Shown here: piece after piece, positions 1-64,000 of the stretch
Numbering within the stretch: the first letter of the stretch is position 1
Layout: each line of letters starts with the position of its first letter
Source of the DNA: an uncultured Rhizobiaceae bacterium
GTDB lineage: Bacteria; Pseudomonadota; Alphaproteobacteria; Rhizobiales; Rhizobiaceae
Direction of reading: 5' to 3'
Length of the DNA: 64,000 bases
NCBI GenBank assembly: GCA_947259295.1
Contig: CAMYMG010000049.1
Coordinates: forward strand, 1 to 64,000
Program-made: the position numbers and the translations under genes
The notes under the pieces: model-generated
Database searches by the model: none
The model's input: only the letters and a program-made list of their open reading frames with translations
Told to the model about the DNA's origin: nothing

Positions 1-62
1 CCAGCCTGGTGCTCCTTCAAAATGCCGATGATCTGTTCGTCAGAAAATCTCGATCGCTTCAT
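1..62 (-). mobile_element. IS3-family transposase OrfA, 5' fragment cut by the window edge
   Basis: The minus strand reads M-K-R-S-R-F-S-D-E-Q-I-I-G-I-L-K-E-H-Q-A-G, the typical N-terminus of the helix-turn-helix OrfA of IS3-family (IS407-like) elements. A ribosome site, GAGGAGA, lies just before the ATG at 62. Only about 20 codons are inside the window, so intactness cannot be judged. The upstream element end probably lies near 114, where the minus strand begins TGAATTGTCC, consistent with the TG...CA termini of IS3 elements. It sits immediately downstream of the BREX operon. Confidence 0.7.
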
Positions 63-114
63 TGCCTGTCTCCTCATACGAGGAACAGCCTAACCTCAAA
101 GCGAGGACAATTCA
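63..114 (-). repeat. Probable terminal inverted repeat end of the IS3-type element
   Basis: Between the transposase start and base 114 lies the short leader of the IS. The minus strand starts TGAATTGTCCTCGC at 114, the position and TG beginning expected for an IS3-family terminus. The partner repeat would be left of the window, so this is an inference from one end only. The four G residues at 115-118 could be part of a target duplication. Confidence 0.4.
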
Positions 115-321
115 GGGGAGCACGTCATGACCATCGGTCGGTTCGGAAACACGGCGCTCCACGCCAGCATCGAGTTCTGATGCAACACAATAGATTTGAG
201 GGCATGAGGATGCAATGTTTCGTCCGATACACTTGCCGACGGTTTTTGCGGGGTGCAACGTCCGATGTGGCCAACGCTCGCTCCGAACTCGATGCCGGCG
301 ACACGGCTCACAATTCATCCG

Positions 322-2385
322 TCAAGACAGGCGCATATAAGTCACCTCGAATGCCTTGGCGGAACGGAATTCCTGAAGGCGGTTCGAGAAAGCAAAAGAG
401 TTATTCATCTCGTAGGGCTGGAAAACATCGAGACCGCGGTCCAAGGAAATCTTCCAGCCGTTGTCAGTGACGATGTGGCGGGCGTGGATTGTCCCGGTCT
501 TGTCGAACTCCCACGTGAAATTGATCCCGGAACCGACACAGGATTCCTCAATTGCGATCAAGTTTGACTGCTGTTGGTCGCCTTTCAGCTCGTCCTTGGC
601 GGTAATCACATGGATGTCGACCTCATCCTCCGGAGCCTTGAGCTTCATCGTCGTCTCAATAAATTCCATCAGGTTCCGGACTTGATAGAACAGACGTAGG
701 TATGGGTCGGTCAGGGTGATCTGCTTTGCACCTTTGATGTAGGGACCGAACAGTAGGTCGAAGGAAACACCCTTTTGGTTCTCACTGAAAACCTTGTGTC
801 CTTCGCGTGGGTCTAGCGGTTGGGGCAAACGGCCAAGTTCAAGCCCCGCTGAATCCTGCGGCGCCTCCGGCCTCTTGGTCACTGAATCCTGTCCTCCAAC
901 AGAGGCAGCTGCCGCTCTGCGGTGATAGTAGGTAGGATATTCGTCCTCCTCGAGCGTCGTCACAGCCACCTTGTTCCCGCCTGGTGCGATGTAGGAGAAG
1001 TCCGTATCAGGGTAGGTGGTGTCGATGCGCATCAGATGGTCCTTGACTCGCTTGCGCCCCTCGATGGCCAACCGAAGAAGTTCCTCGACCTCGTTTTTCG
1101 AGGCATCCCCGCAGGGGAACAGGATCTTTATCAGTCCCGAGAAAGTCTTGTTGACGCCATCACGGTCACGCGTCGAGATGTCGGACGAGAGCTGGAAGGA
1201 ATCCTTGTAGCGATCGGAATGGTCGTCGCTACGCAGGTGGCGGAGGATTTCGGCCAGATAGTCGACCACGAAGCCGTAACCGCTAGAGAACATCTCGCCG
1301 CGAATGACGTCCACCTCCCATCCGGGAATGTAGGCGTGGAGGCGATCGATGAAGGCGGAGTCGTAGTATTTCTCCGGAACCTCCTCGAACAGATCCGTGT
1401 GCTTGAGCATGTAGGGGACGTTGTGCTTAGTGTTTCCAACGAACACCATTGAAGCCTCGGCACCCAGCGTCTCGACACCACGGGAGAACGTCTTGTTCGC
1501 CATGTAGTTCTTCATAATGTCGACGAGTGATTTGTCGACCCTCTTTTGCCGACCCGCGAACTCGTCGAAAGCGACGACATCCCAGTATCCTACGAGCCCG
1601 AGCTTGCCGGACTGGTTATTCACGAACAGCTTCGGGACGGTGACCTCGCCACCCGAGATCAGGATCCCGTGAGGGGAGAATTCCGAATAGATGTGCGACT
1701 TGCCCGTGCCCTTGGGGCCGAGTTCAATCAGGTTGTAGTTCCGCTCAACGAAAGGGATCAGCCGCATCAGCTGGATAAGCTTGCTGCGGCGGCCAAACAG
1801 TTCTGGGTCGAATCCAATGCTCTGGATCAGCAGGTCGATCCATTCGTCGGTCGTGAATCCTCGCCGCGCCTCGAGGTAAGCATCGTAGTCGAAGTGGGAG
1901 AGCTGAATCGGCTTGAGGCTTCCAAGGACCCAGGGGGAAACGTTCTTGTCCTCGGTGTGCTCGTACTCGACATCGCTGATGCACCAGACCCCGCTCACCA
2001 GAAGCTTCGGGTGGGCCTTCACGGTGCCGGAATCGACGATGACCTTCTTGATGCCGAGATTGGCGAATTCGGCCTCATACACGTCGTTCTTGTCGTTTAA
2101 CGCCACGCCGATCTTGTCGATGACCTTGTAGCGGCCCTTCTCCCGGATGTTGGAGCGCACGAGGCCAGCCTCGTTCCTGTGGACGTAGTGCTTCCGGAGG
2201 ATCTCCTTGACGGTCTCGATGCCAGACTGGATCGAGGCTTCGTCGCTGGTCGCGCAGTACTGGCCAAGCAGGTATTCGAGCACATAGGTGGGAACGATGG
2301 CGTTCCCCTTCACGGCCTTTACGAGATCCTTTCGGACGACGAGCCCCGGAAATCGTTCGTTGATTTTCTGGTCCAGTGCGTTCAC
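322..2385 (-). CDS. brxL: BREX type 1 BrxL, Lon-like AAA+ protein
   Basis: Last gene of the BREX operon. BrxL is the Lon-like AAA+ factor of type 1 BREX and is needed for phage restriction. The protein (687 aa) has a Walker A motif G-P-K-G-T-G-K-S near residues 223-230, a Walker B-like V-V-A-F-D-E-F-A-G segment about 45 residues later, and the N-terminal DUF4357/Lon-like layout of the family; the length is normal. The frame is open to a TTG at 2403, but AGGAGGAG covers that stretch and is correctly placed for the GTG at 2385, so the GTG is chosen. The stop codon of pglZ overlaps this ribosome site, indicating translational coupling. The IS remnant lies 207 bases downstream. Confidence 0.93.
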   Translation of the reverse strand: MNALDQKINERFPGLVVRKDLVKAVKGNAIVPTYVLEYLLGQYCATSDEASIQSGIETVKEILRKHYVHRNEAGLVRSNIREKGRYKVIDKIGVALNDKNDVYEAEFANLGIKKVIVDSGTVKAHPKLLVSGVWCISDVEYEHTEDKNVSPWVLGSLKPIQLSHFDYDAYLEARRGFTTDEWIDLLIQSIGFDPELFGRRSKLIQLMRLIPFVERNYNLIELGPKGTGKSHIYSEFSPHGILISGGEVTVPKLFVNNQSGKLGLVGYWDVVAFDEFAGRQKRVDKSLVDIMKNYMANKTFSRGVETLGAEASMVFVGNTKHNVPYMLKHTDLFEEVPEKYYDSAFIDRLHAYIPGWEVDVIRGEMFSSGYGFVVDYLAEILRHLRSDDHSDRYKDSFQLSSDISTRDRDGVNKTFSGLIKILFPCGDASKNEVEELLRLAIEGRKRVKDHLMRIDTTYPDTDFSYIAPGGNKVAVTTLEEDEYPTYYHRRAAAASVGGQDSVTKRPEAPQDSAGLELGRLPQPLDPREGHKVFSENQKGVSFDLLFGPYIKGAKQITLTDPYLRLFYQVRNLMEFIETTMKLKAPEDEVDIHVITAKDELKGDQQQSNLIAIEESCVGSGINFTWEFDKTGTIHARHIVTDNGWKISLDRGLDVFQPYEMNNSFAFSNRLQEFRSAKAFEVTYMRLS

Positions 2386-2402
2386 CCGGGGGCTCCTCCT
2401 CA
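2386..2402 (-). promoter_or_regulatory. Ribosome binding site that sets the brxL start
   Basis: On the minus strand TGAGGAGGAGCCCCCGG precedes GTG. The pglZ stop TGA (2402-2400) runs directly into AGGAGGAG. Spacing to the GTG at 2385 is about 7-9 bases, while the TTG at 2403 has this motif inside its coding sequence. This favours the GTG start and coupled translation of pglZ and brxL. Confidence 0.7.
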
Positions 2403-4904
2403 AAAATCGAAATCGTTCGTAAAGCTCCGACGCAGGACATAGCGCATGCTGCGGTAATCCTTGTAGTGCGAAGTGTCCGCGTGCTGTTCCTCGAGCCGCA
2501 GCGTGACTTCCTGACCGTTGAAATCGTCGGCCTTCTTCGACAGGAGGAATCGGACCGGCATTTCGCGCTCTCGGGGGTTGTCCGAGCGTAAGTCGAATAG
2601 CAGGTCATGGCTGTCTGAGATCAACTCTCCGCTAGGCGAGAATATTCCTGCTCGCAGGCGTCGTGGCTGCGCTTTTTCGGTCACGGGGGTGGACTGGTAG
2701 AAGAGAACGGTGATTTGGCTCGACGTGATCGTCTTGTTCGAGTTTCCAACGATCTCAACTTCGACGGCGGATAGGTCGCTCTGGCGCTTCTTGTTGACCG
2801 TCAGGACAGGGATGACGACTTCCTGCAGCGAGGCGCCGCCGTGAACATATCGGCTGCCCGAGCCCTTCAGCCGGAGACGGTTGATCGATTTCGGAATAGC
2901 TACCTCGACCTCGCCTTCAAGGCCGAGCGTGGCAGCGTCGAATTTCCGCAGGCCGAAATGAGAATGGAGTCCCTTGCCGAGGATGAAACGACGGTCTCGG
3001 AAATGCACTGTCTCGCCACTGACCTCGGCGGCGGAAAAGTCGCTCTCCTCGATAGGGCGATGCTGGTAGATGAAGCCGTGATCGGCCGTCAGCACCAGGT
3101 TGCTCGCGTTCGCAGCGGTCAGTTTCTTGATCAGCTTGATCAGTTCGTCGAGCGTGTCATCGACAGCCTCGAACACCCGGTCCTCGGAGACGATCTTATC
3201 GCCCATGGCGTCGATGCGATTGTGATAGATATAGACGACGTCATTGTCTCGCAGGATGGTGCGGGCCTCGTCCGCCTTCGCGGCCATGAATTCCTCCGAC
3301 TTCATGGCGTGCGCTCGGTCTCCGGCCCGACCGCTGGTGGCGAGGATCTTCTGCCTGTTCACGAGACCTTGCGAGCTTAGGCCGTCCACCAGAACCACGC
3401 CGGTGTCGCTGTCGGAGATCTGGATCTCCGAGTTGGGCAGCAGCGAGGCCATGCCGAGCTGGGTATAGCTCGGCAGGGATGAAAGCATCGGCGCGAGCTC
3501 TGCGTCGTAGCGATCGAGACTGCGAACCCGGACAAGGAGTTCCTCAGCGATTTCGTATCGCATGGCATCGGAGATGATGACGCAGAGTTTCAAATCCTTG
3601 CGCCGGAACGGGGAAACCTGGGTGGCGTAGAATTCCCGCTGCCGTGGATAGGGTGGAGCCTCCCAGCGCTCAGCCCGGTCGACATGGACTTGCCAGGAAT
3701 CGTTGAGCTTCAGAAGGTAGTTGTTGACGTAGAGGTTCTCGATTTTCTCGGTCAGACCGCCGAGCAGGGACGGCTGTGCCGACTGCTGCATGTTCACGAC
3801 GAACTGCCGATAGAGCTGGTCGATCCGGAACCAGCTTTGCGAATAGCGACGAACTCCGTCTGCGAGGGACTCCATGACGAGATCGACCTGCGCCATCGCC
3901 TGCAGAAATTCGGCGGCATAACTGAGGGCCTGATAGAGGGTCTTGAACTCGCTGTACCAATGGCTCTGACGACGCTGGCGGATCCAGCCGATGACGTCGG
4001 TATAGGCGACTGTCTGGCCGCTCAACTCGCCGACCAGGTTCCGGATAACTTCCCGATCGATTTCGCGGAAGTAATCGAGCTCGATCAGGGTCCGGAAATC
4101 CCGCTTCTCCAGGTCAGCTCTTATGCCGAGGGCGTCGGCATATTCCTCGGACAAGATTTCGAAGGATTCGGCCGCATTCCGGTTGTTTTTCCATCTCCGG
4201 AAAAAGACCACGGCCTCCGTGGAGAGTTTCGCATCCACCGCGACGCCCGCCGCGTAGCAGGACTTGAACAGCTCGATCGCGAAATCCCGGATGCCGGGTT
4301 CTGGTGTCCGGTAGCTGTAGTGCCGGCCCATCTGCTCCCACAGGAACTCGGTAAGCCCGAAGCGGGCGATCAGGCGCAGCCTGTCCTCCTTCCCGTTCGC
4401 GAGGTCCTCAAGAAGGCTTTCGACGACGGCGTCGAAGTTCGGGTCCGCGTTGGCGGAGACCGTGAGCATCTTCAGCCGCAGCGCACTCATGGTGTCGTCC
4501 GGCTTCATGAGCCGTTTGAGATGCTCCACACGCTTGGTGGCGCGGAAGAATTCCTCGTGCGCCTTCACCAGGTCCGCGAAGGCAATGCCAAGTCCGAGTT
4601 CGCTGAGCCACATGGCCGTCTGGTCGGTCCGGAAGGTGCCTTGGGCAAGCTGAACGTCGAGCAGCCAGTTCTCCAGCGGCTCCGGCTCGGGTCCATGCTT
4701 GTACAGGAGAAACTTCTGCTTCGGCTGCTCCCGCAGGATTCGGTGTTTGAGGCCGAATTCGTTGTTGGCGATCTCGACCCTTTCGATATCGGGCAGGCCG
4801 ACGGCGTCGAACGCGTCGCGGAAATCCTGCTCAGCGTCATACCAGAAGACGATCCTGTGCTTTTCAAACTGGCTCGCCAGCCCGAGCGCGATACGATCCT
4901 GCAT
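2400..4904 (-). CDS. pglZ: BREX type 1 PglZ, alkaline phosphatase superfamily protein
   Basis: PglZ is a core BREX protein of the alkaline phosphatase fold and partner of PglX. The 834 aa product shows the metal-site blocks of the family: V-I-I-S-D-A-M-R-Y-E at 442-451, S-S-L-P-S-Y-T-Q near 475, Y-H-N-R-I-D-A-M-G-D at 560-569 and L-T-A-D-H-G-F-I-Y at 605-613. Length is typical for the type 1 form. It begins two bases after the pglX stop. There are no internal stops or visible truncation. Confidence 0.95.
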   Translation of the reverse strand: MQDRIALGLASQFEKHRIVFWYDAEQDFRDAFDAVGLPDIERVEIANNEFGLKHRILREQPKQKFLLYKHGPEPEPLENWLLDVQLAQGTFRTDQTAMWLSELGLGIAFADLVKAHEEFFRATKRVEHLKRLMKPDDTMSALRLKMLTVSANADPNFDAVVESLLEDLANGKEDRLRLIARFGLTEFLWEQMGRHYSYRTPEPGIRDFAIELFKSCYAAGVAVDAKLSTEAVVFFRRWKNNRNAAESFEILSEEYADALGIRADLEKRDFRTLIELDYFREIDREVIRNLVGELSGQTVAYTDVIGWIRQRRQSHWYSEFKTLYQALSYAAEFLQAMAQVDLVMESLADGVRRYSQSWFRIDQLYRQFVVNMQQSAQPSLLGGLTEKIENLYVNNYLLKLNDSWQVHVDRAERWEAPPYPRQREFYATQVSPFRRKDLKLCVIISDAMRYEIAEELLVRVRSLDRYDAELAPMLSSLPSYTQLGMASLLPNSEIQISDSDTGVVLVDGLSSQGLVNRQKILATSGRAGDRAHAMKSEEFMAAKADEARTILRDNDVVYIYHNRIDAMGDKIVSEDRVFEAVDDTLDELIKLIKKLTAANASNLVLTADHGFIYQHRPIEESDFSAAEVSGETVHFRDRRFILGKGLHSHFGLRKFDAATLGLEGEVEVAIPKSINRLRLKGSGSRYVHGGASLQEVVIPVLTVNKKRQSDLSAVEVEIVGNSNKTITSSQITVLFYQSTPVTEKAQPRRLRAGIFSPSGELISDSHDLLFDLRSDNPREREMPVRFLLSKKADDFNGQEVTLRLEEQHADTSHYKDYRSMRYVLRRSFTNDFDF

Positions 4905-4906
4905 GG

Positions 4907-7900
4907 TCAGTCGTCCGCGTCGATCAGCCCCTTGATGGGCTTCAGGGCGTTGCCGAATTTGGAGTAGTTCACCTTCACTCCGTCATCGAGGTCGATCTCG
5001 ATCCTCTGGGTGGCCAGCGGGTAGAGAACGTCGCGCTCGTAGATGTCCAGTTCTTCGATGACCACGCCGAGGCGCTCGATCTCCTTCAGGGCCTTGGTTT
5101 TCTCTGCCTGGCTCGCCTCAACGCTGATGCTGACCGTTTCGAGCTGGGCGCGGTGGGCGGCGAGCTTGTTGCGATATTCGCGCAGATAGCCGTTCAGAAC
5201 GACGCCGACCGTGTCGGGACGGTAGCGGTGCATGTAGATCAATGCGTTGAAGCCGCCCTTGGGGCTGGAGAACATCCAGTAGATCGGCCGCTTTTTGTAG
5301 CGGCGCACGTGGTCCTCGTAAAAATCGCGCAAGAAGTAGCGGCGAATGTCCCTGCCGAGCGAAACTTCGATGAAGGCGAGATTTTCGGCAAAATGCTCCT
5401 CGCCGAAGGTCAAGCTCAGGAACTTGCGAAAGCGGTCCGCTATTTCGTCGGCGAACCAGTCGCCATCGAGCACGGGTATGACGTTGTCCTCATCCGGCAT
5501 GAACGTCGGCTCCGGCACGCGGGCGACGTAGTCCGCCAAGGTTTCGCCCTGGTTGGCGAGGATCAGGCCGGGCACGTCGAGGCTGTAACGGCCGAACATG
5601 CAGCCCACGGCGTAGCTTACGAATTCGGCCATGGTGTCAGCGCGCAGGCGCGTTTCGCGCTCCTCCCCGGCGCCCTTCACGCCATAGCGATATGCGGGAT
5701 TGCAGGTGAGGGTGATCTCCTCGATAGGAACCTTGGGGGTCAGCTCGTCCTGAAGACCATAGGCGTCGATGAAGATCCGGTTGTTCTCCTCCTCCAGCCG
5801 CTGCATCTCGTCGGTTATGCCCTGCCAATGGGTGCGTAGGCAGGCATATGTGTCCTCCAGCGTCCCGGTCCGGTGGTCGGGCGAGAGCAGCGGGAGCGTT
5901 TTGAAATCCCACGAGGTTTCGTAGGCGTCCCAGTCCGACCTTGCGATGGCGACCAATCGCTCTGATTTTTCAGACGCTTGCGCGCGTAGATCTTGAAATA
6001 CTGCAGGAACCCTGCCGAGAGGCCCCTCATGGAAATCGAGAGTTGGGCTGAACACTTTCAGGGCAGCTTCTATGATTTTCGAGTTCATCAATGAAAGAAG
6101 TGGAAATGTATCGTTTATCGCATGAGGGAAGCACATTGAGCCTTTTGTCTCAAATATGAAACCTTGCGGGCTATATCGCATTGAAAAGACAGGGGCAATG
6201 CTTGACCACGTCAATCCAGACTCAAAATATCTGTTCGCATTTTTGATAATCCGGGTTGGCGATCCATATAGACTGGTCGCAAATTCGAAAAGTTCTTTGC
6301 CGTCTTGCTCCCAATTAACCAGATACTCGTTGAGCCCGTACCACTTACGAAAACCGCCACCCTTCGTACATGGGAACCATTTGGCTCCAGTCTTTTCAGC
6401 TGACGAGCGCGACGGACAATCGTAGGCCACCTTCCGCTGAGCAATTTCTGGCCACAGCCGAAGGAAACGGTTGTTGTCACTGGTCTGCAAGCCCGCCCTA
6501 GGGTCAGCGTAGTCCGAGACGCGCTTTGAATTTGCAAAGATTTCCTGGAACCTCTCAGATAGCCAGTAGGAAACTGGCGCGCCTGAGATTTTGACAAAGT
6601 CTGATGTCGTTGCAGAGTAGCGATACGCAACGCTTGGGGTTTTGATTGCATTCAAAATCATGTCCGACTTCTGAGCTTCGGACTGACCGTCTGTCAGTCG
6701 TATAAAGGTTCCCGCGATGTCCTGTTTGGACGTCTTCGCAAAGACGAACGCTGTCGTGGACACGACTGAACCGCCGATCGTATCGAAGCCCCGTTCCCCG
6801 ATATGGGCCATGGTCAAAATTGCAGCGTCATTCCAAATATTGCTACGAAGCGTCTGGTATGTTCCCAAGAACATCCAGGACTGCATATTGATCATTGCCA
6901 ACATGCCGTGCTTTCCAACTAATTTTAGTGATCGTTCCATAAACATCGCATAGAGATCAGACTTACTTGCAGGAAATATCGACTTCGCATACGCTTGAAG
7001 GTCTAAATTGAGCCCAGACATGCCCGCATATGGCGGGTTGGCGACAACCACATGGTAGTTGGACGACAGGGTTTGGGCCATGCGCAGCACGGCCACGACT
7101 CGCTCCTTAACCTCATTGAGTAGCAGGTCCGAACCGAAGTGCCGTGCCTCCACCACCCTCAGCGTTTCAGCCGGGTCGCGCAGATTCGGTACGATGAGCG
7201 AGCCAAAGTTCTTTGCGTGCTCGAACTGCAGCAGCGTCTCGCGCAATTCGTCTGTGAACAGGTCGCGCCCTATCACCGCGACCACGTCCTGCTTCTCGCC
7301 CGCCGTAAAGCTAACGTTCTGCAGAACGACGATGTCGGGCTTCACCTCCATCCGCAGGAACCTTCGCCGCCCCAGCTTCGCTGCTGCCTTCATCGCTAGC
7401 GCGAAGGCCGCCAGCGCGCCTGCGCGGTCGTCGATCTCCACCCCAGTGAGATTGTGCCGCAGGATGAGCGCGGGGATCTGGGCGGGATCGTAGCCCTCTT
7501 CCTCGTAGATCGCGTAGAGCAGGTCGAAGGCATAAGTCAGCATGTGCCCCGACCCGCAGGCCGGATCGCACACCTTGATTTCCTCGGGCTTGCCGATCTT
7601 GAGGAAATCCGTCTCTGGCTCTTCCGGCGCGATGTAGTAGTCCATCCGCGGGGCCAGTTGCGACCCCGGCCGGTTGAGCAGCCACAGCCGCCCGAGCGAG
7701 TTCTCGACCAGGTAGCGGACGATCCAGTGCGGGGTGAAGAGCTGCGTCGCGGCGGGGATGTTATCGGCGGTTATCTTCTGATTTTTCTTCAGCCCCGCGA
7801 AGACCTGATCTTTCTTTTCCGAGATGTAAAACTGATAGAGCCAGCCGATAACTTCGACGTCCTGGCAGGCGTCTTCAGTCATCACCTCGCGCATGCGGAT

Positions 7901-8461
7901 CAAGATGCTGTCAGCGGATAGAAGGTCGCTCGGCATCAGGAGTTCGGTGAAGTCGGCGATCTTCTCGAACAGGTAAGGCATTGCCTTGTGAAGGCCGTTG
8001 CAGGCGGCCACGAGCAGCAAACGGTAGGATTCGGCCTGCGGGTCGGGACTTGGAGACCGCCCTTCGAGCAGGGCGGAAACCTTCTGACGTGTTGCTTCCG
8101 GCAGATCCTGGTCGATTTGGCCGGCCGCCGCCGCCGAGAGAATCTCAGGCCGCGTCTGGCCGTCCGCAGGAGAAACCACGCGAGTGGTTGTGTAGCCGTT
8201 GACGTCCATGAAGCGGAGCGCCGAGAAGCGATTAAACCAGGTGTAGGCGACGCGCTCGACGACCTGCCCGCGACCGTCATTGCCGATCTCACTCTCCAGT
8301 TCCTTCACTGCCTGAGGCTGCTCGCGGCGGGCGGCGCTGCCTTCGGCAAGCACCTGATCCAGCTTGGCGGAAACCTGCTCGATCAGCGTCCCGCGCGCGG
8401 CCTGGGCGAACTTCTTCAGACCAGACGTGTCGAGCTTCCTGGCAGCAGTGGCATCCATCAT
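4907..8461 (-). CDS. pglX: BREX type 1 PglX, N6-adenine DNA methyltransferase
   Basis: PglX (BrxX) methylates adenine in a non-palindromic site and gives the system self/non-self discrimination. The 1184 aa protein carries the AdoMet motif D-P-A-C-G-S-G at about 299-305 and the catalytic N-P-P-Y at 475-478, then a long C-terminal half expected to hold target recognition. The start overlaps the brxC stop (ATGA). Base composition changes sharply inside the gene: 6061-6120 has 23 G/C of 60, while 7381-7440 has 42 of 60. The AT-rich stretch (about 5960-7020, residues 480-835) matches the target-recognition region, which suggests exchange of specificity modules. The frame is intact throughout. Confidence 0.95.
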   Translation of the reverse strand: MMDATAARKLDTSGLKKFAQAARGTLIEQVSAKLDQVLAEGSAARREQPQAVKELESEIGNDGRGQVVERVAYTWFNRFSALRFMDVNGYTTTRVVSPADGQTRPEILSAAAAGQIDQDLPEATRQKVSALLEGRSPSPDPQAESYRLLLVAACNGLHKAMPYLFEKIADFTELLMPSDLLSADSILIRMREVMTEDACQDVEVIGWLYQFYISEKKDQVFAGLKKNQKITADNIPAATQLFTPHWIVRYLVENSLGRLWLLNRPGSQLAPRMDYYIAPEEPETDFLKIGKPEEIKVCDPACGSGHMLTYAFDLLYAIYEEEGYDPAQIPALILRHNLTGVEIDDRAGALAAFALAMKAAAKLGRRRFLRMEVKPDIVVLQNVSFTAGEKQDVVAVIGRDLFTDELRETLLQFEHAKNFGSLIVPNLRDPAETLRVVEARHFGSDLLLNEVKERVVAVLRMAQTLSSNYHVVVANPPYAGMSGLNLDLQAYAKSIFPASKSDLYAMFMERSLKLVGKHGMLAMINMQSWMFLGTYQTLRSNIWNDAAILTMAHIGERGFDTIGGSVVSTTAFVFAKTSKQDIAGTFIRLTDGQSEAQKSDMILNAIKTPSVAYRYSATTSDFVKISGAPVSYWLSERFQEIFANSKRVSDYADPRAGLQTSDNNRFLRLWPEIAQRKVAYDCPSRSSAEKTGAKWFPCTKGGGFRKWYGLNEYLVNWEQDGKELFEFATSLYGSPTRIIKNANRYFESGLTWSSIAPVFSMRYSPQGFIFETKGSMCFPHAINDTFPLLSLMNSKIIEAALKVFSPTLDFHEGPLGRVPAVFQDLRAQASEKSERLVAIARSDWDAYETSWDFKTLPLLSPDHRTGTLEDTYACLRTHWQGITDEMQRLEEENNRIFIDAYGLQDELTPKVPIEEITLTCNPAYRYGVKGAGEERETRLRADTMAEFVSYAVGCMFGRYSLDVPGLILANQGETLADYVARVPEPTFMPDEDNVIPVLDGDWFADEIADRFRKFLSLTFGEEHFAENLAFIEVSLGRDIRRYFLRDFYEDHVRRYKKRPIYWMFSSPKGGFNALIYMHRYRPDTVGVVLNGYLREYRNKLAAHRAQLETVSISVEASQAEKTKALKEIERLGVVIEELDIYERDVLYPLATQRIEIDLDDGVKVNYSKFGNALKPIKGLIDADD

Positions 8462-11400
8462 ACGGTAATCCTGTTGCCGCCGCGGATTTCCGCCATCAGC
8501 GCTTCACGCATGGAGTTGAGGTAGGCTTCGACGTCCGCCTCGTCGGCGAGGTAGGCCCTCGGGAACGAAACCTTCACGGACGAGCCGGCAATGAAGTTTT
8601 GAACGGGTGGCGGAGGGGTCGGGGGAGTGGCTCCACGATCGCCGAATCCTCCATTGGCCGCGCCATCGTCGCCCTGTTCATCCGAAGGTTTCGAGACCAG
8701 CGAAGCTACTCGGGACAGGAGCTGCGGATAGGTCGTGGTCCGGAAGGCGGCGACCCTTTCCCGCACCATGGCGATGAGGCCGGCGCTGTCGATGGGAGAC
8801 GCCGCCGCGTCCGCATCCGAAAGAATGGAGGTGCGGTCTGCCTCCGCCAGGTCGGCAAGCTCCGGCAAGGATTCGAGCTTTGCCTTCAGGGTTTCGATTT
8901 CGGCCTTCGCCGCGGCTCGCTCCTCGGCGAGGCGTGCATCCATCTCGGACCGTAAACTGTCCAAGGCACCCTTCAACTGCTGGATCGACCCGCCCTTGAA
9001 GCAGCGTGGATCATCCAGCGCCAGACGAATGCGCTCGGACACCTCGGCGCCGGCGTAGGCAAAATTTGCCTTCTGATCCGCGAGGAACCTCCGCGCCTCG
9101 TCATAGATGCCCCGCTGCGCCCCGTTCCAGAACTTGCGGACGGGATCGAGGACGTCCTCCTTCAGGTCGAGAAGCCTGTCCTGCTCGAGGCGGAGATCTG
9201 TCAGATACCAGCCTGGAGCCTTTCCGGAGACCGCGATGACGGCCTCGCGAGCAGGGTCGAGCGCGGACATGAAAGGATAGGAGTCCTTTCGCGACTCGTA
9301 GCCGCGGATTTCCTCGCCGACTTTCTGGAAGGCTTCCGACGTTTCCTTGCCGAGCGCCTTACCGTCGGTGCTGGAAGGCTGCCCATCGAAGAACTCGGTG
9401 TAAAACTCCTTCAGCTGCCGGACCTGTGCCGGCGAAAATTCCACCTGAGGTTCCAGCACGATGTTGCCCTGGGCCTGGGTGTTCTTGAGAGCCCGTTCGA
9501 GCGCCGCGCCCTCCAGCACATTTGCATCGGAGCGAGACGCGAGCTTGCCTCGACCGCTCAGGCTGGCGACGTTGCAGAGGACGGCTGGGTAGGACCACCC
9601 ATAGGGCTTGCGCTCAAATTTCTCCAGGACCGCCTTCACCGTGGTGCGTACACCGGTCCTGCTGTTGGCCTGGACGAAATTGAGGATGTCCTGCTCGGCC
9701 TCGGTCAGGCCCGCGGCGTCCGACCCGAACAGGCCGTCTTCGGCCTGTTTCAAATACTTGCCGATTTCGGCCTCTGAGTAGGAGAGGCCACGAAGCATTC
9801 CCAGGTTGACGTGCACCTTGTCTACGAGGACCTGGAAAGCGCGCATGATCCGCATCTGCGCATCGTCACCGCGGATGTCGATCTCTTCGCCTCGCACGAA
9901 TAGCTGCGCCTCGGAGAGCAGCGTCTTCAGTCTCGTGGTCAGATCACGGTAGCGCGTCGCATTCTGCTGACCCTTATCGCTGACAATACGTTCAATGGTC
10001 GGCTGGTCACTGACGGAGCGGTTCTGGCGGACATATTTCTCGGTCCGCTTGTAGGCAAGGATGTCGCTCATCAGCCGCGCGTCCGGCCTGAGCAGCACTG
10101 CCAGTTCGTCTCGCGACATACCTTGCATGCGCACGGTGGCGGCGTTCTCCGCGTGTTCGAAGAAGGGAGTGAGCACGTTGATGGAGAGCTCGTAGTCTCG
10201 TGCGCCTACAAGTCGGTCGTCAACCTTCCGGGCATAGGCGTAATCGTTTCCGGTCGCCTCATGGCGCAGCTTCCGGTTCTTAATGATTTCATCGAAGATC
10301 AGCTTTTCGAGTTCCTGGGTGACCTCCGTCGAGTCCACGGCGACGTTCTTGATCTCCTGCTCAACGTCCTGCTCTTCATCCGTCAAGAATTCGTAGAGCT
10401 CGCCACCACGCTGGATGTAGGTCTGCTGTTCAAGCACCGCGAGCGCCGCCTCGATGCGCTTGCGCAGAGCGGAGATGTCCTGGTCGAACCGCTCCAGCAT
10501 CAGGACGGATATGTTCCGGACAGTAGGCTTGAACGCTCGGACGTATTTCACGAGGAAGAGCGCCTTCAGCACGCGCACCGCGAACGGGTCACCGAGATTC
10601 CGCTCTGCCAGCTGGATCGATTGCTGGACGCTTGATTTCAGAGCCGAGCGAATTCCTTCGAACATGAGGTCGAAGGGAGCGATCCCGCCGAGTTCGAAAT
10701 CTGCGATGTGGACAGCGACCTCCTGGAAGACCCCGAGCATCGAGCGCTCGCCGACCGAACTGTGCCGTCCCTCGAAGGCGTTGTGTCCCGACAGGTTCTG
10801 GATTGCCAGTTGGAACAGCTCGTACTGGTAGGGGATGAAGGGATAGCTCTGGATAAAATGATCCCGATCCTTGAAATTCTTGAAATGGATCGAGCCGTCC
10901 GAGAAATCGAACAGTGTCCGAAGGTTGGTCGCTTGGTCGTGATAGAGGTCGGATAGTGCGCCGACCCCACCCTCGGTCTTCTTCAGCAAACGCTTTTGGA
11001 TCACCTCGTCAACGTTGGCGCTGGTCAGTGGCATGCGGTTGTTGAACCGCGCCTGGATCTTGGAAAAGTCGTTTGCCTGGTTCTGCGTCATGTCGCCGAT
11101 GACCGTCTTCATCTCCTGCTGCGCAGTGACAATGATCCAGGCCCGCCCACGGCACTTCGTGTTGAGGCTTTCGGCGATCGTCTGTAGGTTGGTCATGAGC
11201 TTGGTATTGTCGGCGATGTACTGCCCAACCTCGTCGACGAAAAAATTCAGCCGGAACGTGGCGCCTTCCCGATCGATATGGTCCTTGACCTGCTGGGCGA
11301 AGTCCTCGATCGACACCTTGTGGTCGCTGCGATACTTGCTGAGGATGCCTTCTGCCGACGCCGCGTCGGCGCCGCTCACTTCCGCATAGGCTTTGGCGAT

Positions 11401-12009
11401 GCTGGGTCCTTCGAGAAGGGCCTGCTCCCGTCCTCTCTCCCACACCTTTCCGGCCAGGCGAGCATACGAATCCTTGAAAGCGGCATAGAGGCCCCGGCTG
11501 TCGAGGTCGCGTTCGAACTGCGCGATGTGGCCCTGCTTGCCGTAAAAGCCGCACATCTCGTCGAACACCTTCTGGAACACCGACAGAAGGGCATCGACCT
11601 GCGTTTTGCTGATGACGTCTGCCTTCTGGTCGATGTTGAAAAGGATGCTTTTCGAAGGAATCGCGACGGCACGCTTGAGGTCACCACGAAGGATTTCGTT
11701 TTCAGCGGTCTTTTCCAGGAAGATGTCGAGGGCCGGCATGCCGCCGACCTGACGATTCTCGAGGACGAGAGCCAGCATCTTCAACAGGTGCGATTTGCCC
11801 GACCCGAAGAAACCAGAGATCCAGACGCCGTTTGCGGTCTCGTAGTTGTTGTAGGCGTCGAGAAACTGTTCGAGCCGCTTCTCGACCTCGTTGGTGATAA
11901 CGTATTCCTCGAGTTCGAGCCGAAGGCTCGCCTCGTCATCCGCCTTGATGACGCCTTCGATGGCGCGGTCGACGGGTTTCTCGAAGATTTCCCTGAGCTT
12001 GATCGTCAT
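8458..12009 (-). CDS. brxC: BREX type 1 BrxC, P-loop ATPase
   Basis: BrxC (PglY-like) is the large ATPase of BREX. In this 1183 aa protein Walker A G-F-F-G-S-G-K-S lies at 66-73 and the Walker B-like F-F-V-D-E-V-G-Q at 256-263, followed by S-L-N-T-K and an I-V-T-A-Q-Q-E-M segment typical of the family's ATPase core. A proline-rich linker (near T-P-P-T-P-P-P-P) precedes a short conserved C-terminal tail. It sits between brxB and pglX with ATGA overlap to pglX and a six-base gap after brxB. Length is normal for the family. Confidence 0.95.
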   Translation of the reverse strand: MTIKLREIFEKPVDRAIEGVIKADDEASLRLELEEYVITNEVEKRLEQFLDAYNNYETANGVWISGFFGSGKSHLLKMLALVLENRQVGGMPALDIFLEKTAENEILRGDLKRAVAIPSKSILFNIDQKADVISKTQVDALLSVFQKVFDEMCGFYGKQGHIAQFERDLDSRGLYAAFKDSYARLAGKVWERGREQALLEGPSIAKAYAEVSGADAASAEGILSKYRSDHKVSIEDFAQQVKDHIDREGATFRLNFFVDEVGQYIADNTKLMTNLQTIAESLNTKCRGRAWIIVTAQQEMKTVIGDMTQNQANDFSKIQARFNNRMPLTSANVDEVIQKRLLKKTEGGVGALSDLYHDQATNLRTLFDFSDGSIHFKNFKDRDHFIQSYPFIPYQYELFQLAIQNLSGHNAFEGRHSSVGERSMLGVFQEVAVHIADFELGGIAPFDLMFEGIRSALKSSVQQSIQLAERNLGDPFAVRVLKALFLVKYVRAFKPTVRNISVLMLERFDQDISALRKRIEAALAVLEQQTYIQRGGELYEFLTDEEQDVEQEIKNVAVDSTEVTQELEKLIFDEIIKNRKLRHEATGNDYAYARKVDDRLVGARDYELSINVLTPFFEHAENAATVRMQGMSRDELAVLLRPDARLMSDILAYKRTEKYVRQNRSVSDQPTIERIVSDKGQQNATRYRDLTTRLKTLLSEAQLFVRGEEIDIRGDDAQMRIMRAFQVLVDKVHVNLGMLRGLSYSEAEIGKYLKQAEDGLFGSDAAGLTEAEQDILNFVQANSRTGVRTTVKAVLEKFERKPYGWSYPAVLCNVASLSGRGKLASRSDANVLEGAALERALKNTQAQGNIVLEPQVEFSPAQVRQLKEFYTEFFDGQPSSTDGKALGKETSEAFQKVGEEIRGYESRKDSYPFMSALDPAREAVIAVSGKAPGWYLTDLRLEQDRLLDLKEDVLDPVRKFWNGAQRGIYDEARRFLADQKANFAYAGAEVSERIRLALDDPRCFKGGSIQQLKGALDSLRSEMDARLAEERAAAKAEIETLKAKLESLPELADLAEADRTSILSDADAAASPIDSAGLIAMVRERVAAFRTTTYPQLLSRVASLVSKPSDEQGDDGAANGGFGDRGATPPTPPPPVQNFIAGSSVKVSFPRAYLADEADVEAYLNSMREALMAEIRGGNRITV

Positions 12010-12015
12010 CGCGGA

Positions 12016-12624
12016 TCAGACCTCGTAATGGAATATGTTGAAGGCGCGGTAGTACTTGTCGTCATGCAGCCGCCCGAAGAGATCGAGCGAGGCACCGGTG
12101 GCGAGCTCGTGCGTGTAGCTGCCCGGGAAGAACATGACGGTCGGTCGGTCCTTCGCCGTGCTCTGGAGGTTGTTGAGGACATTGTGCGACCGGATGTAGG
12201 GGAAGACCTCTCCCACGCCGGAGAGGAACAGGACATCGTACTTCGTGGAGTTCAGCCTGTCAGCGATGATGGGGATGAGGTGGTTCTCCGGATCAAGGAC
12301 TCCTTGAAGGAGCTCTTTGAGTTCCACCTTGGAAATGGAGGGTTCGGCTTCGAGGATCTCTACCCAGATTCCGCGCTCCTGGAGCAGTTGAACGGCAAGG
12401 TCATAGAGATTGATCTCGAGAACCGCCAAGCCGCGGTTCGAGAGCTTGTTGGTGATATGTCCGCGCTGGCGCTCCATTTCGACCGCATCTTCCGCGTCAT
12501 ACGGGCAAATGAAGAACGGGACCTCGTTTCCAAGGCCCTGCTTCTTCAGGAATCGCTCGCTCGAGATGACTGCAACGAGGTGGTCAAAACGCTCCTTGGC
12601 TGATTTTCTTTCTTGGCGCGCCAT
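12016..12624 (-). CDS. brxB: BREX type 1 BrxB (DUF1788)
   Basis: BrxB is a small core component of type 1 BREX without known enzymatic activity. The 202 aa product has the DUF1788 features: an early A-K-E-R-F-D-H-L-V segment, a central V-L-F-L-S-G-V-G-E-V-F-P-Y-I-R-S block and the terminal N-I-F-H-Y-E-V. The ATG at 12624 is chosen because it overlaps the brxA stop in TGATG; an upstream extension of the frame would run through brxA. The ending of conserved sequence exactly at the stop indicates an intact gene. Confidence 0.92.
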   Translation of the reverse strand: MARQERKSAKERFDHLVAVISSERFLKKQGLGNEVPFFICPYDAEDAVEMERQRGHITNKLSNRGLAVLEINLYDLAVQLLQERGIWVEILEAEPSISKVELKELLQGVLDPENHLIPIIADRLNSTKYDVLFLSGVGEVFPYIRSHNVLNNLQSTAKDRPTVMFFPGSYTHELATGASLDLFGRLHDDKYYRAFNIFHYEV

Positions 12625-13217
12625 CAAGCGGCCCCCGCACGTTCGTCGGCGCCCGGCAGCCATCGCAAATCGGCCGGAGGGATCAAGGATTCGAGCCGGG
12701 GAGTAAGAAGTGTGCGCCGAATCTCGTCGGAAGGGGAGATGATGCCCGCTTCGCGCATGATCCGGAAAAGAACCTGCCGGAGCTTTGCCCGGGTGGAGGG
12801 ACGTATCGCAGCCAGCTCGGGATTCCATTCCTCCTTTGTCTCGAAGAACACGTCGAAGGCGTCGTAGTCGAGGCCCACGCGAAACGACAGGAAGCGCTCG
12901 CGGAGCACCTCGGCCGCGAATTCCGCTACGAAACGGTAGGTTCTGCAGACGGCCAGCCACAGTAGCGTTGCCTGCTCCTGCGGGGTCCCCTCGATAAGGA
13001 GCTCGATCTCTTCCTCTGAGAGAGTCCGCAGGCGGTCGACCATTTCACGGACCGTGCGATTTGCCGAACTGCTCGCACGGAAGCCTTGGGCGCCTATCGT
13101 CACCATTTCATGGCGAACGACATCCCAATCCTTAACCCGCTGGAAAACTCGGGCGGACTTAACGGATTCGTTCCGAAACAAGCTCCCGACGGCAAAGGAC
13201 ATACGATATTTGGTCAT
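12624..13217 (-). CDS. brxA: BREX type 1 BrxA (DUF1819)
   Basis: First gene of the operon. BrxA is a small DNA-binding protein (DUF1819) found in type 1 BREX. The 197 aa product begins M-T-K-Y-R-M-S-F-A-V-G-S-L-F, the expected N-terminus, and includes R-E-R-F-L-S-F-R-V-G-L-D-Y-D-A-F near residue 105. The frame is open farther upstream, but that sequence has no family character, so the ATG at 13217 is used. Its ribosome site is weak. The stop overlaps the brxB start (TGATG). No BrxR-type WYL regulator is seen upstream. Confidence 0.9.
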   Translation of the reverse strand: MTKYRMSFAVGSLFRNESVKSARVFQRVKDWDVVRHEMVTIGAQGFRASSSANRTVREMVDRLRTLSEEEIELLIEGTPQEQATLLWLAVCRTYRFVAEFAAEVLRERFLSFRVGLDYDAFDVFFETKEEWNPELAAIRPSTRAKLRQVLFRIMREAGIISPSDEIRRTLLTPRLESLIPPADLRWLPGADERAGAA

Positions 13218-13766
13218 AATTCTCGAAGGTGCTCGGGTTGCAGTTGTTCTGCGCGCGTGGGCATCAACATCCAAGTCAACGACGAGATGGTCGTGACGTA
13301 AGGAAGGCCACCGTGCCTGTTGCCTGCCCCAAGTTGCCCGGATGTTGAATCCCAAGAGGCATACTAGCTATTTGCGCCAGCACGCCAAGCATACACGCTC
13401 TAATCGCTCCGGCCCCGGAAGAACAGGGACTGCATCAGTTTGGGTGTCAGGGTTTTAATCGGGGGTCGCGTTCCTCCAGTCTGGAATAGTGTTTCCGGCG
13501 GTCTAATTGCCATCGTCGTCAAAGAACTTGACGCCGCGGGCTGCTTTCCCCTGGACTGTTTGCTCGCCTTTTGCCAGTAGCGGTGGCGGCGCGTCAGAGC
13601 GACAGAGGTCGCGTAAACTGATAAAATCGTTGGGCCGGAGGACTCGAAACCCAACCAAGCGTTTATGAGCCCGCGATCTGCGCGGAGAGCAAGTGGGGAT
13701 GTAAGTGGGGATGACAAAACGCCAGCCCACCTTCTTTTTATTTTTCAATTAGATGGATACCATCAA
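13218..13766. other. 549-base spacer between the BREX operon and tRNA-Ser; no recognised gene
   Basis: Short frames exist on both strands, the longest about 105 codons on the minus strand, but none resembles a known protein or has a convincing ribosome site. The stretch holds the candidate brx promoter, a tandem pair of AGTGGGGATG units at 13691-13712, and a T-arm-like segment with flanking GTTGGG and CCCAAC (13629-13655). Its position against the tRNA 3' end fits the junction of an integrated element or remains of a decayed integrase region; the latter cannot be shown here. Confidence 0.5.
13361..13388 (-). promoter_or_regulatory. Candidate promoter of the BREX operon
   Basis: On the minus strand TTGGCG (13388-13383) and TAGTAT (13366-13361) are separated by 16 bases, a reasonable sigma-70 arrangement, about 145 bases before the brxA ATG. 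It is the best candidate noted in the spacer but rests on consensus similarity alone. Confidence 0.3.
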
Positions 13767-13856
13767 TGGCGGAGAGAGCGGGATTCGAACCCGCGTTACG
13801 GTCTCCCGTAAACACACTTTCCAGGCGTGCGCCTTCAACCACTCGGCCACCTCTCC
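13767..13856 (-). tRNA. tRNA-Ser(GGA)
   Basis: The minus strand folds as a class II tRNA: acceptor GGAGAG paired with CTCTCC, D-arm G-T-G-G-C-C-G-A-G-T-G-G, anticodon loop C-T-G-G-A-A-A with GGA anticodon, a long variable arm, and T-arm G-G-G-T-T-C-G-A-A-T-C-C-C. The discriminator base is G and CCA is encoded (13769-13767). The 3' end points toward the BREX island, the orientation expected if the island used this tRNA as its attachment site. Confidence 0.97.
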
Positions 13857-14096
13857 GCAGTGCCGGCAGGCCGCGAGGCCGGCCGACGAGGGCTCCTCTA
13901 GTCGATCCCGTCGCGAATGCCAAGCCACTCGGCGCTTTATCTAATCTAGGGATGGTTCGGTTCCCGTCCAACCCCTCGCGTGCCATGCCGGGCGAGCCCG
14001 CGTCTTTGAGCGCGCGCGGTTTCAAATTCGCGTGTAATGATTGCAGTGGCTCGCCCGTCAACCTATGTCTTCGTCAAACGCAAACCAAGGATTCCG

Positions 14097-14423
14097 ATGT
14101 TTCGCCTCCTGCTGCGGCTGATGGCCACTTTCGCCCTGGCTGTGGCCGTCATCATGGCCGTGCTCGACGTGACGCGCACCATCGCGGCGTCGACCCTGGT
14201 GCTGACGCCGCTTGGCGCCAGCTGGGTCAGCGCTTCGCCGGCCACGCTCGATGCGATGCAGTCCTTCATCATCGCCAATGCCCATCCGCTGGTGTGGAAC
14301 CCGGTGATGACCTTCATCCTTGACCAACCGGGCTTCGCCGTCTTCGGCGTGCTGGCGCTGCTGCTCTATGCGCTTGGGCGCAGGCCGGAACGCCGCATCG
14401 GCCGCTTCGTCGTGAACCAGTAG
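14097..14423 (+). CDS. Small membrane protein of unknown function upstream of msrA
   Basis: The 108 aa product has an N-terminal membrane segment ([17 protein letters not shown]), a second hydrophobic region near residues 75-95 and a basic tail. The ATG at 14097 follows AAGGA with suitable spacing; an upstream in-frame ATG at 14037 lacks support. It lies 50 bases before msrA on the same strand, so the two may be cotranscribed. I do not recognise the family; a role cannot be assigned. Confidence 0.75.
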
Positions 14424-14473
14424 GCCTTTGCCGCGCGGCCTCGGACGGCCCGGCCCCCAAGAGGAGACTATCC

Positions 14474-15148
14474 ATGTTTTTCCTGAGCGACATGCTGAAC
14501 AAGAAACTCAACCTGCCGACCGAGGACCAGGCGCTGCCGGGCCGCGACCGGCCGATCCCGACCGCGTCCGAGCACTTCGTGTCGAAGCGGCCGCTGCACG
14601 GCCCCTATCCCGAGGGTCTGGAGACGGCGATGTTCGGTCTCGGCTGCTTCTGGGGCGCCGAGCGGCTGTTCTGGCAGACCAAGGGCGTGTGGGTGACGGC
14701 TGTCGGCTATGCCGGCGGCGTGACGCCCAACCCGACCTACCAGGAGACCTGCACCGGGCTGACCGGCCATGCCGAAATGGTGCTGGTGGTGTTCGACCCG
14801 AAGATCGTCTCCTATGCCGACCTGCTCAAGCTGTTCTGGGAGAGCCACGATCCGACCCAGGGCATGCGGCAGGGCAACGATGTCGGCACCACCTACCGCT
14901 CCGCCATCTACACGTTCGGCGCGGCGCAGCACCAGGCGGCCATGGCCTCGCGCGACGCCTATGACGCGTCGCTGCGCGCCGCCGGCCGCGAGCGGATCAC
15001 CACCGAGATCGCGCCCGCGCCGACCTTCTACTTCGCCGAAGAGGACCACCAGCAGTATCTGGCCAAGAACCCTTATGGATACTGCAACCTGAACGGTACC
15101 GGGGTCGCCTGCGCCATGCCGGCCCAGGCGCAAACCGACGCGGCTTAG
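14474..15148 (+). CDS. msrA: Peptide-methionine (S)-S-oxide reductase MsrA
   Basis: MsrA reduces methionine-S-sulfoxide in proteins and free methionine with thioredoxin as donor. The 224 aa protein has the catalytic G-C-F-W-G motif near residue 57 and downstream blocks [14 protein letters not shown] and [10 protein letters not shown] that bind substrate. The N-terminal 45 residues before the core match the longer alphaproteobacterial form. AGAGGAGAC precedes the ATG at a good distance. Cytoplasmic; no signal peptide. Confidence 0.96.
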
Positions 15149-15240
15149 ACCACGGACCGGCGGGCAGCTTTCCCCGCATCGTTCACGGCGGCGAACACAA
15201 GGCTTCGCCGGCGATTCATAATTGCTTCTCGATGTTGTCC

Positions 15241-15275
15241 GGAAGGTCAAAATTCCGCGTGAATTTTGTCCTTCC
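15241..15275. promoter_or_regulatory. Long inverted repeat upstream of the nucleoside-binding protein gene
   Basis: GGAAGGTCAAAATTC (15241-15255) and GAATTTTGTCCTTCC (15261-15275) are inverted copies of 15 bases with one mismatch, separated by CGCGT. It lies 118 bases before the BMP gene and 92 after msrA. No T-run follows on either side, which argues against a terminator; a regulator operator for the nucleoside uptake gene is the simplest reading. Confidence 0.55.
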
Positions 15276-15392
15276 CCGTGCAAGACTGGCGCATGAGCGG
15301 TGGGTTGCTGCCCCTGCCATGTGCCGTCGCGCCCGGTCTCCCGGTCATGCGTGGTACCAAGTCAAGAAAACAACCGACAGGGTGTGGATCAC

Positions 15393-16382
15393 ATGAAACG
15401 TATCGTTCTTGGCCTTCTGGCCGCAACCGCGATGTGCGTGCCGGCATTCGCGGCCGACATCAAGCCCGCGCTTCTCTATGATCTGGGCGGAAAGTTCGAC
15501 AAGTCGTTCAACGAAGCGGCTTACAATGGCGCGGAAAAATTCAAGAGCGAAACCGGCGTCGAATATGTCGAGTTCGAAGTCTCGAACGCCTCGCAGCGCG
15601 AACAGGCGCTGCGGCGCTTTGCCGAAGACGGCCGCAACCCGATCGTCATGACCGGCTTTTCCTGGGCCGAATCCCTCGACAAGGTAGCGACCGACTTCCC
15701 CGACACGCAGTTCGCCATCGTCGACATGGTCGTCGACAAGCCGAACATCCGCTCGATCGTGTTCAAGGAGCAGGAAGGCTCCTACATCGTCGGCCTGCTC
15801 GCCGGCATGGCGTCCGAAACCAAGAAGGTCGGTTTCGTCGGCGGCATGGACATCCCGCTGATCCGCCGCTTCGGCTGCGGCTATGTCGGCGGCGCCAAGG
15901 CTGCCGGTGCGACCGACGTCATCCAGAACATGACGGGTGACACGCCGGCCGCGTGGAACGACCCGACCAAGGGCGGCGAGATCGCCAAGACGCAGATCGA
16001 CCAGGGCGCGGACGTGATCTACGCCGCGGCCGGCGGCACCGGCGTCGGCGTTCTCCAGGCTGCCGCGGATGCCGGCAAGCTCGGCATCGGCGTCGATTCC
16101 AACCAGAACGGCTTGCAGCCCGGCAAGGTGCTGACCTCGATGCTGAAGCGCGTCGACACCGCCGTCTACGGCGCCTTCATGGACGCCAAGGACGACAAGC
16201 TCTCCGGCGGCATCAACGATCTCGGCCTCAAGGAAGGCGGCGTCGACTATGCCGTGGACGAGAACAACAAGGACCTGATCACGCCCGAGATGAAGGAAGC
16301 CGCCGAAAAGGCCAAGGCCGACATCATCGCCGGCACGGTCACCGTCCACGACTACATGTCGGACGATTCCTGCCCCTATTGA
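15393..16382 (+). CDS. BMP-family nucleoside-binding periplasmic protein of an ABC transporter
   Basis: The 329 aa protein is a substrate-binding component of the Bmp/PnrA family, which binds purine nucleosides. Residues 1-20 form a signal peptide ending A-F-A before A-D; a Cys in this region (T-A-M-C) could alternatively be a lipobox. The typical opening D-L-G-G-K-F-D-K-S-F-N-E, the G-S-Y-I-V-G-L-L-A-G block and A-A-G-G-T-G are present. Its ATPase and permeases lie 1 kb downstream, separated by two opposite-strand genes, and salvage enzymes follow. A strong terminator ends it, so it is a separate transcript, allowing the binding protein to be made in excess. Confidence 0.93.
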   Translation: MKRIVLGLLAATAMCVPAFAADIKPALLYDLGGKFDKSFNEAAYNGAEKFKSETGVEYVEFEVSNASQREQALRRFAEDGRNPIVMTGFSWAESLDKVATDFPDTQFAIVDMVVDKPNIRSIVFKEQEGSYIVGLLAGMASETKKVGFVGGMDIPLIRRFGCGYVGGAKAAGATDVIQNMTGDTPAAWNDPTKGGEIAKTQIDQGADVIYAAAGGTGVGVLQAAADAGKLGIGVDSNQNGLQPGKVLTSMLKRVDTAVYGAFMDAKDDKLSGGINDLGLKEGGVDYAVDENNKDLITPEMKEAAEKAKADIIAGTVTVHDYMSDDSCPY

Positions 16383-16403
16383 TCATCTGCTGATCTGCGA
16401 CAG

Positions 16404-16435
16404 GCCGCCGGGACCAACCCGGCGGCTTTTCGTTT
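16404..16435 (+). terminator. Rho-independent terminator after the BMP gene
   Basis: GCCGCCGGG (16404-16412) pairs perfectly with CCCGGCGGC (16418-16426) across a five-base loop, followed by TTTTCGTTT. It is 22 bases past the stop codon and ends the binding-protein transcript before the convergent gene at 16471. Confidence 0.88.
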
Positions 16436-16470
16436 GCCTGGCGTTCTGCCGGCGTGCCGAGGGCCCTCCG

Positions 16471-16947
16471 CTATCGACCCTGCGCCTCAAGCGTGGAGGG
16501 CAACGACAGCGATGACCTGCCGGCGACAAATCCGAGCGCGAAGGCGGCGATCAATCCCACGGCCAGGGCAATCGCCCAGCGAGGCGCGGCCGGATGCGGG
16601 GCGATGGGTACTGCCGGCGGCCGCGGCGTGTCCGGCCGGATGTCCGAACGCCGCCTGCCGAAAGTCAGGCGCGGCTGCGGCTCGGCCGTCTCGATTTCGG
16701 GCGGCGCCGCGCGCATCTGCGGCATCGCGGAAAGCCGCTCCTGGATCGCCTTCCAGCCATCCTGGGGTGCCTTTTCCGGCGCGGCCATGTGGTCGAAGAC
16801 ATGCATGCGCTCGGCGATCTCGACGACCGCGTCGCGAAACGACTGGTCGGTCTCCAGATCGCGCTCTGCGCGCTCCCTTTCACTGTCATCCATCAGGCCG
16901 AGAACATAGTTGCCGGCTCTGGTCATGCGATCGACCGTTTCGGCCAT
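16471..16947 (-). CDS. Anti-sigma-factor-like single-pass membrane protein
   Basis: The 158 aa protein begins with an RskA-like cytoplasmic segment (A-G-N-Y-V-L-G-L-M-D-D-S-E-R-E-R-A near 11-27), followed by a proline-rich linker and one transmembrane helix at about 124-146, then a short tail. This order matches anti-sigma regulators that hold a sigma factor at the membrane, but no sigma factor gene is adjacent. The ATG at 16947 is preceded by AGGGGAAGG; the longer TTG frame would place this ribosome site in coding sequence. It follows slyX, probably in one transcript. Confidence 0.7.
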   Translation of the reverse strand: MAETVDRMTRAGNYVLGLMDDSERERAERDLETDQSFRDAVVEIAERMHVFDHMAAPEKAPQDGWKAIQERLSAMPQMRAAPPEIETAEPQPRLTFGRRRSDIRPDTPRPPAVPIAPHPAAPRWAIALAVGLIAAFALGFVAGRSSLSLPSTLEAQGR

Positions 16948-16958
16948 GACCCTTCCCC

Positions 16959-17168
16959 TCACCAATGCGGCGGCTTGGCCACCGGCACTTCCGATGCGTT
17001 CTGGTGCTCAAACTCGAGTAACCTCTCGGTCAGCGCCTCGACCTGCTTGCGCAGCCTTTCGATGACCGTCCACTGCTCGGCGATCTGGGCGGACAGTTCC
17101 TCGACGGTCTTGTCCTGTTCGGCAGTGCGCATTTCCAGGGCCACAAGCCGGTCGTCCGCATCGCTCAT
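16959..17168 (-). CDS. slyX: SlyX family protein
   Basis: A 69 aa coiled-coil protein with the SlyX pattern: L-E-x-R-x-A-E-Q-D-K-T-V-E-E-L heptads, a central W in E-Q-W-T-V-I, and the conserved P-P-H-W ending. SlyX function is unknown. The start has no competing upstream ATG. The gene ends 11 bases before the anti-sigma-like gene, so the two are likely cotranscribed, and both are inserted against the direction of the nucleoside transporter genes. Confidence 0.88.
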   Translation of the reverse strand: MSDADDRLVALEMRTAEQDKTVEELSAQIAEQWTVIERLRKQVEALTERLLEFEHQNASEVPVAKPPHW

Positions 17169-17402
17169 CGTTCACTCCCTGCGGTCCGACGCCCGCCTTC
17201 CCTACAAAGGAAACAGCCGGCCCCCGGTTCCCCCGCACCAGCAATATCATTGAGTTTCGCCGCAGGGAAATTGACAATCGCGACCGGATTTGTCGAGAGT
17301 GCGCGGTGGCATGTTCCGGGTGCTGCGCAATTGGCACCCGAGGGGTGGCGTGCTAGCTTTTTGACCGGATGATAAAACTTCAAGAGGCTAGGACCCGGCC
17401 GT

Positions 17403-18935
17403 ATGGCGCAAGCTGCAATAGAGCTGATCGGCATCAACAAGAGCTTCGGGACCGTCCAGGCCAATCGCGACATCAATCTCGTCATCGAGCGCGGCACGAT
17501 CCGGGGGATCGTCGGCGAGAACGGCGCCGGCAAGTCGACGCTGATGTCGATCCTCTACGGCTTCTACCAGGCCGACAGCGGCGACATTAAGGTCGACGGC
17601 AAGCCGGTCTCGATCAAGACGCCCAACGACGCCATCGCGCTCGGCATCGGCATGGTGCACCAGCATTTCATGCTGGTGCAGAATTTTACCGTCATCGAGA
17701 ACGTCATCCTCGGCGCCGAGAGCGAAGCGCTGCTCAACAAGAGCATCGCCAAGGCACGCTCGGAGCTCGAGCGGCTGGAGCGCGAATACGGGCTGGAAGT
17801 CGACCCCGACGCCGTCATCGAGGAACTGCCGGTCGGCCTGCAGCAGCGGGTCGAGATCCTCAAGGCGCTCTACCGCGGCGCCGAGATTCTCATCCTCGAC
17901 GAGCCGACCGGCGTGCTGACGCCGGCCGAGGCGGACCACCTGTTCCGCATCCTCGAACAGCTCAAGCAACAGGGCAAGACGATCGTCCTGATCACCCACA
18001 AGCTGCGCGAGATCATGGCGATCACGGACACGGTGTCGGTGATGCGGCAGGGCACCATCGTGGCGACCCGCGAAACGGCCAAGACGACGGTCGAGGAACT
18101 GGCCGAACTGATGGTCGGACGCCGCGTGCTGCTGCAGGTCGACAAGGGAGAGCCCAGGCCGGCCGAGGTCAAGCTTTCGGTCAAGGACCTGACGGTCAAG
18201 GACTCTCGCGGCGTGACGATGGTCGACAACGTGTCGTTCGACGTCCGGGCCGGCGAGATCGTCGGCATCGCGGGCGTCGCCGGCAACGGCCAGTCGGAAC
18301 TGATCGAGGCGATATCGGGCATTCGCCGCGCTGTCTCCGGCAATGTCATGCTCGACGGCAAGCCGATCGACGTCACCGGCGTCTGCGACCCCGGCGAGTT
18401 GCGCGAACGTGGCCTGGCGCATGTGCCGGAAGACCGCCATCATGTCGGCCTCGTGCTCGCCTTCGAGGAGAACGAGAACTCGATCCTCGGCTACCACGAC
18501 CAGCCGAAATATCTGAAGGGGCCGTTCCTCGACATCGACGCCATCCGCAACGATGCCCGCGAGAAGATCGAGAAATTCGACATTCGACCCGGCGACTGCC
18601 GCCTGAGGACAGCCAACTTTTCCGGCGGCAACCAGCAGAAGATCGTGCTGGCGCGGGAGATGGAGCAGAATCCGGAAGTGCTCGTCGTCGGCCAGCCGAC
18701 GCGCGGCGTCGATGTCGGCGCCATCGAGTTCATCCACAAGCAGCTGATCGCCATGCGCGACCGCGGCAAGGCGGTGCTGCTCATCTCCGTCGAGCTCGAC
18801 GAGATCCGTTCGCTGTCGGACCGCATCCTGGTGATGTTCGACGGTCGCATCGTAGGCGAGCGCGGACCCGAGGCGACCGAGGGAGAACTCGGCCTGCTTA
18901 TGGCCGGCGTCGAGCAGCAGGAGGCCGCCGAATGA
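17403..18935 (+). CDS. Nucleoside ABC transporter, double ATP-binding protein
   Basis: The 510 aa protein has two fused ABC domains as in sugar and nucleoside importers. The first has Walker A G-E-N-G-A-G-K-S-T near 38-46, the Q-loop with M-V-H-Q-H-F-M-L, and L-I-L-D-E-P-T. The second has a degenerate Walker A (G-V-A-G-N-G-Q-S-E near 296) but a clear F-S-G-G-N-Q-Q-K signature near 402, the usual asymmetry of this family. It energises uptake through the permeases at 19480 and 20621. Its last codons overlap the following hydrolase-like gene by four bases. Confidence 0.95.
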   Translation: MAQAAIELIGINKSFGTVQANRDINLVIERGTIRGIVGENGAGKSTLMSILYGFYQADSGDIKVDGKPVSIKTPNDAIALGIGMVHQHFMLVQNFTVIENVILGAESEALLNKSIAKARSELERLEREYGLEVDPDAVIEELPVGLQQRVEILKALYRGAEILILDEPTGVLTPAEADHLFRILEQLKQQGKTIVLITHKLREIMAITDTVSVMRQGTIVATRETAKTTVEELAELMVGRRVLLQVDKGEPRPAEVKLSVKDLTVKDSRGVTMVDNVSFDVRAGEIVGIAGVAGNGQSELIEAISGIRRAVSGNVMLDGKPIDVTGVCDPGELRERGLAHVPEDRHHVGLVLAFEENENSILGYHDQPKYLKGPFLDIDAIRNDAREKIEKFDIRPGDCRLRTANFSGGNQQKIVLAREMEQNPEVLVVGQPTRGVDVGAIEFIHKQLIAMRDRGKAVLLISVELDEIRSLSDRILVMFDGRIVGERGPEATEGELGLLMAGVEQQEAAE

Positions 18936-19483
18936 GGACGCCTGCTCTGATCGTGATCGATGTGCAGAAAGCCATCGACGACCCGAAATGGGGACGTCGC
19001 GGCCAGCCTGAGATGGAAGACCGCATCGGTGAACTGCTCGGCGCCTGGCGCGAGCGGCTGCTGCCGATCGTTCACATCCGCCACGATTCGACCGATGCCG
19101 CCTCGCCCTATCACCCGGGCGGCAGCGGCAACGACTTCAAGCCCGAGGTCGCGCCGCAGCCCGGCGAACCGGTCGTGGACAAGCGCACCAACAGCGCCTT
19201 CATCGGCACCGACCTGATGGACGTGCTCGACGAACTGCAGGTGGGCCAGCTCGTCGTCACCGGCGTGCTCCTGGAGAACTCCGTTGAGGCGACGGTGCGC
19301 ATGGCCGGCAATCTCGGCTTCGAGGTGGTCATCCCCGAGGACGCGGTGGCAAGCGTCGACCGCACCGACCGGCGCGGCAGGCACTGGCCGGCCGAGGACG
19401 TCCATGCGCTGACACTCGCCATCCTCGACGGCGAATACGCGCGCATTTCGGATACACGTAGCGTTATCGAGGCCCTGCCATGA
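18932..19483 (+). CDS. Isochorismatase-like cysteine-hydrolase family protein with Ser replacing the catalytic Cys
   Basis: The 183 aa protein has the isochorismatase-like fold opening A-L-I-V-I-D-V-Q-K (Asp10) and the conserved Lys in V-D-K-R-T-N-S-A-F (Lys84). The nucleophile position, normally Cys before Val in the G-V-x-x-x-x-C-V block, is Ser117, encoded by TCC at 19280-19282. Most cysteine hydrolases of this family would be inactive with this change, although true isochorismatases also lack the Cys. It overlaps the ATPase upstream and the permease downstream by four bases each, so it belongs to the transporter operon. Substrate unknown; a nucleobase or amide derivative is a guess from context. 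Confidence 0.85.
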   Translation: MRTPALIVIDVQKAIDDPKWGRRGQPEMEDRIGELLGAWRERLLPIVHIRHDSTDAASPYHPGGSGNDFKPEVAPQPGEPVVDKRTNSAFIGTDLMDVLDELQVGQLVVTGVLLENSVEATVRMAGNLGFEVVIPEDAVASVDRTDRRGRHWPAEDVHALTLAILDGEYARISDTRSVIEALP

Positions 19484-20619
19484 GCACTCCCTACGCCAAG
19501 CTGCCGGGATGGGCCGACTACGGGCTGATCCCGCTGGTCAACTTGCTCGTCGCCTTCGCGGTCGCCGGTCTCGTCGTCCTGCTGGTCGGGGAGAACCCGT
19601 TCCGCGCCGCCGTCATCCTCGTCGACGGCGCCTTCGGCAGCGGCCAGGGCATCGCCTACACGCTCTATTACGCCACCAACTTCATCTTCACCGGACTGGC
19701 GGTGGCGGTCGCGTTCCATTGCGGCCTGTTCAACATCGGCGGCGAAGGCCAGGCCTATATCGCGGGCCTCGGGGTCGGCGTCGTTTGCCTCGCCTTCGAC
19801 CATGTGCTGCCGTGGTGGCTGACCTTCCCGATCGCCATCCTGGCATCCGCCGCCGTCGGCGCGCTCTGGGCCCTGATCCCCGCCTACCTGCAGGCCAAGC
19901 GCGGCTCGCACATCGTCATCACCACCATCATGTTCAACTTCATCGCCGCCAGTGCCATGGTCTATCTGCTGGTCGGACCGCTGAAGCCCAGAGGCGCCAT
20001 GGCGCCGCAGACACGCCAGCTTGCCGAGGGCGCGCAGTTGCCGAAGATCGGCTTCCTGCTCGAGCCTTTCGGCCTGACGGTACGGCCGTCGGTTCCCTTC
20101 AACCTGTCCTTCATCCTGGCCCTCGTGATGGCCGTCGTCGTCTGGGCGATCATCTGGCGCACCAAGCTCGGCTACGAGATCCGCACCTACGGTTTCAGTC
20201 CCAAGGCGGCGCGCTACGCCGGCATTTCGGAAACGCGCATCATCATCATCACGATGATGATTTCCGGCGCGCTCGCCGGCATGATGGCGCTGAACCCCAT
20301 CATGGGCGACCAGCACAATGTCTCGCTCGACTTCGTGTCGGGCGCCGGCTTCGTCGGCATCGCGGTCGCGCTGATGGGGCGCTCGCATCCGGCCGGCATC
20401 GTGCCGGCCGCCATCCTGTTCGGCATGCTCTACCAGGGCGGCGCCGAACTCGCCTTCGAGATGCCGGCGATCTCCCGCGACATGATCGTCATCATCCAGG
20501 GCCTGGTAATCCTGTTTGCCGGCGCGCTCGAACATCTGTTCAGGCCGACCGTGCAGACTCTGTTTGCCAGCCTCAGTCCCCGTTCGGTCAGCATGGCCGC
20601 AAAAGGGGAGCGCGCCTGA
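19480..20619 (+). CDS. Nucleoside ABC transporter permease 1
   Basis: The 379 aa product is a BPD_transp_2 inner-membrane permease with about ten hydrophobic segments and the family block H-C-G-L-F-N-I-G-G-E-G-Q near residue 80. It pairs with the second permease to form the channel for the BMP-type importer. The start overlaps the preceding gene (ATGA), and the next permease starts one base after its stop, indicating a tight operon. A membrane-spanning core with long periplasmic loop near 165-210 is visible. Confidence 0.94.
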   Translation: MSTPYAKLPGWADYGLIPLVNLLVAFAVAGLVVLLVGENPFRAAVILVDGAFGSGQGIAYTLYYATNFIFTGLAVAVAFHCGLFNIGGEGQAYIAGLGVGVVCLAFDHVLPWWLTFPIAILASAAVGALWALIPAYLQAKRGSHIVITTIMFNFIAASAMVYLLVGPLKPRGAMAPQTRQLAEGAQLPKIGFLLEPFGLTVRPSVPFNLSFILALVMAVVVWAIIWRTKLGYEIRTYGFSPKAARYAGISETRIIIITMMISGALAGMMALNPIMGDQHNVSLDFVSGAGFVGIAVALMGRSHPAGIVPAAILFGMLYQGGAELAFEMPAISRDMIVIIQGLVILFAGALEHLFRPTVQTLFASLSPRSVSMAAKGERA

Positions 20620-20620
20620 C

Positions 20621-21592
20621 ATGGAATTCGTCGATACCGTCATCAACATCCTGAATTCGACCATCCGCGTTTCGGTACCGCTGCTGCTCGCCTGCCTGGC
20701 CGGTCTCTATTCCGAGCGGTCCGGCGTGTTCGACATCGGCCTGGAGGGCAAGATGCTGGCCGGCGCCTTCGCCGGCGCCGCGGCCGCCGCGGTCTTCCAG
20801 TCGGCCTGGATCGGGCTTGGCATCGGGATGCTCATATCGGTGATGCTGTCGCTGGTACACGGCTTCGCCTCGATCACCCATCGCGGCAACCAGATCGTCT
20901 CGGGCGTCGCGATCAACTTCATCGCCGCCGGCTCGACCATCATCCTCGGCCAGGCCTGGTTCAACCAGGGCGGCCGCACGCCATCCCTGCCGCCCGAGGC
21001 GCGCTTCGGCTCGATCGAGCTTCCCGGCGCCGATGCCCTGCGCGACGTCCCGGTGATCGGCCAGCTCTATTCCGGCCTCTTGTCGGGCCACAGCCTGCTT
21101 GCCTATGTCGCCTTCCTGGCGGTGCCCTTCACCTGGTGGGTGCTGTTCAGGACCCGCTTCGGCCTCAGACTGCGGGCGGTCGGGGAAAACCCTGCGGCGG
21201 TCGACACGGCGGGCATCTCAGTCGCCTGGCTGCGCTACCGCGCGGTCATCTGCACGGGCGTGCTGACCGGCGTTGCCGGCTGCTACATGGCGCTTTCGCA
21301 GAATGCCGGCTTCGTCAAGGACATGACCGCCGGACGCGGCTACATCGCGCTCGCCGCGCTGATCTTCGCCAAATGGAAACCTGTACCGGCGATGTTCGCC
21401 TGCCTGCTCTTCGGATTCCTCGACGCGCTGTCGATCCGGTTGCAGGGCACGCCGCTGCCGCTGATCGGCAGGGTGCCGGTCCAGCTGATGCAGGCGCTGC
21501 CCTACATTCTCACCGTCATCCTGCTTGCCGGCTTCATCGGCAAGGCCATTCCGCCGCGCGCCGGCGGCGTGCCCTATGTGAAAGAACGATAG
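20621..21592 (+). CDS. Nucleoside ABC transporter permease 2
   Basis: The 323 aa product is the second BPD_transp_2 permease. It shows the family signature L-Y-S-E-R-S-G-V-F-D-I-G-L-E-G-K-M near residue 29 and alternating hydrophobic helices through the protein. The ATG at 20621 is one base after the preceding stop; the longer frame upstream lies inside permease 1 and is rejected. Cytidine deaminase follows two bases after its stop, linking import to salvage. Confidence 0.95.
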   Translation: MEFVDTVINILNSTIRVSVPLLLACLAGLYSERSGVFDIGLEGKMLAGAFAGAAAAAVFQSAWIGLGIGMLISVMLSLVHGFASITHRGNQIVSGVAINFIAAGSTIILGQAWFNQGGRTPSLPPEARFGSIELPGADALRDVPVIGQLYSGLLSGHSLLAYVAFLAVPFTWWVLFRTRFGLRLRAVGENPAAVDTAGISVAWLRYRAVICTGVLTGVAGCYMALSQNAGFVKDMTAGRGYIALAALIFAKWKPVPAMFACLLFGFLDALSIRLQGTPLPLIGRVPVQLMQALPYILTVILLAGFIGKAIPPRAGGVPYVKER

Positions 21593-21594
21593 TC

Positions 21595-21987
21595 ATGGCC
21601 CACGACCTGTTTCTCGCGGCGCAGGCCGCGATGGCAAAAGCCTATGCGCCCTATTCGAAGTTTCCCGTCGGCGCGGCGATCCGCACGATCGACGGAAAGA
21701 TTTACGCCGGCGCCAATATCGAGGTCGCCTCCTATCCCGAGGGATGGTGCGCCGAAACCACCGCACTCGGCCATTACATCATGGGCGGCGGCGGCGAGAT
21801 CGCCGAGATCGCGGTGGTCGCCGAGCGCATGGCCAGGGTAACGCCATGCGGCGGTTGCCGGCAGCGGCTCGCCGAATTTGCCGGGCCCGACACCAGGCTC
21901 TTCCTGTGCGACGACAGCGGCGTCGTCGAGACCACCACGATGGGCCAGATGCTGCCCTACGGCTTTGCCGGAGACATCCTGAAATGA
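21595..21987 (+). CDS. cdd: Cytidine deaminase
   Basis: Converts (deoxy)cytidine to (deoxy)uridine. The 130 aa protein has the homotetrameric zinc-site layout: C-A-E at 52-54, with Glu54 as proton shuttle, and P-C-G-G-C at 84-88, giving Cys52, Cys85 and Cys88 as zinc ligands. The N-terminal Y-A-P-Y-S-K-F-P-V-G-A-A block binds substrate. Length is typical. The stop overlaps the next start (ATGA), so it is translated with the phosphorylase. Confidence 0.95.
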   Translation: MAHDLFLAAQAAMAKAYAPYSKFPVGAAIRTIDGKIYAGANIEVASYPEGWCAETTALGHYIMGGGGEIAEIAVVAERMARVTPCGGCRQRLAEFAGPDTRLFLCDDSGVVETTTMGQMLPYGFAGDILK

Positions 21988-22790
21988 AGAATGCAGTCGA
22001 CCGACTGGTGGAGAAACTGGGCGGCCTGAAGCCTGAAGCCGCGATCGTGCTGGGGTCGGGCCTCGGCCCGCTGGCCGACGAGGTGGAAGACGCCATCCGC
22101 ATTCCCTATGGCGAGCTGCCGGGCTTTCCGGCGAGCGGCGTGACCGGGCATGCGGGAGAGATCGTTGCGGGCAGCTTCGCCGGCCGGCCGATCCTGCTGC
22201 TCGCCGGCCGGGCACACTACTATGAGCATGGCGATGCCGCCGCGATGCGGCCTGCCCTGGAGGTGCTGGCCGGCATCGGCGTCGAGAAGCTCATCCTGAC
22301 CAATGCGGCGGGTTCGCTCAATCCCGACATGCCGGCCGGATCGGTGATGCTGATCACCGACCACATCAACTTTTCGGGCGGCAACCCGCTGTTCGGCGAA
22401 CCGAGCGACCGGCGCTTCGTCGGCCTGACCGAAGCCTATGACGCGGGTATGCGCCAGGCGCTGGAGAAGGCCGCACTTGCCACCGGCACGACGCTGCACA
22501 AGGGCGTCTACATGTGGTTTTCCGGACCGTCCTTCGAAACGCCTGCCGAGATCCGCATGGCGCGGGTCATGGGTGCCGATGCCGTCGGCATGTCGACGGT
22601 TCCCGAAGTCATCATCGCGCGGTTTCTCGGGTTGCGCGTCGTTGCCTGCTCGGTCATTACCAATCTCGCCGCCGGCATGACCGGAGGCGAGCTGTCGCAT
22701 CAGGAAACCAAGGACATCGCGCCACTCGGAGGCGCGCAACTGTCCCGGATTTTCAGACACGCGCTGAGCGAGGGATTGCTGGATGGCTGA
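21984..22790 (+). CDS. Purine nucleoside phosphorylase (trimeric, inosine/guanosine type)
   Basis: Splits purine nucleosides into base and ribose-1-phosphate. The 268 aa protein has the phosphate-binding G-S-G-L-G-P-L near residue 23, the G-R-x-H-Y-Y-E block near 74, T-N-A-A-G-S-L near 108 and the V-G-M-S-T-V-P-E active-site segment near 195, which together mark the trimeric class rather than the hexameric DeoD class. It overlaps cdd by four bases and is followed by thymidine phosphorylase. Confidence 0.94.
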   Translation: MKNAVDRLVEKLGGLKPEAAIVLGSGLGPLADEVEDAIRIPYGELPGFPASGVTGHAGEIVAGSFAGRPILLLAGRAHYYEHGDAAAMRPALEVLAGIGVEKLILTNAAGSLNPDMPAGSVMLITDHINFSGGNPLFGEPSDRRFVGLTEAYDAGMRQALEKAALATGTTLHKGVYMWFSGPSFETPAEIRMARVMGADAVGMSTVPEVIIARFLGLRVVACSVITNLAAGMTGGELSHQETKDIAPLGGAQLSRIFRHALSEGLLDG

Positions 22791-22828
22791 CTTGATCCCC
22801 AGTCCGACCCGGAGGCGCAGATAGCCCC

Positions 22829-24148
22829 ATGCTGCCGCAGGAAATCATCCGCCGGAAGCGGGACGGCAAGTCCCTCACCGGCGAGGACATCGCCGCCTTC
22901 GTCGGCGGCATTGCCACCGGCAAGGTGTCGGAAGGCCAGGTCGCAGCCCTCGCCATGGCCGTCTTCTTCAAGGGCATGTCGCGCGACGAAGCGGTCGCGC
23001 TGACGCTCGCCATGCGCGATTCCGGCGAAGTTCTCGACTGGTCGGACCTGCCGGGTCCGGTGACCGACAAGCACTCGACAGGCGGCGTCGGCGACAACGT
23101 CTCCCTGATGCTGGCACCGATCGTCGCCGCCTGCGGCGCCTATGTTCCGATGATCTCGGGGCGAGGCCTCGGCCACACCGGCGGCACGCTGGACAAGATG
23201 GACGCCATCCCGGGCTATGTCAGCCAGCCCGACAACAAGCTGTTCCGCAAGGCCGTGCTCGAGTCCGGCTGCGCCATCATCGGCCAGACCGCCGCGCTGG
23301 CGCCGGCCGACAAGCGCTTCTATGCAATCCGTGACGTGACGGCGACGGTCGAATCGATCCCGCTGATCACCGCCTCGATCCTGTCGAAGAAACTCGCCGC
23401 CGGCCTGCAATCGCTGGTACTCGACGTGAAGGTCGGCAACGGCGCCTTCATGACCAGGGGCCGCGACGCGGCCGCCCTGGCCACGAGCCTCGTGGAAGTC
23501 GCCAACGGCGCCGGTATGCCGACATCGGCGCTGATCACCAGCATGAACGAGCCGCTGGCCTCAGCCGCCGGCAATGCCGTCGAGGTGCGCAACGCGGTCG
23601 ATTTCCTCACCGGGCGCCGCCGCGACAAGCGGCTGCTCGAGGTCACGCTGGCGCTCGCCGCCGACATGCTGGTGGCTGCCGGCCTTGCCGGCTCGAACAA
23701 GGAAGGCCTGTTGCGCGCCGGGGATGCGCTGGACTCCGGGCGAGCGGCCGAGACGTTCGAGCGCATGGTTTCGCTGCTTGGCGGGCCTGCGAACTTCGTC
23801 GAGAATGTTGCCAGCTATCTGCCCGCCGCGCCGGTCGAGAAGGCGGTGATCGCTGACCGTGCGGGCTTTGTCTCCGGCATCGAAACGCGCGACATAGGGC
23901 TGGCGGTGGTCGCGCTCGGCGGCGGCCGCTCCGCGCCCGACGATACCATCGACCACGCCGTGGGCATCACCGGGCTGGCCCCCCTCGGCGCCGAGGTCGT
24001 GAGGGGCGAGGCTCTGGCTATAGTGCACGCGCGCTCCGAAGCAGAAGCATCGAAGGCGGCCGAAACCATCCGTGCCGCCTATTCCACGGCCGAAACGCGC
24101 CCCGCTCCCCGCAAGGCGGTGGTCCGCCGTATCGCGCCGACGGTTTGA
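22829..24148 (+). CDS. deoA: Thymidine phosphorylase
   Basis: Cleaves thymidine and deoxyuridine to base and deoxyribose-1-phosphate. The 439 aa protein has the family signature with K-H-S-T-G-G-V-G-D-N at 81-90, S-G-R-G-L-G-H-T-G-G-T-L-D-K near 111-124 and the S-K-K-x-A-A-G segment near 188. Length is typical. It starts 38 bases after the phosphorylase stop, with GGAGG in the gap, and ends the uptake and salvage transcript; the next gene is convergent. Confidence 0.96.
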   Translation: MLPQEIIRRKRDGKSLTGEDIAAFVGGIATGKVSEGQVAALAMAVFFKGMSRDEAVALTLAMRDSGEVLDWSDLPGPVTDKHSTGGVGDNVSLMLAPIVAACGAYVPMISGRGLGHTGGTLDKMDAIPGYVSQPDNKLFRKAVLESGCAIIGQTAALAPADKRFYAIRDVTATVESIPLITASILSKKLAAGLQSLVLDVKVGNGAFMTRGRDAAALATSLVEVANGAGMPTSALITSMNEPLASAAGNAVEVRNAVDFLTGRRRDKRLLEVTLALAADMLVAAGLAGSNKEGLLRAGDALDSGRAAETFERMVSLLGGPANFVENVASYLPAAPVEKAVIADRAGFVSGIETRDIGLAVVALGGGRSAPDDTIDHAVGITGLAPLGAEVVRGEALAIVHARSEAEASKAAETIRAAYSTAETRPAPRKAVVRRIAPTV

Positions 24149-24159
24149 GCAGTCCTCGG

Positions 24160-25374
24160 TCAAAGCGCTGCCTTCGCGGGCCGCGGCGCCAGGGCAAACA
24201 CCATCGCCGCCGCGACGAGCGTCGTTGCGGAACAATAGATGAAGACACTCGTCACGCCGGAATGGTCGACCAGCAGGCCGCCGGACACGGCACCGACCGC
24301 TATTGCGATCTGGAACATGGCGACCATCAGGCCGCCCGCACTCTCGGCCTGGGCTGGGGCTGCGCGCACCATCCAGGTCTGGACGCTGACCGGCACCGCG
24401 CCGAAGGCGAAGCCCCAGGCCGCGACCGCAGCAGCGGCAACGATCGGCGAAGCGCCGAACAGCACCAGAAACAGGGTCGTGACGGAAATCAAAAGCGGTG
24501 CCAGCGCGACGGCGGCCCTCAGGCTGCGCTCGACCAGGAAAGCGCCGGCAAAGTTGCCGAGGAAGCCGGCGGTGCCATAGGCGAGCAGGACCAGCGATAT
24601 CATCTCGATGTCGAGATCTGGGACATTCTCGAGAAACACCCGCACATAGGTGAAGCCCGCGAAATGACCCGAGACGGCGAGCAGGATCAGCAGCAGTCCG
24701 ATCCTGATCAGCGGGTTTCTGGCCACGGCAAAAAGCGTCCGCAGGCTGGCTGCGCCATCCGACGGCATCTTCGGCAGGGACACTGCCTGTACCACCAGCG
24801 TGAGCACGCCGACTGCGGCGGCGATCATGAAGGCCGTGCGCCAGCCCCATAGCTCGCCCACATAGGCTCCGATCGGCGCTGCGCAGACCGTCGCCACCGA
24901 CACGCCCGTCAGGATCAACGACATCGCCCGCGGAAACAGGCGTGACGGAACGAGACGCATCGTCACGGCCGCCGACATCGACCAGAAACCGCCGAGCGCG
25001 ATGCCGAGCACGACCCTGGCGGACAGAAGCATGGGCAACGACCAGGCAAGCGCGGCCATCAGGTTGGAGGAAATGAGAAGAAAGGTCAGGCCCCACATCA
25101 CGACGCGTCGATCGAACCGGCGGGTGACGATGGCCATGCTTGGCGCCGCAATCGCGCCAACGATAGCGGTTGCAGTAACCGCCTGTCCCGCCGCACCTTC
25201 CGAGACACCGAGATCCCGTGCCATCGAGGTGAGAAGGCTGGCCGGGAGAAACTCGGCCGTCACGAGCCCAAAGACCCCGAGTGTCAACGACGACACGGCA
25301 ATCCAGGCGGGCGCCGCTTCGCCGCGAAGCAGGTCTTCAGATGGAGAATATGTCTCTTCCGAAACAGTTTGCAT
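24160..25374 (-). CDS. MFS transporter, purine/arabinose-efflux-like
   Basis: The 404 aa product has twelve predicted membrane helices and the Major Facilitator pattern of the AraJ/NepI-like drug and nucleoside exporters (R-V-V-L-G-I-A-L-G-G-F-W-S near helix 4; T-R-R-F-D-R-R between helices 2 and 3). An upstream extension to 25416 exists, but the ATG at 25374 gives the usual N-terminus. Its divergent AraC neighbour probably regulates it. Context suggests nucleosides or related metabolites as substrates, but specificity cannot be read from sequence. Confidence 0.88.
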   Translation of the reverse strand: MQTVSEETYSPSEDLLRGEAAPAWIAVSSLTLGVFGLVTAEFLPASLLTSMARDLGVSEGAAGQAVTATAIVGAIAAPSMAIVTRRFDRRVVMWGLTFLLISSNLMAALAWSLPMLLSARVVLGIALGGFWSMSAAVTMRLVPSRLFPRAMSLILTGVSVATVCAAPIGAYVGELWGWRTAFMIAAAVGVLTLVVQAVSLPKMPSDGAASLRTLFAVARNPLIRIGLLLILLAVSGHFAGFTYVRVFLENVPDLDIEMISLVLLAYGTAGFLGNFAGAFLVERSLRAAVALAPLLISVTTLFLVLFGASPIVAAAAVAAWGFAFGAVPVSVQTWMVRAAPAQAESAGGLMVAMFQIAIAVGAVSGGLLVDHSGVTSVFIYCSATTLVAAAMVFALAPRPAKAAL

Positions 25375-25445
25375 GATGTCGAACTCCCGTTGTGCAGCGC
25401 AAGATGGGCGTGACATTTTGGAGTTTCCATGCTAGAAAACCCATC

Positions 25446-26471
25446 ATGCATGACAATTCGTCCAAAATTCCGGTGACGGGCGATCCGCTTACGGACATCC
25501 TGCGCGGCCTGCGTCTCGACGGGGCCGAGTACGGACGCTGCGAGCTGCGTGAGCCCTGGGGGGTTTCCTTTGCCGCGGGGACGGCAGCCCGGTTCCACTA
25601 TATCGGCAACAGGAACTGCTGGCTCTTGCAGCCCGACGGCGAATGGGTCGAGCTGGAAGCCGGCGATGCTGTTCTGTTGCCCCGTGGCGGGGCTCATTCC
25701 CTCGCGAGTGCGCCCGGCGTGCCGACGTCGCCGATCGAACGCCACGAGGTCGAGGAGGTCTGCCGAGACGTCTACTGCATGAAGAATGAAGGGCGGCGTC
25801 CCGCGACGTTGCTGTTTTGCGCCACGATGCACTTCAACATCGATAGATTGCACCCGCTGCTTGGCATGATGCCCGACGTGATGCGCGCGCAGGAGCTGGA
25901 GGTTTACGAGCCAGGCATTCCGCATCTGCTGGAGGCAATGGCGCGCGAGGTGACCATGGTGAGGGTGGGCTCGGGCGGCATCCTGGCACGGCTTGCGGAC
26001 GTGCTGGCCGCCACGGTCATCCGCTCATGGGTGGAACGCGGCTGCGGCGATTCGGCGGGCTGGATCGGAGCGGTTCGCGATCGCGATATCGGCCGCGTGC
26101 TCGCGGCGATCCATCTCAGTCCGGAGAGCGACTGGACCGTCGAATCGCTCGCGCGGGTGATGGGCGCCTCGCGCTCGGGCTTCGCCGAACGCTTCGCTGA
26201 AATCGTCGGTCAGCCGCCGCTGAAATACGTCACCCAGGTCCGCATGCACCAGGCCCGGCAATGGCTCGAACGCGATCGCATGAGGATCTCGGTCATCGCA
26301 GCCCGGTTGGGATATGAGTCCGAAGCATCATTCAGTCGTGCCTTCAAGCGTGTGATCGGCGAGCCGCCCAGCCGCTTCCGCGGCAGCGAAGCCGCGTCTC
26401 TCGACCAAGGCGAGGCTACTGGACCAGCAGCAGTTCGCCGTCTTCGACCTGGTATTTCGCCAGCCGGTTGA
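25446..26471 (+). CDS. AraC-family transcriptional regulator with N-terminal cupin domain
   Basis: The 341 aa protein has a Cupin_6-type sensor domain (residues about 10-190) and a C-terminal AraC double helix-turn-helix (about 215-315) with the diagnostic ending A-x-x-L-G-Y-E-S-E-A-S-F-S-R-A-F-K-R. The ATG at 25446 is adopted; earlier in-frame codons reach into the divergent promoter. It is transcribed away from the MFS gene with 71 bases between starts, the usual arrangement of a regulator and its transporter target. Its last 56 bases overlap the convergent protease gene, and that tail has no family character. Confidence 0.9.
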   Translation: MHDNSSKIPVTGDPLTDILRGLRLDGAEYGRCELREPWGVSFAAGTAARFHYIGNRNCWLLQPDGEWVELEAGDAVLLPRGGAHSLASAPGVPTSPIERHEVEEVCRDVYCMKNEGRRPATLLFCATMHFNIDRLHPLLGMMPDVMRAQELEVYEPGIPHLLEAMAREVTMVRVGSGGILARLADVLAATVIRSWVERGCGDSAGWIGAVRDRDIGRVLAAIHLSPESDWTVESLARVMGASRSGFAERFAEIVGQPPLKYVTQVRMHQARQWLERDRMRISVIAARLGYESEASFSRAFKRVIGEPPSRFRGSEAASLDQGEATGPAAVRRLRPGISPAG

Positions 26472-26979
26472 GAAAACTCGCGCCGATCAGCGTGCCCGAC
26501 AGTGCCGAATCCTCGAGTACCACGGCGTTCACATTGTCGATGGTGATGCGGCCGATCTGGAGCCGGTCGATCACCGCGCCGGCGGCGCGCGTCCTGCCGT
26601 TGGCCGTGTTGACCGTGAATTTGAAGTCCTGCTCCGTCAGCGAAATGCCGATGCGCTTGGCCGTCGACCGGTTGATGGCAACCAGCGTTGCGCCGGTATC
26701 GACGATGGCCGGCACCCGCCGCCCGTTGAGGCTGAACTCGGCGTTGAAATGCCCATGCGGGCCGACCCGGATCTCGACCTTGCGGCCGCGCGGCTTTTCT
26801 CGCAACGGTTCCATCGGGCTCACGACGTTGAGCTCCACCCGCGACATCTCCGAGATTGCATCGCCCTCGACCGCCGACCTCAGCAGACGTTGGAAGACTT
26901 CGGGATTGGACTGGTAGAGTATCGGCACCGATGCCGAAGAGCCGGCGCAGACGCCCAGGATCAAAAGCTTGCGCAGCAT
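26416..26979 (-). CDS. Retroviral-type aspartic protease (TIGR02281-like clan AA)
   Basis: The 187 aa protein has an N-terminal hydrophobic anchor (residues 4-20) and a C-terminal pepsin/retropepsin half-domain with the active motif I-V-D-T-G-A-T near residue 91 and a hydrophobic L-I-G-A-S-F-L-N flap-side block near 165. Such alphaproteobacterial proteins act as dimers at the membrane or in the periplasm; their substrates are mostly unknown. It overlaps the 3' end of the AraC gene on the opposite strand by 56 bases. Confidence 0.88.
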   Translation of the reverse strand: MLRKLLILGVCAGSSASVPILYQSNPEVFQRLLRSAVEGDAISEMSRVELNVVSPMEPLREKPRGRKVEIRVGPHGHFNAEFSLNGRRVPAIVDTGATLVAINRSTAKRIGISLTEQDFKFTVNTANGRTRAAGAVIDRLQIGRITIDNVNAVVLEDSALSGTLIGASFLNRLAKYQVEDGELLLVQ

Positions 26980-27080
26980 GGTCTTGGCCTCGTGGAGGTT
27001 GGACCATAGCCGCAGATGGTATGCGCGGCCTTAAATCGGGGCTGCCGCTCTGAACGCAGTGAACAAGCGGTAAACGGCCG

Positions 27081-27710
27081 CTACTTGGTGCCGTAGAGCC
27101 TGTCGCCGGCGTCGCCCAGCCCGGGAATGATGTAGCCCTTGTCGTTGAGCTTCTCGTCGATCGATGCGGTGAAGACGGGCACGTCCGGATGCGCGTCCGT
27201 GAACCGCTTGATGCCCTCGGGTGCCGCAAGCAGGCAGAGGAAGCGCAGATTGGTGGCGCCGCGCTCCTTCAGCTTGTCGATCGCCGCGATCGCCGAATTG
27301 GCCGTCGCCAGCATCGGGTCGACGACGATCACCAGCCTGTCGCCAAGATCGCCCGGCGCCTTGAAGAAATACTCGACCGCCTCCAGGGTCTCGTGGTCGC
27401 GGTAAAGCCCGATATGCGCGACGCGGGCGGCCGGCACCAGATCGAGCAGGCCTTCCAAAAGGCCGTTTCCGGCGCGCAGCACGGAGGCGAACACCAGCTT
27501 CTTGCCCTCGAGCGTCGGCGCCTGCATCGTCTGGATCGGGGTTTCGATCGTCTTGGTGGTCAGTTCGAGGTTGCGCGTCACCTCGTAGCCGAGCAGCAGC
27601 GAGATCTCGCGGAGCAGCCGGCGGAAGCTTGCCGTCGACGTCTCCTTGTCACGCATGATGGTCAGCTTGTGCTGGACAAGCGGATGGTCGACGACGGTGA
27701 CGCCCTGCAT
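27081..27710 (-). CDS. upp: Uracil phosphoribosyltransferase
   Basis: Forms UMP from uracil and PRPP. The 209 aa protein has the UPRT blocks R-A-G-N-G-L near 78, the PRPP loop [11 protein letters not shown] near 130-140 and the C-terminal [13 protein letters not shown]. The ATG at 27710 gives the standard length; the longer frame adds unrelated sequence. With the preceding adenosine deaminase it completes the nucleoside salvage set of the region. Confidence 0.96.
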
Positions 27711-27816
27711 GGTGTCTGCTCCTGGAACCCGAATTCGCTCGAACCTAGCTTGTATGCGCCGGTCAAGAAACGGCCTGCCTGCCATCGACCACAGTTTTGT
27801 CCGGGGGCCGGAGCGC

Positions 27817-28797
27817 CTAGCGGCTGGTTACCGGGCTCTTCAGCCGGTCGAGCAGGGCCGTCTTCGTCTTCCTGTCGACGAAGGCGGCGTCGATGGCGGT
27901 CCGCGTCACGCCGAGCAGCGCCTTTTCGTCCATGCCGAAATGCCTGGCGGCGATGTCGTACTCCCGTTTGAGGGAGGTCCAGAAATAGGGCGGGTCGTCG
28001 GAATTCAGCGTCACCTTGCAGCCGGCGGCGAGCAGCTGCGGAAATGGATGCTCTTCAAAGCTCTCGAACACCTGCAGCGCGATGTTCGAGCCGGGGCAGC
28101 ATTCGAGCACGAGGCCCTCGTCGGCGATGCGCTTCACCAGGTCCGGATTCTCGATGGCGCGCACGCCGTGGCCGATGCGCGACGGCCTGATATGTTCGAG
28201 TGCGGCCTGCACGCTCTCCCAGCCCATCAGTTCGCCGGCATGGATGGTGATGCCGAGCCCTGCCTCGCGCGCTATCTCGAACGCCCTGACATAGTCCTCG
28301 AAATCGCCCATGCGCTCGTCCCCGGCAACGCCGAAGCCGGTGACCAGCGGATGGCCGCAGCGCGCCGCGAAACGCGCGGCGTTCTCGATCGATTCCACGC
28401 CGACATGGCGCACGCCCGTCACGATCATGCGGCCTTCGATGCCGGTCTTGGCCTTGGCGCGCGCCATGCCTTCGCCCAGCGCGTCGGTGTAGGCCGCCGG
28501 CGACAGGCCCGCCTTGATGGCGTGGTCCGGCGAGGTGAAGACCTCGGAATAGATCGCCCCGTCGCGCGCCAGGCTGGTCAAATAGTGGTCGGCGAGGCGG
28601 GCGTAGTCCTCCTCGCTGCGCAACAGGTCTGCCGCGAAGTCGTAGGCGGCGAGAAAGCTGGTGAAGTCGTGCCAGACAAAAGACCCGTCCTTGATGTAGG
28701 GCGTGTGGTCGCTGCCATATTTCCGCGCCTGGCCGATGACGAAATCCGGCGAGGCAGCCCCCTCGATGTGACAGTGCAGTTCCGCTTTCAGGGGCAT
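27817..28797 (-). CDS. add: Adenosine deaminase
   Basis: Deaminates adenosine to inosine. The 326 aa protein has the metal site H-C-H (His8, His10) in L-H-C-H-I-E-G, the I-H-A-G-E block near residue 184 with catalytic Glu, and N-S-D-D-P near 267 for the other metal ligand. The ATG at 28797 follows AAGGAAGA and begins just before the metal site, as expected. An upstream in-frame extension of 43 codons overlaps the ubiE promoter and start and is rejected. Confidence 0.95.
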
Positions 28798-28907
28798 GAA
28801 TTCTTCCTTGCCGTGCCGCGGCAAGCGCGTCCGAACACCGCGCCTGCAACCATAGCGCCACCCGCCATGATCGGCTATGGTCCGCCAACTTTGATTGGTA
28901 CACGAAA

Positions 28908-29684
28908 ATGTCAGAACATCGCTCAACGGCCGCTGAGGATATGGAGACCTCCTACGGTTTCCGCACTGTCGGGGCCGGCGAGAAGCAACCGCTCGTCAAC
29001 GAGGTGTTTCATAAGGTCGCCAAGCGCTACGACCTGATGAACGACCTGATGTCGGGCGGCATGCATCGCCTGTGGAAAGACGGGCTGGTGACCTGGCTCA
29101 ACCCGCCGAAGCGCGATGGCTGGAAGGTGCTCGACGTGGCGGGCGGTACCGGCGACATCGCCTTCCGCATCATCGAGGCATCGCAGCGCCACGCCCATGC
29201 CACCGTTCTCGACATCAACGGCTCGATGCTGGCCGTCGGGCGCGAGCGTGCCGCCAGGCGCAAGCTCGACGCCAACACCGATTTCGTCGAGGCCAATGCC
29301 GAGGAACTGCCGTTTGCCGACGAAACATTCGACGCCTATACGATCGCTTTCGGCATCCGCAACGTGCCGCGCATCGAGACCGCGCTGGCCGAGGCCTTCC
29401 GCGTCCTGAAGCCTGGCGGCCGCTTCCTCTGCCTCGAATTTTCCGACGTCGACATGCCGCTGCTCGACCGGGCCTATGAAGCCTGGTCGTTCAACGCCAT
29501 CCCGCGGATCGGACAGGTCGTCACCGGCGATGCCGAACCCTATTCCTATCTCGTCGAATCGATCCGCAAGTTTCCCAACCAGACAAGCTTCGCCGCGATG
29601 ATCGGCAAGGCCGGGTTCAGCCGCGTGGACTTCCGCAACTACGCCGGCGGAATTGCCGCGCTGCATTCGGGCTGGAAGCTTTGA
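28908..29684 (+). CDS. ubiE: Ubiquinone/menaquinone C-methyltransferase UbiE
   Basis: C-methylation of the quinone ring in ubiquinone synthesis. The 258 aa protein has the AdoMet motif [10 protein letters not shown] near residue 75, the UbiE block [11 protein letters not shown] near 41 and the signature [12 protein letters not shown] near 206. It is divergent from add and followed at 13 bases by ubiB, the common rhizobial pair. Confidence 0.96.
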
Positions 29685-29697
29685 CGGTCATTCAAGC

Positions 29698-31272
29698 ATG
29701 AGCAATCTGGCTGCTGGCATCCGGCTCTGCAGGGCTGGCTGGATCATGGTGCGCGAGGGCGTCGTCGCGGCGCTTCCCGGCGACCAGCTTGGCGGCCTGC
29801 CCAATCTCGGATGGCGCATCGCAAGGCTGCTGACACGGCGAAGCGCCATCCGGCGTGGCCGCAGCGACCGGCTTGCCATCGCGCTGACGCGGCTTGGGCC
29901 CTCCTATGTGAAGCTCGGCCAGTTCCTAGCGACGCGGCCCGACGTCGTCGGCAATGACATGGCGCTCGACCTCGCGCTGCTGCAGGACCGCATGGAAACC
30001 TTTCCGCGCGCGCAGGCGGTGGCGTCGATCGAGGATTCGCTCGGCCGGCCGATCGACGACCTGTTCGTCAGCTTCGGCGACCCTGTCGCGGCGGCATCGA
30101 TCGCGCAGGTGCATTCGGCCGAAGCGGATCGCGATGGCGTGCCCGAGAGGGTCGCGGTGAAGGTAATCCGTCCCGGCGTGCGCAAGGCCTTCTTCCGCGA
30201 TCTCGAGAGCTATTTCCTCGCCGCCCGCCTGCAGGAGCGATACATCCCCGCCACCCGCCGGCTGCAGCCCGTGGAAGTGGCGCGCACCCTGGCGCAGACC
30301 ACCAAGATCGAGATGGACCTCAGGCTGGAAGCGGCGGCCCTGTCCGAAATCGCCGAAAACACCAGCGAGGATCCCGGCTTTCGCGTGCCCACCGTCGATT
30401 GGGTCCGCACCGGACGCGACGTGCTGACGCTCGAGTGGATCGACGGCGTCAAGATGTCCAACGTCGAGGGATTGCGCGCCGCCGGCCACGACCTGCCTTT
30501 GATCGCCGCCAACCTCGTCCAGTCCTTCCTGCGCCACACGCTGCGCGACGGGTTCTTCCACGCCGACATGCACCCCGGCAATCTGTTCGTCGAGGCCGAC
30601 GGCACCATTGTCGCGGTCGATTTCGGTATCACCGGGCGGCTCGGCAAGAAGGAGCGGCGCTTTCTGGCCGAAATCCTCTACGGCTTCATCACCAGGGACT
30701 ACCTGCGTGTCGCCGAGGTCCATTTCGAGGCCGGCTACGTGCCGCGCACGCACAATGTCGCTGCCTTCGCGCAGGCCATCCGTGCCATCGGCGAGCCGAT
30801 CCACGGCCAGCCGGCCGAGACGATCTCGATGGCAAAGTTGCTTACCCTGCTGTTCGAGGTGACCGAACTCTTCGACATGCAGGCGCGGCCCGAACTCGTG
30901 CTGCTGCAGAAGACCATGGTCGTCGTCGAAGGCGTGGCGCGCACGCTCGATCCGGCCTTCAACATGTGGAAGACCTCGGAGCCGGTCGTCGGCGACTGGA
31001 TCGCCGGCAATCTCGGCCCGCGCGGCATCATGATCGACGCGCGCGACGGCGCCAACGCGCTCCTGTCGCTCATTCGCCAGGCGCCCGACATCGCGGCCCG
31101 GACCGAACGCCTGTCGCGCGAGATCGACGACATGGCCGAACACGGGCTGAGATTCGACAAGGCGACCACCGATGCGATCGGCAAGGCAGAGGCGCGCGCC
31201 ACCCGCTGGGGCCGTGTCGCGCTCTGGATCGGCGCGATTGCGCTGGTGTGGATCGCCATCAGCCTTTCCTGA
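29698..31272 (+). CDS. ubiB: Ubiquinone biosynthesis protein UbiB (ADCK-type atypical kinase)
   Basis: UbiB is an atypical kinase/ATPase required for ubiquinone assembly at the inner membrane. The 524 aa protein has the family K-L-G-Q motif in Y-V-K-L-G-Q-F near residue 72, the A-S-I-A-Q-V-H nucleotide-binding segment near 135, F-H-A-D-M-H-P-G-N catalytic loop near 286 and D-F-G-I metal motif near 306. A C-terminal membrane helix (about 502-522) anchors it. The ATG at 29698 is adopted since the frame upstream is within ubiE. Confidence 0.96.
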   Translation: MSNLAAGIRLCRAGWIMVREGVVAALPGDQLGGLPNLGWRIARLLTRRSAIRRGRSDRLAIALTRLGPSYVKLGQFLATRPDVVGNDMALDLALLQDRMETFPRAQAVASIEDSLGRPIDDLFVSFGDPVAAASIAQVHSAEADRDGVPERVAVKVIRPGVRKAFFRDLESYFLAARLQERYIPATRRLQPVEVARTLAQTTKIEMDLRLEAAALSEIAENTSEDPGFRVPTVDWVRTGRDVLTLEWIDGVKMSNVEGLRAAGHDLPLIAANLVQSFLRHTLRDGFFHADMHPGNLFVEADGTIVAVDFGITGRLGKKERRFLAEILYGFITRDYLRVAEVHFEAGYVPRTHNVAAFAQAIRAIGEPIHGQPAETISMAKLLTLLFEVTELFDMQARPELVLLQKTMVVVEGVARTLDPAFNMWKTSEPVVGDWIAGNLGPRGIMIDARDGANALLSLIRQAPDIAARTERLSREIDDMAEHGLRFDKATTDAIGKAEARATRWGRVALWIGAIALVWIAISLS

Positions 31273-31291
31273 CGCCGTCGAACGTGCCAGA

Positions 31292-31332
31292 GTGATTGCA
31301 ATGATATCAATCACCCGGAGGCATGCAATCAC
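31292..31332. promoter_or_regulatory. Three-copy half-site array (putative antitoxin-type operator) before coaBC
   Basis: GTGATTG (31292-31298) is inverted to CAATCAC (31308-31314), and a further CAATCAC (31326-31332) abuts the TTG start of the ribbon-helix-helix/CoaBC frame. The two direct copies are 18 bases apart. Such repeated palindromic half-sites are characteristic of autoregulated antitoxin operators, matching the DNA-binding fold encoded directly downstream. The ribosome site GGAGG (31317-31321) lies between copies, so binding could block translation or transcription start. Confidence 0.5.
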
Positions 31333-32769
31333 TTGGCCAGCATCACCGTCAGGAACCTCGACGCACCTGTGAAGGACCGGCTGCGCCAACTCGCGGCCAG
31401 GAACGGCGTTTCCATGGAAGAGCAGTTGCGCATGATGATCCGCGACGGCGTGGCGACAGACCCTTTATCGGGAGGCGTCGAGCCCGCCGGGTTGGGGCGA
31501 TCCGCGCAAGGCCCTGCCGAGAATGCGTCCGGAGTTTCCATGGCCGGCTCAGCCAGCCTTGCCGGTCGCCGGATCCTGCTGATCATCGGCGGCGGCATCG
31601 CCGCCTACAAGTCTCTCGATCTGATCCGCCGCCTGCGCGAGCGCGGTGCGGCGGTGCGCTGTGTCATGACGGCTGCGGCGCAGGAATTCGTCACGCCGCT
31701 GTCGGTCGGCGCCCTGTCAGCCGATCATGTGTTCACCGATCTCTTCGACCGCCAGGCCGAGCATGACATCGGCCACATAAGACTGTCGCGCGAGGCCGAT
31801 CTGATCGTCGTCGCGCCGGCGACCGCCGACCTGATGGCAAAGCTCGCAAACGGCCTGGCCAACGACCTGGCCTCGACCGTCCTGCTGGCGACCGACAAGC
31901 AGGTTGTGCTGGCGCCGGCGATGAACCCGAGAATGTGGAGCCACAAGGCGACACGCCGAAACCTGGCGACATTGCGGGGCGACGGCATCGTCTTCGTCGG
32001 GCCCAATGCCGGCGAGATGGCGGAAAGCGGCGAGGCCGGCGCCGGCCGCATGGCCGAGCCGCTGGAGATTGTCGCAGCCGTCGAGACGTTGCTCGACCGG
32101 GCGCCCAAGCCGCTCGCGGGCCGCAGGATCATCGTCACCTCCGGCCCGACGCATGAGCCGATCGACCCGGTGCGCTACATCGCCAATCGCTCCTCCGGCA
32201 AGCAGGGGCACGCCATAGCCGCGGCGCTGGCGCGGCTCGGCGCCGATGTCCGGCTGGTGTCCGGGCCGGTGTCGATCGCCGATCCGGCAGGGGTGAATAC
32301 CGTGCATGTCGAGCGGGCGGAGGAAATGCGCGATGCGGTCGAAGAGCTTCTGCCGGCCGACGCCGCGATCTTTGTCGCCGCGGTCGCGGACTGGCGCACA
32401 TCGGCATCCGCACAGCAGAAGATCAAGAAGCAGGCAGACAGCGGCCCGCCCTCGCTGCAAATGGTCGAAAACCCGGACATCCTCGCCGGTATTGGCCATC
32501 ACCGGCAGCGGCCCTACCTCGTCGTCGGCTTTGCCGCCGAGACCCAGAACCTGCTTGCCAACGCCCAAGCCAAGCTCGCCCGCAAGGGCGCCGATTTCAT
32601 CGTTGCCAACGATGTCAGCCCCGAAGGCGGGGTGATGGGCGGCGACCGGAACCGCGTCAGGATCGTATCGAAGGCCGGCGTCGAGGAATGGCCCGAAATG
32701 TCAAAAGACGCGGTTGCCGCGAAGCTGGCCGACCTGGTCGCAGAACGTCTGAAATCGGTTGAGGTCTGA
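31333..32769 (+). CDS. coaBC: CoaBC with an in-frame N-terminal ribbon-helix-helix (FitA/VapB-like) segment
   Basis: CoaBC couples 4'-phosphopantothenate to cysteine and decarboxylates the product in CoA synthesis. The frame from TTG 31333 gives 478 aa. Residues 1-40 resemble FitA/VapB antitoxin DNA-binding domains (I-T-V-R-N-L-D-A-P-V-K-D-R-L then S-M-E-E-Q-L-R); 41-70 is a linker; CoaC starts at about 76 with G-G-G-I-A-A-Y-K and includes P-A-M-N-P-R-M-W; CoaB starts near 259 with S-G-P-T-H-E-P-I-D. An ATG at 31540 (residue 70), preceded by GGAG at five bases, would give a normal 409 aa CoaBC alone. No stop separates the two parts, so fusion, dual starts or remnant antitoxin are all possible. 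No toxin gene follows. Confidence 0.92.
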   Translation: MASITVRNLDAPVKDRLRQLAARNGVSMEEQLRMMIRDGVATDPLSGGVEPAGLGRSAQGPAENASGVSMAGSASLAGRRILLIIGGGIAAYKSLDLIRRLRERGAAVRCVMTAAAQEFVTPLSVGALSADHVFTDLFDRQAEHDIGHIRLSREADLIVVAPATADLMAKLANGLANDLASTVLLATDKQVVLAPAMNPRMWSHKATRRNLATLRGDGIVFVGPNAGEMAESGEAGAGRMAEPLEIVAAVETLLDRAPKPLAGRRIIVTSGPTHEPIDPVRYIANRSSGKQGHAIAAALARLGADVRLVSGPVSIADPAGVNTVHVERAEEMRDAVEELLPADAAIFVAAVADWRTSASAQQKIKKQADSGPPSLQMVENPDILAGIGHHRQRPYLVVGFAAETQNLLANAQAKLARKGADFIVANDVSPEGGVMGGDRNRVRIVSKAGVEEWPEMSKDAVAAKLADLVAERLKSVEV

Positions 32770-32862
32770 AACGCAGCGATGCAGGATCGCAGCAGACGGT
32801 CACGTCGTTGATTGCGGGCGAATTGAAAAGACCTGGCGTCTGCGGATGAGAGAACAGTCCTC

Positions 32863-34525
32863 ATGGTGTCACAGACCGTCCCCAAGCTGAATTCGCGCTA
32901 CGACCAGATGTTCCCGGTGCTGTCGTCGCGCGATATCGACCGCATCGCCCCTTTCGGGACGCTCACGCATTTTGCGGCCAACGAGTTGATCGTGGAGACC
33001 GGCAAGGTCTCGCCCGGCATGCTCGTGCTCCTGAAGGGGCAGGTGGCGATGACCCAGCGCGACGGGCTCGGCCACGTCAATCCGGTGGTCGACCACGGCC
33101 CGGGGCAGTTCCTCGGCGAGGTCGGTCAAACTGTCGGGCCGTGCTTCGCTGGTCGACGGCAGGGCCGATGGCTGCGAAGTCGAGGCGCTCGTCATCCCGT
33201 CGGATCGGCTGCGCGCGCTGATGGTCGCGGAAGCCGATCTCGGCGAACGCATCATGCGGGCGCTCATCCTGCGACGGGTGGGACTGATCCAGAGCGGCGT
33301 CGGCGGGCCGCTCATCGTCGGCGACGACACCATGCCGGACGTTGCCCGGCTGCAGAACTTTCTCGACCGCAACGGCTATCCGCATCACCTTGTCGATCCT
33401 GCAACCGACGAGGATGCCGCCTCGTTCGTCGCGGCTGCGCCCACCTGCCTGCGCAACCTGCCATGGGTGGTGCTGGCGGACGGCACGACGCTGCGCAATC
33501 CGGCCGAGACGGAACTCGCGCGCGCCATCGGCATGAATGCGGGCCGGTCCGGTACCGTCGTCTACGACGTGGCTATCGTCGGCGCGGGGCCGGCGGGGCT
33601 TGCAACCGCGGTCTATGCGGCCTCCGAGGGGCTGTCCGTCGCCGTGTGCGACAGCCGGGCCTATGGGGGCCAGGCCGGGGCCAGCGCCCGCATCGAGAAC
33701 TATCTAGGCTTCCCGACCGGGATATCGGGCGGCGCGCTGACCGGAAGGGCCTTCGTGCAGGCCCAGAAGTTCGGGGCGGACCTGATGATCCCGACGGCGG
33801 TGCTCAGCCTCGACTGCAGTCTAGACGACGGTTATTTCGCTATCATGGTCGACGGCGGCGAGCGCATCAGGGCGCGCTCGGTGGTGATCGCCAGCGGCGC
33901 CCGCTACCGGCGTCCGCCGATCGCGGAACTCGACCGCTTCGAAGGCAAGGGCGTCTGGTACTGGGCCTCGCCGGTCGAGGCCAAGCCGACGACCGGCCAG
34001 GACGTCATCGTGGTCGGCGGCGGCAATTCGGCCGGCCAGGCGGCAGTCTACCTCTCTGGCCTCGCGGCCAAGGTCGATGTGCTGATCCGCGGGCCCGAGC
34101 TCGCCGACAGCATGTCGCGCTACCTCATCGACCGCCTTGCCGCGACGCCCAATATCGAGCTTCACCGGCGCACCGAACTTGTTGCGCTCGAGGGTTCCGA
34201 CCGCCGCCTCGAGCGGGTACGGATGCGCGACAATTCATGCGGCCGCGAGACCGAGCGCGACATGCGCCATGTCTTTCTGTTCGTCGGCGCCGACCCCGCC
34301 ACCCAGTGGCTCGAAGGGTGCGGCGTCGGCGTTGACAAGGCCGGCTTCGTCCTCACCGGCCAGCGTGCCGGCGCCCATCTCGAGACCAGCGTGCCCGGGG
34401 TCTTTGCGGTCGGCGACGTCAGGTCGGGCTCGGTAAAACGCGTCGGCAGCGCCATCGGCGAAGGCGCGCAGGTCGTTGCCGCGCTGCATGGCTATCTGTC
34501 GGGCGCACAGCAGGCGACCGCCTGA
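32863..34525 (+). pseudogene. Cyclic-nucleotide-binding/thioredoxin-reductase-like FAD oxidoreductase, frameshifted
   Basis: Two frames together encode one known architecture. The first (from ATG 32863) holds a cNMP-binding domain (P-V-L-S-S-R-D-I-D-R-I-A-P-F and later G-Q-F-L-G-E-V-G-Q). The frame then breaks at the run of three A at 33128-33130; removing one A continues L-S-G-R-A-S-L-V-D-G-R-A-D-G directly into the second frame. The rest carries the FAD motif G-A-G-P-A-G, the NAD(P) motif G-G-G-N-S-A-G and a final G-D-V-R-S-G. The redox CxxC of thioredoxin reductase is replaced by W-A-S-P. Restored length would be about 553 aa. A sequencing error remains possible; the reductase part could start at ATG 33221. 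Confidence 0.75.
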
Positions 34526-34538
34526 GAGAGGACAAGAC

Positions 34539-34847
34539 ATGGCCGATGAATGCCGCCACGCGGAAATGGTAGAGGACGTGACGCCGAGTGCCCGGGGCTG
34601 CGAGGAATGCCTGAAGACCGGCAGCGAATGGGTGCATCTGCGGCTATGCCGCACCTGCGGTCATGTCGGCTGCTGCGATGAATCGCCGAACCGCCACGCC
34701 ACCAAGCATTTCCACGCGACGCGCCATCCGGTGATCGAGGGCTATGACCCGCCGGAAGGCTGGGGCTGGTGTTTCGTCGACGAGATCTTCCTCGACCTGT
34801 CGGACCGGCAGACGCCGCAGGATGGCCCGATCCCGCGGTACTACTGA
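34539..34847 (+). CDS. UBP-type zinc-finger protein
   Basis: The 102 aa protein has the zf-UBP pattern: C-E-E-C, C-R-T-C-G-H-V-G-C-C, N-R-H-A-T-K-H-F-H and T-R-H-P-V-I. Bacterial copies often neighbour, or are fused to, the FAD oxidoreductase type found 13 bases upstream, as here, but their ligand is unclear. The ATG at 34539 follows GAGAGGACAAG. It ends just before the convergent gyrB gene. Confidence 0.9.
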   Translation: MADECRHAEMVEDVTPSARGCEECLKTGSEWVHLRLCRTCGHVGCCDESPNRHATKHFHATRHPVIEGYDPPEGWGWCFVDEIFLDLSDRQTPQDGPIPRYY

Positions 34848-34865
34848 GAACTGAGTAGAGTCCGC

Positions 34866-37403
<2,538 letters not shown>

Positions 37404-37554
37404 TCAATATATAGGCGCTCAGGCCTTGAATTCCAAGCTTTTGACGGTTTTGCACACCCCGGCGCGCGGCGCGGCCTGGCCGGCCTGTGGCCGCGCGATG
37501 ATGGACGTTCCCGTCCCGGCGCACTAGATTCGGATTTTAGAGGCGGAGACCCCA

Positions 37555-38934
37555 TTGGACACACTGCCAGCACCCTTCGTGCCCCCGGCGCCGACACCGC
37601 GCACCACGCCTCCCTCGACGCTCGAAATGATCCGCATCGTCTACCGCAACCCGCTCGAACTGTGGGGCGAGCCCTCCTACAACGAGCCCTATATTTCAGT
37701 CACCGGCATCGGCGGTCCGCTGGTCATCGCCAACGACCCGGCGCTGATCCGCCATGTGCTCGTCGACAACGCCAAGAACTACAAGATGGCGACGGTGCGC
37801 CAGAAGATCCTGCGACCGATCCTGCGCGACGGGCTGCTTACGGCCGAGGGCGACGTCTGGAAGCGCTCGCGCAAGGCGATGGCGCCGGTCTTCACGCCGC
37901 GCCACATCTTCGGCTTCGCCAGGCCGATGCTTGAACGCAGCCTCGCCTTCGCCGAGCGCTACGAGGCGGGCGGCACCGTCGACGTCGCCGTCGACATGAC
38001 CATGCTGACCTACGACATCCTCGCCGAGACGCTGTTTTCGGGCGAGATCGCCGGCGAACCGGGCAGCTTTGCGTCGCAGATCGACCGGCTGTTCGAGACG
38101 ATGGGCCGCGTCGACCCGCTCGACCTGCTGCGCGCGCCAGACTGGATGCCGCGCCTCACCCGCATCCGCGGCCGCAAGACGATGGCCTATTTCCGCAAGA
38201 TCGTTGCCGACACCATCGCCCTGCGCAGCGATCGGCTGAAGCGCTCGCCCGACGGCGTGCCCGAGGATTTCCTGACGCTGCTCCTGCGGGCCGAGGGCCC
38301 GGACGGTCTGACCCGCGGCGAGATCGAGGACAACATCATCACCTTCATCGGCGCCGGCCACGAAACGACGGCGCGGGCGCTCGGCTGGACCATCTACTGC
38401 CTCGCCGAAGCGCCATGGGAGCGCGAGCCGATCGAGCGGGAAATCGACGCCGTGCTGGCGCGCGAGCCGGATCCCGTCAAATGGCTGGATGCCATGCCGC
38501 TGACGCGCGCCGCCTTCGAGGAGGCGCTCAGGCTCTACCCGCCGGCGCCATCCATCAACCGCGAGCCGATCGAGCCGGAGCAGTGGCGCGACCTCTACAT
38601 TCCGCCGAAAGCCGCGGTGTTGATGATGCCGTGGACGATCCACCGCCACCGCAAGCTGTGGGACCGGCCGGATGCCTTCATGCCGTCGCGCTTCCACCCG
38701 GAGAACCGCGACAGGATCGACCGCTACCAATATCTGCCGTTCGGTGCCGGCCCGCGCATCTGCATCGGCGCCAGCTTCGCCATGCAGGAGGCCATCATCG
38801 CGCTCGCCGTCCTGATGTCGAAATACCGCTTCAACACGACACCGGACACGAAGCCGTGGCCGGTGCAGAAGCTGACGACGCAGCCCGAGGGCGGCCTGCC
38901 GATGACGGTGGAGCGGCGCAACCGCGCCGGCTAG
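37555..38934 (+). CDS. Cytochrome P450
   Basis: A heme monooxygenase of 459 aa. The I-helix motif is A-G-H-E-T-T-A near residue 269, the K-helix E-A-L-R-L-Y-P-P near 323 and the heme-binding loop F-G-A-G-P-R-I-C-I-G near 398-407, with Cys405 as ligand. The start is TTG at 37555: GGAG lies six bases before it and no earlier ATG exists; the first internal Met is at residue 25. No ferredoxin partner gene is adjacent, and the substrate cannot be inferred. Its stop overlaps the convergent DUF3297 gene by four bases. Confidence 0.93.
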   Translation: MDTLPAPFVPPAPTPRTTPPSTLEMIRIVYRNPLELWGEPSYNEPYISVTGIGGPLVIANDPALIRHVLVDNAKNYKMATVRQKILRPILRDGLLTAEGDVWKRSRKAMAPVFTPRHIFGFARPMLERSLAFAERYEAGGTVDVAVDMTMLTYDILAETLFSGEIAGEPGSFASQIDRLFETMGRVDPLDLLRAPDWMPRLTRIRGRKTMAYFRKIVADTIALRSDRLKRSPDGVPEDFLTLLLRAEGPDGLTRGEIEDNIITFIGAGHETTARALGWTIYCLAEAPWEREPIEREIDAVLAREPDPVKWLDAMPLTRAAFEEALRLYPPAPSINREPIEPEQWRDLYIPPKAAVLMMPWTIHRHRKLWDRPDAFMPSRFHPENRDRIDRYQYLPFGAGPRICIGASFAMQEAIIALAVLMSKYRFNTTPDTKPWPVQKLTTQPEGGLPMTVERRNRAG

Positions 38935-39176
38935 GAACCGGCGGGCTGTTCCGGCAGGAAGGGCTCCACGGTGCCCTTCAGCTTGATGGTCATCGGATTG
39001 CCGAAGCGATCCTTGGCCTTGCCCGCCGGCACGCGGATCCAGCCTTCGCTGACGCAGTATTCGCTGACGTCGGTCCGCTCCTTGCCGTTGAACATGATGC
39101 CGACGCCGCGCTCCAGCAGCTCCTCGTTGTAGAACGGGCTCTTGGGCTCGCTGCTCAGCCGGTCGGGAAGGCTCAT
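38931..39176 (-). CDS. DUF3297 family protein
   Basis: An 81 aa protein beginning M-S-L-P-D-R-L-S and containing P-F-Y-N-E-E-L-L-E-R-G-V-G-I and the G-K-A-x-D-R-F-G-N-P-M-T-I-K block, the features of DUF3297, which is common in Proteobacteria. Function is unknown. It converges with the P450 gene, overlapping by four bases. Confidence 0.88.
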   Translation of the reverse strand: MSLPDRLSSEPKSPFYNEELLERGVGIMFNGKERTDVSEYCVSEGWIRVPAGKAKDRFGNPMTIKLKGTVEPFLPEQPAGS

Positions 39177-39272
39177 GATCGTCTCCAGTGGGCTTGGCGC
39201 GGCGCGCAGCCCCTTTGTCCGCGTGTTCAGGGCGCAGATAGTTGGAATGTCTGCCCGCGTAAAGGCCCGGCC

Positions 39273-39644
39273 TCAGTTGCGTCCGTAAAACACGTTCTCG
39301 ACATGCACCGGCCAGCGCCAGGGCAGTACCGCTACCATATCGAAGCGTATGGAGAGCTGGCCGTAGTCCGGCTGTCGGGCGAGCCACAGGTCGGCAGCAC
39401 CCTCGATGCGCCGCTCCGACTCGCGGGCGATGGCATCCATTGCCTCGACCAGTGTTCGCCGCGCCTTGACCTCGACGACCAGAACAAGATCGCCGCGCCG
39501 CGCGATCAGGTCGATTTCGCCGAGCTTTGTGCGGTATCTCCGGGCAACGATCCTGAACCCCTTGAGCATCAGCGCGGCTGCCGCCAGCCATTCGCTCGAA
39601 TGGCCGCGCCGGTAGGCCTTTAGCCTGGCCCGGCTGTCAGCCAC
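39273..39644 (-). CDS. yraN: YraN family (UPF0102) nuclease-fold protein
   Basis: The 123 aa protein has a restriction-endonuclease-like core typical of UPF0102: G-E-I-D-L-I-A-R near residue 42, V-E-V-K-A-R near 57 and a following helix. Biochemical role is not settled. It overlaps rsmI upstream by eight bases, the widespread bacterial pairing of the two genes. Confidence 0.93.
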
Positions 39645-40530
39645 CGTGCCCGTCCCGCAATTCGAGCAATCGCCGGTAGAGCGCCTGCTTCGGCTGGCCG
39701 GTCATCTTCGCGGCTTCCGCCGCCGCCTTCGACGCCGGCATTTCAGCCACCAGCGACAGGAGCAGCCGGTCGATGTCCTGCGGCCGGTCGGGCGTTTCCG
39801 AGGGCGGCGCCACGCAGATCACGACCTCGCCCTTGGGGGTCGCCGCCTGCGCGTAATGTTCGGCGAGCGTGGCAAGCGTTCCGTAGCGCATTTCCTCGAA
39901 GGCCTTGGTCAGTTCCCGCCCGATCGCCGCCTGCCGGTCACCGAGCACCTCGGCCAGCAGAGCGAGCGTTTCCTTGAGGCGCCGCGGCGATTCGAAGAAG
40001 ATCAGCGTCGCGTCCGCGCTCTTCAGAGCCTCGAGACGCGTTCGCTTCTGGCCGTCCTTAGTCGGAAGGAAGCCGGCAAACATGAAGGTGTCCGACGGCA
40101 GGCCCGATGCGGTCATCGCTGCCAGCACGGCCGAAGCCCCCGGGATCGGAATGACGCGAATGCCCGCCTCGATCGCCATGCCGACAAGGCGAAACCCGGG
40201 ATCCGAGACCAGCGGGGTCCCGGCATCCGAGACGAGGGCGACGCTCTGTCCGGCGGCGAGCGCGGCAATCAGCTTGGGGCCGGCCTCGCCGGCATTGTGC
40301 TCGTGATAGGCGGCCGGGCGTTGCCGGATGCCGTAGCGGTCGAGCAGGACCCTGGTCACGCGCGTATCCTCGCAAGCGACAATATCGGCGCCGGCCAGCG
40401 TTTCCAGCGCCCTGAGTGTGATGTCGCGCAGATTTCCGATCGGGGTCGCGACCAGATAGAGCGCGACCTCCAGCGGTGGGGCCGCAATCTCGGTCTGGCC
40501 GACCAGATAGGTCTTTTGCTGTTGCGTCAC
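39637..40530 (-). CDS. rsmI: 16S rRNA (cytidine-1402 2'-O) methyltransferase RsmI
   Basis: Methylates C1402 of 16S rRNA with AdoMet. The 297 aa protein has the tetrapyrrole-methylase fold with [10 protein letters not shown] near residue 24, A-C-E-D-T-R near 53, Y-H-E-H-N near 75, S-D-A-G-T-P near 101 and F-F-E-S-P-R near 178. No ATG is available before the core; GTG at 40530, preceded by AGGAG and GGA stretches, gives the expected short N-terminus. The frame upstream of it lies over unrelated sequence. Confidence 0.94.
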
Positions 40531-40680
40531 TGCGTTTCCGGTCTCCTGGCGGCCATCCTTGCCACGGCGGCAGCCGGTTGCAAAGGCGTGAAGCCGTGCT
40601 CGCGCACCACGCCATCGCTTCGCCACTATCGGGAACGAAATCTTGGATCGGGGGTTGTTCGAGGGTTCAGGGAGGAACCG

Positions 40681-40854
40681 ATGGCCAGTCTCGTTATTCA
40701 GGATGCGTTCGACCCTTATTATGCCGGAAAAGGCAGGCTCGGCTCCAAGACATGCGAGCAGTTCTCCAGGAAACCGCAGGACCCTGAAAAGCCGGATTCG
40801 GCGTCGCGCTTGTCCGACAGCGTCGAGCGCGAAGAAAGAACATCGGAACATTGA
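40681..40854 (+). CDS. Small hypothetical protein (57 aa), no recognised family
   Basis: ATG at 40681 follows a strong ribosome site, GGGAGGA, at six bases. The product begins M-A-S-L-V-I-Q-D-A-F-D-P-Y-Y-A-G-K-G and becomes hydrophilic and charged. It is divergent from rsmI, 150 bases apart, with no known neighbour function. The good start signal is the main support; no domain is recognised and it could be a chance frame. Confidence 0.45.
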   Translation: MASLVIQDAFDPYYAGKGRLGSKTCEQFSRKPQDPEKPDSASRLSDSVEREERTSEH

Positions 40855-40919
40855 ACCGGTCGTTGAAACGCTTCGACATCGCCGTGGCGCGATTCGTCAC
40901 GAAGCGCGGAGATGCACGT

Positions 40920-41357
40920 TCAGAATCGGTAGGCGACCAGCACGGCACCCGTGGCGATCAGGACGACGCCAAGCCAGTTGATCCCGCTCAACCGCTCGCC
41001 GAGAAAAATCGCACCAAACACCGCCACGAGAACGACGCTTAGCTTGTCGACGGGCGCCACCTGCGACGCCGTGGCGAGTTTCAGCGCGCGGAAATAGCAC
41101 AGCCAGGAAGCCCCGGTCGCCAGTCCCGACAGGGTTAGGAAAAGCCAGGTGCGGGGCGAAATCTCCCGCAGCGGCTGGTATTGGCCGGTGGCGGCGATGA
41201 TCGCGCCGAGCACGATCAGAATGATTGCGGTGCGGATGAGGGTCGCGAAATCAGAGCCGATGTGCTCGATGCCGACCTTGGCGAAGATGGCCGTCATCGC
41301 TGCGAAGGCCGCCGCCAGCAGCGCCCACAGTTGCCAGGAAGAGAACGCGGCGTTCAT
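40920..41357 (-). CDS. EamA-type single-domain membrane transporter
   Basis: The 145 aa protein has five hydrophobic helices and one EamA unit (A-K-V-G-I-E-H-I-G-S-D near residue 26; V-A-P-V-D-K-L-S-V-V near 101; F-L-G-E-R-L near 117). Most EamA proteins have two such units in about 300 aa, so this is the short form, which would have to act as a dimer like small multidrug transporters. Substrate unknown. Confidence 0.88.
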   Translation of the reverse strand: MNAAFSSWQLWALLAAAFAAMTAIFAKVGIEHIGSDFATLIRTAIILIVLGAIIAATGQYQPLREISPRTWLFLTLSGLATGASWLCYFRALKLATASQVAPVDKLSVVLVAVFGAIFLGERLSGINWLGVVLIATGAVLVAYRF

Positions 41358-41420
41358 GATCGCCTCCGTTATAATGTAAGCTATCGATTACGCTTCTCGC
41401 ACCTGCCTGACGACCGCCTG

Positions 41421-42590
41421 CTATCGCGACAGATCCGCCACCACCGCATCCAGGACAATCATGCCAGACGCCGTCGCGCGCAGCCGCGAATTGCCGACGG
41501 GCGCGACCAGACCCTCCTGCTGCAGGACCGACAGACGCGCTGGCGAGAAGCCTTTTCCCGCCATGGATTCATACCGCCCGAGATCGATCCCCTCGGCAAG
41601 TCGCAGCCCCATCAGGAGAAACTCGTCGGCCTCCTCGCCTCTGCTCAGCGTCTCGCCGCCCGTCACGCCGTGGCCCTTGGCCTCGACCAGGTTGAGCCAG
41701 GTTTCGGGCATCTTCTCGGCAACCGTCACGATGCGCGTGCCGTGCTCGACGAAGCGTCCATGCGCGCCGGGGCCGACCCCGACATATTCGCCGTAGCGCC
41801 AGTAGGTCAGGTTGTGACGGCTCTCGGCACCCGGCCTGGCATGGTTGGAAATCTCGTAGGCCGGCAGGCCGTGCGCGGCGGTGACGTCCTGCGTCAGCGC
41901 ATAGAGGTCGGCTGCAAGGTCATTGTCGGGGATGAGGAATTTCCTCGCCGCATGCAGCGCATGGAAGGGCGTGCCTTCCTCGATGGTCAGCTGGTAGAGC
42001 GACAGGTGGTCGGCCGCATAGCCGATCGCCTGTTCCAGTTCCGCCGTCCACTCCTCCAGCGTCTGGTTCGGCCGGGCGTAGATCAGATCGAACGACAGGC
42101 GCGGAAAGATCTCGCGCGCCAGTTCTATCGCCTTGAGAGCCTCGGCGACATTGTGCAGCCGGCCGAGGAATTTCAGGTCGCGATCGTTCAGTGCCTGGAC
42201 GCCGAGAGACACGCGGTTTACGCCGGCAGCGCGGTAACCGCGAAAGCGTTCGGCCTCGACCGAGGACGGGTTGGCTTCCAGCGTGACCTCGATGCCCGCG
42301 GGCACGGTCCAGTTGCGGCCGATGGCGTCGAGCACGGCGCCGACCGTCTCGGGCTGCATCAGCGACGGCGTGCCGCCGCCAAGGAAGATGCTGGTGACCT
42401 CGCGCGGACCGGTGCGCGCCCGCATCGTCGCGAGTTCGGTCGCGAAGGCTGCGGCGTAGCGCTCCTGATCGACGGGCTGGTGGCGGACATGGCTGTTGAA
42501 ATCGCAGTAGGGGCACTTGGCGGCACAGAACGGCCAGTGGACGTAGATGCCGAAGCCCGGGTCGCGGCCGACCGGCAGGAGGTCGTTCAT
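41421..42590 (-). CDS. hemW: Radical SAM heme chaperone HemW
   Basis: HemW (often annotated as coproporphyrinogen III oxidase-like) delivers heme in many bacteria. The 389 aa protein has the 4Fe-4S motif C-A-A-K-C-P-Y-C near residues 22-29, then D-F-N-S-H, and G-G-G-T-P-S near 71. In HemN the corresponding motif is followed by different residues. It is coupled to rdgB upstream by an ATGA overlap, a frequent gene pair. Confidence 0.94.
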
Positions 42591-43234
42591 GCCGCCCCCA
42601 GGCAGGCGCGGGCGAATTTCTGGAAGGCGCGCGCGCGGTGCGACAGCGCCTCGGCCTGGCCAGGCTTCCAGCCGTGCTTTTCCTCGGCCGTCATTTCGCC
42701 GAAGGTCCGGTCATGGCCGACAGGCAGGAACACGGGATCGTAGCCGAAACCGCTGTCGCCGCGCGGCGGCCAGACCAGCCGGCCCTCGGCCTCGCCGCGG
42801 AAATATTCCGCCTCGCCGTCCGGCCAGGCAAGGCAGATGACGGCGACGAAGCGGCCGGTGCGCTGGCCGGGCTCGGTCGCGCCGCGCTGCTGCAGTTCGG
42901 TCTCGGTCCGCTGCATGGCCATGCCGAAATCGCGCGTGCCGTCCGGCCGCTCGGCCCAGTTGGCGGTATAGACGCCGGGCGCGCCGTCGAGCGCATCGAC
43001 CACCAGCCCGGAATCGTCGGAGAGCGCCGGCAACCCGGTGGCGCTCGCCGCCGCGAAGGCCTTGATGTAGGCGTTTTCCTCGAAGGTTGTGCCGGTCTCG
43101 TCAGGTTCGGGCAGGCCGAGTTCCTTTGCCGACTTCGCCTCGAACCCAAACGGCGCCATCAGGTCGGAAAACTCGCGCAGCTTGCCCTCGTTGTGGCTCG
43201 CCACGACGATCTTGCGCCCCTCCAGTCGTCGCAT
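42587..43234 (-). CDS. rdgB: XTP/dITP diphosphatase (RdgB/HAM1)
   Basis: Hydrolyses non-canonical purine triphosphates such as dITP and XTP, keeping them out of DNA. The 215 aa protein has the opening [15 protein letters not shown] near residue 50, the D-D-S-G-L central motif near 73 and F-G-Y-D-P-V-F near 166. The ATG at 43234 overlaps the VOC gene stop in TGATG. The frame extends far upstream through other genes, which is excluded. Confidence 0.95.
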
Positions 43235-43644
43235 CACAAACCCCAGATTCTTGGCTCGGCGAATTCGATCGAATTGCCGGACGGATCGCGGAAATAGATC
43301 GAGCGGCCGCCGTTCGGCCATTCGAAATCGGCTTCGATCGCTACGCCCCGTTCGGAGAGCCGCGCCTTCCAGCGCGTGATCTCCTCGCCGCTCGCGGCAA
43401 AACAAAGATGACCCTGGCCGACGGTACCGTGCGGCGGCACGGGCAGGCGCGCATCGGGCGCCGGCGGGTTGCGCGTCGCATCGGCGTTGAAGAGCAGCAG
43501 CACGCCCTCCCCGCAGCGGAAGAAGACATGCCTGCCTTCGGCCTTGGTGATCCGCTCGAGCCCCATCACGCCGGCGTAGAACGCTTCGGCTGCATCGAGA
43601 TCGCCGACATAGAGTGCCGATTCGAGGATCGCCGAAGGCTGCAT
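43234..43644 (-). CDS. VOC (glyoxalase/bleomycin-resistance fold) family protein
   Basis: The 136 aa protein has the beta-alpha-beta-beta-beta repeats of the VOC superfamily: [13 protein letters not shown] near residue 12 and the C-terminal D-P-S-G-N-S-I-E-F block with metal-ligand Glu. H79 (G-H-L-C-F) could be another ligand. Substrate unknown. It is translationally linked to rdgB (TGATG) and six bases follow rph. Confidence 0.9.
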
Positions 43645-43650
43645 TCTTCC

Positions 43651-44367
43651 CTATGCCACCGCCATCTGCTGAAGATCGACCAGGCGCGCAATGCCCTTCT
43701 TGGCAAGGCCCATCAGCGCGGCGAACTCTTCCTCGGTGAAGGGTGCGGCTTCGGCGGTGCCCTGGATCTCGACGATGCCGCCCTTGCCGGTCATGACGAA
43801 ATTGGCGTCGGTGCCGGCGGTCGAATCCTCGACATAGTCGAGGTCGAGCACGGCCTCGCCGCCGTGCACGCCGCAGGAAATCGCCGCGACGTGGTCCTTC
43901 AGCACCTTCGCCACGCTGATCATCTGGCGGGCTTCCATCCAGCGCAGGCAGTCGTGCAGCGCTACCCAGCCGCCGGTGATGGCGGCGGTACGGGTGCCGC
44001 CATCGGCCTGGATGACGTCGCAGTCGACGGTGATCTGCTGTTCGCCGAGCGCCTGCAGGTCGACCACGGCGCGCAGCGAGCGGCCGATGAGACGCTGGAT
44101 CTCCATCGTCCGTCCGCCCTGCTTGCCGGATGCCGCCTCGCGGCGCATGCGGTCGCCCGTCGAACGCGGCAGCATGCCGTATTCGGCAGTCACCCAGCCC
44201 TTGCCGGAATTGCGCATCCAGCCCGGCACCTTCTCCTCCAGGCTCGCCGTGCACAGCACATGCGTGTCGCCGAACTTGACGAGGCAGGAGCCCTCCGCGT
44301 GCTTGGAAATGTTGCGCTCGAAGGAAATGGCGCGCATTTCGTCGAACTGGCGTTTGGATGGGCGCAT
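43651..44367 (-). CDS. rph: Ribonuclease PH
   Basis: Phosphorolytic 3'-5' exoribonuclease that trims tRNA precursors. The 238 aa protein has M-R-P-S-x-R at the start, [10 protein letters not shown] near residue 33, G-R-S-L-R-A near 90, [13 protein letters not shown] near 120 and L-D-Y-x-E-D near 180. It is divergent from hrcA, the conserved rhizobial order. Confidence 0.97.
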
Positions 44368-44456
44368 CTAGGCTGTTTCCTCGGGAATCGGACTGGTGGC
44401 GGGCTTTTAGCCCCGCGCTCCCATGAGCGCAAAGAAAAACGGCCAGTGCCGCCATG

Positions 44457-44486
44457 TTGTGTTCCCGCCGGCAAAATCTATATCAT
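44457..44486 (+). promoter_or_regulatory. Candidate promoter of hrcA
   Basis: TTGTGT (44457-44462) and TATATC (44479-44484), 16 bases apart, precede the hrcA ATG at 44510. No CIRCE element (TTAGCACTC with its inverted copy) lies in the rph-hrcA gap; a short hairpin, GCGCTC-CCAT-GAGCGC at 44415-44430, does. Evidence is consensus similarity only. Confidence 0.3.
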
Positions 44487-44509
44487 CCAGCCGGAGGTGC
44501 TGCGTCCCT

Positions 44510-45580
44510 ATGACAATGCCGATCACCGATCAGAACCTGCAATCGCTGGATTCGCGTTCGCGCGACATTTTCCGGCGCATCGTCGATTCCTACCTGAGGG
44601 ACGGCGAGCCGGTCGGCTCGCGCAACCTGTCGCGGATGCTGCCGTCGTCGCTGTCGCCGGCCACGGTGCGCAACGTGATGAGCGATCTCGAGCATCTCGG
44701 CCTCGTCTATTCGCCGCATATTTCCGCCGGGCGCCTGCCGACGCAGAAGGGCCTGCGCTTCTTCGTCGATGCCTTCATGGAGCTCGGCGACCTGTCCGAC
44801 GACGAGCGCCGGGTGATCGAGGCGCAGGTCAAGGCATCGGGCAGCGGCGCCACCATGGAACACATGCTGACCGAAGCCAGCCAGATGCTGTCGGGCATGT
44901 CGCGCGGCGCCGGCCTGGTGCTCACGGCCAATCACGAAGTGCCGCTGAAGCACATCGAGTTCATCCAGCTCGAGCCGTCCAAGGCGCTGGCCGTGCTGGT
45001 CTCCCAGAACGGCGACGTCGAAAACCGCGTTGTCGAACTGCCGCCCGGTGTCACCCTGTCGCAGCTGCACGAGGCCTCGAATTTCCTCAACGCCCATATC
45101 CGCGGCCGCACGCTGGCCGAGGCGAAGACCGAGATCGCGCGGCTGAAGGACGAGACCAAGACCGCACTCGACACGCTGTCGCAGGATCTTGTCGAACGCG
45201 GGCTCGCAGTCTGGGCAGGCAGCGAAAGCGGCCTGCCGGCGCGGCTGATCGTGCGCGGACGCGCCAACCTGCTCGAGAACGTCACCGCCCAGGCCGACAT
45301 GGAGCTGCTCAGGCATCTGTTCGAGGACCTCGAGACGCAGGACGGACTGATCCAGCTTCTCGAGCTCGCCGAGGAGGGCTCGGGCGTGCGCATCTTCATC
45401 GGCTCTGAGAACAAGCTCTTCTCCCTGTCGGGCTCGTCGCTGGTGGTGGCGCCCTATCGCGACAAGGATTCGCGCGTCATCGGCGCGCTCGGCGTCATCG
45501 GCCCGACCCGCCTCAACTATGCCCGCATCGTGCCGATGGTCGACTACACCGCCCAGATCGTCTCCCGCATGCTGCGGTAG
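44510..45580 (+). CDS. hrcA: Heat-inducible transcription repressor HrcA
   Basis: HrcA represses heat-shock operons by binding CIRCE. The 356 aa protein has the N-terminal winged helix with L-x-D-G-E-P-V-G-S-R-x-L-S-R near residue 26, S-P-A-T-V-R-N-V-M-S-D-L-E near 45, S-P-H-I-S-A-G-R-L-P-T near 66 and the C-terminal F-I-G-S-E and P-T-R-L-N-Y blocks. ATG 44510 sits 12 bases after GGAGG; a slightly downstream ATG at 44516 is possible. The open frame further upstream is unsupported. Confidence 0.95.
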   Translation: MTMPITDQNLQSLDSRSRDIFRRIVDSYLRDGEPVGSRNLSRMLPSSLSPATVRNVMSDLEHLGLVYSPHISAGRLPTQKGLRFFVDAFMELGDLSDDERRVIEAQVKASGSGATMEHMLTEASQMLSGMSRGAGLVLTANHEVPLKHIEFIQLEPSKALAVLVSQNGDVENRVVELPPGVTLSQLHEASNFLNAHIRGRTLAEAKTEIARLKDETKTALDTLSQDLVERGLAVWAGSESGLPARLIVRGRANLLENVTAQADMELLRHLFEDLETQDGLIQLLELAEEGSGVRIFIGSENKLFSLSGSSLVVAPYRDKDSRVIGALGVIGPTRLNYARIVPMVDYTAQIVSRMLR

Positions 45581-45611
45581 CTGAGACTGCAGGCCTTCAA
45601 AGGAGAACGAC

Positions 45612-45809
45612 ATGGCACTCGAGGAAATCAAGGCGCAGATCAGCCTGCTGCTGGAGCAGATGGTCAACCAGCCCGAGGACACGCACGAGGTGCAGGAGCA
45701 GCTGCGCGAGCGGCTGAACGAGATGCGCGCCATGGGCATGCCGCTGCCCGACGATCTCGTCGAACTCGAAAGGCGGCTCGAGGCGGACTTTCCGGCAAAG
45801 CCTGGCTGA
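45612..45809 (+). CDS. Small alpha-helical protein downstream of hrcA, unknown function
   Basis: A 65 aa protein rich in Glu and Leu (L-E-E-I-K-A-Q-I-S-L-L-L-E-Q then E-Q-L-R-E-R-L-N-E-M-R-A-M-G-M), likely two helices. AAGGAGA precedes the ATG at seven bases, and it follows hrcA by 31 bases, where grpE lies in many relatives. It is not GrpE. The strong start signal and good codon use support a real gene; I do not recognise the family. Confidence 0.75.
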   Translation: MALEEIKAQISLLLEQMVNQPEDTHEVQEQLRERLNEMRAMGMPLPDDLVELERRLEADFPAKPG

Positions 45810-45876
45810 TTCTGGCCCATTGCAGGGCGCCTGGATCGTGCGATAGATCGGGCGTCCTTCCACCGGGTGTCTCGCC

Positions 45877-46491
45877 ATGACCCTTGCCGGATTCATCGCC
45901 TATAGCGGCGCCCTTGCGCTCGCCGCAGCCATTCCCGGACCCGGCGTCACGGCGCTCGTCGCCCGCGCCCTCGGCTCCGGCTTTCGCTCGGCGCTCATCA
46001 TGTCGCTCGGCCTGATCGTCGGCGACCTCACCTACCTCACCGCCGTGGTGCTCGGCCTGGCCCTGGTGGCGCAGACCTTCGGCATGGTGTTTCTCGTCAT
46101 CAAATGGCTCGGCGTCGCGTATCTCGGCTTTCTCGCCTGGACATTCTGGACGAGCGGCATCACCGCCGAGACGGTCGAGGCGCGCAAGGGCAAGGGCGGC
46201 CTGGCGACGAGCTTCCTCGCCGGCCTGACAGTGACGCTCGGCAACCCGAAGACGATGATCTTCTACCTGGCGATCACGCCGACGCTGGTCGACCTGAAGA
46301 CCATCACGGTGGCCGACTACGCGGTGCTCGCCGGGCTGACGGTGCTGGTGCTTCTCGTCGTGCTGGTGCCCTATCTGGCGCTTGCGGCGAAGGCGCGCTG
46401 GTTCCTCGCGACACCGCGCGCGCTGAAGGCCTTGAACCGCACCGCAGCCGGCTTCATGGCCGGCGCCGCGGCGGCGATCGCGGTGCGGTAG
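45877..46491 (+). CDS. LysE/RhtB family amino-acid exporter
   Basis: The 204 aa protein has six hydrophobic helices and the family opening A-A-I-P-G-P-G-V-T-A-L near residue 19, with G-N-P-K-T-M-I-F-Y near 122. LysE-family proteins export amino acids or derivatives; the substrate cannot be read from sequence. No LysG-type regulator is adjacent. Confidence 0.93.
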   Translation: MTLAGFIAYSGALALAAAIPGPGVTALVARALGSGFRSALIMSLGLIVGDLTYLTAVVLGLALVAQTFGMVFLVIKWLGVAYLGFLAWTFWTSGITAETVEARKGKGGLATSFLAGLTVTLGNPKTMIFYLAITPTLVDLKTITVADYAVLAGLTVLVLLVVLVPYLALAAKARWFLATPRALKALNRTAAGFMAGAAAAIAVR

Positions 46492-46634
46492 CCGGGCCTG
46501 GCGCGCCAACTGGTTCTCATAATCGGGAGGTTGCCGGAATCTGATTTCTGTCCGAGCCGGCATTGAGCATGCCATACCCTCGGATTTTGCCGACCAAAGC
46601 CCTATCTTGGGCGTCAATCATGGGAGTTTGAGCG

Positions 46635-47600
<966 letters not shown>

Positions 47601-47610
47601 GCTCGGAGCT

Positions 47611-48177
47611 TCAGCCGCCGCGGTCGGCATTCTTCCATTTGATGGAGCATCCGATCGATGCGATCTGCTCACGTGGCCCCGCCCCCGTAAGGGCGACCTC
47701 GGACATCGCCTCGAACAGGTCTCGCCGCAACCCGGGTTCGCCCTGCCGGTTGCGCGAGGCGTCGAGTCTGCCACGGTACTGCAGTTCGAGCTTGCCGTTG
47801 AAGCCGAAGAAGTCCGGCGTGCAGGCAGCATCGTAGGCACGCGCCACCGACTGGTCCTCGTCGTGCAGATAGGGGAAGCCGAAACTGTTCCGTTCGGCGA
47901 ACAGCCTCATCTCGGGAAACGAGTCCTGCGGATAGGAAACGGCGTCGTTCGAATTGATCGCGACGAAACCGATGCCGAGTGGCTTCAGATCCGCGGCATC
48001 GCGCACAATGCGATCGATCACCGCCTTCACATAGGGGCAGTGGTTGCAGATGAAGGCGATGACCAACCCGTTCGGACCGGCAAGCTCCAGCAGCCGATGC
48101 TGCTTGCCGTCGACGCCGGGCAGCGTCGCGTCGATTGCCTTCCATCCGAAGTCGCAGACAGGCGCTGTCTCCGCCAT
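47611..48177 (-). CDS. Thioredoxin-fold redoxin (AhpC/TSA-like) family protein
   Basis: The 188 aa protein has a thioredoxin-like fold with F-I-C-N-H-C-P-Y-V near residue 42 (a CxxC pair), I-N-S-N-D near 75, P-Y-L-H-D-E near 102 and T-P-D-F-F-G-F near 119. Such cytosolic proteins, common next to metabolic genes, are annotated as thioredoxin family; the partner is unknown. The terminal segment K-W-K-N-A-D is also family-like. It lies 20 bases after rpe. Confidence 0.9.
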   Translation of the reverse strand: MAETAPVCDFGWKAIDATLPGVDGKQHRLLELAGPNGLVIAFICNHCPYVKAVIDRIVRDAADLKPLGIGFVAINSNDAVSYPQDSFPEMRLFAERNSFGFPYLHDEDQSVARAYDAACTPDFFGFNGKLELQYRGRLDASRNRQGEPGLRRDLFEAMSEVALTGAGPREQIASIGCSIKWKNADRGG

Positions 48178-48197
48178 GGTATCTCTCCTTGTAGTCC

Positions 48198-48875
48198 CTA
48201 GCTGCGAGCCTTGTCGGCTGCTTCCCTGATCGCCTCGATGTTCGCACGATAGGCGGCCTCGGTGCCGCCCTTGAAGATGGCAGCACCCGCCACCAGCACG
48301 TCGGCGCCGGCGGCCACGACCAGCGGTGCCGTTTCCGGCGACACGCCCCCGTCGATCTCGATTCTGATCGGGCGGTCGCCGATCATCGCCTTGACGCGGC
48401 GCACCTTGTCGACCATCGCCGGGATGAAGGCCTGGCCGCCGAAGCCGGGATTGACCGTCATCAACAATACGAGGTCGAGCCGGTCGAGCACATATTCGAT
48501 GACGCTTTCGGGCGTCGAGGGGTTGAGCGAAACGCCGGCCTTCTTGCCCAGCGCCTTGATCGCCTGCAGCGAGCGGTCGAGATGCGGCCCTGCCTCGGCA
48601 TGCACGGTGATCGAATCGCAACCGGCATCGGCGAAGGCCGCGATATAGGGATCGGCCGGCGCAATCATCAGGTGGCAGTCGAAGAACTTGTCCGTGCGGT
48701 TGCGGATCGCCTTGATGATCGGCGGCCCGAAGGTGATGTTCGGCACGAAATGCCCGTCCATGACGTCGAGATGGATCCAGTCGGCGCCGGCAGCCGCCAC
48801 CGCCTCGACCTCGTCGCCGAGCTTCGAAAAGTCCGCCGACAGCACCGACGGTGCGATAAGGGTCTTCTGGGTCAT
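48198..48875 (-). CDS. rpe: Ribulose-phosphate 3-epimerase
   Basis: Interconverts ribulose-5-phosphate and xylulose-5-phosphate. The 225 aa TIM-barrel protein has A-P-S-V-L-S-A-D-F near residue 7, [12 protein letters not shown] near 34-45 (metal and acid residues), V-N-P-G-F-G-G-Q near 143 and I-D-G-G-V near 176. The ATG at 48875 (M-T-Q-K) is used rather than an in-frame one seven codons upstream. Confidence 0.96.
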
Positions 48876-49028
48876 GGGCCGATTCCGTTGTTTCACTGGC
48901 GATTTTGGTCGGGCAGACCTGCCTTAGCGCAATTCGTGGCCCAAGCGACAGTCCTGCGTGCGGGGCAGTTCGCCGGGTCCCGCGCAAAATTCGTCAGATG
49001 TTAAATTATTGCCGTCACCCTGGCAGGC

Positions 49029-49505
49029 ATGGCTGGACTGGCACTTCCCAAACTCAAATGGCTGCTCGCCGGCGCGCTCGCCGCCGGCGTGTGGGTTGTC
49101 TCGCAGGAGAAGGACACGCCGCGTCCGCAGGCGCGGGTGCCTGCCGCGAGCTCGCTGGTCTCGCTGCCGAAGAAGATCGAGCGCCCGCCTACCCGCCCGC
49201 AGAATCTCGTGACCGGTTCGGTCCCGAAGCCCGACAAGCCGCGCAACCTGCGCACCACCGCGGCGGTCAACCTCCGCGCCAAGGCCGACACCGGGGCAGA
49301 GATCCTCGCCACGCTGAAGGCGGGCCAGACCGTGCGTGAACTGGCGCGCTACGGCAAATGGCGCCTGGTCATGGTCGGGAACGAGAAGGGCTGGGTCCAC
49401 GGCGATTATCTCGGTCCGGCACGGCTTGCGCTACGCCGGCCGAAACTTCCGGTCTTGGGTCGTGCCGAAAAACCGGCTAAGCCGGCGGTAGTCCACAATC
49501 CCTGA
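49029..49505 (+). CDS. SH3-domain protein with N-terminal membrane segment
   Basis: The 158 aa protein has one hydrophobic N-terminal helix (residues 10-24), a proline-rich stretch and a bacterial SH3 domain at about 78-135 (V-N-L-R-A-K-A-D-T, G-Q-T-V-R-E-L, G-W-V-H-G-D-Y-L). Such proteins are tethered to the inner membrane facing the periplasm and often contact peptidoglycan. The start is weakly marked. No specific partner is visible. Confidence 0.86.
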   Translation: MAGLALPKLKWLLAGALAAGVWVVSQEKDTPRPQARVPAASSLVSLPKKIERPPTRPQNLVTGSVPKPDKPRNLRTTAAVNLRAKADTGAEILATLKAGQTVRELARYGKWRLVMVGNEKGWVHGDYLGPARLALRRPKLPVLGRAEKPAKPAVVHNP

Positions 49506-49536
49506 TCTGCCGCCTCCGTCGCGGCGCGGAGAGACC

Positions 49537-50328
49537 ATGCAGTTTGCCAGGATCGGCACGATAAACCTTCACTACCAGTTGATCGGCGCGCCGGCGGGAA
49601 AGCCCGTCATCGTCTTCGCCAATTCGCTGGGCACCGATTTCCGCATCTGGCGCGACGTCATCGTGCGGCTGGCCGGCGATTTCGCCATCGTCACCTACGA
49701 CATGCGCGGCCACGGCCTGTCCGATTCGGGCGGCCCGCATTCGACGATGGACGACCATGTCGCCGACCTCGCCGGCCTGCTCGATATGCTGGACACGCGC
49801 CAGGTCATCGTCTGCGGCCTGTCAGTCGGCGGGCTGGTGGCGCAGGGGCTCTATGCCGCGCGGCCGGACCTTGTACGCGCGCTGGTGCTCTGCGACACGG
49901 CACACAAGATCGGCAACGACGAGAGCTGGAACGCGCGCATCGATGCTATCAGCGCCGACGGCATTGCCTCGATCGCCGACGGCATCCTGGAGCGCTGGTT
50001 CACCCCGGCCTTCCGGGCCGATGGCAACGCCGCCTTCGCCGGCTACCGCAACATGCTGGTCCGCCAGACGGTCGAGGGCTACGTCGCGACCTGCGAGGCG
50101 ATCCGCGACGCCGATTTCACCGAGGCGGCCGGCCGAATCGCGGTGCCGGCGATCTGCATCGTCGGCGACCAGGACGGCGCAACGCCGCCCGATCTTGTGC
50201 TGTCGACGGCAAAGCTGATCCCCGGCTGCCGCTACGAGGTGATCAAGGATGCCGGACACATTCCCTGCGTCGAGCAGCCGGAAGCGCTGACCGAGATCAT
50301 CCGCGCCTTCGTAGCGCAGATCGGCTGA
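49537..50328 (+). CDS. pcaD: 3-oxoadipate enol-lactonase-like alpha/beta hydrolase
   Basis: The 263 aa alpha/beta hydrolase matches PcaD: opening with L-H-Y-Q-L-I-G, A-N-S-L-G-T-D near 28, nucleophile in G-L-S-V-G-G near 93, Asp in V-G-D-Q-D-G and His in A-G-H-I-P. PcaD hydrolyses 3-oxoadipate enol-lactone in the beta-ketoadipate pathway. No other pca genes are nearby, so the specific reaction is less certain than the fold. Confidence 0.82.
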   Translation: MQFARIGTINLHYQLIGAPAGKPVIVFANSLGTDFRIWRDVIVRLAGDFAIVTYDMRGHGLSDSGGPHSTMDDHVADLAGLLDMLDTRQVIVCGLSVGGLVAQGLYAARPDLVRALVLCDTAHKIGNDESWNARIDAISADGIASIADGILERWFTPAFRADGNAAFAGYRNMLVRQTVEGYVATCEAIRDADFTEAAGRIAVPAICIVGDQDGATPPDLVLSTAKLIPGCRYEVIKDAGHIPCVEQPEALTEIIRAFVAQIG

Positions 50329-50337
50329 CGGCCAACG

Positions 50338-51270
50338 CTAACCGGCAGCCAGACTGTCCGGGTCGATGTTCATCTGCCTGAGGCACCGTCTGACCGGGAA
50401 AACCCAGACCTCGTTGGCGTCCTCGATGCCGCCGAACAGGAGGCCGACCGCCATCAGGCCGGCGCCGGAGCGGCAGAACACCACGGCGCCGGAATGGCCC
50501 GGCCCGCAGCGGCCGACGGTCAGCCGGAGCTTGTGGAAGCCGGCGTAGTTGAGTCTATGGCCGTCGATGTCGATCTCCGCAGCCCCTGGCACGGAGCCAA
50601 GCCAGACCGCCTCGTGAACGAATTCCATGGCCACGTAGTAGAAGCGCCGGGCATCGTTGTTGGCGATCTCGCCGCAGCCGACGAGGCGAAGCTCGGTGCC
50701 GCGGAAACGCCCGGTCTCGATCACGCCGGTCGCGACATGCACGATTGCCGCGTCGCTGCGCACGATGCCGCCGAGCAGGTCGTCGATATCGGTGACGATG
50801 CCCTGCACGATCGGCCCGTTGGGCACTTCGACCCTGACCTCGCCGGGCTGCCGGCCGGGATCGGTGACAACATGGGCGTTGGTCAGGAACAGGTCGCGGT
50901 TGCCACGCCGGAAGACCAGGCCGACCGTCCCGTTTTCGTTGTCCGAACCAATGACGGCATTTCCGCCGCGCATGGCGAATCCGCGCGGCATGCCGCCGAG
51001 TTCGCAAACATCGGTCAGGATGCTGCGCTCGCGCGAGCCGTCGTCGTAGATCAGCGGCAATTCCCGCGGCACCGTTTCACCCGATGCGGGCGTTCCCTTC
51101 TCAGCCACGTAGAAGGTGATGCATGTTTCCGAAAGCTTTTCGCCCGCCCGGAACTTCTTCGAGACGCACACATGGTGCGCGCCGTAGCGCTGAGCGAGGT
51201 CCTGCTCCTCGTCCACGATGGTTCGCTCGACGGTGGCGTATTCGGGATGCCTGACGATGTCGGCGACCAT
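50338..51270 (-). CDS. Trypsin-fold serine-peptidase-like protein, unrecognised family
   Basis: The 310 aa protein has a trypsin-like core: F-L-T-N-A-H-V-V near residue 131 gives the His, S-D-A-A-I-V near 172 the Asp, and G-P-G-H-S-G-A-V-V near 260 the Ser. It has about 100 residues before the core and no signal peptide, so it probably acts in the cytoplasm unless carried by another route. It begins nine bases after the lipoprotein gene; the two form a pair. Substrate and role unknown. Confidence 0.75.
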   Translation of the reverse strand: MVADIVRHPEYATVERTIVDEEQDLAQRYGAHHVCVSKKFRAGEKLSETCITFYVAEKGTPASGETVPRELPLIYDDGSRERSILTDVCELGGMPRGFAMRGGNAVIGSDNENGTVGLVFRRGNRDLFLTNAHVVTDPGRQPGEVRVEVPNGPIVQGIVTDIDDLLGGIVRSDAAIVHVATGVIETGRFRGTELRLVGCGEIANNDARRFYYVAMEFVHEAVWLGSVPGAAEIDIDGHRLNYAGFHKLRLTVGRCGPGHSGAVVFCRSGAGLMAVGLLFGGIEDANEVWVFPVRRCLRQMNIDPDSLAAG

Positions 51271-51279
51271 TGCTGAAAC

Positions 51280-51891
51280 CTACCCTCTGACCGGTCCTGG
51301 GGTAATCTCGTCACCGCCCCTGCTTTCGCCCGGCTGGGCGGCTGTCCGGGGCTCCGCGATGACGGTGCGTGTCGCCGTCTTCACCTTCAGCAGGTTGGGC
51401 TCGACGAGCAGCGGCCGCAGGCCGACAAGGTTGCCCTCGTCGTCGAAGACGATGTCGTAGACCTGGAAGCGGTCCTTGATGCCGCCGGATGAAGAGCCTC
51501 CTTTCGTATCCGAGAAGCCCTTGGCATCGGGCAGCTTGTTGACCAGGGCGGTGAGCAGCTTGATGAACTCCGTCGAGTCCATGTCCGCCTTCACGGTCGT
51601 CAGAATGCCGTTCTGCATCGACGCTTCGAAATTGTTCTTCGCCAGGAACGCACCGAACCGCAACGCATAGGGGCGGTTGTAGTTGGGCACCATCTGCACC
51701 TGGACGTTCTCGCCGGTGACCACCAGAAGCGGCTTCACGTCATAGATCGGAATGCCGCTGATGCGTTCGCCGGGCTTCCTGGGGACCGCGGTGACATAAG
51801 CGCAGCCGGCCGTCAGGCAGGCCGCGACGAGCATCAGCGCCGCCGGCGCGAAACGAAAGCATGCACTTCCTGGAAAGCCCTTGCACCGCAT
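51280..51891 (-). CDS. Predicted lipoprotein of unknown function
   Basis: The 203 aa protein has a type II signal with lipobox L-T-A-G-C near residue 30, predicting a lipid-anchored, periplasm-facing protein. The mature part has V-P-N-Y-N-R-P-Y-A-L-R-F-G-A-F and a later Y-D-I-V-F-D-D-E-G-N-L-V-G block, neither recognised. The ATG at 51891 follows GGGGGA; a TTG four codons upstream is less likely. It lies directly before the trypsin-fold gene in the same direction. Confidence 0.75.
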   Translation of the reverse strand: MRCKGFPGSACFRFAPAALMLVAACLTAGCAYVTAVPRKPGERISGIPIYDVKPLLVVTGENVQVQMVPNYNRPYALRFGAFLAKNNFEASMQNGILTTVKADMDSTEFIKLLTALVNKLPDAKGFSDTKGGSSSGGIKDRFQVYDIVFDDEGNLVGLRPLLVEPNLLKVKTATRTVIAEPRTAAQPGESRGGDEITPGPVRG

Positions 51892-52068
51892 CGCATCCCC
51901 CAATGGAGCCGGACTGGGCGCATCATCCTCCGCGTCTTTTACGTTGTCAATCGTAGATTGTGGAAATTCAAATATGCAACCTGAGCGATTATTCAGGCTC
52001 GCAAGGAATCGCTCGCCGGGCCGTCACAGCCCGTCAAGAAACGCTCCGGAAATGATCGGTTAGGTTGC

Positions 52069-52305
52069 CTAAAAGGCTTTGAAGGTCAGCGTGGTGAGGG
52101 AGCGCACGATGCCCGGCACATTGGCGACATGCTCGTTGATGAACTTGCCGATGTCGTCCTCGTTGTCGACATAGATCTTCATCAGCAGGTCGTATTCCCC
52201 GCTGGTCGAATAGAGCTCCGAGACGATTTCGCGTTCGAACAGTGCGTGCGCAACCTCGTAGGTCTTGCCGGGCTGGCATTGCAACTGCACAAAAACCGCT
52301 CTCAT
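52069..52305 (-). CDS. Stand-alone Lrp/AsnC ligand-binding (RAM) domain protein
   Basis: The 78 aa protein is one alpha-beta RAM domain: F-V-Q-L-Q-C-Q-P-G-K-T near residue 5, S-G-E-Y-D-L-L-M-K near 35 and a final V-R-S-L-T-T-L-T-F. It lacks the DNA-binding helix-turn-helix of full Lrp proteins, so it is a small sensor or a modulator of such regulators. Similar stand-alone copies are common in alphaproteobacteria. Confidence 0.9.
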   Translation of the reverse strand: MRAVFVQLQCQPGKTYEVAHALFEREIVSELYSTSGEYDLLMKIYVDNEDDIGKFINEHVANVPGIVRSLTTLTFKAF

Positions 52306-52362
52306 TGCGTCATTCCCGTCAACTTTGATCTTCCGGACCGTCGCTTCATAAAGCCCGCGGCA

Positions 52363-53193
52363 TCATTGCGCCAGCAGGGTGCGCGTCAATGGATGGTCCG
52401 GATCGGCCAGCCCGTCAATGATCGTGAAGTGGTGGCGGTCCGGCTCGACCACGGTCGAGGTTGACGCGCCAAGGCCGATCCAGACATTCGACAAGAGGGC
52501 GTTCTGGCGGATGAACTCCGACCGTTCCGCGCCGCCGACCCAGCAGGTGATGCGCGCGCCGGCCATCGGCTCGAGCAGGGCCGGGCTCTCCGCCATCGCC
52601 TCGGCGTCGTCGATCTTGAGATCGGCGTTCATCGCCGTCTTCATCATCGGGCGCAGATCGTGCAGGCCGGAGATCGACACCGTATTGACGATGCGCCGCC
52701 GGACGGGCCCGCTCACCGGCGAGTTGGCGCAGATCATGCGCGAGGCGAGGTGGCCGCCCGCCGAATGGCCGGTCAGGTGGATCGGCCCGGCGATCATTTC
52801 GGCCGCATGGTCGATGGCCGCGCCGACCTCGTCAACGATGCCGCCGATGCGGATTTCGGGGCAGAGCGTGTAGGAGGGCATGGCCACCGCATAGCCGCTC
52901 TCGACAGCTCCGCGCGCCAGGTGGGCCCAGTAGGAATTGTCGAAGCGCAGCCAGTATCCGCCATGGATGAAGACGACGAGACCCTTGGGCTCGCCGGCGG
53001 GGAGGTAAAGGTCGAGCCGGTTGCGCGGGCGGTCGCCGTAGGAAAGGCCGAGCTTGGCTCGGCCGGCGCCTGCGAGTTCGTCGCGATAGGCCGCCGAGGG
53101 CGCGACCCAGGCCTCGGGCCAGCGATCGCCGCGCGGCACATTGGCACCGTTGGCGTAGGCGTCGTCCCAATCTGTGATCCGGTGATAGGTCAT
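52363..53193 (-). CDS. Alpha/beta hydrolase, kynurenine-formamidase-like esterase
   Basis: The 276 aa protein has the HSL-like oxyanion motif H-G-G-Y-W near residue 76, nucleophile G-H-S-A-G-G-H near 143-149, and a C-terminal acid/His region (D-R-H-H-F). Its N-terminus Y-H-R-I-T-D-W-D-D-A-Y-A-N resembles bacterial arylformamidase-like esterases. Substrate unproven. It is divergent from tdm, with starts 184 bases apart. Confidence 0.83.
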   Translation of the reverse strand: MTYHRITDWDDAYANGANVPRGDRWPEAWVAPSAAYRDELAGAGRAKLGLSYGDRPRNRLDLYLPAGEPKGLVVFIHGGYWLRFDNSYWAHLARGAVESGYAVAMPSYTLCPEIRIGGIVDEVGAAIDHAAEMIAGPIHLTGHSAGGHLASRMICANSPVSGPVRRRIVNTVSISGLHDLRPMMKTAMNADLKIDDAEAMAESPALLEPMAGARITCWVGGAERSEFIRQNALLSNVWIGLGASTSTVVEPDRHHFTIIDGLADPDHPLTRTLLAQ

Positions 53194-53286
53194 GGCCGCA
53201 CTTCCTCCGATGCCGTTTCATAACGGCCCGTGCACAAGAGGCAAGCTGTTTGACGCGTCGCATATGGTCCGTGAGGGAGGTCCGCC

Positions 53287-53315
53287 TTGCTCCCGCCGCA
53301 CCTGTCCGATATTCT
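53287..53315 (+). promoter_or_regulatory. Candidate promoter of tdm
   Basis: TTGCTC (53287-53292) and TATTCT (53310-53315) are 17 bases apart, about 60 bases before the tdm ATG at 53377. The stretch TGTCCGATAT spanning the -10 box resembles TGTCCGGTAT beside the tmm operator region, hinting at shared control. Consensus evidence only. Confidence 0.35.
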
Positions 53316-53376
53316 TCTGATGCAAATAATCTTCCGCGCAAGCAAATCGCCGCCGGCCGCCCACAGGGAACGAGCA

Positions 53377-55746
53377 ATGCTGCATCTGCCATATCCCGAC
53401 GTCCTTGCCGGGCCACCGAGGCCGAGCCGCATCATCCGTCCGGGCGGCGGCACCCTGGCGGCGGGCGTGGAGCGCCATGTCGTTCCGGGCGCCGGAGCGA
53501 TCCTGCTCGACCTCGAAGCCGGCGACACGGTCACGATTCTCAACAGCGAGGGCGGCCAGCGTGCCGAGCTCGTCGCCCTTGGCCGCGACGGACGCGCCGA
53601 TCCGGCGGTCCTCGGCGTCCAAGTTTCCGGCGAGCCGGCGGGCCTCAAGGCCATGATCGCCGCCGGCGACGAGAGCCTGCGCACCTTCCGCCGCAAGCTC
53701 GAACGGCGCAGCATCGACCTGTCGCAGGCCGTCGCGCTCAGCATCTTCGGCGCCGACACGCCGGCCGGCACCGAGCAGAGCTTCGTCGCACAGCGCGACG
53801 GCATGCTGATCGTTGCGGCACCCGGCGGCCCGATGGCGGTCGACGCGCATGACACGGCGACCCCGCTGGCGGTGACGCTGAAGCGCGCCAGACCGAAACT
53901 GGTGCACCGCTTCGAGCTGCCCGATCCGCTCGCCGACCCGCTGCTCGACCAGCGCATCAAGTCGGCGACGGCGCAGTCCTATTTCGTCAAGGCCGGCGAC
54001 TACATCCAGATCATCGACGTCGATGGCCGCCAGTGCACCGACTTCCAGTGCTTCTCGGCGCGCAAGCTCGACAAGGGCAGGGACCATCCGCTCGACGTGA
54101 CGACGACGCGCTCGCTGATGGGCTCGAGCTACCCGATGCCCGGCCTGCATTCGAAATACTACGACCAGGACATGGAGCCGCTCGTCGAGGTCGTGCAGGA
54201 CACCTGCGGCCGGCACGACGCCTTTGCGCTCGCCTGCGCGGCGAAATATTACGACGACATCGGCTATCCGGGCCACGTCAACTGCTCAGACAATTTCAAC
54301 CGGGCGCTGGCCGACAAGGGTGTCTCGCCCCGCGCCGGCTGGATGGCGATCAACTTCTTCTTCAACACCGCCATCGACGCGCAGGGGCTGGTCGTCTCCG
54401 ACGAGCCCTGGTCGCGGCCAGGCGACTACGTGCTGCTGAGGGCGCTCACCGACATCGTCTGCGTCTCCTCGGCCTGCCCGGACGACACCACGCCGGCCAA
54501 TGGCTGGGACCTCACCGACATCCATGTTCGCACCTATTCGGGCGAAGAAAAATTCTCTCGAGCCGTAGCGAAGCGCATGACCCCAGACGCTGAACCCGTA
54601 ATGACCCGCCAGACCGCCTTCCACGACAGCTTCGCCAAACACACGCGCAACTTCATCGAGTACAAGGGCTACTGGCTGGCCAACGCCTTCTCCAGGGCCG
54701 GGCCGATCGAGGAATACTGGGCCTGCCGCGAGAAGGCGGTGGTGATGGACCTGTCGCCGCTCCGCAAGTTCGAGGTCACCGGCCCGGACGCCGAGGCGCT
54801 GCTGCAATATGTGCTGACCCGCGATGTCAAGAAGCTCGGCGTCGGCCAGGTCGTCTATTCGGCGATGTGCTACGAGCATGGCGGCATGATCGACGACGGC
54901 ACGCTGCTGAGGCTCGGCCGCGACAATTTCCGCTGGATCGGCGGCGACGATTTCGGCGGCACCTGGCTGCGCGAGCAGGCGAAGAAGCTCGGCCTGACCG
55001 TCATGGTGCGCTCCTCGACCGACCAGATGCACAACATCGCCGTGCAGGGCCCGAACAGCCGCGAGATCCTGAAGGAGGTCGTCTGGACTTCGCCGGTGCA
55101 ACCCGCCATCGAGGAACTCGAATGGTTCCGCTTCGCCGTCGCCCGCATCGGCGACGCGCAGGGCGTGCCGATCGTCGTCTCGCGCACCGGCTATACGGGC
55201 GAGCTCGGTTACGAGATCTTCTGCCATCCGCGCGACGCGGCCGCCGTCTTCGACGCCGTCTGGGAAGCCGGCCAGAAGCACGGGCTGAAGCCGATGGGCA
55301 TGGCGGCCCTCGACATGGTGCGCATCGAGGCCGGCTTGATCTTTGCCGGCACCGAGTTCTCCGACCAGACCGATCCCTTCGAGGCCGGCATCGCCTTCAC
55401 CGTGCCGCTGAAATCCAAGACCGACGACTTCATCGGCCGCGACGCACTGATCCGGCGCAAGGAGAACCCGTCGCACAAGTTCGTCGGGCTGGAGATCGAT
55501 TCCAACGTCGATGTCGGCCATGGCGACTGCATCCATGTCGGCCGCGCCCAGATCGGCGTCGTCACCTCCTCGATGCGCTCGCCTCTCCTCGGCAAGAACA
55601 TCGCGCTCGCCCGCGTCGATGTCGTGCATTCGGCGCTCGATACCGAGGTCGAGATCGGCAAGCTCGACGGCCACCAGAAGCGGCTGCCAGCGCGCATCGT
55701 CGGCTTCCCGCACTACGATCCCAAGAAGACCCGCCCGCGCTCCTGA
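53377..55746 (+). CDS. tdm: Trimethylamine N-oxide demethylase Tdm (DUF1989-GcvT fusion)
   Basis: Tdm splits TMAO into dimethylamine and formaldehyde. The 789 aa protein has an N-terminal pair of DUF1989-type regions (about 20-170 and 190-390) and a C-terminal GcvT-like folate-binding domain (about 410-789), the architecture of Tdm in methylotrophic and marine alphaproteobacteria. Cys277, Cys303 and Cys367 lie in conserved DUF1989 blocks and are candidate zinc ligands. AGGGA precedes the ATG at 53377; the frame is open 30 codons further up without a start signal. The adjacent TMAO transporter and trimethylamine monooxygenase strongly support this over a plain aminomethyltransferase. Confidence 0.93.
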   Translation: MLHLPYPDVLAGPPRPSRIIRPGGGTLAAGVERHVVPGAGAILLDLEAGDTVTILNSEGGQRAELVALGRDGRADPAVLGVQVSGEPAGLKAMIAAGDESLRTFRRKLERRSIDLSQAVALSIFGADTPAGTEQSFVAQRDGMLIVAAPGGPMAVDAHDTATPLAVTLKRARPKLVHRFELPDPLADPLLDQRIKSATAQSYFVKAGDYIQIIDVDGRQCTDFQCFSARKLDKGRDHPLDVTTTRSLMGSSYPMPGLHSKYYDQDMEPLVEVVQDTCGRHDAFALACAAKYYDDIGYPGHVNCSDNFNRALADKGVSPRAGWMAINFFFNTAIDAQGLVVSDEPWSRPGDYVLLRALTDIVCVSSACPDDTTPANGWDLTDIHVRTYSGEEKFSRAVAKRMTPDAEPVMTRQTAFHDSFAKHTRNFIEYKGYWLANAFSRAGPIEEYWACREKAVVMDLSPLRKFEVTGPDAEALLQYVLTRDVKKLGVGQVVYSAMCYEHGGMIDDGTLLRLGRDNFRWIGGDDFGGTWLREQAKKLGLTVMVRSSTDQMHNIAVQGPNSREILKEVVWTSPVQPAIEELEWFRFAVARIGDAQGVPIVVSRTGYTGELGYEIFCHPRDAAAVFDAVWEAGQKHGLKPMGMAALDMVRIEAGLIFAGTEFSDQTDPFEAGIAFTVPLKSKTDDFIGRDALIRRKENPSHKFVGLEIDSNVDVGHGDCIHVGRAQIGVVTSSMRSPLLGKNIALARVDVVHSALDTEVEIGKLDGHQKRLPARIVGFPHYDPKKTRPRS

Positions 55747-55870
55747 CGGCACAGCACAAGCTCTGTGCACCGCCTGCCCGCCGCGCGGTCAGGCCGCTGC
55801 GGCTTTGTGCAGTTTTGCCCAGACTGTCACTTTGAACAGCAACGAAACCCGCAAAAGCGGGCTCGAGACC

Positions 55871-55908
55871 GCAATGACCATTGCGCACGGTCAATGTTGG
55901 TATATAAA
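55871..55908 (+). promoter_or_regulatory. Candidate promoter/operator of tmoX
   Basis: TTGCGC (55881-55886) and TATAAA (55903-55908), 16 bases apart, precede the tmoX ATG by about 108 bases. CAATG and CATTG flank AC at 55872-55883, overlapping the -35 box, and another CAATG follows at 55892. The same CAATG...CATTG inversion lies in the tmm-regulator gap. Evidence is pattern only. Confidence 0.4.
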
Positions 55909-56015
55909 TTTTCCTAGCATGAAAAATGCGTCGTGGCTCCGCCGCGGACGATGGCCCGGCAAGAGGCCCGCTAGGGGACTACCGACGACACGAGATCGTA
56001 CAATGGGAGTTAAGC

Positions 56016-56990
56016 ATGTCGATGAACAGTAAGTTTGCGCGCTTTGGGGCCGGGGCAGTAGCGCTCGCGGCAGCAAGCCTGTGGATGCCCTCCGCCTATG
56101 CCGAGGCGCCCGAATCCAACGACCCGATCAAGATCGCGCTGTTCGACTGGACCAGCGTCAACCTGAACGCCAAGATCATGGGCGGCATCCTCGAGAAGCT
56201 CGGCTACACCGTCGAATACCCGACCGCCGACTACCTCTCCAGCCTGACCACCGGCCTCACCAATGGCGACCTGACGCTCGCCATGGAATTCTGGGACACC
56301 ACCGCCGGCGAGGCCATGAAGGCGTCCGACGCCACCGGCCAGACCGAACGGCTCGGCCCCCTTGGCCCCAAGGCCAAGGAAGAGTGGTGGTATCCGGAAT
56401 ACATGAAGGAGAAGTGCCCGGGCCTGCCCAACTGGGAAGCCCTGAAGGACCCGGCCTGCGCCGAGGCCTTCTCGACGGCCGAGACGGCGCCCAAGGGCCG
56501 CTATCTCGGCGGACCGGTGACCTGGGAAGGCTTTGACGACGAGCGCGTCGAGGCACTCGACCTGCCCTTCACCGTCATCCATGCCGGCACCGACGGCGCG
56601 ATGTTCGCCGAGCTGGAATCGGCCTATCAGCGCAAGGCGCCGATCATGCTGTGGATCTATTCGCCGCACTGGGCGCCTGCCAAGTACAAGGGCGAGTGGG
56701 TCGAGTTCCCTGAATACTCGGCCGAGTGCTATGCCGATCCGAGCGTCGGCATCAACCCCGACAAGGCCTATGACTGCGGCAAGCCGTTCGGCGAAATCTA
56801 CAAATACGCCTGGGCCGGCATGAAGGACAAATGGCCGGTCGCCTACAATGTGGCGAAGAACTACACGCTGACCTCCGACGAACTCAACGCCATGAGCGGC
56901 GAGGTCGATCTCGACGGCAAGTCCGCCGAGGACGTGGCGGCTGAGTGGATCGCCGCCAACGAAGCCAAGTGGAAGGGCTGGGCCGAATAG
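56016..56990 (+). CDS. tmoX: TMAO-binding periplasmic protein TmoX
   Basis: Substrate-binding protein of the TMAO ABC importer. The 324 aa protein has a signal peptide ending A-Y-A near residue 29 and the OpuAC-type binding fold, with L-F-D-W-T-S-V-N near 42, M-E-F-W-D near 90 and W-I-Y-S-P-H-W near 215 supplying aromatic residues of the kind that cage quaternary or N-oxide amines. ATG 56016 follows GGGAG; ATG 56022 is an alternative. It stands between tdm and tmoV. A glycine-betaine or choline binder of the same fold is the alternative; context favours TMAO. Confidence 0.9.
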   Translation: MSMNSKFARFGAGAVALAAASLWMPSAYAEAPESNDPIKIALFDWTSVNLNAKIMGGILEKLGYTVEYPTADYLSSLTTGLTNGDLTLAMEFWDTTAGEAMKASDATGQTERLGPLGPKAKEEWWYPEYMKEKCPGLPNWEALKDPACAEAFSTAETAPKGRYLGGPVTWEGFDDERVEALDLPFTVIHAGTDGAMFAELESAYQRKAPIMLWIYSPHWAPAKYKGEWVEFPEYSAECYADPSVGINPDKAYDCGKPFGEIYKYAWAGMKDKWPVAYNVAKNYTLTSDELNAMSGEVDLDGKSAEDVAAEWIAANEAKWKGWAE

Positions 56991-57008
56991 GCGCTGCCCG
57001 ATGGACAA

Positions 57009-57039
57009 ACGGCCCCGTTCGGGTAACGATCGGGGCCGT
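57009..57039 (+). other. Hairpin between tmoX and tmoV
   Basis: ACGGCCCCG (57009-57017) pairs exactly with CGGGGCCGT (57031-57039) around a 13-base loop, 18 bases after the tmoX stop. Without a T-run it is not a standard terminator. Hairpins in this position commonly protect the binding-protein mRNA or reduce readthrough, giving more binding protein than ATPase; that role is inferred. Confidence 0.6.
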
Positions 57040-57072
57040 GATCCTGAGAACGTCACTCCTGAAGGACGATCG

Positions 57073-58149
57073 ATGAACACTGCCGTTGAGGTGGGGCACG
57101 TGCCTGCGAAGGACGCCCGGCCCGTCAAGCTCGCCTGCCGCAATGTCTGGAAGCTGTTCGGATCGGACGCCGAAAATTTCATCAAGAGCCGCGATGGCCG
57201 CGCCAGCGCGGACGAGCTGCAGCAGGCAGGCCTGGTGGGCGCCGCCCGCGCCGTCGATCTGGAGATCCGCGAGGGCGAGATCTTCATCATCATGGGCCTG
57301 TCCGGCTCCGGCAAGTCGACCCTGGTGCGCTGCATGTCGCGGCTGGTCGAGCCGACCTTCGGCAAGGTCGAGTTCGAGGGCAAGAACCTGCTGACGATCT
57401 CGGATGCCGAGCTGATCGAGCTGCGCCGCCACCGCATGGGCATGGTGTTCCAGAACTTTGCCCTGCTGCCGCATCTCAACGTGCTCGAAAACATCGCCTT
57501 CCCGCTCAGCGTCCAGGGCATGGACCGCGTCACCCGGGAAGCGCGGGCCCGCGAGGTGATCGACCTCGTCGGCCTCGGCGGGCGCGAGCATTTCTATCCG
57601 CGCGAACTGTCGGGCGGCCAGCAGCAGCGCGTCGGCATCGCCCGCAGCCTGGCGACCAAGCCCGAGATCTGGTTCCTCGACGAGCCCTTCTCGGCGCTCG
57701 ACCCGCTGATCCGCCGCGAGATGCAGGACGAGCTGATGCGGCTGCAGGCCGTTCTGCACAAGACCATCGTGTTCATCACCCATGATTTCGACGAGGCGAT
57801 CCGCCTCGCCGACCGCATCGCCATCATGAAGGACGGCGAGGTCATCCAGATCGGCACGCCGGAGGAACTGGTGGTCAACCCGGCGACGGACTATGTCGCC
57901 GAGTTCACGCGCGACGTGCAGCGCGCCAAGGTGATCTCCGCGCGCAGCCTCATGCGCCCCTGCGCCAGCGACGATCATGTGGACAGGGTGGCGCCCGAAG
58001 ACCGGATCTCGACCTTCTCGGCCAGGCTGATCTCGGCCGGCCGGCCGTTCGCCGTGGTCAACGGCACCGGCAAGCCGATCGGCGAGGTCACGCCCGACGC
58101 CGTCATCGACCTCCTCGCCGGCATCGACCGGCAAGGCGCGACGGTATGA
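57073..58149 (+). CDS. tmoV: TMAO ABC transporter ATP-binding protein TmoV
   Basis: ATPase of the TMAO importer, QAT (ProV/OpuAA-like) family. The 358 aa protein has Walker A G-L-S-G-S-G-K-S-T at 75-83, Q-loop V-F-Q-N-F-A-L near 125, signature L-S-G-G-Q-Q-Q-R at 179-186, Walker B F-L-D-E-P-F at 202-207 and H-loop T-H-D-F-D-E. Residues about 265-358 form a short CBS-like tail. The ATG at 57073 follows GAAGGA; the frame from 57001 would translate the hairpin and is rejected. It overlaps tmoW by four bases. Confidence 0.93.
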   Translation: MNTAVEVGHVPAKDARPVKLACRNVWKLFGSDAENFIKSRDGRASADELQQAGLVGAARAVDLEIREGEIFIIMGLSGSGKSTLVRCMSRLVEPTFGKVEFEGKNLLTISDAELIELRRHRMGMVFQNFALLPHLNVLENIAFPLSVQGMDRVTREARAREVIDLVGLGGREHFYPRELSGGQQQRVGIARSLATKPEIWFLDEPFSALDPLIRREMQDELMRLQAVLHKTIVFITHDFDEAIRLADRIAIMKDGEVIQIGTPEELVVNPATDYVAEFTRDVQRAKVISARSLMRPCASDDHVDRVAPEDRISTFSARLISAGRPFAVVNGTGKPIGEVTPDAVIDLLAGIDRQGATV

Positions 58150-60125
58150 CGATCGCGGCCGACACGCCTGCGGGCAGGGTCCGGCCGGTCCAGAAATGGC
58201 TGGCCGTCTGGGCCGTGGCGCTCGCCGCCGTCGTCGTGCTCGCGCTGTTCCGCGACAGCCTGTTCTGGGCGGTCAACTATCCCGCCGACCATGTGGTGCC
58301 AATCGCCGACTGGGTCAGCGCCATCATGAACTGGCTCAAGGTCAACCTGTCCTGGCTGACCCGTTCCATCACAACGATCCTCGGCGTGCCGCTGAACTTC
58401 GCTCTCGACCTCTTGGCCAAGAGCTTCAAGATCGGTCACGGCGCCGATGCGATCGTGCTGCCGCGCCTGTCCTGGATTGGCGTCGTCATCGCCGCCTTCC
58501 TTGCCGGTCACGCCGCCGGCGGCCGCAATCTCGGCCTGCTGGTCGGCGGCTGCTTCCTCTACATCGCGCTGTTCGGCCAGTGGACGAGCGCCATGCTGAC
58601 GCTCGCACTGATCGCGATTGCCGTGCCCTTCTGCATCGTCACCGGCCTGTTCCTCGGCATCTGGGCCTGGCGCCGGCCATGGGCGGAAAAGCTCTTCGTC
58701 GCGCCGGCGCTCGACCTGATGCAGACGATCCCGACCTTCGCCTACCTGATCCCGATGCTGCTCTTGTTCGGCAACAGCCCGGTCTCCGCGATGATCGCGA
58801 CCGCCATCTTCGCAACGCCGCCGATGGTGCGCGCCACCATGCTCGGCCTGTCACGCGTGCCGGTGGAGATCGGCGAGTTCAGCGAGATGGCCGGCTGCAC
58901 GGCGCGCCAGAAGCTGTGGCGCGTGCTGCTGCCCTCGGCGCGCCCGACCCTGATGGTCGGCGTCAACCAGGTCATCATGCTGGCGCTCAACATGGTCATC
59001 ATCGCCTCGATGATCGGCGCCGGCGGGCTCGGCTACGACGTGCTGCTGGCGCTCCGCGCGCTGAAGGTCGGCGAGGCCATGGAAGCCGGCCTCGCCATCG
59101 TCGCGCTCGCCATCGCGCTCGACCGACTGAGCCAGGCGCTCGCACGGCGCCAGGCGCGCGGCCACGTCCATGTCGAAGCCGGTGCCGGGCTTTTGCGGCG
59201 CTATCCGCACCTCGCCCTGGCACTCGTCGTGCTGGCGGTCACCACCCTGGCCGGCCTGTTCATTCCCGCCTTCGCCGACGTTCCCAAGGCGATCACCTTC
59301 ACCACGGCCCCGGCGTGGAAGGCAGCGGTAACCTGGATCACCATCAACTTCTTCGACGCCATCGAGGTGTTCCGCGTCACGCTGATCCTCTACGTGCTCA
59401 ATCCGGTGCGCGCCTTCTGCGAGGGTTTTCCCTGGCTTGGCGCCGTGTTCCTGCTCGGCCTCGCGGGCTACCAGCTTGCCGGCGCCAGGCTTGCCATCCT
59501 GATCGCCGCGCTGACCGCCTTCTGCGCCGTGACCGGGCTTTGGGAAAAGACCATGGCGACGGTCTATCTCTGCGGCATCTCGGCCTTCGTCGCCTGCCTG
59601 ATCGGCATTCCGCTCGGCCTGATGGCATCGCGCAGCGACCGCTTCGAGAAGATCATCACGCCGATCATCGATACACTTCAGGTGCTGCCCTCCTTCTGCT
59701 TCATCATCCCGGTGGTCATGCTGTTTCGCGTCGGCGACGTCACAGCCATGATCGCCACCGTCGCCTTCGCCGTGGTGCCGGCGATCCGCTACACCAATCA
59801 CGGCATCCGCCAGGTGCCGCCCGGCCTGATCGAGGCCGCCGTGGTGTCGGGCTGCACGAGGCGCCAGACCTTCTGGAAGGTGCAACTGCCGCTCGCGCTT
59901 CCCGAGATCATGCTCGGCATCAACCAGACGATCCTGATGGCGCTCGCCATGATCATCATCTGCGCCATGATCGGCACGCGCGACCTCGGCCAGGAAGTGT
60001 TCATCGCGCTCTCCAAGGCCGACTCCGGCCGCGGCATCGTCGCCGGTCTCGCCATCGCCTTCATCGGCATCATCGCCGACCGCCTGTTCAACGCCTGGAG
60101 CGCCAGGGCCCGCGCCAAGCTCTGA
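58146..60125 (+). CDS. tmoW: TMAO ABC transporter permease TmoW (two fused permease domains)
   Basis: The 659 aa protein carries two tandem BPD_transp_1 domains, at about 140-340 and 440-655. Each has the EAA-type coupling loop: E-M-A-G-C-T-A-R-Q-K-L-W-R near 241 and E-A-A-V-V-S-G-C-T-R-R-Q-T-F-W near 561. This head-to-tail duplication is the known form of TmoW and of some OpuAB-like permeases and lets one gene supply both membrane halves. It overlaps tmoV (ATGA) and is coupled to the next gene (TGATG). Confidence 0.93.
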   Translation: MTIAADTPAGRVRPVQKWLAVWAVALAAVVVLALFRDSLFWAVNYPADHVVPIADWVSAIMNWLKVNLSWLTRSITTILGVPLNFALDLLAKSFKIGHGADAIVLPRLSWIGVVIAAFLAGHAAGGRNLGLLVGGCFLYIALFGQWTSAMLTLALIAIAVPFCIVTGLFLGIWAWRRPWAEKLFVAPALDLMQTIPTFAYLIPMLLLFGNSPVSAMIATAIFATPPMVRATMLGLSRVPVEIGEFSEMAGCTARQKLWRVLLPSARPTLMVGVNQVIMLALNMVIIASMIGAGGLGYDVLLALRALKVGEAMEAGLAIVALAIALDRLSQALARRQARGHVHVEAGAGLLRRYPHLALALVVLAVTTLAGLFIPAFADVPKAITFTTAPAWKAAVTWITINFFDAIEVFRVTLILYVLNPVRAFCEGFPWLGAVFLLGLAGYQLAGARLAILIAALTAFCAVTGLWEKTMATVYLCGISAFVACLIGIPLGLMASRSDRFEKIITPIIDTLQVLPSFCFIIPVVMLFRVGDVTAMIATVAFAVVPAIRYTNHGIRQVPPGLIEAAVVSGCTRRQTFWKVQLPLALPEIMLGINQTILMALAMIIICAMIGTRDLGQEVFIALSKADSGRGIVAGLAIAFIGIIADRLFNAWSARARAKL

Positions 60126-60499
60126 TGGACCGCGTGGCCACGCCGACGATCGAAGACCTGCTCGCCCGGTGGATCGAGGCATTCAACAGCCACGACCTCG
60201 AGCGCCACATGGCCCTCTACACCGAGGATGCGACACTGTTCGGGGCGGTCGACGAGCTGAAGGTCGGCCGCGACGCCGTCCGCGCCTACTTTGCCGGGCG
60301 GGCGCCCGACGTTCGCGTCAGAGCCTATCCGATGCCGGCGGTGCGCATGCTCTCGGCCGATGTCGCCGTCACGGCCGGTTTCGTCGACTTCGCCGAGGGC
60401 GACACGCCGAGCCCCTACCGGATGACTTGGGTTCTCGTGCGGCAGGACGGCGACTGGAAGATCACCCAGCACCACGGCTCGCCGCGCCGCGGCACCTAG
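60125..60499 (+). CDS. SnoaL-like (NTF2-fold) protein coupled to tmoW
   Basis: The 124 aa protein has the NTF2/SnoaL pattern: W-I-E-A-F-N-S-H-D-L near residue 16, M-A-L-Y-T-E-D-A near 29, a middle V-G-R-D-A-V-R-A-Y-F and a final W-K-I-T-Q-H-H-G-S. Its start shares bases with the tmoW stop (TGATG), indicating coexpression with the TMAO importer. SnoaL-fold proteins include small hydrolases, isomerases and binding proteins; no role in methylamine metabolism is known to me. Confidence 0.88.
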   Translation: MDRVATPTIEDLLARWIEAFNSHDLERHMALYTEDATLFGAVDELKVGRDAVRAYFAGRAPDVRVRAYPMPAVRMLSADVAVTAGFVDFAEGDTPSPYRMTWVLVRQDGDWKITQHHGSPRRGT

Positions 60500-60512
60500 C
60501 CACTCGCCGGCG

Positions 60513-61394
60513 TCAGAGCGCCTTCTCGAACCAGAAGTCGGCGTAAGGATTGTCGTTGTAGCGGTCGATCGGGCGGTAGCCGGCCTTGCGGTACATCGCC
60601 TGCGCCTCGGCGAGCGCCCGGTTGGTGTCGAGGCGCACATGCGTCCAGCCGAATTCGCGCGCAATTTCCTCCAGCCGGGCAAGCAGCCGGCCGGCGAGCC
60701 CGGCGCCGCGTACCGAGGGGCTCACCCACATCCGCTTAATCTCGCCGATCACCTCGCCGTCGCGCCTCAGCATGCCGCAGCCGACCGGCCTGCCGTCGAG
60801 CCGGGCGACCAGGAAGGCGCCGTCCGGCGGCGCGACCAGCACCTCGTCCGGAGACGCGCCTAGCGCGGTATCGAAACCCTCCTCGAAGCGGGCGGCGAGT
60901 TCGCTGAAATACTGCTCAAGGCACCAGCGTGCGTCGGCACTGTCGGAGGGCTCGATCTCCAGCACGATGCCGCCGGCCTTGAGCAGCCGTTCGACATCGG
61001 CCATCGCAGCGACCAGCCGTGCGCGGTGGGCCTCGGTGAGCGAGGCAAGCAACGAGCCTGCGAGCTCGTCCGACAACCCGTCATAGGCGGCGAACTCTGC
61101 AAGCCCCGTTTCGGTGAGCATGACCCGGCGCCGGCGGCCGTCCTCGGCATCGCGCCCGACCGTCACCAGTCCCTGGCGTTCGAGCGAGCGCAGCAGCCGG
61201 CTGGCATAGCCTGAGTCGAGATTGAGCCGGTCGCGCAATTGCTGCACATCGGCGCCGTCCGGTCCGATCTCGAACAGGAAGCGCGCCTCGCCGAGCGGCC
61301 GGCCGCGGTGGAGATAGCCGTCCTCCAGCGCGCCGATGCGCTGGGTGACGGTGCGGTTGAAGCGCCTGACGGTGTCGATCTGCTGCCGGTCCAT
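60513..61394 (-). CDS. MarR-GNAT fusion: transcriptional regulator with N-acetyltransferase domain
   Basis: The 293 aa protein joins a MarR winged helix (about 1-140; L-R-D-R-L-N-L-D-S-G-Y-A-S-R-L-L-R then D-A-E-D-G-R-R-R-R) to a GNAT acetyltransferase (about 150-290; I-K-R-M-W-V-S-P-S-V-R-G-A-G-L-A-G-R-L with the acetyl-CoA loop R-G-A-G-L-A-G). Such fusions are widespread. Its start codon abuts a perfect palindrome, indicating autoregulation. It lies between tmoW and tmm on the minus strand; whether it controls the methylamine genes or responds to a separate ligand is not visible. Confidence 0.92.
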   Translation of the reverse strand: MDRQQIDTVRRFNRTVTQRIGALEDGYLHRGRPLGEARFLFEIGPDGADVQQLRDRLNLDSGYASRLLRSLERQGLVTVGRDAEDGRRRRVMLTETGLAEFAAYDGLSDELAGSLLASLTEAHRARLVAAMADVERLLKAGGIVLEIEPSDSADARWCLEQYFSELAARFEEGFDTALGASPDEVLVAPPDGAFLVARLDGRPVGCGMLRRDGEVIGEIKRMWVSPSVRGAGLAGRLLARLEEIAREFGWTHVRLDTNRALAEAQAMYRKAGYRPIDRYNDNPYADFWFEKAL

Positions 61395-61415
61395 TACCTG
61401 ACTTTAGTCAGGTAA
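61394..61415. promoter_or_regulatory. Perfect palindromic operator at the MarR-GNAT start
   Basis: TTACCTGACT (61394-61403) is mirrored exactly by AGTCAGGTAA (61406-61415) with TT between. It touches the initiating ATG of the MarR-GNAT gene. A perfect 10-base inverted repeat in this position is the classic layout of a MarR-dimer site, so binding would block its own expression. Confidence 0.7.
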
Positions 61416-61450
61416 CCTTGCCGCGGCAAGCAGGCGGAATGTCGTCAGGC

Positions 61451-62794
61451 CTATTTCTCCGCCAGATAGCTTTCCATGGAATCGTCCATCGCCTCGAGCC
61501 AGGGCGTGTGGTGCTTGGGCGACATGGTGCCGGTCATCAGCGAGCGGTAGGCATTGTTGCGGAAGCCCATGATGTCCTCTTCCTTGTGGTGCTCCCACTC
61601 CATGAAGGTCCTGTTGGTCGCCTCGATGTCGAAGCTCGGATAGTCGGTCTGGTCGATGAGCTCCTTGGTGTAGTCGCCCTGGAACCAGATCATCTGCTCG
61701 GCATCGGCCAGCGTTTCCTCGCGTGCGCGCCATTTTGCGCTGTGCGCCTGCATGTCGGCGAGCGACGGCAGCTCGATGCGGCCGAGCATGACGTCGCGCG
61801 CGAACCAGGCCTGCGCGTCGAACATGTTGAAGGTGTAGAACTGGTCCTGCATGCCGATGTAGAACAGCGCCGGGTTCTTCTCCCACACCACGCCCTCGTA
61901 GAGGTCGAGCGGCCACATGCGGTTGCCGGTCTTCAGCCGGAGCCCCTCGTCGAGGAAGGGGAAGTGGTGCAGATAACCGGTGCACAGGATGATGGCGTCG
62001 ACATCCTTGGTCGAGCCGTCGGCGAAATGCGCCGTCTTGCCGACCACCTTCTGCAGCAGCGGGCGCTGCGTCCAGTTGTCGGGAAAGGTGAAGCCCATCG
62101 GCGCCGAACGGTAGCTGACCGTGACCGTCTTGGCGCCGTATTTGTGGCACTGCGAGCCGATGTCCTCGGCCGAGTAGGAGCGGCCGATCACCAGCACGTC
62201 CTTGCCGGTGAATTCCGTCGCGTCGCGGAAGTCGTGGCTGTGCAGCACGCGGCCCTGAAAAGTCTCGAAGCCCGGGAAATAGGGCACGTTGGGCGTCGAG
62301 AAATGCCCCGACGCGACGACCACGTTGTCGAACTCTTCCGAGTAGGTCAGGTCCTTCTCGCGGTCATGCACGGTGACGGTGAACTTCTTGGTGTCGTCCG
62401 ACCAGGTCACCATGCGCACCGGCGTGTTGAAGCGCACCCATTTCCGCACCCCCGACTTTTCCACGCGGCCCTTGATATAGTCCCACAGCACGGCGCGCGG
62501 CGGGTAGGAGGCGATCGGCCGCCCGAAATGCTCCTCGAAGGTGTAGTCGGCGAATTCCAGGCATTCCTTGGGGCCGTTCGACCACAGGTAGCGGTACATC
62601 GAGCCGTGCACCGGGTCGCCATGCTCGTCGAGGCCGGTGCGCCAGGTGTAGTTCCACAGCCCGCCCCAGTCCGACTGCTTTTCGAAGCATACCACTTCCG
62701 GGATTTCCGCCCCCTTGGCCGCGGCGGACGCGAACGCCCGCAACTGCGCTAGGCCCGATGGTCCGGCTCCGATGACGGCAACGCGTTTGTGCAT
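61451..62794 (-). CDS. tmm: Trimethylamine monooxygenase (bacterial FMO)
   Basis: Oxidises trimethylamine to TMAO with NADPH and O2; related enzymes also oxidise dimethyl sulfide. The 447 aa protein has the FAD motif G-A-G-P-S-G at 9-14, the FMO motif [11 protein letters not shown] at 179-189, and the NADP motif G-R-S-Y-S-A-E-D at 204-211 followed by I-G-S-Q-C-H-K-Y-G, a run characteristic of bacterial Tmm. The ATG at 62794 follows GGGGAG at seven bases; a slightly longer frame has no such signal. The TMAO transporter and demethylase nearby complete the TMA to dimethylamine route. Confidence 0.95.
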
Positions 62795-62842
62795 TCCAAG
62801 GCTCCCCACAGCTTTTCCGATACGAAAGAAATTTCACTGTGA

Positions 62843-62872
62843 GGACAATAATTTGTCCGGTATATCTGTCAA
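62843..62872 (-). promoter_or_regulatory. tmm promoter overlapped by a palindrome
   Basis: On the minus strand a consensus TTGACA (62872-62867) and TATTGT (62850-62845), 16 bases apart, lie about 50 bases before the tmm ATG. The palindrome GGACAATAATTTGTCC (62843-62858) covers the -10 box, so a bound protein would block the polymerase. The divergent XRE-cupin regulator is the natural candidate. Confidence 0.6.
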
Positions 62873-62904
62873 TGCGCCATTGCCGATATCGGGCATTTGG
62901 CGCA
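62870..62904. promoter_or_regulatory. Second operator-like palindrome in the tmm-regulator gap
   Basis: TGCGCCA (62873-62879) and TGGCGCA (62898-62904) flank an imperfect inner repeat centred on GATATC (62885-62890). The left arm also contains CAATG-CGC-CATTG (62870-62882), similar to CAATG-AC-CATTG at the tmoX promoter. Shared motifs at two promoters of the cluster suggest a common regulator; this is inference. Confidence 0.45.
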
Positions 62905-62997
62905 AGTCTTGAGCTTCTATTCCTGCCAGTGTATCTGGCGCCCGATAAATTCACCGCAAGTGAAAACTCCGGTGCGGTTGGGGAAGAAAGGCTGGCC

Positions 62998-63723
62998 ATG
63001 GCTGGACACAAGACGAATGGCGGAAGGGCGGCGGCCGCGACCGTGCCCCTGAAATCGCTGAAGGGGGCGATCGGCGACATCCACGCCATCCGCCCGCCGC
63101 TGACCCAGAACCCGCACGCCGTGCGCGACACGCGCGAGAAGGTGCTCGAAGTCGCCATCGGCCGCGAGGTGCGCGCCTTCCGCAAGAAGCTCGGCATCAC
63201 GGTCGCCGACCTTGCCGCCGCCACCAGCCTGTCGCTCGGCATGCTGTCGAAGATCGAGAACGGCATCACCTCGCCGTCGCTCACCACGCTGCAGGCGCTT
63301 TCCCACGCGCTCGGCGTGCCGGTCACCGCCTTCTTCCGCCGCTTCGAGGAGGAGCGCAGCGCGGTCTTCGTCAAGTCCGGCGAGGGGCTGGAGATCGAGC
63401 GACGCGGCACGCGCGCCGGCCACCAGTACAACCTGCTCGGCCATGTCGGCTCCAACACCAGCGGCGTCGTCGTCGAGCCCTATCTGATCACGCTCTCGGA
63501 GCACTCCGACGTCTTCCCGACCTTCCAGCACGAGGGCATGGAGTTTCTCTACATGCTGGAGGGCGAGGTGGTGTACCGGCACGGCTCGAACCTGTTCCGC
63601 ATGCTGCCCGGCGACAGCCTGTTCTTCGACGCCGACGCGCCGCATGGGCCCGAGGAACTGACCAAACTGCCGATCCGCTATCTGTCGATCATCTCCTACC
63701 CGCAGGGCAGCTCGGGGGATTGA
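62998..63723 (+). CDS. XRE-cupin transcriptional regulator, probable regulator of the TMA/TMAO genes
   Basis: The 241 aa protein has an XRE helix-turn-helix at about 60-112 (V-R-A-F-R-K-K-L-G-I-T-V-A-D-L-A-A; M-L-S-K-I-E-N-G-I-T-S-P-S-L) and a C-terminal cupin at about 165-235 (H-E-G-M-E-F-L-Y-M-L-E-G-E-V; D-A-D-A-P-H-G). The ATG at 62998 follows GGAAGAAAGG; an open frame of 53 codons upstream covers the operator region and is rejected. Divergent placement from tmm and the palindromes between them indicate control of tmm and itself, with an amine-type effector as a reasonable guess. Confidence 0.93.
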   Translation: MAGHKTNGGRAAAATVPLKSLKGAIGDIHAIRPPLTQNPHAVRDTREKVLEVAIGREVRAFRKKLGITVADLAAATSLSLGMLSKIENGITSPSLTTLQALSHALGVPVTAFFRRFEEERSAVFVKSGEGLEIERRGTRAGHQYNLLGHVGSNTSGVVVEPYLITLSEHSDVFPTFQHEGMEFLYMLEGEVVYRHGSNLFRMLPGDSLFFDADAPHGPEELTKLPIRYLSIISYPQGSSGD

Positions 63724-63743
63724 GCCGCCTGCGCCAGCGCACG

Positions 63744-63792
63744 CCCACCTCCCCCTTGAGGGGAGGTCGCGCCGCAGGCGCGGGTGGGGGTA
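63744..63792. repeat. Intergenic mosaic repeat, copy A
   Basis: A 49-base unit starting CCCACCTCCCCCTTG and ending GCGCGGGTGGGGGTA. Its ends are partly complementary (CCCACC with GGTGGG), and an inner GCGCCGCAGGCGC forms a short hairpin. A nearly identical copy lies at 63928-63976, differing at one base (TTGAGGGG against TTGTGGGG). The layout resembles palindromic intergenic elements common in rhizobia. Confidence 0.8.
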
Positions 63793-63818
63793 CTCTCGTA
63801 AAGCTCGGCGCGAAAGCC

Positions 63819-63856
63819 ACCCCCACCTCTAACCCCTCCCCACAAGGGGGAGGGGG
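63819..63856. repeat. Inverted, degenerate copy of the mosaic repeat
   Basis: ACCCCCACCT at the start and CTCCCCACAAGGGGGAGG at the end are the reverse complements of the outer segments of copy B, but the central GC-hairpin is missing. It lies between the two direct copies, so the region can fold into alternative hairpins. Confidence 0.6.
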
Positions 63857-63927
63857 ACCGGTGTTCCTCGTTGGCGCACTCGCCCGGGATGACGGCGGTT
63901 GAACAGACGGGCAGCGACGGACAAGCA

Positions 63928-63976
63928 CCCACCTCCCCCTTGTGGGGAGGTCGCGCCGCAGGCGCGGGTGGGGGTA
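63928..63976. repeat. Intergenic mosaic repeat, copy B
   Basis: A 49-base copy of the unit at 63744-63792 with one visible base difference. The two are 184 bases apart, start to start. No coding gene is seen between 63724 and the window end; short frames here are by-products of the repeats. Confidence 0.8.
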
Positions 63977-64000
63977 ATCGTAGGGCGCTGCGCCTCACCG

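Follow-up and report, generated by a model that had tools for sequence, protein, structure and literature searches.

A FitA-like ribbon-helix-helix segment fused to CoaBC in Rhizobiales, a probable self-repressing enzyme derived from a toxin-antitoxin module

The fused frame in the window and its upstream palindrome

The window, a stretch of 64,000 nucleotides from an uncultured Rhizobiaceae bacterium (contig CAMYMG010000049.1), contains downstream of ubiB an open frame that, in the list of open reading frames, extends from TTG 31333 to a stop ending at 32769 on the forward strand and encodes 478 amino acids (Table 1). The frame consists of a FitA-like ribbon-helix-helix (RHH) segment, followed by a linker and by a complete CoaBC. 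That an RHH segment is joined in frame to CoaBC had been proposed from the sequence, and both parts were recovered in this one frame by profile searches. Residues 2-38 match PF22513 (FitA-like_RHH, Pfam) with an E-value of 5.1e-13 and 49.2 bits, above the curated cut-off of 27, which places the protein in the FitA-like RHH family. Residues 77-469 match the CoaBC model TIGR00521 (NCBIfam) over its full length with 423.5 bits, versus an equivalog cut-off of 219.7, and the Pfam matches located C-terminal of the RHH are Flavoprotein (80-251) and then DFP (261-444). A profile of the fused RHH segments found the FitA chains 2h1o and 2bsq in the PDB (E 2e-8); a PDB search with the single sequence did not find FitA and gave weak matches to designed or unrelated proteins only.

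Table 1. Features of the ubiB-coaBC region in the window, which is locus L145 in the comparison of loci
Feature	Position	Strand	Basis
ubiB, upstream neighbour of the frame	29653..31272	+	ORF
Operator palindrome TGATTGCA-A-TGATATCA (8-1-8), 17 bp	31293..31309	.	Pattern search; 11/12 consensus positions
GGAGG, likely ribosome-binding site, 11 nt before TTG 31333	31317..31321	+	Sequence
Third half-site, read as GTGATTG on the - strand (CAATCAC on the +), immediately 5' of TTG 31333	31326..31332	-	
FitA-like RHH domain, residues 1-42, TTG start	31333..31458	+	PF22513, profile, predicted helices, dN/dS
Variable, probably unstructured linker, residues 43-76	31459..31560	+	pLDDT, dN/dS, alignment
Internal ATG, non-conserved, inside the linker	31540	+	
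Complete CoaBC: decarboxylase part (Flavoprotein) and ligase part (DFP)	31561..32766	+	Pfam, TIGR00521, Foldseek
Stop codon of the fused frame	32767-32769	+	

In the AlphaFold2 model helices 11-24 and 28-41 are confident, as is most of CoaBC, and residues 42-72 have low confidence (mean pLDDT 32-36 over residues 41-70). The RHH fold requires two chains, and its strand is absent from the single-chain model. The best Foldseek match of the model is M. smegmatis CoaBC (6tgv; E 4.6e-36, TM 0.45-0.56, whole chains). An assembly artefact was rejected as the source of the fusion, which is seen again in many separate assemblies. The absence of a toxin gene from the locus, also claimed at the outset, holds: the gap between ubiB and the frame, which hosts toxin-antitoxin genes in relatives, is 60 nt long in the window and contains no PIN toxin gene, so that the adjacent toxin by which a type II toxin-antitoxin system is recognised is lacking there. 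Downstream of coaBC, ORFs 32863-34335 and 33221-34525 overlap and are apparently one broken cNMP-binding/thioredoxin-reductase-like gene (32863-34525), with a frame change, placed by eye near 33125, that may be a sequencing error or real.

Three heptamer half-sites (GTGATTG/CAATCAC) had been noticed upstream of the frame, one of them touching the start codon. They are located at 31292-31298, 31308-31314 and 31326-31332, all between ubiB and the TTG. The single heptamer is at chance frequency in the window (5 seen, 7.17 expected), but the inverted pair with its spacing exceeds chance, with 0.01 expected from shuffles of the window and 1 observed. Chance half-sites were thus rejected as an account of the spaced palindrome, on the basis of the shuffles and of its uniqueness in the genome, where the wider pattern TGATNNCANTGNNATCA occurs at one place in 4.14 Mb, the coaBC operator, and the reversed control at none. 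The consensus of this operator among the loci compared is TGATTGCA-N-TGCAATCA, with variation at bases 4 and 5 of each half, and the palindrome of the window has two mismatches versus the exact form. In many fused Mesorhizobium loci TGCAATCA, similar to the third half-site of the window, adjoins the ATG. The palindrome at fused coaBC genes may be regarded as a candidate antitoxin-type operator. A promoter-like site was looked for in the window and none was found; in relatives a loose -35/-10 pattern, permissive and used without shuffles, was matched in 68 of 75 loci examined, and in 59 of these it overlaps the operator.

Distribution and conservation of the fusion and the operator

The RHH-CoaBC fusion is confirmed as real and is not a local oddity. 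The survey of CoaBC N-termini suggested with the original prediction found it in 60 of the 230 coaBC loci examined, a sample that leans to relatives. By source, fused loci are 21 of 150 genomes of the order, which lean to near relatives because they were picked for the best E-values from 384 with a CoaBC match among 397, and 39 of 80 named loci, a proportion that is not a frequency because the RHH was part of the query by which similar loci were selected. Nor does each of the 230 loci represent a different organism, since the part of CoaBC from which the tree was made is identical in six pairs. Loci were classified with RHH and PIN models that had themselves been derived from some of these loci. 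The count of 60, like the dN/dS set, includes L099, which starts at a contig end and has half an RHH.

A search with the RHH segment matched 58 of the 397 order genomes, 24 of them in a frame of 484-523 amino acids. Genera that bear the fusion include Mesorhizobium, Zhengella, Phyllobacterium, Bradyrhizobium, Rhodopseudomonas, Afipia and Bartonella, together with a Brucella sp., and it is absent from the examined loci of Rhizobium, Microvirga and Hyphomicrobium. The class was searched as well, and of 385 genomes, which include some from the order, 81 matched the RHH. Among the matches listed there was no fusion outside the order, and a frame of about 500 amino acids with the RHH was present only in G000 and G035, which both belong to the order. 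Three frames of more than the usual length from outside the order (397, 397 and 802 amino acids) were discarded as fusions, having no CoaBC motif, and one of them is cut by a contig end. On the CoaBC tree the fused state needs at least 10-11 changes, of which the starred branches (25 of 221 inner branches) force only 1.

The contribution of selection to the maintenance of the RHH was assessed by dN/dS from pooled simple pairwise counts, which are not tree-based. In the group whose proteins start with MASITIRNL (15 sequences, from Mesorhizobium, Phyllobacterium, Zhengella, a Brucella sp. and further genomes) the values were 0.12 for the RHH, 0.44 for the linker and 0.11 for CoaC, and in the Bradyrhizobium-like group (26 sequences) 0.20, 0.58 and 0.125, respectively. 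The window belongs to neither group; for all 59 distinct sequences, with the window included, the values were 0.29, 0.69 and 0.22. The RHH is under purifying selection that is much stronger than that of the linker and near that of the enzyme. An alignment of 28 proteins shows no variation at Arg7, Leu9, Ala22, Ser27, Glu29 and Arg33 and almost none at Ser3 and Thr5, and the linker is variable in length and poorly alignable among relatives. RHH proteins insert a strand into the major groove, and residues 3, 5 and 7 would be at alternating positions of it; the DNA contacts of the fused RHH are assumed from the family.

The operator was scored at 12 fixed positions, at least 11 of which had to match, within 120 bp upstream. 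It was found in 51 of 58 fused loci, in 11 of 17 toxin-antitoxin loci and in none of 143 loci with neither, the motif having been derived from the fused loci and then counted in the same loci. Repeated upstream stretches were taken once in this count, L099 was left out and the start of coaBC genes without RHH was set by rule. There was no such match in control stretches inside genes and further upstream, and shuffles reached no more than 0.6%. When a uniform 1000 bp was scored, again leaving out L099, 64 loci have RHH and operator, 13 the RHH only, 1 the operator only (L283, a decayed module) and 151 neither. The 13 among 77 RHH-bearing loci in which no palindrome at 11/12 was found within 1000 bp are 6 fusions, 6 toxin-antitoxin loci and 1 with an RHH only; in L057 the palindrome lies 185 bp before the RHH start, outside the 120-bp range. 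In an independent-pair test the operator changed in the same way as the RHH in 1.6 (on average) of 3 well-supported pairs, in the opposite way in 0, and 1.4 had no difference; the co-occurrence is not phylogenetically secured, because the loci are related by descent and only these 3 pairs are well supported.

In genome-wide searches the exact form TGATTGCANTGCAATCA is present in 9 of 397 order genomes and always at coaBC, in 7 fusions, 1 toxin-antitoxin locus (G235) and 1 decayed module (G182). With one mismatch allowed, 36 of the 397 match (3 with the reversed pattern), 17 of them at coaBC by comparison of coordinates and 19 not tied to coaBC. These 17 include 14 of the 24 fused genomes of the RHH-segment search, and 13 of the 14 have a single operator place; the other, G352, has two, both at coaBC. 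Two genomes, G073 and G077, contain five one-mismatch places each, none at a known fusion.

Toxin-antitoxin loci at the same site

Between ubiB and coaBC, 17 of the 230 loci carry genes for an RHH antitoxin and a PIN toxin, identified by profile match; the 3 toxins tested match PF01850 with E-values of 2e-17 to 3e-14. A ubiB match is located upstream, in the stretch examined, in 17 of 17 toxin-antitoxin loci, 58 of 60 fused loci and 60 of 149 loci with neither. Most of the modules share the fused-type operator (11 of 17 at 11/12). In 14 of the 17, a possible in-frame start of coaBC (ATG or GTG) and the end of the toxin gene overlap by 4 nt; 3 of these 14 have another possible coaBC start downstream. 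Judged by these overlaps, the three genes appear to form a single operon with translational coupling. The original prediction had taken stops between the two segments in relatives as evidence against itself. Such stops are present in some relatives, but there the toxin gene sits between the segments, so that they explain the origin of the fusion and do not refute it.

The closest comparison is that of the fused locus L154 (G209) with the toxin-bearing locus L150 (G069), both of genus code g3. L150 comprises two tandem antitoxin genes, then one toxin gene and then coaBC, with a 20-nt leader located between the toxin stop and coaBC. The two loci match in one stretch (74% of 248 columns) that runs from the end of ubiB through the operator region and the first antitoxin, and in a second one (89% of 114) that begins with the 20-nt leader; hence the DNA between these stretches was lost. 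Other loci hold what may be different stages of this decay. Fused L044 (Mesorhizobium sp. B2-3-4) retains a C-terminal piece of the second antitoxin before the CoaBC start, and L103 (Aurantimonas sp. VKM B-3413, about 1991-2530) has the antitoxin gene, only the first codons of the toxin and then coaBC, apparently a toxin deletion without fusion. The decayed module of L283 (G182), in the ubiB-coaBC gap, has kept two operators and a PIN fragment and has lost the antitoxin, and the gap of L151 is empty except for half an operator at the ubiB stop. In genus code g3 fused, toxin-bearing and empty states are close together. These comparisons show, at the DNA level, the route by which toxin loss would have produced the fusion in one sub-lineage that groups with Mesorhizobium. 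For the other lineages, the window included, we only infer the same route, because an intermediate was looked for in the window and the Bradyrhizobium clade and none was found among the loci examined.

At two loci, L114 (Microvirga pudoricolor) and L286 (G293), a PIN gene lies directly 5' of coaBC without a FitA-like RHH. In L114 the upstream ORF is Phd/YefM-like, as judged by eye, and the toxin stop overlaps the coaBC ATG, an arrangement which suggests that other toxin-antitoxin families may use the same site.

Proposed self-repression by the fused protein and its alternatives

The explanation that we consider likely is that the loss of a toxin left its antitoxin fused to CoaBC and that the fused protein represses its own transcription. 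The ancestral module, composed of operator, RHH antitoxin and PIN toxin, would have occupied the ubiB-coaBC gap, its toxin stop mostly sharing bases with the start of CoaBC. Once the toxin was deleted, the antitoxin would have come to lie in frame with CoaBC, the operator being kept. Within a CoaBC oligomer the RHH domains would then pair and attach to the operator, of the type TGATTGCA-N-TGCAATCA, as well as to the additional half-sites, and coaBC would be repressed once enough protein is present, in an autogenous control like that of trifunctional PutA. Self-repression by an antitoxin-derived segment, as originally proposed, is strongly supported by the comparison of loci: the fusion is conserved, the RHH is under purifying selection, the operator co-occurs with it and antitoxin-toxin pairs occupy the same site.

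An alternative is that the antitoxin piece is an evolutionary scar, a leftover leader of CoaBC tolerated after toxin loss and without regulatory function. A linker that varies and changes length is in line with it, and so is the closeness of the three states in g3, as expected for a labile site. However, an RHH with dN/dS far below the linker's and near the enzyme's, and an operator kept across genera and nearly unique per genome where counted, make a scar rather improbable. It is very unlikely that the RHH still works as an antitoxin, neutralising a PIN toxin encoded elsewhere and thereby tying the level of CoaBC to that of the toxin. The RHH does come from an antitoxin family, L044 retains part of an antitoxin C-terminal region, and the window's genome (86% complete) has three PIN genes (E up to 0.001), all on other contigs; yet, by eye, two of the three are directly preceded by their own antitoxin-like ORF, and the region following the RHH is a variable linker in most aligned fusions, predicted to be unstructured in the window.

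The original prediction also offered two isoforms produced by the choice of initiation site, a long repressor-enzyme from TTG 31333 and a short enzyme from ATG 31540. The latter is preceded in the window by a Shine-Dalgarno-like stretch, and for the window's genome two isoforms are possible, but as a conserved feature the claim failed: among the 60 fused loci an internal ATG between RHH and CoaC is found in 12 and any internal start with a Shine-Dalgarno-like stretch in 4, the window among them, with any in-frame ATG, GTG or TTG there in 37. As an explanation of the fusion it has a shade less probability than an antitoxin acting in trans. The least probable of these alternatives is that the RHH acts in trans on other promoters, CoaBC being a wider regulator. 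RHH regulators can have regulons, and several half-sites are present in some loci, so that weaker sites elsewhere could escape the patterns used. The placement of the operator argues against it, with one place in the window's genome and, in the matching fused genomes described above, one place or, for G352, two at coaBC itself.

Autogenous repression by the RHH of an enzyme would have a parallel in trifunctional PutA, a metabolic enzyme whose N-terminal RHH is an autogenous repressor (PMC5293562, in the text available). RHH-CoaBC likewise has an N-terminal RHH on a metabolic enzyme and an operator-like site at its own gene, the likeness being functional and not one of homology. It differs in the enzyme and the pathway and in that its RHH is of the FitA antitoxin family, with toxin-bearing relatives persisting at the same locus; trifunctional PutA also has a membrane switch. 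With FitAB and VapBC it shares the RHH family, an operator before the antitoxin and, in relatives, antitoxin and toxin genes at this place, but its own locus is without toxin and the antitoxin is part of an enzyme. A regulatory role of an antitoxin beyond its own module is described for PrpA of a conjugative plasmid (available text of PMC7848731), from which RHH-CoaBC differs by covalent fusion to a biosynthetic enzyme. Like ordinary CoaBC (Dfp), it is full-length both by TIGR00521 and by fold (6tgv); it differs by the additional N-terminal domain, predicted to bind DNA, and by the operator.

The quaternary structure of the M. smegmatis enzyme suggests how such a repressor could work. According to the accessible parts of the two sources, a pair of FitA dimers is held on the FitAB operator by two toxin monomers that make no contact with the DNA (PMC3920265), and CoaBC of M. 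smegmatis forms a dodecamer whose core is CoaC (PMC7794376). If the fused protein were likewise a dodecamer, it would have twelve flexibly linked RHH units, so that the enzyme could replace the toxin as the tether, and the CoaBC oligomer may hold several RHH dimers on adjacent half-sites as the toxin does in FitAB. M. smegmatis CoaBC is also inhibited, at CoaB, by CoA and CoA thioesters (PMC7794376, same parts), which makes a link between CoA status and DNA binding conceivable. This control acts on enzyme activity, unlike the transcriptional control proposed here for RHH-CoaBC. A more speculative and rather doubtful extension is that RHH-CoaBC is a CoA-sensing repressor, which arose repeatedly because toxin-antitoxin modules made the essential coaBC their third coupled gene. 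Occupancy of the CoaB active site by CTP, 4'-phosphopantothenate or CoA thioesters would change the presentation of the RHH dimers by the oligomer, and CoA status would thereby set coaBC transcription. With coaBC as third, translationally coupled gene of the operon, only the toxin could then be lost.

By the literature searches made, with most subscription journals outside their reach, the RHH-CoaBC architecture, real and conserved, is undescribed: nothing was found linking CoaBC to ribbon-helix-helix proteins, vapBC or antitoxins, nor on coaBC transcription in Bradyrhizobium, and the titles listed by broader searches included none on CoaBC. The terms 'dfp', 'pantothen' and 'COG0452' are absent from the main text of PMC2701414, and, in the available part of PMC7794376, its authors state that there was no information on CoaBC regulation prior to the activity feedback.

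Taken as a whole, RHH-CoaBC is probably an autogenous RHH-enzyme made from a toxin-antitoxin module, and it provides a case, with surviving intermediates, in which such a module became the built-in DNA-binding domain of a biosynthetic enzyme. The essential coaBC recurrently closes a toxin-antitoxin operon to which it is coupled, and this could explain some modules that are hard to lose. Moreover, the arrangement predicts that CoA synthesis in rhizobia, among them genera that have laboratory strains, would be under transcriptional self-control.
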